Shown piece by piece: positions 1 through 35,153 of a DNA stretch of 35,153 bases (position 1 is the stretch's first letter; each line of letters starts with the position of its first letter). The notes beneath the pieces were generated by a model. That model did not search any database. It was not told the DNA's origin and was given only the letters and a program-made list of their open reading frames with translations. The position numbers and the translations under genes were made by a program. Source of the DNA: Sulfurovum sp. (GTDB lineage: Bacteria; Campylobacterota; Campylobacteria; Campylobacterales; Sulfurovaceae); the NCBI GenBank assembly GCA_011391015.1, contig JAABRH010000011.1, positions 1-35,153 on the forward strand. Reading direction: 5' to 3'.

Positions 1-78
1 CCGCTTTTAGATCTCCCACCGGAAATTCAAGCACTCAAAAGCCTTACTAAGCTTCGACTAGATAAGGCCATGGTATAA
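1..78 (+). CDS. C-terminal end of a leucine-rich-repeat protein (partial)
   Basis: The first 25 codons are open from the window edge and end in TAA at 76-78. The peptide contains LPPEIQALKSLTKLRL, which has the spacing of a bacterial leucine-rich repeat (LPxxIxxLxxLxxLxL). This is therefore probably the last repeat of an LRR protein whose start lies outside the window. The next gene starts only 25 bases later with its own AAAGGA ribosome site, so the two could be co-transcribed. Nothing can be said about total length or role. Confidence 0.55.
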   Translation, partial: PLLDLPPEIQALKSLTKLRLDKAMV

Positions 79-103
79 AAAACGATACACACAAAGGAAC
101 ACT

Positions 104-1192
104 ATGGAACACCTTACTCTTTACATCGAAGCACTCATAGAGCTGAGCAATGCAATGGCACCCTATATACTTTTTGGTCTTCTGTTTGCAGGGCTTTTGC
201 ATGTATGGGTTCCCCAAACGCTGGTGACAAAACATCTAGGCAAAGAGAGTGTCTCTTCTGTCATCAAAGCAACTCTTTTTGGCATCCCTTTGCCTGTGTG
301 TTCGTGTGGGGTCATCCCTTTGGCTACGGGTATCAAAAAAAGCGGTGCCAGCAAAGGTGCAACACTTTCTTTTCTTATCTCTACACCCATCACGGGAGTT
401 GATTCCATCTTGGCAACGTATGGCATATTTGGCTGGGTCTTTACCCTCTACCGCGTCTTTACTTCAATGGTCATCGCTGTGATAGCAGGCGTCCTGACCA
501 ATCTGTTCGATGGTGATGTAAAAACAGTAGTAAAAACAGGTTTCAGTGCTGCAAAACCGATTCAGACTTTCTCAAGTGTGTTACCCCTGCAACACAAAGT
601 TGAGGCAAGCTGCTGTAGCTCTGGATCTTGTGCGGGTGAGAAAAAAGAATTTTGGTTTACTGCTGCACTGCGCTATGCATTTGTGACCTTGTTGGGCGAC
701 ATTGCCAAACCACTCTTGTGGGGACTTCTCATCGGGGCACTCATAACCGTTGCCATTCCTCAAAATATCAGTGCTGTTCTTGTAGAGTATAGTTGGCTTT
801 CGTATCTTATCGTGATAGCCATTGCCGTGCCGATGTATGTGTGTGCTACAGCCTCTTTGCCTATTGCTGCTGGGTTGATGCTATCAGGTGTCAGTGCGGG
901 AGCAGCATTTGTCTTTTTGTGTGCGGGTCCTGCGACCAATACGGTAACCATCGGTGTGGTTAAAAAGATGCTTGGAACGCGTTCACTTATGATATATCTA
1001 GGCAGTATCATCGTAGGGAGTATGGTATTTGGTGTGGGCTTGGATGCACTATTTTTGGCTTCAAGCCTCGATCCTGCAAGCTTGGTACATCTGCATGAAG
1101 AAGCTGGGCTTTTTTCTATGCTAAGTTCAGTTGTATTGTGGAGTCTTGTAGTGTATCTGCTTGCCAAAAAAATAAAAAAATTTGAAAACTGA
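104..1192 (+). CDS. SO_0444-type Cu/Zn efflux permease (DUF318/ArsP_1-like)
   Basis: This 362-residue polytopic membrane protein probably exports soft metal ions across the inner membrane. What is seen: a first hydrophobic segment at about 15-38, then the family signature PLPVCSCGVIPLATG at about 63-76 with its CxCG metal-type cysteines (66 and 68). A Cys-rich linker with C170, C171 and C176 separates the two halves. The second half repeats the permease motif around PMYVCATASLPIAAG. Permeases of the DUF318/ArsP_1 superfamily have this two-half layout, and the CSCG form with a central Cys cluster is what I know from the SO_0444 Cu/Zn efflux group. The start is supported by AAAGGA seven or so bases upstream. 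Substrate (Cu, Zn or an organoarsenical) cannot be settled from sequence; the zinc importer nearby makes zinc homeostasis plausible. Confidence 0.82.
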   Translation: MEHLTLYIEALIELSNAMAPYILFGLLFAGLLHVWVPQTLVTKHLGKESVSSVIKATLFGIPLPVCSCGVIPLATGIKKSGASKGATLSFLISTPITGVDSILATYGIFGWVFTLYRVFTSMVIAVIAGVLTNLFDGDVKTVVKTGFSAAKPIQTFSSVLPLQHKVEASCCSSGSCAGEKKEFWFTAALRYAFVTLLGDIAKPLLWGLLIGALITVAIPQNISAVLVEYSWLSYLIVIAIAVPMYVCATASLPIAAGLMLSGVSAGAAFVFLCAGPATNTVTIGVVKKMLGTRSLMIYLGSIIVGSMVFGVGLDALFLASSLDPASLVHLHEEAGLFSMLSSVVLWSLVVYLLAKKIKKFEN

Positions 1193-1232
1193 TGGATTGA
1201 GAATCTTATTTTCGATGCTTTGGCTTATCAAT

Positions 1233-1275
1233 TTAACAATAGCTTAACAACTATTAAACTTTATTTATCTACAAT
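1233..1275 (+). promoter_or_regulatory. Direct-repeat operator (11-bp period) with -10 box upstream of the DUF6394/potassium-channel pair
   Basis: TTAACAA occurs at 1233-1239 and again at 1244-1250, exactly 11 bases apart. A degenerate third copy, TTAAAC, is at 1254-1259. A -10-like TACAAT is at 1270-1275, about 11 bases after the last repeat. No good -35 box is present. Tandem 11-bp half-sites ending about 10 bp before the -10 are typical of OmpR/PhoB-family activator promoters. The regulator is inferred, not seen. Confidence 0.4.
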
Positions 1276-1306
1276 TTATCTCATCTTATTTTTTAAAGGC
1301 ATCAAT

Positions 1307-1687
1307 ATGAATCTGGACAAAGTGATTTCAGGGTTTTTTATCATACTTGCTATGACACTCAATTTTGGTTTTTTTTATGGGGATTTGGCTGACATAACGT
1401 TGCATGACAAGTATGAACTTTTTGCCGCAATTATAGTCAATATCATAGCAACCGTGTTAAAACTCGGTGACAGAACACAAATAGGATCCGTTCTTTTGGC
1501 AACAAGTCTTGTCGCAGTGATTCAACTTGTGGCAGCAGCTTCAGTATGGACGATTGCAACCAATACTGTTGGTACGATTGATAGTGGCTTATCTTCAATC
1601 ATAGTGAGTTTAAGCGGCGGTGCATTACTAGCCAATATCACAAGTGTATTTCTTTATGTTGGAGATACACTTAAATCAAAAAGATAA
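1307..1687 (+). CDS. DUF6394 family small membrane protein
   Basis: The best start is ATG 1307, six bases after AAAGGC, giving 126 residues (MNLDKVISGFFIIL...). An in-frame ATG at 1220 would add 29 residues running through the repeat-type operator and has no ribosome site. The protein has about four hydrophobic segments: residues 6-24, 37-55, 60-85 and 95-120. It matches my memory of the DUF6394 family, found mainly in Campylobacterota directly upstream of an RCK potassium channel, as here (9 bases to the next gene). The function is unknown; a partner or accessory role for the channel is an inference from gene order. The stretch is more AT-rich than flanking genes. Confidence 0.72.
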   Translation: MNLDKVISGFFIILAMTLNFGFFYGDLADITLHDKYELFAAIIVNIIATVLKLGDRTQIGSVLLATSLVAVIQLVAAASVWTIATNTVGTIDSGLSSIIVSLSGGALLANITSVFLYVGDTLKSKR

Positions 1688-1696
1688 GCATTACAA

Positions 1697-3400
1697 ATGA
1701 AAAACAACTCTCTTTGGATTGTTTTGCAACGAATGAGAATGCCATTTTTGGTGATTGTCTCAACCTATTTTATCTCAATGATAGGTATGGTAATGATACC
1801 AGGATTGGACAGTAATGGTAAAGAATATCATATGAGCATCTTTGATGCATTTTATTTTATTACCTATACGGCAACAACAATTGGATTTGGCGAAATACCG
1901 TATGCTTTTACCTATAGTCAAAGGATGTGGGTAAGTTTTTCTATCTATTTTAATGTTTTAGGCTGGTTTTATGGCATTGGTTCTTTGGTAGCTTTGGTTC
2001 AGGATAAACTTTTTATTGAAGAGATTGCCAAGAACAAATTTTTGAAACAAAGAAAAAATCTAAAAGAAAAATACATCTTAGTCTTAGGATACAATCTTAT
2101 CACAAGTGAAATCATCAAAAAGGCACTTGAGAGTGGTATAAGAGCCGTGGTGATAGAAAAAGATCAAGCCAAAGTACAAGAGTTGCTGCTTGAAAACTAC
2201 ACGCCACTTGTTCCTGTCCTGAACGCCGATGTCTATAGCCCTCTTGCGCTGGAAATGGCAGGAATACACTCTATATACTGCAAAGCAGTTGTTTCGCTAT
2301 TTCAGGATGACACCCTCAACACAAGAATTGCTTTAACGGTAAAACTATTAAATCCCAAAGTAAAATTGGCAGTAAAAGCTACCACATATGGCAATGTTGA
2401 AACATTACAAGACATTGGTGTGGAAATCATAGAAAATCCATTTGACATCATAGCTTCTCAGACCAACAAAGCATTGAATCAGCCACACCTGCTTAGGCTT
2501 GAGAGATGGATATACGGCTCAAGTGAGTTAACAGCGCCATTAATGAGATTTCCTACTGGAAAATATGTCATGTGTGGTTTTGGAAGAATGGGAGAGGTTA
2601 TATATAAGGTTTTAAAAGAAAATGGTTTAGAGGTAAAGTGCATAGAACACGATAGTGCCAAATTAAAAAATTTAACAGAAGATGAGAAGAACGATATATT
2701 TTTTGTAGAAAATTATGACAAAAAATCGCTTCTTGACATCGGGATAGAAGAGGCAAAATATATTGTTATCGGCACGAAGAATGATACAATAAATCTTACC
2801 ATTGCCCTTAAAGCAAAAAAACTAAATCCAAACATTATCACCATTGTGAGAGAAAATGAAATGGAGGATTTTTCTATCTTTCAAACCGACAAGATAGACC
2901 ATATCTTGATGCCTTCTCGGATACTTATTGACAAAACAATTAACGCCATTATCAGACCAAGTGCTGATGTCTTTGTAAAAAACCTCAACATCATTAGTGA
3001 TAATGATGCACAAAATATTATCAAAATGCTTTTGGATATAGATAAAAACCCTATTCTTTTTGAGCTCAAAATCACAGAAGATGAGAGCTTTGAGCTTTAT
3101 AGAAGGCTTAATAATAAAGCTATCATCACACTTAATTTATTGCGAAAATCTTTGACTGAAAAAGACCATCTCAACAATGTATTTATCTTTCTGATACTAA
3201 GAAAAAGTGAGGAGATCATACTACCATCTTGGGAAGAAAAACTTCAGAAAGATGATATTGTCCTCATAGGATGCGATGAGCATGCCAAAGAAGAAATGGA
3301 ACTCATCACAAATAATTTTCATGAATTTGAATTTGCTTATGTTGGCAGAGAATACACTGCACTTCAAAATCTATTTACGAGAACTACCCAAACTACTTAG
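1697..3400 (+). CDS. Two-TM potassium channel with two RCK/TrkA-N domains
   Basis: This 567-residue protein is a ligand-gated K+ channel or related cation channel of the inner membrane. TM1 is at about 16-36, a pore helix and selectivity filter TIGFGE at 61-66, and TM2 at about 78-102. Two cytoplasmic RCK units follow. The first (from about 125) has a degenerate nucleotide loop, VLGYNLITSE, lacking the usual GxGxxG. The second has an intact GFGRMG at 294-299 followed by an acidic residue, consistent with NAD(H) or nucleotide binding. The filter TIGFGE replaces the classical TVGYGD. The gene follows the DUF6394 protein by 9 bases and is probably co-transcribed. Its last 8 bases overlap the stop of the convergent znuB gene. 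The gene is visibly more AT-rich than its neighbours. Confidence 0.88.
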   Translation: MKNNSLWIVLQRMRMPFLVIVSTYFISMIGMVMIPGLDSNGKEYHMSIFDAFYFITYTATTIGFGEIPYAFTYSQRMWVSFSIYFNVLGWFYGIGSLVALVQDKLFIEEIAKNKFLKQRKNLKEKYILVLGYNLITSEIIKKALESGIRAVVIEKDQAKVQELLLENYTPLVPVLNADVYSPLALEMAGIHSIYCKAVVSLFQDDTLNTRIALTVKLLNPKVKLAVKATTYGNVETLQDIGVEIIENPFDIIASQTNKALNQPHLLRLERWIYGSSELTAPLMRFPTGKYVMCGFGRMGEVIYKVLKENGLEVKCIEHDSAKLKNLTEDEKNDIFFVENYDKKSLLDIGIEEAKYIVIGTKNDTINLTIALKAKKLNPNIITIVRENEMEDFSIFQTDKIDHILMPSRILIDKTINAIIRPSADVFVKNLNIISDNDAQNIIKMLLDIDKNPILFELKITEDESFELYRRLNNKAIITLNLLRKSLTEKDHLNNVFIFLILRKSEEIILPSWEEKLQKDDIVLIGCDEHAKEEMELITNNFHEFEFAYVGREYTALQNLFTRTTQTT

Positions 3401-4193
3401 TTCTGTAAATAAGTAAAAATACACCCAGGCAGAGTGCCGATACCATGATGATGGAAGCGCCCGAGGTGAGATTGTAAGTGTAGGAGAGCCACAGACCTGC
3501 GAGGGTAAATAGCGTTGCGATGAGTCCTGAGACAAACATCATCGAAAAAAGAGACTTTGAGAGTTTCTCTGCGATATACACAGGGATGGTCAGCATCGCG
3601 ATAACCAAAATAAGCCCTACGACTTTTATAGCAATCACTACCGTAAGGGCAGAGAGTATCAGTATAAGCGTATAAAAAAAGGTTACATTGACACCGCGAA
3701 GAGTGGCATACTCTGAGTCATAAGAAACTGCCAAGATATCTCTGTACCACACTGTGACTACAGTAAGTATGATCGCCAACAACGCTCCCATAAACCAAAG
3801 ATCTTCAGAACTTACCGCCAAGATAGAGCCAAAAAGGTAAGACATAAGATCAACATTGTACCCAGGGGTAAGATCGACTAGTATGACCCCGATCGCCATA
3901 CCCACTGCCCAAATCAGGCCAATGAAAGTATCCATACGGTGGCGTTTTCTGAGCGTCAGTACTGCGATGAGTAAGGCTGACCCCACGGCAAAAAGTGATG
4001 CACCCAAAAAGATTGGTAGTCCAAAATAAACCGCCATTCCGATACCGCCGTAAGAAGTGTGTGCGATGCCGCCGGCCAAAAAAACCATACGGTTGACCAC
4101 GATCAGCGAACCGATAATCCCTGCGGCAAAAGAGACCAGAATCCCAGCGAGCAGGGCATGCTGCATAAAGTCAAAACTAAGGGCTTCCATCAT
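3393..4193 (-). CDS. znuB: Zinc/manganese-type ABC transporter permease (ZnuB-like)
   Basis: This membrane permease of a metal ABC importer (ABC-3 family) has about eight hydrophobic segments and starts MMEALSFDFMQHALLAG. The N-terminal AGIIGSLIVVNRMVFLAGGIAHTSYG stretch is the family hallmark, spanning TM1-TM2 and the coupling region. The start at 4193 is chosen because GGAGG (4206-4202) lies 8 bases upstream. An ATG at 4208 is in frame but has no ribosome site and would overlap znuC by 19 bases. With 4193 the ATG overlaps the znuC TGA, indicating translational coupling. It pairs with the ATPase and binding protein upstream. Zinc is favoured over manganese because of the His-rich binding protein. 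Confidence 0.88.
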   Translation of the reverse strand: MMEALSFDFMQHALLAGILVSFAAGIIGSLIVVNRMVFLAGGIAHTSYGGIGMAVYFGLPIFLGASLFAVGSALLIAVLTLRKRHRMDTFIGLIWAVGMAIGVILVDLTPGYNVDLMSYLFGSILAVSSEDLWFMGALLAIILTVVTVWYRDILAVSYDSEYATLRGVNVTFFYTLILILSALTVVIAIKVVGLILVIAMLTIPVYIAEKLSKSLFSMMFVSGLIATLFTLAGLWLSYTYNLTSGASIIMVSALCLGVFLLIYRTK

Positions 4194-4972
4194 GGTTTTA
4201 TCCTCCATTGCGGTTCGCTTTCACAGCTGTTACAGCTACTTGGTGCCAACATCTGCAGCAGTTCTATCTCACAGAAGTGTTCCTGATTGCCATGGGTATG
4301 GAAGGTGCTTTTTTTGTCAGAGATGTCGTGATAAGAGAGGGTTTTGTTCACGTGGGCTGCTTTGTTTGCATACTCAAGTATCACAGAAATATCATGACTG
4401 ACCACGATGACCGTAATCTGTTTATTGAGCTCTCTGAGTAACTCATAGATGCTTCTTTGTCCTGTGATGTCGATGCTAGAAGTGGGTTCGTCCAGTATGA
4501 GGATGCTGGGGTTGGCACAGAGTGCGCGGGCTATCATGACGCGTTGGCGCTGTCCGCCTGAGAGTGAGCCTATCTTGGTCTGGGCAAACTCCTGCATACC
4601 CACCTGAGCCAATGCCCCCAACGCACAGGAGATCTCATCTCTGCCGTAGCCAAAAAGCGGTCTTTTGCCAGGGGTGTGGCCCATCATCACCACTTCGATG
4701 GCTTTGATGGGAAAATCGGTATTGATATTGGTATTTTGCGGTACATAACCGATGTGTTTGAGACTCTGGGAAGGTTTTTTGCCCTGTATGGTGATAGAAC
4801 CTGACTTAAGCGGATTGATACCGAGTATAAGCTTGAGCAAGGTAGATTTTCCGCCGCCGTTAGGACCAATGATGGCTAAAAAATCTCTCTCTTCTACATT
4901 CAGATTGATATTTTCCAGTATGGTCTGCTTGTCATACGCAAAGCTAAGGTCTTTGATTTCTACAACAGACAT
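4190..4972 (-). CDS. znuC: Zinc-type ABC transporter ATP-binding protein (ZnuC-like)
   Basis: This 260-residue ATPase powers zinc import at the cytoplasmic face. Walker A GPNGGGKST is at 36-44, the Q-loop near QN80, the signature LSGGQRQR at 137-144, Walker B ILILDEPT at 157-164 and the H-loop histidine at 193 (VVSHD). The ABC core ends near residue 215. A C-terminal tail of about 45 residues carries HTHGNQEHFC and CNSCE, a His/Cys-rich stretch that could bind zinc and give feedback. Such tails are known in some ZnuC proteins; feedback here is inference. The gene lies 1 base downstream of the znuA stop and overlaps the znuB start. Confidence 0.9.
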   Translation of the reverse strand: MSVVEIKDLSFAYDKQTILENINLNVEERDFLAIIGPNGGGKSTLLKLILGINPLKSGSITIQGKKPSQSLKHIGYVPQNTNINTDFPIKAIEVVMMGHTPGKRPLFGYGRDEISCALGALAQVGMQEFAQTKIGSLSGGQRQRVMIARALCANPSILILDEPTSSIDITGQRSIYELLRELNKQITVIVVSHDISVILEYANKAAHVNKTLSYHDISDKKSTFHTHGNQEHFCEIELLQMLAPSSCNSCESEPQWRIKP

Positions 4973-4973
4973 C

Positions 4974-5852
4974 TTACTCTTTGCCCGCGATGGCTTGTGC
5001 CATACCGATGAGATTTTCCGACCAGTTTGGTGCGAGCGGGCTTATCTTTTTTACAGGAATCTGCAACTCTTTGGCTATGACTTTTGATACTGCATCAGAA
5101 AACTCCGGTTGTGTAAAGATGGCGCTTACCTGTTCTTCTTTTGCTTCAGCAAGCAAATGTATCAACACTTTTGGTTTGGGCTCTTTGCCTTCTACTTCAA
5201 TGGCGATCTGCTCCAAATCATAAGCCTTGGCAAAATACCCCCATGAAGGATGAAAAACCATAAACTTTCGCTGATCTCCTAGCGTTGAGAGTATCTGTTT
5301 TATCTTGGTATCGGTCTCTTCGATGGTAAGCAAAAAAGTCTCAAGATTTATTTTATAAAAGCCTGCATTGTCAGGGTCTTTTTGTGCCAAAGCCTCATAG
5401 ATATTTTGCGCGATATGCTTTACGTTCTGGGGTGAAGTCCAGATGTGCGGATCGCTGCCTGCATGGTTGTGTGCATCGTGATTGCCATCATGCGTTTCTT
5501 CCTCATGTATTTCTTCTTCATGCACTTTTGGCATCTCGATTTTTGTTATCCCTGCAGTGAGATCTACGATTTGCATCTTTGGGTTGAGACTTTTAAACTT
5601 GTCAAGCCAAGCTGCTTCAAACTCTACACCGATAGCAAAATAGAGATCTGCTTTGGAGATCTCTACCATTTGCGTAGGTTTGGGTTCATAGTTGTGGGGT
5701 GAGTTTCCGGGCTGTACCATTACTGCTACGTTCACCTTCTCTTTACCTATAGCTTTGATGAAGGTCTGTTCAGGCAGAATGCTGACTACAGTGTTGAGAT
5801 TGGCAGATAGTATCGTGGTAATGGTCATTATAATAAGGGTCATTTTCATCAT
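4974..5852 (-). CDS. znuA: Zinc ABC transporter substrate-binding protein (ZnuA-like)
   Basis: This 292-residue periplasmic binding protein captures the metal for ZnuBC. Residues 1-18 form a short signal-type hydrophobic segment (MMKMTLIIMTITTILSAN). Likely metal ligands of the cluster A-I binding-protein family are H53 (in SPHNYEP), H136 (in DPHIW) and H201 (in HPSWGY). A His/Glu-rich loop at 110-130 (HEEEIHEEETHDGNHDAHNH) is the usual mark of zinc rather than manganese specificity. First gene of a three-gene operon znuA-znuC-znuB. The two adjacent ATGs at the start lack a strong Shine-Dalgarno, and a TATAAT lies only 5 bases upstream, so translation may be nearly leaderless or the promoter may lie elsewhere. 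Confidence 0.9.
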   Translation of the reverse strand: MMKMTLIIMTITTILSANLNTVVSILPEQTFIKAIGKEKVNVAVMVQPGNSPHNYEPKPTQMVEISKADLYFAIGVEFEAAWLDKFKSLNPKMQIVDLTAGITKIEMPKVHEEEIHEEETHDGNHDAHNHAGSDPHIWTSPQNVKHIAQNIYEALAQKDPDNAGFYKINLETFLLTIEETDTKIKQILSTLGDQRKFMVFHPSWGYFAKAYDLEQIAIEVEGKEPKPKVLIHLLAEAKEEQVSAIFTQPEFSDAVSKVIAKELQIPVKKISPLAPNWSENLIGMAQAIAGKE

Positions 5853-5855
5853 AAT

Positions 5856-5878
5856 TAATTATAGCCAAAGAATAATTA
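5856..5878 (-). promoter_or_regulatory. Palindromic operator candidate (Zur/Fur-like) and -10 box before znuA
   Basis: A perfect 7-bp inverted repeat with a 9-bp spacer occupies 5856-5862 and 5872-5878 (TAATTAT, N9, ATAATTA on the minus strand). It overlaps a minus-strand TATAAT at 5863-5858. A palindrome on the -10 of a zinc-uptake operon suits a Fur-family repressor such as Zur. The binding protein is inferred from context only. Confidence 0.42.
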
Positions 5879-5964
5879 CAAAACACCATAGTTTTAGCAA
5901 CCAAGTCGCATTTGTAGAAAGTCATATTCTCAGTTTAAAAATGCATAAAACTTAATCAGTCAGA

Positions 5965-5996
5965 GTATCTATCCCATAAAAGATACGTGCTATAAT
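5965..5996 (+). promoter_or_regulatory. Extended -10 promoter with upstream palindrome for the transglutaminase cluster
   Basis: TGCTATAAT at 5988-5996 is a perfect extended -10 box, with no recognisable -35, as is common in Campylobacterota. GTATCT (5965-5970) and AGATAC (5981-5986) form an inverted repeat with a 10-base spacer, sitting exactly where the -35 would be. This could be an operator. The first gene starts at 6081, leaving a leader of about 78 bases. Confidence 0.5.
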
Positions 5997-6080
5997 CAGT
6001 AACATATCGATGTTTTACCAAAATGTGTTTATTTTACGATAGAAATAGATGCAAAGAACAGACAAACTAAAGGAAAAACG

Positions 6081-9000
6081 ATGGCACTGAAAGTAGTACT
6101 CTCCCACAAGACACATTACAAATACGATAAATACATTTCTCTCTCGCCTCATAGCATCAGATTACGACCTGCACCGCACTGTAGAACACCGATTGATGCC
6201 TACTCGCTGAAGATTACGCCTGAGAACCATTTTATCAACTGGCAGCAGGATCCATACGGCAACTATGTGGCTCGTATTGTCTTCCCTGACAAGGTTAAAG
6301 AGTTCGGTATCGATGTAGAGGTCATCGCTGATCTAGTTTCCATCAATCCCTTTGACTTTTTTGTTGAATCGTATGCTGAGCATTTCCCCTTTGTCTATAA
6401 AAAAGAGCTTGCAGGTGAACTGATACCCTATCTTGAAGTGACAGAAAAAGGTAAAAAGCTGACAAAGTTTATAGCATCTCTTGATCTCAAAGAACAAAAG
6501 ATTAACGACTTTTTGGTTTATCTCAACACAAAAATCTATGCGTATCTCAACTATACAGTACGTCTTGAGGCAGGTGTGCAGACCTGTGAGGTCACGCTCG
6601 ATAAAAAGCTGGGAAGCTGTAGGGATTATGCCTGGCTTTTTGTACAGGTATTAAGAACTTTGGGTCTTGCAGCGCGTTTTGTCTCAGGCTATTTGGTACA
6701 GCTCAAAGCCGATGAAAAATCACTCGATGGCCCAAGCGGACCGGAAGAAGACTTTACCGACCTGCATGCATGGACAGAAGTCTATTTGCCAGGGGCAGGT
6801 TGGGTCGGACTCGATGCGACCAGCGGTCTTTTTGCAGGAGAGGGACACATACCGCTTGCCTGTACGGCGCATTTTGAAAGTGCCCATGCCATCGAAGGGT
6901 TTAGCGACAAATGTAAAACCGAATTTGAATTTTCCAATACCGTCACACGTCTGTTTGAATCCCCCCGAGTCACCAAGCCCTATCGGGATGACCAATGGGA
7001 TGCCATCTACCAGCTCGGATTTGATGTGGATGAAGAGTTGGAAAAAAATGATGTCAGACTCTCCATGGGAGGTGAGCCGACTTTTGTCTCCATAGACGAC
7101 ATGGAGTCGGCACAGTGGAATACTGCTGCAGACGGGCCTGAAAAACGAGCCCTTGCAGATACACTTTCAAGAAAGCTACTAGGGTCATTTGGTAAAGGAG
7201 GGATGCTGCATTATGCGCAGGGCAAATGGTATCCGGGTGAGCCTGTACCACGATGGCAAACCTCCATCATTTGGAGAAAAGACGGCAAAAAAATCTGGAA
7301 AAACCCCGATCTTTTTGCCAGTATGAACGAAACCTACAGTTATACCAACGAAGATGCCCTGAAGTTCCTAAGCACCTTGTCTTTGACTTTGGGTATCAGC
7401 ACTGACTACATAGAAGAGGCTTTTGAAGATCCTGTGCACTATATCATCAAAGAAGCCTCTCTGCCTATTGATATCGACCCCGCAGAGTTTGATCTCAAAA
7501 GTGCAACCGAGCGAAAAACCATTGCCAGGGTACTCAGTCAGGGACTTGATCAACCTGCGGGTTTTGTGCTGCCGCTCAACTACTTACAGGAGGCTTGGGT
7601 CAGTTCAATTTGGGAGTTTAGGCGGGGAAGATTGCTTCTGATACCAGGAGATTCACCTGTGGGGCTTAGACTACCGATGGACTCACTCATAGAAAATCCC
7701 GAGTATGAAGCCTCACTTCACCCTGAACCAGACCTTTTTGCCAAAGTACCCAAACTTGCCAAGTTCCGCAAAAAAGCCAAAAAGAAATGTGCCAAAACCG
7801 ATACCCTCAGACTCACCACAGATCCAAGCGGTATGTTTGTACGTACCGCGCTCAATTGTGAGATTAGAAACGGGAAGCTTTACATCTTTTTGCCCCCACT
7901 CAACCATACGGAAGCCTTTTTGAAACTCATTGCCGCCATAGAAGCCGTAGCAATGAAACTGGATATAAAAGTCGTACTTGAAGGCTATGAGCCTGCACAT
8001 GATTTGCGTCTTGATACCATCAAAGTGACACCAGACCCCGGCGTGATTGAGGTCAATATCCAGCCTGTTACCTCATGGAGGGAACTGACCGATAACTTTT
8101 TTACACTCTATCAAGACGCCAAAGAGTCAAGACTGGGGACAGAGAAGTTTATGCTTGATGGCAAACACACCGGAACAGGTGGAGGTAACCATGTGACTAT
8201 CGGTGCGATGAAACCATCAGACAGTCCGCTGCTCAGACGTCCTGAGCTGCTTAGAAGTCTCATTACCTTTTGGCAGCATCATCCGGGTCTTTCTTATCTT
8301 TTCTCTGGTGCATTCATCGGACCGACTTCACAAGCTCCACGTGTGGATGAGGGTAGGGCAGAAAACCTCTATGAACTGGAGATTGCCTTTTCGCAGATAC
8401 CACAAGATGAAGAGGTGCCATTTTGGCTGACAGACAGGCTTTTTAGACACATGCTGACCGATATTACGGGTAACACGCACCGCTCTGAGTTTTGTATTGA
8501 CAAGCTCTATTCACCTGATTCAAGCTCTGGAAGGTTGGGCATACTGGAGCTTCGTGCTTTTGACATGCCCCCACACCCCAAAATGGCACTGATGCAAAAC
8601 CTGCTGATACGCACTTTAGTCTCGTTGTTTTGGCGTAAACCCTACAAACATAAACTGGTTCGCTGGGGTACACAGCTGCATGATAAGTTTTTGCTTGAGC
8701 ACTATGTTAAAGAAGACATCAAAGATATCGTCTCGTTTTTAAATAATGAAGGGTATAATTTTGAATTAGACTGGTTTGATCCTTTCTTTGAGTTTAGATT
8801 TCCTCTTTATGGTATGGCAACAGTGGAAAATATCCATCTTGAATTGCGTGCTGCCATAGAGCCGTGGCATGTGCTTGGAGAAGAAAGCGGTTCACAAGGC
8901 ACATCGCGTTATGTGGATTCCTCTTTAGAACGGGTACAGATAAAAGTCAGCAACTTTACGGCTGAACGCTATGTACTGACCTGCAATGCTGTCGTGATAC

Positions 9001-9449
9001 CGCTGAGTCCTACGGGTGTTGAAGGTGAGTTTGTTGCCGGAGTCAAGTACAAAGCATGGCAACCGTGGTCTGCACTGCATCCGACCATCGAGGTTGATAC
9101 ACCGTTGGTATTTGATATCGTGGACAAATGGAACCAGAGATCCATCGGGGGGATGACCTATTTTGTCTCTCATCCCGGTGGCAGAACCTACGATACATTT
9201 CCGGTCAACAGCAATGAAGCCGAATCCAGACGCGTCAATCGGTTCTGGGACTTTAACCATACGCAAGGCGGTGTGGATTATATTGCAGCATCGATTATCA
9301 AACAGAGCATGAGTGAAGTAAACGGTACCAAAAGAGCCGTCATGCATAAAGAGAAAACAGGAGATAAAGTGTTTATTTACCAAGATGTGCCATCAAGCCT
9401 AGAGTACCCCAATACACTGGATCTTAGACGAAAGTGGGCGAAACAGTAA
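6081..9449 (+). CDS. Transglutaminase-like protein fused to a DUF2126 putative amidoligase
   Basis: This 1122-residue two-part protein begins with a bacterial transglutaminase N-terminal region (about 1-100) and a transglutaminase/papain-like core (about 150-260). The core has a visible catalytic triad: C180 (LGSCRDYAW), H229 (DLHAW) and D245 (GLDATSG). From about 300 to the end it is DUF2126, beginning near LSMGGEPTFVS; this family is annotated as a putative amidoligase. Together these imply cleavage or transfer and ATP-dependent formation of amide or isopeptide bonds; substrate unknown. No signal peptide is seen, so it is probably cytoplasmic. AAAGGA lies 6 bases before the start. It is the first gene of a three-gene run: the next ATG follows its TAA with no gap. 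Length is normal for this family. Confidence 0.93.
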   Translation: MALKVVLSHKTHYKYDKYISLSPHSIRLRPAPHCRTPIDAYSLKITPENHFINWQQDPYGNYVARIVFPDKVKEFGIDVEVIADLVSINPFDFFVESYAEHFPFVYKKELAGELIPYLEVTEKGKKLTKFIASLDLKEQKINDFLVYLNTKIYAYLNYTVRLEAGVQTCEVTLDKKLGSCRDYAWLFVQVLRTLGLAARFVSGYLVQLKADEKSLDGPSGPEEDFTDLHAWTEVYLPGAGWVGLDATSGLFAGEGHIPLACTAHFESAHAIEGFSDKCKTEFEFSNTVTRLFESPRVTKPYRDDQWDAIYQLGFDVDEELEKNDVRLSMGGEPTFVSIDDMESAQWNTAADGPEKRALADTLSRKLLGSFGKGGMLHYAQGKWYPGEPVPRWQTSIIWRKDGKKIWKNPDLFASMNETYSYTNEDALKFLSTLSLTLGISTDYIEEAFEDPVHYIIKEASLPIDIDPAEFDLKSATERKTIARVLSQGLDQPAGFVLPLNYLQEAWVSSIWEFRRGRLLLIPGDSPVGLRLPMDSLIENPEYEASLHPEPDLFAKVPKLAKFRKKAKKKCAKTDTLRLTTDPSGMFVRTALNCEIRNGKLYIFLPPLNHTEAFLKLIAAIEAVAMKLDIKVVLEGYEPAHDLRLDTIKVTPDPGVIEVNIQPVTSWRELTDNFFTLYQDAKESRLGTEKFMLDGKHTGTGGGNHVTIGAMKPSDSPLLRRPELLRSLITFWQHHPGLSYLFSGAFIGPTSQAPRVDEGRAENLYELEIAFSQIPQDEEVPFWLTDRLFRHMLTDITGNTHRSEFCIDKLYSPDSSSGRLGILELRAFDMPPHPKMALMQNLLIRTLVSLFWRKPYKHKLVRWGTQLHDKFLLEHYVKEDIKDIVSFLNNEGYNFELDWFDPFFEFRFPLYGMATVENIHLELRAAIEPWHVLGEESGSQGTSRYVDSSLERVQIKVSNFTAERYVLTCNAVVIPLSPTGVEGEFVAGVKYKAWQPWSALHPTIEVDTPLVFDIVDKWNQRSIGGMTYFVSHPGGRTYDTFPVNSNEAESRRVNRFWDFNHTQGGVDYIAASIIKQSMSEVNGTKRAVMHKEKTGDKVFIYQDVPSSLEYPNTLDLRRKWAKQ

Positions 9450-11945
9450 ATGCCGATCTTTGACAGCTATGCTTCTGAATCTTCGTTTGATGAAGTCTAT
9501 GACACACATTTGGTGCCAAGACCTCGTTGGAAAAAGATCATAGAGTGCATCCAATCCTCAGGCTTGGATGCACTCAAACAGAAACAGGCAGAAATAGACT
9601 GGCATCTTGAAGACAATGGGGTAACGTACAATATCTACGATGATTACGATAAACCCGCCCACCGTTCATGGAGTCTGGATCCCATCCCTTTTGTCATCGA
9701 AGCTAAAGAGTGGAATGAAGTCAAAAAAGGCTTAAAGCAACGCGCCAAACTGTTAAATCTCATCTTAAAAGATCTCTACGGCGAACAAAAACTCATCAAA
9801 GAGAACATCGTCCCTGCTGAAGTTATTTTTGGTCACAGAGGATTTTCTACCGAAGTGTTTAATTTTGGTGCAAAAGAGGATTTCAATCTCTACTTTTATG
9901 CAACCGATATCGCCAGAGGACCCGATGGTAAAATGTGGGTCATTTCAGATAAAACACAAGCACCCTCCGGACTTGGTTACGCCATAGAGAACAGACTGAC
10001 CATGAATGTCATCGCTAATGATCTCTATCCTGAAGTGGAGACCAAAAAGCTCTCTCCTTTTTTGTATGCTTTTAAAGATGTACTCAAAGATCTCACCGGC
10101 GGTGATCTCTCCAAAGCAGCACTTTTGACACCCGGCCCCTACAATGAAACCTATTTTGAACATGCCTATTTGAGTTCTTATCTTGAGATTAGCCTCGTTC
10201 AGGGACAAGATCTGCTGAGTAAAAACGGTTCAATGTGGATCAAAAGTCTCAGTGGGCTCAAACAGATCAATACGCTTCTTAGACGAGTTGATGACCGATT
10301 TGCTGACCCGCTTGAACTTAAAGATGACTCCAGACTGGGTGTTGCCGGTTTGGTTGAGTCGATGCGTCAAGATAACCTGCATATGATCAACCCCATAGGC
10401 TCAGCCATTCTTGAAAATATCGGACTCAATCCTTTTATGTCAAAAATAGCCCAATACTTTTTAAATGAAGAACTCATACTGCCCCAGATAGCAACATGGT
10501 GGTGCGGTCAGAAAAAAGAGCTTGATTTTGTATTAGAAAATATGGAAACACTGGTTATCAAAAAAATAGACCGTACCACGCAAATACAAGTCTATTTTGG
10601 AAAAAGCATGACCCAAGAGGAGCGGCAAAATCTGGCTGAGCTGTTACAAAAAGACCCCTACAAATATGTGGCGCAGGAAGATGTGGATTTTTCAACTGTA
10701 CCGTATTATTATAAAGGAAAGATTGAGCCCAGAAATGCCGTAATCAGATCGTTCGCTTTGCGAAAAAATGATGACTATACCGTGATGAATGGCGGGTTGG
10801 TACGCATGGCTGCGAGTAAAAATTCTCTGGTCGTCTCCTCAAATTCCGGCGGTATCAGCAAGGATCTTTGGATACTGGGAAAAGATAAATCCATGCCCTT
10901 GTTTCCTTCCCAACCCAATCCGATCCCATACGTTGAAACCTCTATCAACAGTATCTCTACGCTCAAAGCGGAAAATCTTTTTTGGCTGGGAAGATACCTT
11001 TCACGTTCAGTCTCAACAGCCAGACTGATATCACATGTTATCAAGAAGATAACAAACTTTTATCGTTATGAGATTGCCACTTCAAAAGAGTCTCAAGTCA
11101 TTTTGCAAAATGCCTTAACCCATATGACGATGACATACCCAGGATTTATGGATCCTAAAAATCAGAAAAATCTCGATGTATTTCCGATGATAGAACTGAC
11201 CTCAGTGATAAAAGATGTACATCGTTCCGGCTCTTTAACGCTTACTTTGATGATGCTTGCCAATGCCAATATGAACCTGAAGGATCTCTTGACATTGGAG
11301 TCTTGGAAACTGTTTGATAGACTCCAAAAAGAGTGGGGTGCATTTGCCAACAGAAAAGGGGATACCACCTTGGTCGTTGCTAGTGAACTTGACAATCTGC
11401 TCATCTATCTGATGGCATACAAAAAGCTCGTAGAAGACAGTATATTTAAGGAGCAGGGACTTATCTTGTACCATATAGGCTACAAAATTGAAGATGCACT
11501 GTTGCTCATCTCAAAAGCAAAATCGATGTTATGCCTCAAGCTGGATAAATCAGTAGGGCACGATGTGCTTGAGGGTATGCTCAACTCGATGGAAAGTTTT
11601 AATGCGTACAGAGCACACTACAAAAGCTCTTTGACACTTGAACATGTTGTTGATTTCCTCATTTTCAATACCCAGTTCCCAAAATCACTGCATCACACCA
11701 TACGCACATTGCTTAGTGAATTTAAACTCTTGCCCAAAGCAAAAGAGACCTGTACTTCCTATGAAGAAACGATGATGAAAGCAAAATCCCTCCTGCATGC
11801 TGTTGATATCAAAACACTCTTGCTCACTGAAGAGAGTGAGGCTATTTACCTCAGGCTTGATGAATTGCTTACAACACTTTCTGATCTTTTTTTGGCATGC
11901 TCCAACGAGTTTTCCAATACCTACTTTGCACACTACGGTGAATAA
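9450..11945 (+). CDS. Circularly permuted ATP-grasp ligase fused to an alpha-E (DUF403) domain
   Basis: This 831-residue fusion protein has a circularly permuted type-2 ATP-grasp part at about 60-480. It is recognised by ALLTPGPYNETYFEHAYLS, RRVDDRFADP and the C-terminal VSSNSGGISKDLWIL, all aligned by eye with the stand-alone copy at 13578-14942. From about 502 it is an alpha-E helical domain that begins with the typical ENLFWLGRYLSRSVSTARL. The ATP-grasp fold predicts ligation of a carboxylate to an amine through an acyl-phosphate. The helical domain is of unknown role and may hold a partner or substrate. The start codon abuts the stop of the preceding gene, implying coupled translation. 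No signal peptide is visible. Confidence 0.92.
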   Translation: MPIFDSYASESSFDEVYDTHLVPRPRWKKIIECIQSSGLDALKQKQAEIDWHLEDNGVTYNIYDDYDKPAHRSWSLDPIPFVIEAKEWNEVKKGLKQRAKLLNLILKDLYGEQKLIKENIVPAEVIFGHRGFSTEVFNFGAKEDFNLYFYATDIARGPDGKMWVISDKTQAPSGLGYAIENRLTMNVIANDLYPEVETKKLSPFLYAFKDVLKDLTGGDLSKAALLTPGPYNETYFEHAYLSSYLEISLVQGQDLLSKNGSMWIKSLSGLKQINTLLRRVDDRFADPLELKDDSRLGVAGLVESMRQDNLHMINPIGSAILENIGLNPFMSKIAQYFLNEELILPQIATWWCGQKKELDFVLENMETLVIKKIDRTTQIQVYFGKSMTQEERQNLAELLQKDPYKYVAQEDVDFSTVPYYYKGKIEPRNAVIRSFALRKNDDYTVMNGGLVRMAASKNSLVVSSNSGGISKDLWILGKDKSMPLFPSQPNPIPYVETSINSISTLKAENLFWLGRYLSRSVSTARLISHVIKKITNFYRYEIATSKESQVILQNALTHMTMTYPGFMDPKNQKNLDVFPMIELTSVIKDVHRSGSLTLTLMMLANANMNLKDLLTLESWKLFDRLQKEWGAFANRKGDTTLVVASELDNLLIYLMAYKKLVEDSIFKEQGLILYHIGYKIEDALLLISKAKSMLCLKLDKSVGHDVLEGMLNSMESFNAYRAHYKSSLTLEHVVDFLIFNTQFPKSLHHTIRTLLSEFKLLPKAKETCTSYEETMMKAKSLLHAVDIKTLLLTEESEAIYLRLDELLTTLSDLFLACSNEFSNTYFAHYGE

Positions 11946-11946
11946 A

Positions 11947-12891
11947 ATGATTTATGATATTTTCCACAAAACAGAGTTTGTCTATCAGCACAATGTAACG
12001 TTTAGCCACAACCTCGCACGACTCAAACCCAAAACAACATCCTACCAAAAACTTTTGGATTTTTCTATGGAAATCTCTCCATCAGTATTTGAGGCGTACG
12101 AATTTACAGATATGTTTGGCAACAACACAACCCATATGCTCATTAGAGAGCCTCACCATACATTATCAGTTACAGGCAGATCAAAGGTAGAACTTTTCCC
12201 GGAACGAATGGAAAAACATATCGAACACATTAAACTCAAAAGTATCACCTATGGCAAAGCGCTGGATAGACTCTCGCATTTTCAAATCGATGATGTCTTT
12301 GCCAAACAATACCTTTTTGAATCTGCATTGATTCCCTATGCTTCAGAGTCCATCAAGGCATATGCCCTCAAGTCTTTTGCCAAGAATAGAGATCTTTTTG
12401 AAGCAACGCAGGAGTTTATGGAGCGTATCTTTACTGATTTTGACTTTGTCTCGGGGTTTTCAGATATTACAACACCGGTTGAAAAGATCTTTGAAGCCAA
12501 AAAAGGGGTCTGTCAGGATTTTGCACAGTTTGCCATCTCTGCGTTGCGCAGCATCGGTTTACCCGCACAGTACAGAAGCGGTTACATCGAAACACTGCCA
12601 CCGGAGGGAAAAGAGAAACTATTTGGTGTAGATGCCTCACATGCATGGTTTAGCCTCTACATTCCCAACGCCGGCTGGATAGACTTTGATCCTACAAACA
12701 ATCTTATTCCTAAAGAACAGCATATCCTTTTAGGTTCAGGAAGAGATTACCACGATATCTCACCACTCAAAGGTGTGGTCATGAGCAGCGGTGAGAGTAA
12801 ATTGTCTGTCATGGTAGATGTCAGACAAGAAGATACGGAGAAAAAAAGGCTCGCCAATGCCATACGGAGTCAGATGCAAAGCCAGCAATAG
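11947..12891 (+). CDS. Stand-alone transglutaminase-like cysteine protease/transferase
   Basis: The ATG at 11947 lies one base after the stop of the ATP-grasp fusion and yields 314 residues (MIYDIFHKTEFVYQHN...). A longer reading from 11797 would run 150 bases into that gene and is rejected. The protein has a bacterial transglutaminase N-terminal region (1-90) and the core with triad C189 (GVCQDFAQF), H232 (ASHAWFSLY) and D248 (DFDPTNN). Family members of this size may act as amidases or peptidases rather than true transglutaminases. As last gene of the plus-strand run, it probably works on the same product as the two ligase proteins before it. Its stop is 8 bases from the end of the convergent alpha-E gene. 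Confidence 0.92.
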   Translation: MIYDIFHKTEFVYQHNVTFSHNLARLKPKTTSYQKLLDFSMEISPSVFEAYEFTDMFGNNTTHMLIREPHHTLSVTGRSKVELFPERMEKHIEHIKLKSITYGKALDRLSHFQIDDVFAKQYLFESALIPYASESIKAYALKSFAKNRDLFEATQEFMERIFTDFDFVSGFSDITTPVEKIFEAKKGVCQDFAQFAISALRSIGLPAQYRSGYIETLPPEGKEKLFGVDASHAWFSLYIPNAGWIDFDPTNNLIPKEQHILLGSGRDYHDISPLKGVVMSSGESKLSVMVDVRQEDTEKKRLANAIRSQMQSQQ

Positions 12892-12898
12892 CTGACTG

Positions 12899-13576
12899 TT
12901 ACTCTTCTATGATCAGTTTATCAATCGTAGCGTAGATACATTCCACGATAGAATAGGGTATCTCTTCGATATATTCTTCCGGACAGTTTTCAAATATATC
13001 CAAATCCGGATTAAGTATTTGAATCGCCGCATTGATCTCTTTCAAGATGAGCTCTGTCATGGCTTTTTCTTTACCCAGTCTCAGACGCAGATCGACCTCT
13101 TCGACCAGTTTGCCCAGTTTGAAAAAATAATCACTGCTTCTTCTGTGACCTCTGTGTGCGTGTGCACCCCAAATAATAAGTATCAAAGAGAGTGCTTTGT
13201 CCAAATCATTGCAGTCAATGTGGCTTCGCTTTGTTTGCAGGGTTTGAAACATATTATTCAGCGCGATAATCTCACCAAAGGCAATACTGTCGATGTAGGC
13301 GCGTGAGATGATGGCGTTTTCTCTTGCCTGAAGCATCATCTCTCCCAAGTTTGCAGGATGTTTTCCCCTGATGGCTTTATGCAAGAAATCCATTGCACTT
13401 ACATATTTGAGATCAATATTGAATTTTTTATACAAGGCGGTACCCGCTTTTCTATCAACATCGATGATCAGATCATAGGCTTTGTTGATTTCATACAGGG
13501 TTCCCTCCAATCTTTGAAGATATCTGCCAAGCCAGTACATACTGCTGGCTACATTTGCTGTCAATAACTGTTCCAT
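12899..13576 (-). CDS. Stand-alone alpha-E (DUF403) domain protein
   Basis: This all-helical 225-residue protein starts MEQLLTANVASSMYWLGRYL. The ATG at 13576 is one base after the stop of the upstream ATP-grasp gene and has GGAG 8 bases before it. A longer frame from 13657 would overlap that gene by 80 bases. It corresponds to the C-terminal domain of the plus-strand fusion protein (compare SMYWLGRYLQRLEGT with NLFWLGRYLSRSVST). The family has no proven biochemical activity. Its strict pairing with circularly permuted ATP-grasp proteins suggests that it is a subunit or substrate-carrier of that ligase. Confidence 0.9.
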   Translation of the reverse strand: MEQLLTANVASSMYWLGRYLQRLEGTLYEINKAYDLIIDVDRKAGTALYKKFNIDLKYVSAMDFLHKAIRGKHPANLGEMMLQARENAIISRAYIDSIAFGEIIALNNMFQTLQTKRSHIDCNDLDKALSLILIIWGAHAHRGHRRSSDYFFKLGKLVEEVDLRLRLGKEKAMTELILKEINAAIQILNPDLDIFENCPEEYIEEIPYSIVECIYATIDKLIIEE

Positions 13577-13577
13577 C

Positions 13578-14942
13578 TTATAACTCCATAACCCAAGTAT
13601 CTTTAAAGCCGCCGCCTTGTGAAGAGTTGACCAGATAATTTCCCTCTTGCAAAGCATAGCGTGTCAAACCGCAGTTCCAAACCTTTACCTCTTCCCCCAT
13701 GACTACATAGGCTCTGAAATCGGCTTTTCTGTCCTGAAGTTTTCTGTCAAGATAACACTTTTCATCATAAAACTCTATCAGTTCCTGCGCAATAAACCTT
13801 CGTGGTTCAGCTTTGATGGTTGCTTTAAGGTCTTTGATTTGTATCGCTGTGAGCGAGTGTCCAAATAACACACCGTAACCACCCGCTTCAGCAACATCTT
13901 TAATGACCAGTTTTTCCATATTGTCCATCACATAATCCATATCTTCTTTAAAATAGGGCAGATAGGTCGGTGCATTTTTCAAGATGGGCTTTTCATTCAA
14001 ATAATACTCTATCATCTTTGGCACAAAGTAATAGATGCCTTTATCATCGGAGACACCATTTCCGATGGCATTCAACAATGCCACATTGCCGGCAAGATAC
14101 GCTTCAACCAAACCTGGAACACCGATAAGACTGTCAGGATTGAAGAATTTCGGATCCAAAAATTCATCATCAAGGCGTTTATAAATCGCTCCGACGCGTA
14201 TTTTTTTTCCGTTGTAGTTTTTAAAATAAACCTTTTTATCGATAACCACCAACTCATGTGCACGAACAAGCTGCGCACCGATCTCCTGTGCGAGGTAGCT
14301 GTGTTCATAGTAGGCTGAGTTGAATCTTCCCGGGGTCAAGACCACATTGATGCCGCCGGTGTTCACATATTCCATGGCATCGGTAATGATTTTAGGATAA
14401 TTTTTAATCGGTTCTATTTTAAGATTTTCAAAAAAATCAGGATAGATTTTTCTATAGGTATCACGTATGGAGAGCGGATAGCTCGCACCGCTTGGAACAC
14501 GCAGGTTGTCTTCAAGGATGACCCACTCATCATCTGAAGAATCTTTCACAAGGTCTATGCCATTGATGTGTGTTCGGACTTTTTTGGACGGTGAAAAACC
14601 GACAAATTCTTTGAGAAATCCACTGGCGCTCTCTATAAACTCTTTGGGAATAACACCGTCTTTGACGATCTTGGCATCGGTGTACAAATCTTCTAAAAAA
14701 AGGTTCAATGCAGTCACACGCTGAATCAGTCCTTTTTCTATCTTGTTAAACTCTTTTTTTGGGATAATCCTTGGAATGACATCAAAAGGCAGAGACTGTT
14801 CTATAAAATTACCGTCTTTATAAAGATTGAAATTCACAGCAAACTTATCCATATAGCGTTGAAACTCATCGATTTTATGTCTATCTTGCTGTGCAAAAAT
14901 ATCCCAAAATTTTTTATGAAGTTTTGTCGATTTTTCTAACAT
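13578..14942 (-). CDS. Stand-alone circularly permuted type-2 ATP-grasp protein
   Basis: This 454-residue protein is of normal size for the DUF404/DUF407 family. Recognisable motifs are DVIPRIIPKKEFNKIEKGL (about 56-74), VVLTPGRFNSAYYEHSYLAQ (central), RLDDEFLDPKFF, and the C-terminal VNSSQGGGFKDTWVMEL. It is predicted to join a carboxylate and an amine using ATP. Translation should be strong, because GGAGGAGGAAT (14961-14951) lies just upstream. Together with the following alpha-E gene it is the split version of the fused gene at 9450-11945, and the two arms converge. The two copies are clearly diverged by eye, so they may act on different substrates or as a heteromer. Confidence 0.92.
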   Translation of the reverse strand: MLEKSTKLHKKFWDIFAQQDRHKIDEFQRYMDKFAVNFNLYKDGNFIEQSLPFDVIPRIIPKKEFNKIEKGLIQRVTALNLFLEDLYTDAKIVKDGVIPKEFIESASGFLKEFVGFSPSKKVRTHINGIDLVKDSSDDEWVILEDNLRVPSGASYPLSIRDTYRKIYPDFFENLKIEPIKNYPKIITDAMEYVNTGGINVVLTPGRFNSAYYEHSYLAQEIGAQLVRAHELVVIDKKVYFKNYNGKKIRVGAIYKRLDDEFLDPKFFNPDSLIGVPGLVEAYLAGNVALLNAIGNGVSDDKGIYYFVPKMIEYYLNEKPILKNAPTYLPYFKEDMDYVMDNMEKLVIKDVAEAGGYGVLFGHSLTAIQIKDLKATIKAEPRRFIAQELIEFYDEKCYLDRKLQDRKADFRAYVVMGEEVKVWNCGLTRYALQEGNYLVNSSQGGGFKDTWVMEL

Positions 14943-14950
14943 TGTACTTT

Positions 14951-14986
14951 ATTCCTCCTCCATCTTGTATCGCATAATTGATTATA
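14951..14986 (-). promoter_or_regulatory. Promoter -10 and strong ribosome site for the minus-strand ATP-grasp/alpha-E operon
   Basis: On the minus strand TATAAT is at 14986-14981, about 38 bases before the start codon, and the purine-rich GGAGGAGGAAT at 14961-14951 gives a strong Shine-Dalgarno. No TTGACA-like -35 is found at the right distance. Confidence 0.45.
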
Positions 14987-15299
14987 GCCTTAAATATATA
15001 CTTTTGACATTGCGTTGATTGTCTATTTTGTAATCAATTTAGAGTAAAGTAGTAAATGAAGGGCTAAACAGTGAGAGATTAGGGGTTACATTTGAACAGA
15101 AATACAAATTTAAAAGAAGCAACAAACATGAAAAATGCCTCTTCTAAAAAAGACGGACTTTGCCTAGACAAACATGAAATTTTACAATTTTTGGACAAGG
15201 AGTAAAAGATTCCAGACCAGTCCCGAAAGAATATCTCTTTCTTAAGTTTATTATAACGACTAACTATAAATCATTGGAAAATAAATGATTAACCAACAA
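14987..15299. other. Intergenic stretch with inverted repeats and a possible small ORF
   Basis: This is the main gene-poor stretch of the window (357 bases in all between genes). It contains an inverted repeat TTGATT/AATCAA (15015-15020 and 15032-15037), a second GAAAGA/TCTTTC (15224-15240 region), and a third AATCATT/AATGATT near 15272-15295. None is followed by a T run, so they are not convincing terminators. A possible 37-codon ORF is listed separately. I see no tRNA, known riboswitch or mobile element. Confidence 0.4.
15092..15205 (+). CDS. Possible 37-residue small protein with TTG start
   Basis: An open frame runs from TTG 15092 to TAA 15203-15205. AGGGG (15081-15085) lies 6 bases before the TTG; an internal ATG at 15128 would give 25 residues without a ribosome site. 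The product is hydrophilic, Lys- and Asn-rich, and ends DKHEILQFLDKE, a short amphipathic helix. I do not recognise it. It could be a real small protein, a remnant of a longer gene, or chance. Confidence 0.25.
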   Translation: MNRNTNLKEATNMKNASSKKDGLCLDKHEILQFLDKE

Positions 15300-16370
15300 C
15301 TAACACAAAGAGACTCCCAAACCAAAATCATCACTGAGGATAATCTCGCTTTCATTAAACACAACTGAAGTTGTTACAGGATGTGAAGCCAGCAGACTCA
15401 CCGCATCCAGATCGAGCATCGTAATCACATCCGCCTTGGCTGACGCGACATGTACCCCTGCCGCCACAGCGATGGGTCCCTCAAGCATACAGCCCATCAT
15501 GCACTTCACACCAAAGGATTGCGATAAATCTGCCAAAGCCAAAGCCTGACTGATACCGGCTGTTTTGGCGAGCTTGATGTTCACATAATCAATGGCTTGC
15601 ATTTCAAGAAGTTTCTTGGCATCTTTGAGACTAAAAATACTCTCATCGGCCAAAACAGGGGTCTGCACTCTCTCTTTAATGTACTTTAGTCCTTCTAAAT
15701 CATCAGCGGGTACAGGTTGCTCTATAAACTCGGCAACTATATCTTTGTTCTCTAAGGTGTATAACAATTTCACTGCGTCCCCAGCACTCCAACCCTGATT
15801 GGCATCCAGTCTCAGGGTGATATCTTTGCCTAATGTTTCATGCAGAGCAATGATACGGGCAGCGTCATTGTTTGGATTGTCACCTATCTTTATCTTCAAG
15901 GTTTTATACCCAAGTTCCACCGCATGAAGGCTGTCTGCTATCATCTGCTGTGTATTGCCCATACTGATGGTGATATCAGTCTCAAATACGGTTTTAGAAC
16001 CGCCCAACATAGCATAAAGCGGTTGATTGTATGATTTGGCTTTAAGGTCATACAGGGCTATCTCAAGTGCCGATTTGGCTGTGGTGTTTTTGACAATCAA
16101 GGTATGTACTGCTTTAAGCAGTGTATCAAAATCATCTATCTCCTTACCAAGTAGATGGGGTTTGATAAACTCAATCGTTGCCACCATGGAACCGATGGTC
16201 TCACCTGTTATCTGTGGTGTGGGCGCACCTTCACCATACCCGACCAAACCATTGTCGCACTCTATGATGACAACCAGATCTTCCAAAACTTCGACCCGAC
16301 GCAAAGCAGTCACAAAAGGGGTTTTGAGCGGCGCTCTGAGTATGTGTGTGTGTATGGTTTTTATCTTCAT
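15300..16370 (-). CDS. Dipeptide epimerase (L-Ala-D/L-Glu epimerase type, enolase superfamily)
   Basis: This 356-residue enzyme inverts the alpha carbon of a dipeptide, classically L-Ala-D-Glu to L-Ala-L-Glu during murein peptide recycling. The muconate-cycloisomerase-type active site is complete: K159 and K161 (LKIKIG), metal ligands D189 (LRLDANQ), E217 (FIEQP) and D242 (LADES), and catalytic K266 (NIKLAKTAG). These positions agree within one or two residues with those I know for Bacillus YkfB. The N-terminal capping domain (1-125) includes GYGEGAPTPQITGE. The exact dipeptide preference varies in this family and cannot be read from sequence. The ATG directly follows the stop of the DUF819 gene, so the two are an operon. 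Confidence 0.9.
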   Translation of the reverse strand: MKIKTIHTHILRAPLKTPFVTALRRVEVLEDLVVIIECDNGLVGYGEGAPTPQITGETIGSMVATIEFIKPHLLGKEIDDFDTLLKAVHTLIVKNTTAKSALEIALYDLKAKSYNQPLYAMLGGSKTVFETDITISMGNTQQMIADSLHAVELGYKTLKIKIGDNPNNDAARIIALHETLGKDITLRLDANQGWSAGDAVKLLYTLENKDIVAEFIEQPVPADDLEGLKYIKERVQTPVLADESIFSLKDAKKLLEMQAIDYVNIKLAKTAGISQALALADLSQSFGVKCMMGCMLEGPIAVAAGVHVASAKADVITMLDLDAVSLLASHPVTTSVVFNESEIILSDDFGLGVSLC

Positions 16371-17537
16371 CTATGAACCTGCTATGATCTCTAATACTTT
16401 ACCCACCATCAGACCTCCGAAAGTTCCGATAATGTAGCCCATCATTGCCATGAGTACACCGATGGGGATAAGGGCTTTGGAGTAGGCTGAAGCCAAGATG
16501 GGAGCTGAGGCGACACCGCCGATATTTGCCAAAGAGGCTACACCGATGCTAAAAAGATCAAGTTTAAAGAGTTTAGCAAAGAGTATCATGATACCCGCAT
16601 GGATAGCCAGTACAATAAACCCCGCAAAGATATACAGAGGTGCCTGTGTAAGCTCTTCAAAATTTGCCTGACTGGCAATCAGCGCAACCATGACATACAA
16701 CATTATATTGGCCACTTCTGATGCTCCGGCAAGCCTAGCCAGTGGTGTCATCGCAAAGAGTATACCAGCAAGCGTAGCGATGATCACCTCCCATGTCTGA
16801 GCAGTAAGATACGCACTGCCTGGCAAAGAAGTTGCAAGCATATGCGACAAAGCGGAGACAAGCAGAGATGAAGCAAAGAGGAAAAACAAAGAAGCAAAAT
16901 CGATGGGCATTTTTTGAGACTCTTTGGCTAAAAGAGTTTCACCTACTTTTTGTATGACAGAGGTGTCGGCATGACTCCAGACATTGAAACGTTTTGCAAA
17001 AGGCACGAGCGCCAACAGTATCATCACCCATAACGCGTAATCTATAGAATCTATCAGCAAGGTATATCCCATAGCCGAATCAGGTACATTGAGGGCACCT
17101 TGTATAGCTATCATATTGCCTGTACCGCCCATCCAAGACCCACACAGTGCGGCAAACGGCTTCCATGCTTCAGGTGGAAAATAGGTTTGAAAAAGAGTAA
17201 ACATCCCGATAAATCCTATCGCGATACTGAGTGAAGCCAAAAAAAATGTCGCTAACATTTTTTTACCCATTTTCACAATCTCCCTCAGGTCTGCACCAAG
17301 GAGCATCAGAAATATCATAGAAGGAAGCAGGGAATTTTTGAGCACACTGTAGGCGCTGTGGGTAGAGTCATTTTTTTGCCACAAACCAAAAGTGGAAAAG
17401 AGCATCACAACAAAATAGAGTATCACGATTGCAGGAAGATAGGCAAAGATCTTGGCATGTGTCTTTTTCTCTAATAATACAAGAGAAGCTGCTGTCACCA
17501 TTAACACTGCAACATAGACAAACCCGTTTTCTATCAT
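16371..17537 (-). CDS. DUF819 family integral membrane protein
   Basis: This 388-residue protein has about ten hydrophobic segments and no large soluble domain. Motifs include LPSMIFLMLLGADLREI (about 90-107), GSWMGGTGNMIAIQGAL in the middle and ANIGGVASAPILASAYSK near the C-terminus; the paired glycine-rich re-entrant-like segments resemble those of secondary transporters. It matches the DUF819 (YjcL-like) family, whose substrate is not known to me. AAGG precedes the ATG by 6 bases, and a minus-strand TATAAT is at 17587-17582. Its stop abuts the epimerase start. Transport of a dipeptide or amino-acid derivative for the epimerase is an inference from this coupling. Confidence 0.85.
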   Translation of the reverse strand: MIENGFVYVAVLMVTAASLVLLEKKTHAKIFAYLPAIVILYFVVMLFSTFGLWQKNDSTHSAYSVLKNSLLPSMIFLMLLGADLREIVKMGKKMLATFFLASLSIAIGFIGMFTLFQTYFPPEAWKPFAALCGSWMGGTGNMIAIQGALNVPDSAMGYTLLIDSIDYALWVMILLALVPFAKRFNVWSHADTSVIQKVGETLLAKESQKMPIDFASLFFLFASSLLVSALSHMLATSLPGSAYLTAQTWEVIIATLAGILFAMTPLARLAGASEVANIMLYVMVALIASQANFEELTQAPLYIFAGFIVLAIHAGIMILFAKLFKLDLFSIGVASLANIGGVASAPILASAYSKALIPIGVLMAMMGYIIGTFGGLMVGKVLEIIAGS

Positions 17538-17581
17538 TATATACCTTAATATTGAAGCAATTTATCGCTGTTTTGGGATGT

Positions 17582-17587
17582 ATTATA
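17582..17587 (-). promoter_or_regulatory. -10 box for the DUF819/epimerase operon
   Basis: TATAAT on the minus strand, within the AT-rich TTAATATATAATAC, lies 45 bases before the DUF819 start codon at 17537. No clear -35 box is visible. Confidence 0.4.
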
Positions 17588-17653
17588 TATTAAAAAACGA
17601 TTAACCTTGATTTTTTACAATTTCTCTATACCATTTAAAACAAGGAGCACATG

Positions 17654-18256
17654 ATGTTCGGTAAAAAACTATCATTTTTACTCTTGCCTTTGATGTTTGC
17701 AGGTACTTTGCAGGCAAATGATCCTTTTGGTGATGATATCTTTAGGGAAATGTACCAGATGCAAAAAGTGATGGACAAACTCTTTGAACGGATGCATCAA
17801 CACGCTCAAGAGCGCACACAGCAGTTCATCAATACACCGCCTGCTTCCTTTGGCGGCACTTCTTCACTAATTGAAGATAAAGGCGGATATTATGAATACA
17901 ATACACAGGTTAAAGAAAACCAAGACAGTCAAATCTCTGTCACTATCGAAAACGGTATTTTACACATGAAAGTCAGTACTGACTCGAGCAAAAAAGAAAA
18001 TCAAACCCAAGAGCATTTTGTCAGTATGGTGCAGCGAAGCCACTCTTTGCCAAGTGATGCAGATGCCAGTACACTTAAAAGCGAATTTAAAAACGGTTTT
18101 CTTGTCATAACACTGCATAAAAAACAGCAAGAAACAAATACAAGCACACAACCTCTACCTGTACCCAAAACTAACAATGAGCCAAAGAACAAGAACTCAA
18201 GCCAAGAAAACAATAACACGAAAATAAATGTGCCGCATACCAGTTCACATGCCTAA
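17654..18256 (+). CDS. Exported Hsp20/alpha-crystallin-like protein
   Basis: This protein of 200 residues has a signal peptide (MFGKKLSFLLLPLMFAGTLQA, cleavage probably before NDPFG). A Met-rich helical stretch follows (REMYQMQKVMDKLFERMHQH), then an alpha-crystallin-type beta domain at about 72-160 with GGYYEYNTQVKE and FKNGFLVITLHKKQ, the counterpart of the usual GVL-type end motif. The C-terminal 40 residues are Asn-, Thr- and Lys-rich and disordered. Small heat-shock proteins are normally cytoplasmic, so an exported one suggests a periplasmic holdase. Of two tandem ATGs, 17654 has AGGAG at the better 6-base distance; 17651 gives one extra Met. aqpZ follows 84 bases downstream with its own promoter. 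Confidence 0.75.
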   Translation: MFGKKLSFLLLPLMFAGTLQANDPFGDDIFREMYQMQKVMDKLFERMHQHAQERTQQFINTPPASFGGTSSLIEDKGGYYEYNTQVKENQDSQISVTIENGILHMKVSTDSSKKENQTQEHFVSMVQRSHSLPSDADASTLKSEFKNGFLVITLHKKQQETNTSTQPLPVPKTNNEPKNKNSSQENNNTKINVPHTSSHA

Positions 18257-18304
18257 GCAAAATAGATTTAAAGTGTACGATATGTTTTAAAATTTTGCTA
18301 CAAT
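18256..18304 (+). promoter_or_regulatory. Extended -10 promoter of aqpZ overlapping an inverted repeat
   Basis: TGCTACAAT at 18296-18304 is an extended -10 box, 36 bases before the aqpZ start. AGCAAAAT (18256-18263) and ATTTTGCT (18292-18299) form a perfect 8-bp inverted repeat with a 28-base loop. The right arm overlaps the -10. It could be an operator or a weak terminator of the preceding gene. Confidence 0.42.
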
Positions 18305-18340
18305 AAGTGGTTTTATCATATTAATTTAAAAAGGAAGAAC

Positions 18341-19033
18341 ATGACATTGGGTAAAAAATTGGGTGCTGAATTTTTCGGTACATTTTGGTTGGTACTTGGC
18401 GGATGCGGTTCAGCCGTTTTAGCAGCAGGATTTCCTGAACTTGGGATTGGGTTTATGGGTGTCGCTTTTGCTTTTGGTCTTACCGTGCTTACGATGGCTT
18501 ACGCCGTAGGTCATATCTCTGGAGGGCATTTCAATCCAGCAGTCTCTTTTGGGCTATGGTCAGCAGGCAAATTTGAAACCAAAGAGTTGCTTCCATACAT
18601 CGTCGCGCAAGTCGTTGGTGGTGTAACTGGAGCATTTGTACTCTATATGATCGCTTCAGGGCAGACAGGTTTTGAAGCAGGCGGTTTTGCTAGTAACGGC
18701 TATGGAGAACTTTCTCCTGGTAAATACAGCCTTGTCTCTGTCATCATCACAGAAGTGGTATTAACCTTTATGTTTTTGTTTATCATTTTAGGTGCAACAG
18801 ATGAAAAAGCACCAGCGGGATTTGCACCTATTGCTATCGGTCTTGGATTAACACTGATTCACCTTATTTCCATCCCTGTCTCCAACACTTCAGTGAACCC
18901 TGCTCGAAGTATAGCTGCTGCACTATTTGCCGATACGGCTGCCCTTTCCCAAGTCTGGGTATTTTGGGCTGCACCTATAGCCGGAGCACTCTTAGCGGGT
19001 ATCGTATGGAAATTTTTCGCCACCTCTAAATAA
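18341..19033 (+). CDS. aqpZ: Aquaporin Z, water channel of the MIP family
   Basis: This 230-residue, six-TM inner-membrane channel lets water cross rapidly. Both NPA half-helices are intact: [11 protein letters not shown] at about 64-74 and [13 protein letters not shown] at about 184-196. The N-terminus [22 protein letters not shown] is near-identical to the AqpZ pattern. The Arg after the second NPA (NPAR) is the selectivity-filter arginine. Small residues and a His in the TM region favour water rather than glycerol. AAGGA lies upstream of the ATG, and a stem-loop follows the gene. Confidence 0.95.
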
Positions 19034-19045
19034 AATACGCTTCCA

Positions 19046-19077
19046 AGAAAGTCAAGTTCTATTTACCTTGACTTTCT
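19046..19077 (+). terminator. Stem-loop after aqpZ
   Basis: AGAAAGTCAAG (19046-19056) pairs perfectly with CTTGACTTTCT (19067-19077) across a 10-base loop, starting 12 bases after the aqpZ stop. The tail is CCCTCTTG rather than a clean T run, so termination may be partial. Confidence 0.5.
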
Positions 19078-19090
19078 CCCTCTTGCATTG

Positions 19091-19099
19091 TGTTATAAT
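19091..19099 (+). promoter_or_regulatory. Extended -10 promoter of the cardiolipin synthase gene
   Basis: TGTTATAAT is a full extended -10 box, 23 bases before the ATG at 19123. AAGGA at 19112-19116 is the ribosome site. No strong -35 is seen. Confidence 0.5.
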
Positions 19100-19122
19100 C
19101 ACTGTTATTATAAGGATCTTAG

Positions 19123-20529
19123 ATGGATATAACACCTCTGTATATTGTATTTACCTATATTTTGGTACTGCTTGGAGGGATACTTATCTTCTCTGCTATA
19201 GGTCACATACTCTACCAGAAACGTTCACCCACAAGTATGCTCTCGTGGATGCTTTCCATCTTTATCTTTCCCTATATTGTTGCACCATTGTACTTTCTCA
19301 TCGGCATACGCAAACGTGAATCCAAATACAAAAAAGAGTATGTCACCTTTAATGACATGGAACAGAATGCCTCCTACGAATCAAACGATCCCCATCATGC
19401 GCTGCAAAATCTGTTGCACCAAAATGGCATCCCCCCTGCGACCAAAGGCAATACCTGTACACTGATTACTGACAGTACAGAGGCATATAGGCTTATACTT
19501 GAGCAGATAGAACTTGCTGAGTATGAGATCGATTTTTGTACCTATGTTTTTGAGTTTGATGAGACAACAAAAGTCTTGCTTGAAGCATTGACCCAAAAAG
19601 CCAAAGAGGGCGTCAAAGTCAGGCTTCTTTTGGATCTGGTAGGTTCTTTGGCTGCCAATTTCAGTCAAAAAGGGTTTAAAGCCCTGAGGGATGCAGGCGG
19701 AGAGGTCGCCTTTTTTACCCCCATGCTCAAAAGACCGTTTCAAAATTATGTCAATCTCAGAAACCACCGAAAGATCTATCTCTTTGATCAGAAAATTTTA
19801 CTCAGCGGCGGTATGAATCTGAGTAATGACTATATGGGTGAAGAGGATGAAACGAAACGCTGGGAAGATTTGCTCTATTTCCTCAAAGGTCCGTCTGTTT
19901 ACCATTTTTATCATATCTTTCAAAACGACTGGGCATTTGCGACCAAAGAAGAACTCAGTAGCCAACTGCACTGTGTTGAAGTCTTTGAAGGAGATACCAC
20001 TGCACAGGTTGTACCTTCTGGGCCGGATATCCAAAGGGATGCTCTTTATGAGGCGCTGTTAAACGCCATTTACAATGCCAAAGAACGTATCTGGATTGTG
20101 ACACCGTATTTTGTTCCCGATGAAAATATGATTCAGGCACTGATCATCGCGCACCATAAAGGGGTGGATGTCAAACTCATCACGCCTAAAGATTCTGACC
20201 ATCTGCTTGCCGATATGGGAAGAAGCCCCTATATGCGTGAGCTTGATGAGATCGGTGCAGATGTGGTTCTGTATGAAGGAAAGATGCTTCACGCCAAAGC
20301 CATACTCTTTGATCACACCGGCGGCATGGTAGGCTCGGTCAATTTTGACAACCGCAGTCTTTTTCTTAACTACGAAGTAGTCACCTTTGTATATTCTGCA
20401 GCCTTCATCCATAGCATGGAGGCTTGGATGAAAGGCTTGATGGCGCAATCGGCTAAAGGTATGAAAAGACCATCTAAACTGCGTGAAGCGTTTGAAAACA
20501 TTATGAAAGTATTTGCGCCGTTGCTGTAA
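19123..20529 (+). CDS. cls: Cardiolipin synthase (phospholipase D superfamily)
   Basis: This 468-residue membrane-bound enzyme condenses two phosphatidylglycerol molecules into cardiolipin and glycerol. Two N-terminal TM segments (about 5-28 and 36-60) are the PLDc_N anchor, with the bacterial YQKRSPTSMLSW motif between them. Both HKD catalytic motifs are complete: HRKIYLFD near 215, followed by SGGMNLSNDY, and HAKAILFD near 390, followed by GSVNFDNRSLFLNYE. The length is normal for bacterial Cls. It has its own extended -10 promoter and follows aqpZ, giving a small membrane-related neighbourhood. A paralogous phospholipase D of other specificity cannot be fully excluded, but two TMs and spacing fit Cls well. 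Confidence 0.92.
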   Translation: MDITPLYIVFTYILVLLGGILIFSAIGHILYQKRSPTSMLSWMLSIFIFPYIVAPLYFLIGIRKRESKYKKEYVTFNDMEQNASYESNDPHHALQNLLHQNGIPPATKGNTCTLITDSTEAYRLILEQIELAEYEIDFCTYVFEFDETTKVLLEALTQKAKEGVKVRLLLDLVGSLAANFSQKGFKALRDAGGEVAFFTPMLKRPFQNYVNLRNHRKIYLFDQKILLSGGMNLSNDYMGEEDETKRWEDLLYFLKGPSVYHFYHIFQNDWAFATKEELSSQLHCVEVFEGDTTAQVVPSGPDIQRDALYEALLNAIYNAKERIWIVTPYFVPDENMIQALIIAHHKGVDVKLITPKDSDHLLADMGRSPYMRELDEIGADVVLYEGKMLHAKAILFDHTGGMVGSVNFDNRSLFLNYEVVTFVYSAAFIHSMEAWMKGLMAQSAKGMKRPSKLREAFENIMKVFAPLL

Positions 20530-20630
20530 AAGTATTTTGTCTTAGTCATTTTATTATTCAATACCATGTTGACAACGAGCGTCCGGTACAAAGACTGTTT
20601 GATCGTCCCGTCGAATCACTCTAGTAGCGT

Positions 20631-20661
20631 TGCAAAGAAAAGTTTTTACTTTTTCTTTGCA
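20631..20661. terminator. AT-rich stem-loop between convergent cls and DEAD-box helicase genes
   Basis: TGCAAAGAAAA (20631-20641) pairs with TTTTCTTTGCA (20651-20661) around a 9-base loop. The stop codon of the minus-strand helicase lies inside the loop. On the plus strand the T-rich stretch GTTTCCTGTTTTTTC follows, so it might end cls transcripts. The symmetry may also be a by-product of Lys-rich coding sequence. Confidence 0.33.
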
Positions 20662-21917
20662 GTTTCCTGTTTTTTCTTTTTTTGTGCGGCGTAAGTGTAT
20701 TTGCGTATCTTATCGTAGTCTATCTTGCCTTTTTTCTCACTCAGCTTCTTTTTGATCTGGCGTTTTTGTCTAGGCTGTTTGTCGGTGAGTTCAAACCCTT
20801 CATAGATGTCTCTCTTGATGTTCAGCTTCAGATGTTTTTCCATCGTCGTAAAAAAATCATAGTCATGTATAGTCAAAAGCGAGATACTCTCTCCTTTATG
20901 ATTGGCTCTACCTGTTCTGCCCACTCTGTGCGTAAAGTCATCCGTACCTTCAGGCATATCGTAGTTGATGACCATGGCAAGTTCTTTGATGTCGATGCCA
21001 CGCGCTGCGATGTCCGTTGCGACCAAAACCTGCGTTTTACCGCTTTTAAGCAGTGCGAGCGATTTGGCTCTCGCCCCTCTATTTATGTCGCCGTGTATGA
21101 TAGAAGTGCGGATATGTTGGGATTTGAGATACTCGTAGATGATATTGGCGGATTCTTTGGTAGTGGCAAACAAAAGCACCTGTTCAAGTCCCATATCGGT
21201 GATGAGTTTTGCGGTGAGTTCGGCTTTTCTTTTTTTGTCCACTTTGTAGGCACGGTGTGCGATGAACTCCACCACATCACGTCTATGGCTTACTTCTACT
21301 ACCGCTACATCATGCATGAACTCTTTTGCCAGTTTTTTGATGTTTTGCGAAACCGTGGCAGAGAACATCATCATCTGTTTGGGTTTTTTGCACTGTGAGA
21401 GTATGGCTTTTATCTCAGCTAAAAACCCAAGTTCCAGCATCGTATCTGCCTCATCGAGTATGATGGTGTTGATGTACTCCAGGTTTATTTTTTTCTCATC
21501 GATGAAGTTTTGCAAGCGTCCGGGTGTCGCCACGATGATATCTGCACCCTCAGAGAGCCTTGCAAGCTGTGTGGCTTTGGGGATGCCGCCTTGTATCTTG
21601 ACATTCTTAATAGGCAGATACTTGCTCAGATCCGAGATGGTGCGGGAGACCTGATCCACCAACTCGATGGTAGGCACGATGATGAGCGCGCGCGCAACTT
21701 TCTCCTCTTTTTTGACGATCTTTTGCAGTTTGTTGAGCAAAGGAAGCACATAGGCAACCGTTTTGCCTGTACCTGACTTCGATGCACCCAGTACATCCAG
21801 ACCTTTCATGGCAACAGGTATGACCTTGGCTTGTATGGCAGTCGTCTCTTCATACTTCAACCCTGCGATTGCTTTGAGAATGTCGGGATGTAGATTTAAT
21901 TTTTCAAATGCTTTGAT
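20646..21917 (-). CDS. DEAD-box ATP-dependent RNA helicase (RhlE/CshA-like), apparent ATC start
   Basis: This RNA helicase unwinds RNA duplexes in ribosome assembly or decay. Counting from 21917 it has 423 residues: Q motif from F4 (KAFEKLNLHPDILKAIAGL) to Q29, motif I SGTGKT at 48-53, DEAD at 154-157, SAT in domain 2 entry, and HRVGRTGRANHKGES near the C-terminal core. The tail is Lys-rich (QKRQIKKKLSEKKGK), suiting RNA contact. The first canonical start is TTG 21860, which would delete half of the Q motif. Upstream, the reading frame is open to a TAA at 21929-21927, with AAGGA (21928-21924) exactly 6 bases from an ATC at 21917. I therefore extend the gene to this ATC: either a rare start or an ATG altered by a base change. 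Confidence 0.88.
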   Translation of the reverse strand: MKAFEKLNLHPDILKAIAGLKYEETTAIQAKVIPVAMKGLDVLGASKSGTGKTVAYVLPLLNKLQKIVKKEEKVARALIIVPTIELVDQVSRTISDLSKYLPIKNVKIQGGIPKATQLARLSEGADIIVATPGRLQNFIDEKKINLEYINTIILDEADTMLELGFLAEIKAILSQCKKPKQMMMFSATVSQNIKKLAKEFMHDVAVVEVSHRRDVVEFIAHRAYKVDKKRKAELTAKLITDMGLEQVLLFATTKESANIIYEYLKSQHIRTSIIHGDINRGARAKSLALLKSGKTQVLVATDIAARGIDIKELAMVINYDMPEGTDDFTHRVGRTGRANHKGESISLLTIHDYDFFTTMEKHLKLNIKRDIYEGFELTDKQPRQKRQIKKKLSEKKGKIDYDKIRKYTYAAQKKKKQETAKKK

Positions 21918-21946
21918 GGGATGTCCTTATTTTTCTAATGTGTACT

Positions 21947-22198
21947 TCAATACACTTCTTTTTTATGCGCTATTCTGATTAAGGTGATCACTAAAATATC
22001 ATTTTCTTTGAAATAAACGATCCTGTAATCACCCGCTCTTTTTCGAAACTTCCCCTTGTGTTTACCTTTAAGAGATTTGTCTGTTTCAAATAAGCCTTTT
22101 TCTAAGTCTAGTATTTTTGAATAAACTAGCTTTTGGTTTTGGTAATCTATCTTTTCCAATTCTTTAAACGCAGATTTTGGAATAATGATTTTGTACAT
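21947..22198 (-). CDS. RelE/ParE-family toxin
   Basis: This 83-residue basic protein starts MYKIIIPKSAFKELEKID and contains GKFRKRAGDYRIVYF and ITLIRIAHKKEVY, the central RxxxGDYRVxY and C-terminal HRxxxY-like patterns of RelE/ParE toxins. Members either cut mRNA on the ribosome (RelE) or poison gyrase (ParE); sequence alone does not decide here. Its ATG overlaps the antitoxin stop by one base (TAATG), so the two are translationally coupled. The helicase ribosome site begins only 19 bases after its TGA, hinting at read-through into that gene. Confidence 0.88.
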   Translation of the reverse strand: MYKIIIPKSAFKELEKIDYQNQKLVYSKILDLEKGLFETDKSLKGKHKGKFRKRAGDYRIVYFKENDILVITLIRIAHKKEVY

Positions 22199-22425
22199 TA
22201 ACTAAGGCCTAGTCTTTGGGCTACTTCTTGAAGGGAATACACTTCAGTTTTTCCAGTTTTGAGTTCATCGATGCGTTTATCTGCAATCATCTCATCCAAA
22301 GTATCAAAATAGGTACTTACCGCTTTTTCAATTATATACGTTCTTGAACGCTCCAACTCATGAGCATAAGAGTCCAAATCCGTTAATAAATCCTCATCAA
22401 TACGGATATTAATTGCTTTTTTCAT
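22198..22425 (-). CDS. Ribbon-helix-helix antitoxin
   Basis: This 75-residue partner of the RelE/ParE toxin has the N-terminal ribbon-helix-helix pattern KKAINIRIDEDLLTDLDSYA (residues 2-21), then ERSRTYIIEKAVSTYF, which together form the DNA-binding dimer. The acidic C-terminal part (DEMIADKRIDELKTG) should wrap the toxin. Such antitoxins repress their own operon, and repeated half-sites are visible in the promoter. AAAGGA precedes the ATG by about 7 bases. Confidence 0.88.
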   Translation of the reverse strand: MKKAINIRIDEDLLTDLDSYAHELERSRTYIIEKAVSTYFDTLDEMIADKRIDELKTGKTEVYSLQEVAQRLGLS

Positions 22426-22433
22426 AGTGTATC

Positions 22434-22475
22434 CTTTTGTATCTACATTATACTACAATTAGTGATTAAAAACAA
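22434..22475 (-). promoter_or_regulatory. Promoter and operator candidate of the toxin-antitoxin operon
   Basis: On the minus strand -35 TTGTTT (22475-22470) and -10 TATAAT (22452-22447) are 17 bases apart, near-consensus spacing. TGTAG occurs twice, 10 bases apart, around the -10 (TGTAGTATAATGTAGATACA), suitable for cooperative binding of a ribbon-helix-helix repressor on one DNA face. Confidence 0.55.
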
Positions 22476-22668
22476 GTAGTAGATAGACTCATTCCCAAAC
22501 TAACACTTGGAATACAGACCTGAATTTGATAAGATTTGGTAGTTTGTGGTTTGTTTTTGCTTAACAGATTTTATCTGCGTGACTTCTACATTAAAAACAG
22601 TATAACCAAAACTAGGTAGAACAGTGAGCTACCATACTGAAATGTAACCCACTGTCTGTGTATTTTGT

Positions 22669-23127
22669 CTATTTGGTGTGGATGGGACCTTTGGTCTTGG
22701 CATCAGAGTCATACCAGCTGTTTTCATTTTTTAGATGAGGATCGCCCTGGATAGTGAAGGTGATAAATCCTTGTTTGAACACCAGTGCACCATCACTGCG
22801 AGAGGCTTTGGCTGCTTTACCGTTGACCTTGACATGTTCTTTGGCATCAATAGTGATAGTAGCTACCAGTAAACCTGTCGGTCCAATCGCTTTATAAGTA
22901 CCACTGTAAGGTGAACTGCTGGCTTGTGTATTCTGTGTAGAAGTTTGAGTACCAAAACCTGCTTTGGCATTTTCTGCCTTGCTTTTGTGAATATCGCAAC
23001 CTTGCATTTCACTTACCTGCGTACAACCGGAACGCTCAAGTAGCTGGCGGTATTTTGCATCGATAGCATAAGAAGACGTCCCTGCCAAAAGTACTACACC
23101 AAGAGTAACCATCAATCTGTTTTTCAT
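22669..23127 (-). CDS. Small secreted protein of unknown function
   Basis: I do not recognise this family. The 152-residue product has a signal peptide (MKNRLMVTLGVVLLAGTSSYA, cleaved before IDAKY). It is followed by a short segment with two cysteines (C35 and C44, possibly a disulfide), a Thr/Ser/Gln-rich linker (about 58-72), and a C-terminal domain from about 73 with beta-type sequence (YSGTYKAIGPTGLLVATITI, GALVFKQGFITFTIQG). It is probably periplasmic. AAGGA lies 8 bases before the ATG. It lies downstream of the pseudouridine synthase with a 100-base gap holding a 15-base palindrome (23153-23167), so it may be transcribed alone. Confidence 0.7.
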   Translation of the reverse strand: MKNRLMVTLGVVLLAGTSSYAIDAKYRQLLERSGCTQVSEMQGCDIHKSKAENAKAGFGTQTSTQNTQASSSPYSGTYKAIGPTGLLVATITIDAKEHVKVNGKAAKASRSDGALVFKQGFITFTIQGDPHLKNENSWYDSDAKTKGPIHTK

Positions 23128-23152
23128 GTCTTGCTTCCTTTGAATTGTTTTG

Positions 23153-23167
23153 TGAATGCTTCATTCA
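23153..23167. repeat. Short perfect palindrome in the leader of the secreted-protein gene
   Basis: TGAATG and CATTCA are separated by three bases, giving the 15-base hairpin TGAATGAAGCATTCA on the minus strand. No T run follows, so it is more likely an operator or leader hairpin than a terminator. Confidence 0.3.
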
Positions 23168-23227
23168 AAAAACGTTATCAGGTCATCGCGTAATAGCATC
23201 TGACAACCAAGCCAAATTGAGTTGTAT

Positions 23228-24085
23228 CTAATCCAACAACCCATAAAACTCTTTAGGTGCATCCACCTCCAAACATATCTCTTTTTTCGTAACAGGATGT
23301 ACAAATTTGAGTCGCATGGCATGAAGTCCCATCTTATCACCTTTAGTGCCATAGCGTTCATCGCCTACTATGGGGCATCCTAGCCATGCCATGTGGGCGC
23401 GGATCTGGTGTTGTCTGCCTGTTTCTATGTTTACTTCAAGCAAAGAGCGTGTGGTGGTGTTTTTGATGACTCTATAGTGGGTGAGGGCAGGTTTGGCATC
23501 TTTGTGTTTACCAACGTGCATATGGTAGAGTTTTTCATCTAAGCGCAAAGGCTCGTTGATGCTTCCGTTTGCTTCTTTGGGTGTGCCTTCTGTGATTGCC
23601 AGATAGACTTTTTCGGACTTCGACCAGTTGTCCATCACGGCTTCTCTGAGTTCCTTGGAGGTGGCAAAAAGCAGGATGCCTGAGGTGTCCCTGTCTAGTC
23701 TGTGTACGGGCCAGAGTTTGACTTGGCTTTTCCCGCGTAAGAGTTGATTTCTTAAAAGAGCCAGTGCATGGTTTTTGTTTTCACTGGCGGTACTGACGGA
23801 CAAAAGTCCTGCGGGTTTATTGATAGCGATGACTTCTCTGTCTTGGTAGAGTATGTGAAGTTTTTCTAGTGTTTTTTCCTGACTGGAAACTTTGTTCACC
23901 ACACCCACTTCGACCACATCGCCGATATGCAAAGATGCGTCATGTTGAGTCGTGACTGTACCATTTACGGCAACAGAACGTCCTTGCAGACGCTGTTTGA
24001 CGGTTTTTTTTGGCCATGCACTAAGCGTTGAAAAGAGATAGGGTAAGAGGGTAGTCTCTTGTGTTACGGTAAATTTTTCTGCCAT
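23228..24085 (-). CDS. RluA-family RNA pseudouridine synthase
   Basis: This 285-residue enzyme isomerises specific uridines in ribosomal or transfer RNA. An N-terminal S4-like RNA-binding region is at about 15-62 (KKTVKQRLQGRSVAVNG). The catalytic domain contains INKPAGLLSV (about 88-97), the HRLDRDTSG motif with catalytic D131, and a late GRQHQIRAHMAWLG motif typical of RluA enzymes. Which uridine is the target (RluC-, RluD- or RluA-like) cannot be decided by eye. The helicase upstream ends 29 bases before its start, so both RNA-related genes are probably co-transcribed. Confidence 0.92.
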   Translation of the reverse strand: MAEKFTVTQETTLLPYLFSTLSAWPKKTVKQRLQGRSVAVNGTVTTQHDASLHIGDVVEVGVVNKVSSQEKTLEKLHILYQDREVIAINKPAGLLSVSTASENKNHALALLRNQLLRGKSQVKLWPVHRLDRDTSGILLFATSKELREAVMDNWSKSEKVYLAITEGTPKEANGSINEPLRLDEKLYHMHVGKHKDAKPALTHYRVIKNTTTRSLLEVNIETGRQHQIRAHMAWLGCPIVGDERYGTKGDKMGLHAMRLKFVHPVTKKEICLEVDAPKEFYGLLD

Positions 24086-24114
24086 CAGGACTCCATGTAA
24101 TATTTATAAATATC

Positions 24115-26931
24115 TTACTTTTTTCTTCGTCCTCTGTAACCGCCAAAACTAGTTGTGCCACCGCGTTTACTTTGGTTGTGACATTCGTCACAGATGGAAA
24201 ATCTATACGAAAAATCAAGCACTTTACCGCATTTTCGGCACTGTTTGGTGAACATCCCTTGGCGTAGAGAGTTTTCGATAAAGTTGTTGAGGCGTACTCT
24301 GGCTTCCATGGCTTGTTTGGTGTCTTGGAAGATATCTGGAAATTTAAACGAAAGCCACAGATAAAGAGAGATCTCCCTTACCCTGTCTTCAGCATTGAGC
24401 AGCATGTCATTGGTTTGAGCAAAAGAGGGTAGGTCGCGCGGTGGAATGTAAAGCACTTTTCCGCCTGCTTCGATCTGTCGCACATAACGGTGAAACACCG
24501 ATTCTATGTATGCCGAAGAGATACTAGCGGGTGCGCAGGAGAGGTAGTAGCGTGTTTTGAGATCCAGCTTGTATTCACTCACGATAGCAGCCACTTCGAG
24601 CATTGAGTCTATGTTGGCAGCCACAAAAGGGCCTTCAAACTCCATGTTGTCCGCAAAAAAAGCTAAGATCTCCAAGATATTTTCTGTCTCAAGTATCTCA
24701 CCGATGAGCATGACATGCTCTAAACTTGCCATGACGGAAACAGGCAGTTTGATGTCAGGAAGCGGTGCATGAAACGCAGCATTTATGACCTCCAGTGCAT
24801 TCTCATCCAAAGCCCCGACAAAGCCTTTTTCTTCAAATCCGTACCGTCCTGCACGTCCTGCTATCTGCTGTACTTCTGTAGCGAGCAGTTCGCGTCTTCT
24901 TAGACCGTCAAATTTGTTATCCTTAGAGAAGAGCAGGGTTTTGATGGGAAGGTTAAGCCCCATTGCGATGGCATCGGTGGCAACAAGTATCTGGCTTTCG
25001 CCTTCTCTAAATCGTCTTGCTTCTTCACGTCTTACCTCAGGAGAGAGATTGCCGTAGACGACTGAGACAGGGTACATTTCTCCCAACTGCTGCTTGAGTG
25101 AGAGTACATCACGTCTGGAAAATGCCACAACAGCCGTTTGGGGTTCTATCTTCTTGATGGGGGTAGCGTACTCCAGCATCACCAGCTCATTTTTACGCGC
25201 AAAATGAACCACTTCCAAAGGCTCTTCAAGGTATTCACACAGCTCTTCTACAGCTTTGAGCGCATCAATGGAGCCTGTGAGGATGACTTTTTTTGCAGGC
25301 ACGCCCATAAGGGCATTAGCCCATGCCCAGCCTCTGTCTCTGTCGCTTATCATCTGTATCTCATCGATGACACAGACATCCACATCCACAGAAGCGTTCA
25401 TCATCTCGATGGTAGAAGAGATATGCGTAGACTCTTCATCGATGATCTCTTCCTCACCAGTGATGAGTGAGACGTGCACCCCGACACTTTTAAGGTTCTC
25501 GTAGCCTTCAAGTGCCAAAAGACGCAGTGGAGCCAGATAGTATCCTGTGGTGGCAGATTCAAGTTGCTTGAGGGCTTGGTAGGTTTTTCCTGAGTTGGTC
25601 GGCCCAACATGGAAAACGATGCTACGCTTCAGCTCACGCGCAAGCGGAAAGAGGTTCTTAAAGTCACGGATGGTCTTTGCCAACAGCTCTTCTTGTTTGT
25701 ACTTCTCCAGCAAGGGTTTAAGGTACTCACCAAAGTGAAACAAGATGCGCCGTTTGCTCTTCTCTTTGAGTTTGAGCAACCCAGAAGAGCGTATCTGCGG
25801 TTCTACAAAGCGTACTATAAATTCGTGTATCTTCTCTGCAGAGATACCCAGTTTTTGGCTCTCTTCTTCCATCTCTTCGATGATGTCATTGATAGCAACC
25901 CTGAAATGTGCCAACAAATCATCGTTGACCCTGTTGATGTCCTCTTTGATGGGAAGTTCTTTGCCTCGCCAGAGTAGGTTATACAAAAACTGCTTTTCAT
26001 AAGAGACTGATGTCATATAGCGAATTTCCGTGCCAAAGAGATCATCAAACTTCTCTTTTTCGATCATGACATGATCGGTGCTCTCATATACATCATATTT
26101 GTCGCTGATATCTGTCACTATCCTTTCCACAGTCTCAAACCCGATAGGCGCATGATAGAGCAGGGTCTCAGGCGTCATCCCCCTTAGTGCGGTGTTAATC
26201 TCTTTTTCATTCAAGTAAGGATGTTTAGCTGTGTGTAGAGACACAAGAAACTCTTCTATCTCAGCTTTTTTTCGCCCGATACACTCTTCTTTGATGGTTT
26301 GAAGTCTTGTGAGTATGGCATCTTTCTCTAAACCCCAGAGTTCATCCATGCTCAACGTAGGAGACGTACATAGTAGCAGTTTGTTAAAATCAAAACTAGG
26401 AAGCGCAAAGGTAAAACTGTGGTAAAACTCCATCTCATTCAGTGCATTAAAGACAACATCAAGCTCTTTTTCTAAAGTATGCAGCTTCTCTTTCATGCGA
26501 AGGTAGCTCAGTTTTGCAAGCACTTTCTCTTCGGTGATCTTCGCACTCTTTACTTCGATGAACGCTTCAAGCAGTTGGTTCTCTTCCTGTCTGCTGTGGG
26601 GTATGTCAGCTAAGATATGCAGGACGGTATCGACTTTATCGGTGGGGCGTTTGTTGATGCCTCCTGCATAGGGGATCGCTTTGTAACTCTGGGTCAGATA
26701 AGAGACTATCATCTCCCGCGGTCTTGCATCCGCTTCGCTCCATACCCGTCTGAGTGCGCGTATCATCTCTTCTTTCGTATGTGAAGAAAGACTCAGTTCA
26801 AGCAGCATCACCAGCTCGATGAGCTTGTCTTCACTCAGTGTAGCAACCCCTTCTTCAAAAGGCATGCCGTTAAAATAGGTACGGATTTTGTTATTTAGTT
26901 TGATGAAGTATTTTTTCTTTTTCTTTGCCAT
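24115..26931 (-). CDS. Suv3-like DExH RNA helicase with C-terminal zinc ribbon
   Basis: This 938-residue superfamily-2 helicase has a long helical N-terminal part (1-430) with a basic MAKKKKKYF start. The motor is near 435-690: motif I HVGPTNSGKT near 441-448, YYLAPLRLLALEG (Ia), VCVIDEIQM (DExH variant DEIQ, near 522), and QQIAGRAGRYG (motif VI). This combination of GPTNSGKT, APLRLLA and DEIQ is the mark of SUV3, the helicase of the mitochondrial degradosome. At the C-terminus C898, C901, C914 and C917 make a zinc ribbon, and the tail GGYRGRRKK is an RG-type RNA-binding end. A role in RNA decay or ribosome handling is inferred. Extended -10 TGCTATACT lies at 26976-26968. Confidence 0.87.
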   Translation of the reverse strand: MAKKKKKYFIKLNNKIRTYFNGMPFEEGVATLSEDKLIELVMLLELSLSSHTKEEMIRALRRVWSEADARPREMIVSYLTQSYKAIPYAGGINKRPTDKVDTVLHILADIPHSRQEENQLLEAFIEVKSAKITEEKVLAKLSYLRMKEKLHTLEKELDVVFNALNEMEFYHSFTFALPSFDFNKLLLCTSPTLSMDELWGLEKDAILTRLQTIKEECIGRKKAEIEEFLVSLHTAKHPYLNEKEINTALRGMTPETLLYHAPIGFETVERIVTDISDKYDVYESTDHVMIEKEKFDDLFGTEIRYMTSVSYEKQFLYNLLWRGKELPIKEDINRVNDDLLAHFRVAINDIIEEMEEESQKLGISAEKIHEFIVRFVEPQIRSSGLLKLKEKSKRRILFHFGEYLKPLLEKYKQEELLAKTIRDFKNLFPLARELKRSIVFHVGPTNSGKTYQALKQLESATTGYYLAPLRLLALEGYENLKSVGVHVSLITGEEEIIDEESTHISSTIEMMNASVDVDVCVIDEIQMISDRDRGWAWANALMGVPAKKVILTGSIDALKAVEELCEYLEEPLEVVHFARKNELVMLEYATPIKKIEPQTAVVAFSRRDVLSLKQQLGEMYPVSVVYGNLSPEVRREEARRFREGESQILVATDAIAMGLNLPIKTLLFSKDNKFDGLRRRELLATEVQQIAGRAGRYGFEEKGFVGALDENALEVINAAFHAPLPDIKLPVSVMASLEHVMLIGEILETENILEILAFFADNMEFEGPFVAANIDSMLEVAAIVSEYKLDLKTRYYLSCAPASISSAYIESVFHRYVRQIEAGGKVLYIPPRDLPSFAQTNDMLLNAEDRVREISLYLWLSFKFPDIFQDTKQAMEARVRLNNFIENSLRQGMFTKQCRKCGKVLDFSYRFSICDECHNQSKRGGTTSFGGYRGRRKK

Positions 26932-26967
26932 GCGTCTTTAGTTTCTTTGTGTTTTTGTATAGGTGTT

Positions 26968-26976
26968 AGTATAGCA
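26968..26976 (-). promoter_or_regulatory. Extended -10 promoter of the Suv3-like helicase gene
   Basis: On the minus strand TGCTATACT occupies 26976-26968, 37 bases before the start codon at 26931. No consensus -35 is seen. Confidence 0.45.
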
Positions 26977-27041
26977 GGAAAAAGCGGTTAAAGAGTGTTT
27001 ATGTACTGATATCTAAAAATATCATACATCTACAATTATGA

Positions 27042-27117
27042 TGGTGTCCCCACGAGGACTCGAACCTCGAGCTAGGCCTTAGGAGGGCCCTGCTTTATCC
27101 AGTTAAGCGATAAGGAC
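27042..27117 (-). tRNA. tRNA-Arg, anticodon CCU
   Basis: Folded by eye on the minus strand: acceptor GTCCTTA pairs with TGGGGAC (two G-U-type pairs), D stem GCTT/AAGC, anticodon stem GGGCC/GGCCT with loop CTCCTAA and anticodon CCT, T stem CGAGG/CCTCG with loop TTCGAGT. Discriminator A is followed by an encoded CCA at 27044-27042. It reads AGG codons. Total 76 bases including CCA. A TGATAT/ATATCA hairpin lies about 15 bases downstream but without a T run. Confidence 0.95.
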
Positions 27118-27214
27118 GTGCTTTAAAAAATGAAAGTCTAACATGAAACAGATAAGCTTTTAGTGTAACACACCTCAACAAAGAGGGTGTGTTGATGCTA
27201 TTTATCTCAAGAAA

Positions 27215-28609
27215 TTACAGAAGCGCGCTTGATTTGATGACCATCAACTTGTCTTTGCTCATCTCTTCCATCGAGTAGGAGATGCCACCTAGACCGAGTC
27301 CGGATGCCTTGGCACCTCCAAAGGGCATCCAGTCTACTCTGAAGGCTGTGTGGTCGTTGACCATCACCGCGGTGGCATTGAGGCGTCTTACGGCGTGCAG
27401 GGCGGTGTCGATGTTTTTGGTAAACACCGAAGCCTGAAAGGAAAACTCTAAGCTATTTGCTGCATCCAGTGCTTCTTCGATGTTGTCATAGCTGTAGATA
27501 CACGCAACAGGACCAAAGACCTCTTTGGTACTGACTTTGGCATCTTTGCTTGGGTTAAGAAGAAGCGTAGCCGTGTAGCAACTCTCACCCACTTTTTGGC
27601 CGCCGCATACCATTGTCGCCCCACTTTCTACGGCTTCCTGTACCCATGTATCGATGCGGTCTACTTCTTTATGGCTGATGAGTGGGCCTATCTCGGTTTT
27701 GGAGTCAAGCGGATCACCCACTACCATCTTTTGTGCTGCGATGCTTAGACGCTGTGTCACCTCTTGGACAACACTGTGGTGCACATAGATGCGCTGCACA
27801 GAGACACACACTTGCCCCGCATGGTAAAATGCCCCTTTGGCTAGAGCAGGGATGAGTTCATCCAAGTTGGCATCAGGTTCGACGATAACAGGTGCGACCC
27901 CACCGTGTTCAAGCCCTACACGTGTACCTGCAGCTACTTTGGAGTTCAAAAACCAGCCGACTTTAGCTGAACCGATGAAAGTAAGGTAGTCTACTTTAGG
28001 GTGAGTGGCGAGGTGTTGGCTCTCTTCATTTTCAGTGATGAGTACCTGACACCATGCTTTGGGCAATCCTGCTTCATAGAGTATGTTGACAAAGTTCAGT
28101 GTAGACATGGGTGTAAGCAAAGAGGGCTTGATGATGACGGGTGAACCTACTGCAATGGCAGGAATGGTTTGGTGTACGCAAAGGTTAAGCGGATGGTTAA
28201 AGGCAGAGATGGCAGCCACTACCCCGATGGGTTCTTTCATGGTGTAGGCGATGCGGTTGGCTGAGCTTTTGGTATGTCCCATGGCGATCTCTTTGCCCTC
28301 AAAAGCCCCTAGGTGTTCTATGGCGAGCTTTACTCCGTTGATGGCGCGTTCGACTTCGACTTTTGAGTCCATGTAGGGTTTACCGCCTTCATTGGCAGCA
28401 ATGAGTGTCAACTCTTCGATACGTGAGGACATGATTGCAACCGTTTTTTGCAAGATAGCTACGCGTTCATACTTAGACAGCCATCTGCTCTGGTCATCAA
28501 ACACTTCTCTTGCACGATTAAGTGCTTGTTCCACATCCTCTTGTGTATGAAGTTGTATCTCATCCAAAAGATGCCCATCGTAGGGTGATGCTACTTGTAT
28601 CATATTCAT
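27215..28609 (-). CDS. NAD(P)-dependent aldehyde dehydrogenase
   Basis: This 464-residue enzyme oxidises an aldehyde to the acid. N138 (SAFNHPLNL), general base E234 (LEHGG) and nucleophile C268 (GQVCVSVQRI) form the standard active site; the KPSLLTP segment near 161-167 belongs to coenzyme binding. The length is typical. GQVCVS resembles lactaldehyde- or succinate-semialdehyde-type members, but the substrate cannot be named. AAGGAG is 8 bases before the ATG. Only 15 bases separate it from the acetolactate-synthase-type gene upstream, so they form an operon and may act on one pathway: for example, oxidation of an aldehyde released by a TPP decarboxylase. Confidence 0.92.
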   Translation of the reverse strand: MNMIQVASPYDGHLLDEIQLHTQEDVEQALNRAREVFDDQSRWLSKYERVAILQKTVAIMSSRIEELTLIAANEGGKPYMDSKVEVERAINGVKLAIEHLGAFEGKEIAMGHTKSSANRIAYTMKEPIGVVAAISAFNHPLNLCVHQTIPAIAVGSPVIIKPSLLTPMSTLNFVNILYEAGLPKAWCQVLITENEESQHLATHPKVDYLTFIGSAKVGWFLNSKVAAGTRVGLEHGGVAPVIVEPDANLDELIPALAKGAFYHAGQVCVSVQRIYVHHSVVQEVTQRLSIAAQKMVVGDPLDSKTEIGPLISHKEVDRIDTWVQEAVESGATMVCGGQKVGESCYTATLLLNPSKDAKVSTKEVFGPVACIYSYDNIEEALDAANSLEFSFQASVFTKNIDTALHAVRRLNATAVMVNDHTAFRVDWMPFGGAKASGLGLGGISYSMEEMSKDKLMVIKSSALL

Positions 28610-28624
28610 AAATATTTCTCCTTC

Positions 28625-30265
28625 TTAAATTAAACAGCTTTTGTTTTCTAGTAACTCATTGAGTATGGTGTGGTTGAGTGAATAGTCTATCGCCACATCA
28701 ATCAGATGTACTCCTTTGGCATCTAAAGCCTCTTCGAGCATCACCATAAACTCAGGCGCTGAAGCGGGGCGGTACCCTTTAGCGCCATAGGCTTGTGCAT
28801 ACTGAACAAAGTCAGGGTTTTTAAAATCGAGTCCAAACCCTGTAAATCCCATCCCTTCTTGTTTCCACTTGATCATCCCATAGCCGCCATCGTTGATGAC
28901 AATAATCACTAAGTCAATGCCCAAGCGTACAGCCGTTTCAAGCTCTTGTGCGTTCATCATAAAACCGCCGTCACCACACACACAGATGACTTTTTTTAGA
29001 GGATAGACCAGTTTAGCTGCAATAGCAGAGGGAAGCCCTGCGCCCATGGTTGCCAAAGCGTTGTCAAGCAGCAGGGTGTTGGGCTCGAAACATTTATAGT
29101 TGCGCGCAAACCAAATCTTATACATCCCGTTATCAAGCGCAACAATCCCGTCTTGAGGCATCAAATCACGGATGCCTTTGATGAGCCGTTGTGGTAAAAG
29201 CGGGAAACGGTCATCTTTAAAATAGGCCGTAATGTGTGTCTGTGCTTCATTGATGACGCGTTTATAGTAGCTAAAATCCCAGTGTTCCAGCACTACAAGA
29301 GCTTTTGTTAAAGCTACGACGGTACTGGCGATATCGCCTACCACATCCATTTGTGGAAAATAGGTCGCATCAACACTTGAGGCGTTAAAGTTGATATGAA
29401 TCACTTTAGTACCGCCTGTTTCCATCAAAAATGGCGGTTTTTCGACACTATCATGCCCTACATTGATAATCAAATCGGCTCTTTCGATGGCACAATGCAG
29501 ATAATCATTTTGTGACAGTGCAGCCGTACCTAAACACAAAGAATGAAACTCACTCACAACACCTTTACCCATCTGTGTCATAAAAAAGGGGATGCCCGAA
29601 GTGTTGATGAAATCCACTAGAGCTGTACAGATGCGTGTTCGATTGGCACCTGCACCGATGAGTATGAGTGGCTGTTTAGCAGCGTATATCATCCTTAACG
29701 CTGCATCAATGCTTCCTTGTGATGCCACAGGATAATAGTGTTCATGTACGGCAAATAGATCACACTCACACGATTCTCTAGCGATGTCTTCGGGCAGTTC
29801 AAGATGTACAGCACCGGGGCGTTCCTCTTTGGCGCACTTAAAACTGTCTCGCACCATGGAGGTAATCAGGTTGGCATCAACGATGGTTTTGGTGTATTTG
29901 GTCAAGGGTCTCATCATCTGTACTACATCGATGATCTGAAAACGACCCTGTTTGCTTTTTTTGATGGGTTTTTGCCCTGTGATCATCATCATGGGCATCG
30001 CACCCAGATTGGCATAGGCTGCAGGGGTGACAAGGTTGCTTGCACCGGGTCCCAACGTGGACATGCACACACCCACTTTGCCTGTAAGCCTTCCGTAAGT
30101 AGCCGCCATAAATCCTGCACCCTGCTCATGGCGGGTCACGATAAGCTTAATGGAAGAGTCTTTTAAGGAGTTCAAAAGATCCAGATTTTCTTCACCAGGG
30201 ATACCAAAAATGTATTCTACCCCTTCATTTTCGAGCGCTTTAACGAAAAGATCTGAAGCTTTCAA
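28625..30265 (-). CDS. Acetolactate synthase large-subunit-type thiamine diphosphate enzyme
   Basis: This TPP enzyme of about 546 residues has three domains. The N-terminal PYR domain carries the key Glu in VTRHEQGAGFMAATYGRL. A middle domain follows, and the C-terminal PP domain has the TPP/Mg motif GDGGFMMNAQEL ending near INDGGYGM. Acetolactate synthase condenses two pyruvates, but related carboligases and decarboxylases share these motifs. The KSKQGRFQIIDVV segment fits the stand-alone catabolic-like group. No small subunit gene is nearby, arguing against a role in branched-chain synthesis. TTG 30265 is preferred as start: AAGGG is 7 bases upstream and remembered homologues begin KASDLFVKAL. 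ATG 30286 would add 7 residues without a ribosome site. Confidence 0.88.
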   Translation of the reverse strand: MKASDLFVKALENEGVEYIFGIPGEENLDLLNSLKDSSIKLIVTRHEQGAGFMAATYGRLTGKVGVCMSTLGPGASNLVTPAAYANLGAMPMMMITGQKPIKKSKQGRFQIIDVVQMMRPLTKYTKTIVDANLITSMVRDSFKCAKEERPGAVHLELPEDIARESCECDLFAVHEHYYPVASQGSIDAALRMIYAAKQPLILIGAGANRTRICTALVDFINTSGIPFFMTQMGKGVVSEFHSLCLGTAALSQNDYLHCAIERADLIINVGHDSVEKPPFLMETGGTKVIHINFNASSVDATYFPQMDVVGDIASTVVALTKALVVLEHWDFSYYKRVINEAQTHITAYFKDDRFPLLPQRLIKGIRDLMPQDGIVALDNGMYKIWFARNYKCFEPNTLLLDNALATMGAGLPSAIAAKLVYPLKKVICVCGDGGFMMNAQELETAVRLGIDLVIIVINDGGYGMIKWKQEGMGFTGFGLDFKNPDFVQYAQAYGAKGYRPASAPEFMVMLEEALDAKGVHLIDVAIDYSLNHTILNELLENKSCLI

Positions 30266-30331
30266 TGAGTCACCCTTTGCATCCATAGTTAAATTATCCC
30301 ACAAAGTATAGCGTACAAAGGCAAACACGCA

Positions 30332-31711
30332 TCAAAATTTATATCCGCCAATCAAACGAAATGCAGCGATGGTGGGTTCGTTGTCCAGGTTGACCGTCTC
30401 ATACGTGCCCGTCACATATGCACCTGACGGGTGTTTGTAGCTCAGTCTGAAACCTAGCATAGCCATCTTGTCTTGACTTAAGCCTGTTAGCGTGTGCGAA
30501 TAGCTTGGATCCAAATCAAAATAGGTGTAGCGAACGCCTCCCCAGAGATTGTCGATGCCCAGTTTTGAGAGGTCGTAACCGCCTTGGACTTTAAACGAGT
30601 TTGCATTTTGCAAAGAGCCTGCTTCAAAAAAATGAAATATCATCCCGTTAGCAAAATAGGGGTATCCTCCCCAAGCACCAAGCGTAGCTCCAGTGCCTTC
30701 ACCGTCAGTAAAAAATGAGGCACCGGTAGAAAAATCAAATCCATTATCAAGTTTGCCATCTAAACGCAATGACATGATGCTGTAGTCAATCTGTGTAAAA
30801 TTATGGCTAGCCAAGGCACCTACTTCTTGAAAATCAATCAACTGTAACCCTGCATCATATTTTACAATATCAATCTTTTGTGTATAGTCATACTGTGCAA
30901 AAAATGTATTGTACAAATCGGGTGCATAATAATTCCAAATCTGCAAATTGTGCAGTTCATCACTGTACTGAAAAACGCCCGTATAGATGCCGCCATCTTT
31001 GGCATTGGCTTTATCGCGCACATCGACAAAACTCGCATCTGCCATACTGTGATACGCAGAACCATCGGCACCACTGTCCCATACACCGGCCATTTTGTAA
31101 AAATACCCACCTGCAAGCAACACATTTTCAATGGTTTTGTTCGCATAATATGCCACTTGAAAGGTATTTGCCAAAAGGTACCAGTCATCTGAGTCCACCA
31201 TCGGTGTTGAGAGCTCTTCAGCCCCTACAAGCACTTTGTGTCCCTCTTTTTTGTAGGCTACATACGCTTCTTGTAAAATGCCATAAGATGAACCATCTGC
31301 ACCAAAAGCAAAAGTGCGTGTTTCATAATTTGAATCATTAAGTCCAAAATCGGTCACACCTGCACCGGTAATCTTTGCGTAAAAACCATCATAAGAAGCA
31401 GAGGTGATGGAAATCTTAGGCATCATATAGACACCCTTGGAATTTTTGTGTCCTTTATTGATACTGGCATCAAAGTTATAAGGCGAATTACTGTAGTCAT
31501 AATTGACATACCCTGCACGTATATCACCGGTAATTTTCCAATCATTGTCCTCTTGTGTACTTGTGGCTTTTTTCGTATGCTGCACCGGCTCATAGGCATG
31601 ATCATCATCTACGGTATCATTCTTGGCAGCATCAAGCTGTTCTGCTGCCATAACTGAAACACTGATGGCACACAAAGACAAAAGTATGCGTTTGGCATAG
31701 GTTTTTTTCAT
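30332..31711 (-). CDS. Opr-type outer-membrane porin
   Basis: This protein of 459 residues has a signal peptide (MKKTYAKRILLSLCAISVSVMA, cleaved before AEQLD). An acidic N-terminal linker follows, then many alternating beta strands such as DIRAGYVNYDY and GFYAKITGAGVTDFG, finishing with an aromatic C-terminus (LIGGYKF), the usual assembly signal for outer-membrane barrels. The pattern fits the Opr (OprD-like) porin family common in Campylobacterota, which passes small carboxylates, amino acids or peptides. The ATG at 31711 has AAGGAG 6 bases ahead; the adjacent ATG 31714 adds one Met. It starts 10 bases after the glutaminase stop, whose end overlaps the ribosome site, so they are co-transcribed. 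Confidence 0.85.
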   Translation of the reverse strand: MKKTYAKRILLSLCAISVSVMAAEQLDAAKNDTVDDDHAYEPVQHTKKATSTQEDNDWKITGDIRAGYVNYDYSNSPYNFDASINKGHKNSKGVYMMPKISITSASYDGFYAKITGAGVTDFGLNDSNYETRTFAFGADGSSYGILQEAYVAYKKEGHKVLVGAEELSTPMVDSDDWYLLANTFQVAYYANKTIENVLLAGGYFYKMAGVWDSGADGSAYHSMADASFVDVRDKANAKDGGIYTGVFQYSDELHNLQIWNYYAPDLYNTFFAQYDYTQKIDIVKYDAGLQLIDFQEVGALASHNFTQIDYSIMSLRLDGKLDNGFDFSTGASFFTDGEGTGATLGAWGGYPYFANGMIFHFFEAGSLQNANSFKVQGGYDLSKLGIDNLWGGVRYTYFDLDPSYSHTLTGLSQDKMAMLGFRLSYKHPSGAYVTGTYETVNLDNEPTIAAFRLIGGYKF

Positions 31712-31721
31712 CATCTACTCC

Positions 31722-32801
31722 TTACTGTGCAAAAGGATTCAATCCCAACTGCTCAATGATGTACGCAGCTGCCTGCTGACCGCGCACACTGTTTCCATAC
31801 TTGTCCAAAGGAGGGGAGACTACACCGATTCCCATTTTCCCCGGTACTATCGCCAAAATGCCACCGCCTACACCGCTTTTGGCAGGAGTTCCTGTAAGAT
31901 AAAGCCAGTCTCCCGCATTGTCATACAGTCCAGCCGTTGCCATCACTGCCAAAACCCTTGGCACGTACTGCACATCAAGCACTTTCGTGTGTGTAAGCGG
32001 ATTGATGCCGTCATTGGCAAAAGTTGCACCCATCACACCCAAATCATGGGATGAGATATTAACAGAGCACTGTTTGGTATAGACTGTAGTGGCTTCAAGG
32101 GGATCTGAGCCCATACGCCCGTAGGCATCAAGCAGTTTTGAGATCGCTTGATTGCGTTTATTGTCATTGACTTCTGAGTGATAGACCTCTTCATTAAACG
32201 GAAGTTCCCGTCCGGAAAAGGCATCCATATTGGCTTTTATTTTCATCCATCGCTCATCTGAATCTTTGGCTTCGACCCAGCTGGTAGACTGAATGGCACC
32301 TGCATTGACAAAGGGATTGGAAGCGCTGCCTGAGTGTTGTTCTATCGCCATGATGGAGTTAAACGCCAGACCTGTTGCATTGACACCGATTTTTTCCTGC
32401 AAAAAGGTATCTCCTTTTTCCTGCATCACCTTGGCTGCGGTAAAAACCTTGGAGATAGACTGGATGGAGACAAGTGCTTTGGTGTCTCCGGCTTCATACA
32501 CTTTGCCCTCTGCCGTGACAAGGGTAATACCAAAGATTTGAGGATCAACAACAGCTAGTGCTTTAATGTAATCCGCATTTTTCCCCTCGTTGTTGTCCTT
32601 GAATTTCGTGTATGCTTCCTGTAAAACAGCCTCTATCCGTTTCTCATTCAAGACCTTGTGCGGTGTTTCTTGTTTTAAAGGGCTGATGGCTTCTCTTGCT
32701 TCAAGATTTGTAGCACTGATGAAAATAAATACAGCGCAGCCTAAAGTGAATAGACTGGCTACTTTACTGACAGACTTTTGATTCATATTGCCATATTGCA
32801 T
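31722..32801 (-). CDS. glsA: Serine-type glutaminase (GlsA family) with signal peptide
   Basis: This enzyme hydrolyses L-glutamine to glutamate and ammonia. It is 359 residues, about 50 longer than the usual 300-310. The extra N-terminus is a signal-type segment: charged MNQKSVSK then hydrophobic VASLFTLGCAVFIFISA, ending NLEA before REAIS. The beta-lactamase-like active site is seen as S115-x-x-K118 (SISK), with N166 in NPFVNAGAI, a YTKQCSVNISSHDLG motif and KSGVGGGI late in the chain. The start at 32801 has AAAGGAG 7 bases upstream. Export to the periplasm is unusual for this family and is inferred from sequence. The gene heads an operon with a porin and lies divergent to a DASS transporter. 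Confidence 0.9.
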   Translation of the reverse strand: MQYGNMNQKSVSKVASLFTLGCAVFIFISATNLEAREAISPLKQETPHKVLNEKRIEAVLQEAYTKFKDNNEGKNADYIKALAVVDPQIFGITLVTAEGKVYEAGDTKALVSIQSISKVFTAAKVMQEKGDTFLQEKIGVNATGLAFNSIMAIEQHSGSASNPFVNAGAIQSTSWVEAKDSDERWMKIKANMDAFSGRELPFNEEVYHSEVNDNKRNQAISKLLDAYGRMGSDPLEATTVYTKQCSVNISSHDLGVMGATFANDGINPLTHTKVLDVQYVPRVLAVMATAGLYDNAGDWLYLTGTPAKSGVGGGILAIVPGKMGIGVVSPPLDKYGNSVRGQQAAAYIIEQLGLNPFAQ

Positions 32802-32901
32802 GGTATGACTCCTTTGTGCTGATGAAATGAAAATAACTCTTTATGATATCACAACCGTAGTGCTAAGTGCAAAGCAAGTAAGCAATTCTTGGTTAAAATA
32901 G

Positions 32902-32922
32902 TGGGTAGATACAAAAAACCCA
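32902..32922 (+). repeat. Hairpin in the leader of the DASS transporter gene
   Basis: TGGGT (32902-32906) and ACCCA (32918-32922) can pair across 11 bases, just ahead of the AAGGA ribosome site of the transporter. A -10-like TAAAAT lies directly upstream (about 32894). It may be an operator or simply a leader stem. Confidence 0.25.
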
Positions 32923-32938
32923 TACACCAAGGAATACG

Positions 32939-34402
32939 ATGTCGCTACATGCAAGACAACATGCCAAAGTACACAGTAAGCAGATGATGGTTTTGCTTTT
33001 GGGTGTCATCCTCTGGTTTTTTCCCGTACCCTCTGGCTTGGAGAGCTTTATAACCAAACTACCGCCATCAGAGCTACCCTTTGACTCCCAGATGGCATGG
33101 CATCTGTTTGCCGTTTTTATCACCGCCATCATGGCAGTAATACTCAATGCAATGCCCATCTTTACCTCCTCGATACTCGCTGTCTCTGTACTGATACTCA
33201 CGGGCACACTGAGTGCCAGACAGGCTTTTAGCGGATTCAGTGAGGATTGGATATTGTTGATCATTGTGGCATTTTTGATTGCCAGTTCGGTGATTAAGTC
33301 CGGACTTGGCAAGCGCATTGCATTCCTCATTATCAGAAGATTCGGCAAAACAAGTCTGGGACTTTCATACTCCGTCATCGCAGCCGATATGCTCATCGCA
33401 CCTGCTTTTCCGAGCAACACCGCTCGTTCAGGTGTACTTTTTCCCATTGTCAATGCTTTAGCGGCAGACTCGGGCTCAAAAGTAGCTGACGGCACTCGTA
33501 AAAAACTGGGTGCTTACCTGATGATGTCCTCTATGGCGGGGCTAAGTATCTCCTCTGCGATGTGGCTAACTGCGATGGCAGCTAATCCTGCCGGTGCAAA
33601 GATGGCAAAGGAGTTTGGTGTAGATATCACTTATATTTCATGGGCCACTGCAGCCTCTGTTCCTGTGCTTGTGCTGTATCTCTTGTTGCCATGGGTGATT
33701 ATGAAGGTCTATCCGCCTGAAGTCAAACAAACACCCGATGCACCGCAAATTGCACAGAAGGCATTGGATACGATGGGTCCTGTTCACAGAAACGAATGGA
33801 TCATGGCAGCGGTATTTATAGGTATGGTGACATTATGGATCGCTTCGTCTTTTTATCCGTTTATCAACAAAACGGCTGTGGCCTTTCTTGGTTTAGGCAT
33901 CCTGATGTTAGCCAATATCTTCACTATCAATGACCTTACCCATGAAGGTCAGGCGCTTGCTACTCTTGTATGGTTTGCTATACTCTATGCGATTTCAGTC
34001 TATCTGAATCTCTTTGGATTTATGGGGTGGATAGGTGAAAATGCAGCACATATGGTAGAAGGCTTTAGCTGGCCGCTTGCCTATGTTGTTCTGATACTTT
34101 CGTATGTACTCATACACTATTTTTTCGTATCACAAACTGCACAGATGCTCGCATTGTTTACGGTATTTTTGAATGTCGCCATCCAAGCAGGCGTTCCTGC
34201 AGAACTCATGGCGTTCATGCTGCTCTTTGCCACCAACTTTAATGCTATGATAACCCCGCAAGGCTCATCTTCCAATGTGATTTATCTAGGTAGTGGCTAC
34301 ATCGAAGCAGGGGAGGTGTATAGGGTTGGCGGTATCATAACATTGGTCAATACCGTCATTTTTCTTACACTGGGTACAGCGTGGATACTTTTGGTATCTT
34401 AA
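32939..34402 (+). CDS. SLC13/DASS-family carboxylate transporter
   Basis: This 487-residue inner-membrane secondary transporter has about 12 hydrophobic segments. Two SNT-type substrate-binding signatures are visible: AFPSNTARSG near 155-165 and the C-terminal TPQGSSSNVIYLGSGY near 437-452, with the first followed by a helix GVLFPIV. The CitT/YbhI-like branch of DASS moves dicarboxylates such as 2-oxoglutarate, malate or citrate with Na+ or in exchange. AAGGA precedes the ATG by 5 bases. Divergent from the glutaminase-porin operon with a 137-base shared control region, it could take up a related carboxylate; glutamate itself is not a common DASS substrate, so the link is an inference. Confidence 0.9.
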   Translation: MSLHARQHAKVHSKQMMVLLLGVILWFFPVPSGLESFITKLPPSELPFDSQMAWHLFAVFITAIMAVILNAMPIFTSSILAVSVLILTGTLSARQAFSGFSEDWILLIIVAFLIASSVIKSGLGKRIAFLIIRRFGKTSLGLSYSVIAADMLIAPAFPSNTARSGVLFPIVNALAADSGSKVADGTRKKLGAYLMMSSMAGLSISSAMWLTAMAANPAGAKMAKEFGVDITYISWATAASVPVLVLYLLLPWVIMKVYPPEVKQTPDAPQIAQKALDTMGPVHRNEWIMAAVFIGMVTLWIASSFYPFINKTAVAFLGLGILMLANIFTINDLTHEGQALATLVWFAILYAISVYLNLFGFMGWIGENAAHMVEGFSWPLAYVVLILSYVLIHYFFVSQTAQMLALFTVFLNVAIQAGVPAELMAFMLLFATNFNAMITPQGSSSNVIYLGSGYIEAGEVYRVGGIITLVNTVIFLTLGTAWILLVS

Positions 34403-34414
34403 GCCTCAGTGCCA

Positions 34415-35068
34415 CTAGAAGCGGAAACTTACACCAAAGTTGATGGTATCAACAGCCGTATCCTGCGTCGAACCATAATAATAATCCAAGGTATCATCAA
34501 AAAGCTGAACATAATCGACAAAAAGTGTAAACTGCGGTGTCAGATCAAAGGAAGCACCAAGCCCCCATGAAAAATCGCTTTCATTGAGCAGATCCCATCC
34601 CGGTTCTCCATCGACATACACACCTGCGATACCCGCCAAGGCATAAACAGAAAATTGTTCACTCACGGGGTACATCGGCTTGATATAAAACCCAAATGCA
34701 TCAAAGTCACTATAGCTTCCTGGCAGAGGATCAGGGATAGCAAAATTGCTGTCGAGTGAATAGGATGCATCACTCAATGCTACCCAGTATCTCATTTCAA
34801 ATGCAATATACGGATTGTACTCATACCCTGCTTGAAGCATCACCGCATCATACTCCAAATCAGTCTGTACAGACAGAGGAGGGGTCGGGAAATATTCATA
34901 ATAGTCATCTGTGACATTGGTAGTGCTGTATCCTGCACCCAGATAAAACCCAGAGGAACCTGGCATTGTGCCATACTCTGTTGGATTTTCATCATAAAAG
35001 ACATCTGCTGAGGCAACAGTAACGATCAAAAGACTCAGTAAGTTTGAGAGCAGTAGTTTTTTAGTCAT
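34415..35068 (-). CDS. Small outer-membrane beta-barrel protein
   Basis: The start at 35068 (MTKKLLLSN...) has AAGGA 5 bases upstream; the frame stays open to the window end, but residues upstream look non-coding. The 217-residue product has a signal peptide (MTKKLLLSNLLSLLIVTVASA before DVFYD) and about eight amphipathic strands: GFYLGAGYSTTNV, VMLQAGYEYNPYIAFEMRYW, FGFYIKPMYPV, FSVYALAGIAG, SWGLGASFDLTPQFTLFVDYV. It ends TINFGVSFRF with terminal Phe. It is similar in design to OmpA/OmpX-like eight-stranded barrels of the outer-membrane beta-barrel domain type. No enzyme motif is seen; its role is unknown. It converges on the DASS gene with 12 bases between stops. Confidence 0.82.
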   Translation of the reverse strand: MTKKLLLSNLLSLLIVTVASADVFYDENPTEYGTMPGSSGFYLGAGYSTTNVTDDYYEYFPTPPLSVQTDLEYDAVMLQAGYEYNPYIAFEMRYWVALSDASYSLDSNFAIPDPLPGSYSDFDAFGFYIKPMYPVSEQFSVYALAGIAGVYVDGEPGWDLLNESDFSWGLGASFDLTPQFTLFVDYVQLFDDTLDYYYGSTQDTAVDTINFGVSFRF

Positions 35069-35153
35069 GGTATTCCTTTGTTTGTAAAAGTCTATAGTAA
35101 TTGTAGTATTATTTTGTGTAGAAATTGTAATTGGACCATGAGAATGACGCACA

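Follow-up and report, generated by a model that had tools for sequence, protein, structure and literature searches.

A DEAD-box RNA helicase gene with a conserved AUH start codon in three families of one bacterial order

In the window, a stretch of 35,153 nucleotides from Sulfurovum sp. (contig JAABRH010000011.1), the gene for a DEAD-box RNA helicase begins with ATC, and comparison with its orthologues indicates that this start is real and conserved, rather than an error or a lone mutation. All 143 orthologues in which the start can be read, drawn from three families of water-dwelling bacteria in the order, carry an AUH codon (AUA, AUC or AUU in the mRNA) at this position (88 ATC, 28 ATA and 27 ATT), and in none of the 143 is the start ATG, GTG or TTG (hereafter NTG). 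We propose that the helicase is translated from the ATC at 21917, that selection holds the start codon within the AUH class, and that synthesis of the protein is low and sensitive to the inspection of the start codon on the 30S subunit. To this joint reading we assign a probability of roughly 0.78.

The start site and the protein it specifies

On the minus strand, the sequence around the start reads ...AAA TAA GGA CAT CCC ATC AAA GCA TTT GAA AAA TTA..., and the stop-to-stop frame from 21926 to 20646 translates as GHPIKAFEKLNLHPDILKAIAGLKYEETTAIQ... (Table 1). The first-pass annotation of this DNA had described the layout as a TAA, an AAGGA, a gap of six bases and the ATC at 21917-21915, with no NTG codon before the TTG at 21860, and its coordinates proved exact; in the frame of the window, no ATG, GTG or TTG lies between the TAA at 21929-21927 and that TTG. 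It had also described the TTG as the sole canonical start, which needs amending, as this codon is only the first of those downstream and the ATG at 21809 comes next.

Table 1. Features at the helicase locus, in coordinates of the window
Feature	Position	Strand	Remarks
DEAD-box RNA helicase gene	20646..21917	-	ATC start to TAA stop (20648-20646); 423 codons plus stop; Pfam DEAD and Helicase_C
ATC start codon	21915..21917	-	ATH at the start in 143/143 orthologues with a readable start
Shine-Dalgarno sequence AAGGA	21924..21928	-	ends 6 bases 5' of the ATC
Spacer CATCCC	21918..21923	-	between AAGGA and ATC
In-frame TAA	21927..21929	-	excludes any start farther upstream
TTG, codon 20	21858..21860	-	first canonical in-frame codon; read as internal Leu
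ATG, codon 37	21807..21809	-	likely mis-annotation site; a start here would lose the Q-motif region
Q-motif region, F4 to Q29	21831..21908	-	F4, T26 and Q29 invariant in 30/30 aligned orthologues
ParE-type toxin gene	21947..22198	-	directly upstream of the helicase gene; Pfam ParE_toxin 4.1e-07
Ribbon-helix-helix antitoxin gene	22198..22425	-	neighbour; Pfam RHH_1 1.4e-05

Judged by its domains and motifs, the protein encoded from the ATC is a DEAD-box RNA helicase closest to the RhlE and CshA types. It matches the Pfam domains DEAD (2.5e-43) and Helicase_C (1.7e-28) and contains a Q-motif region together with the SGTGK and DEAD motifs, and the residues F4, Q29, S48, G49, G51, K52, D155, E156 and D158 are invariant in all 30 aligned orthologues. 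The best NCBIfam model is that for RhlE (NF007882), at 358 bits against a curated cut-off of 743, and the CshA model (NF053631) gives 335 bits against a cut-off of 646. The protein thus belongs to the same family as the RhlE and CshA-type helicases but scores below the equivalog cut-offs for both, and it also differs from these relatives in that 48 of the 51 paralogues examined have NTG starts. The match to the solved helicase CshA (5ivl; E 1.4e-68) runs from residue 3 (counted from the ATC), which aligns with residue 3 of the CshA chain, so that the ATC sits at the position of the first residue of CshA, where the first-pass annotation had expected the protein to begin.

In the window, the TAA at 21929 leaves no room for an upstream start, and in 128 of the 143 orthologues the interval between stop and AUH contains no in-frame NTG codon that could act as one. 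An in-frame stop lies within 44 codons upstream of the AUH in every one of the 143, and just two codons upstream in 11 of them; the remaining 15 do have an in-frame NTG in this interval, 5 to 20 codons upstream and at or before the AGG of the Shine-Dalgarno sequence. No NTG occurs in codons 1-4 of any of the 143 orthologues.

Could translation instead begin at a downstream NTG, either the TTG at 21860 or the ATG at 21809, with the AUH region being non-coding? Standard gene finders permit ATG, GTG and TTG alone, and the ORF listing opens this reading frame at 21860. We give the idea very little credence, and rejected a downstream start, because F4 of the Q-motif region does not vary among the 30 aligned orthologues, the N terminus aligns with CshA from residue 3, and the first downstream NTG shifts between orthologues (median codon 37), with no common Shine-Dalgarno sequence needed there. 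The codon matching the TTG at 21860 is itself something other than TTG in most of the Sulfurovaceae orthologues compared.

Conservation of the start codon and its leader

To define the range of the AUH start, we collected orthologues from the window's family (f1) and from two further families (f8 and f14). In f1, 61 of 175 genomes have an orthologue that passes an E-value limit of 1e-120, and the start was AUH in all 60 that were readable (51 ATC, 7 ATT and 2 ATA); the other one (G210) was left out because the contig end cuts the gene and the start is missing. In f8, a search of 104 genomes gave 81 orthologues, from as many genomes, and these likewise all start with AUH (36 ATC, 26 ATA and 19 ATT), and in f14, where 2 of 14 genomes have the gene, the starts are ATC and ATT. 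Family f8 is probably the Arcobacteraceae, as the closest sequence to an Arcobacter sp. locus (L087) comes from an f8 member, with 79% over 103 residues. In three rows of this family (L203, L231 and L238) the start was placed 1-3 codons upstream of the aligned codon on the basis of Shine-Dalgarno spacing, and without these rows the count is 140 of 140. Loci from named records were left out of the count, since 44 of the 45 duplicate a counted locus over the first 300 bases; the 45th, L087, also stands outside the 143 and starts with ATC. Loci L248 and L249 duplicate L243 and L244, and L206, a filler stretch, was unused. An order-wide survey found an orthologue-level score (at least 544 bits, the next score down being 488 bits) in 48 of 398 genomes, and a phylum-wide survey that overlaps it found 39 of 397 genomes at E 1e-150 or better, all of them f1 or f8. 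The 143 orthologues share ancestry and are not 143 independent events, and hence no p-value is given.

The first-pass annotation had offered two explanations of the ATC, a true rare start, which would limit expression, or a C-for-G change or sequencing error, and had proposed a comparison of orthologues at this codon as a check. That comparison decides for the former as regards the start itself. The window genome (G000) is in draft form (111 contigs, completeness about 85%), which could favour an error of sequencing or assembly, or a recent point mutation, confined to this genome. ATC is, however, also the codon of the nearest relative (97% protein identity; L009/L038), and every one of the 143 readable orthologues keeps both an AUH codon, and never ATG, and a properly spaced Shine-Dalgarno sequence. 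The carriers include genomes that are complete in one contig (G072, G079 and G097, for example), and we consider an error to be already refuted by the orthologues.

The pattern of change at the start codon points to selection. A FastTree tree of 163 rows splits the 143 orthologues from 20 paralogues with a support of 100, and on this tree the third base of the start changes at least 23 times, with none of the changes being to G. ATC is also more frequent at the start than among the internal isoleucine codons of the same genes (51/60 vs 29% in f1 and 36/81 vs 10.5% in f8). From these comparisons we conclude that the AUH class is kept by selection across the orthologous clade, while the third base drifts among A, C and T and G is excluded. 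Among 51 paralogues, taken from the window's order plus a few other bacteria, 44 start with ATG and four with TTG, and three have no NTG at the corresponding place (apparently ATT). Six loci (L205, L226, L242, L245, L246 and L247), all of which start with ATG, were classed as paralogues because they are less similar and because of where they fall in the tree. A different RhlE-like paralogue in three species of family f16 (L158-L160) has ATT 7 bases after AGGA; the 27 other loci of the same search have ATG or TTG, and the three look like a second, separate instance of an AUH start.

In the leader of the gene, an AGG precedes the start in all 143 orthologues; its last G is 6-8 bases away from the start, and in 138 of them the base after it is A. 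In 44 of 60 f1 genes and in 51 f8 genes, the 60 bases upstream include a perfect TATAAT, compared with 3/60 (f1) and 3/80 (f8) for a control stretch 80 bases farther upstream, and its closeness means that the leader is usually short. By eye, no obvious TATAAT was seen in the leader of the window copy or of its nearest relative. Between the Shine-Dalgarno sequence and the start the RNA has little predicted structure (mean energy over 70 bases of about -3 to -4 kcal/mol), and per-base conservation in f1 is about 2 bits for AAGG and again from the start codon on, falling mostly below 0.6 farther upstream.

Codons 2-6 of the f1 genes (AAA GCA TTT GAA AAA; L008-L117) have a mean synonymous constraint of 0.45 vs 0.13 gene-wide, a level reached in only 1 of 248 windows. 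This constraint could mean that the conserved stretch acts as an RNA element, for instance as a binding site for the helicase itself or a small RNA, and that the start codon is held in place because it belongs to that element. We think this improbable. Codons 2-6 of the f8 genes, which offer a single scorable column, give no constraint signal, yet AUH is kept in that family with a drifting third base, and the leader beyond AAGGA is both poorly conserved and weakly folded. In 19 of the f8 genes (L148-L156 and 10 other f8 loci) the first downstream NTG is the ATG of codon 7, a possible second start that would yield a slightly shorter protein lacking F4.

The toxin-antitoxin pair of the window (21947-22425) sits between the helicase gene and a gene for a pseudouridine synthase. 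At two other loci (L010 and L014) a similar synthase was seen by eye upstream of the helicase, with no toxin-antitoxin pair listed between them. The pair may have been inserted in the window, displacing the usual promoter. Across 11 orthologue loci inspected by eye, no neighbour is common to all, and a synthase-like protein upstream is confined to the window, L010 and L014, being absent in the others. A link between the helicase and work on ribosomal RNA, by way of the upstream synthase gene, is only hinted at.

Known non-canonical starts and initiation in this order

Non-canonical starts are extremely rare in bacteria and very few have been characterised (PMC5472188). The gene infC, which starts with AUU in E. 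coli, ATC in Streptomyces and AUA in S. aureus (PMC5472188, PMC13009471), controls itself where its start is AUU or AUC (PMC5472188). The sigR gene of Streptomyces starts with GTC and is repressed by IF3, and a canonical start would spoil its regulation (PMC5472188). AUH starts in S. aureus give ~10% of the reporter output of AUG; of the genes concerned, ccpN (AUA) responds to the medium and cvfC1 (AUU) showed no medium dependence. In Staphylococcus both genes have a conserved AUH start and a strong Shine-Dalgarno sequence, and their synthesis is reduced (PMC13009471).

These are the closest known counterparts of the helicase start. With infC the helicase gene shares an AUH start, a good Shine-Dalgarno sequence, conservation among relatives and a translation-related product, and in the manner of infC-type genes its non-NTG start and its AGG at 6-8 bases are both kept in 143 of 143 orthologues. 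It differs from infC in that the AUH here stands on a DEAD-box helicase gene, in an order whose own infC starts canonically. A conserved AUH start with a Shine-Dalgarno sequence is shared with ccpN and cvfC1 as well, although these are different genes in a different phylum. The start of sigR is likewise non-canonical but is GTC rather than AUH and belongs to a sigma factor, for which regulation has been shown by experiment. Control by an AUH start is thus already known (infC and ccpN, and sigR with GTC), and the helicase gene and its clade are the new case. A literature search, largely without subscription journals and for that reason weak evidence, turned up no case of an AUH start on a bacterial RNA helicase.

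As for infC in this order, TTG is the first in-frame canonical codon in all 32 genomes read (loci L280-L313), one of which belongs to f8; 3 of 30 loci were unreadable with the search pattern, and 5 further loci were added to reach the 32. The textbook infC loop is therefore absent in the genomes read and, from these sequences, seems to be absent from the order in its known form. The infC TTG of the window genome (L207:1456-1458) overlaps the stop codon of thrS (TTGA).

It might also be supposed that an unusual initiator tRNA reads AUH in these bacteria, a notion for which we found no support and to which we give next to no weight. Typing covered 38 of the 43 tRNA matches in G072, a complete genome that has the gene; these 38 include four with anticodon CAT and one for Ile (GAT), with no sign of an unusual initiator among them. 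Moreover, a single anticodon would hardly read AUA, AUC and AUU yet not AUG, and paralogues of the same order use ATG.

A weak start as a proposed brake or sensor

In the mechanism that we favour, the ordinary initiator tRNA, and so fMet, would start the RhlE-like helicase at the ATC at 21917, guided by the AAGGA. Codons of the AUH class match the CAU anticodon poorly and are disfavoured by IF3, such that a promoter and a Shine-Dalgarno sequence that are both good would be paired with a deliberately poor start. Synthesis of the helicase would then be low and would rise whenever the stringency of start-codon selection (IF3, 30S quality) drops. Whereas the position and conservation of the start, the absence of NTG, the Shine-Dalgarno sequence and the TATAAT usually found close by come directly from the comparison of orthologues, we infer the use of fMet, the low yield and the sensitivity to IF3; that the AUH start limits synthesis of the helicase is likewise argued by analogy with other genes (PMC13009471, PMC5472188).

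The conservation evidence would also fit a fixed brake, which would hold a helicase that is harmful in excess at a constant low level and involve no sensing of IF3 or of the ribosome. The low reporter output of other AUH starts agrees with this, as does S. aureus cvfC1 with its lack of medium dependence (PMC13009471), and we regard a fixed brake as a serious contender at somewhat less than even odds. Expression would also be cut, however, by GTG or TTG or by a weaker Shine-Dalgarno sequence, and yet GTG and TTG are found in 0 of 143 orthologues and AGG in 143 of 143, which suggests that the AUH class itself matters. The retention of AUH while GTG and TTG are excluded suggests that selection acts on sensitivity to start-codon inspection and not on low yield alone, as in the mechanism that we favour. 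More generally, so conserved a weak start suggests a deliberate brake or sensor and not an error.

Immature 30S subunits may relax start selection, although the literature searched did not document this. On a tentative and, in our view, rather unlikely extension of the favoured mechanism, the helicase would serve as a sensor: a shortage of IF3 or an immature 30S subunit would lead to more initiation at AUH, and the additional helicase would repair or mature ribosomal RNA until stringency was back. If this were so, the Sulfurovaceae and a second family, probably the Arcobacteraceae, would carry an AUH regulatory start on an RNA helicase, with infC having UUG.

One practical consequence is that gene finders limited to ATG, GTG and TTG will remove the Q-motif region from this helicase. 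Documented cases of bacterial genes that conserve a non-canonical start are few (PMC5472188). Here, an AUH start is kept in 143 of 143 genes across three families, on a protein family for which the literature searched holds no such report, and infC is canonical in those genomes of the order that were read. The gene is a natural and clean case for testing why AUG would be ruled out by selection.
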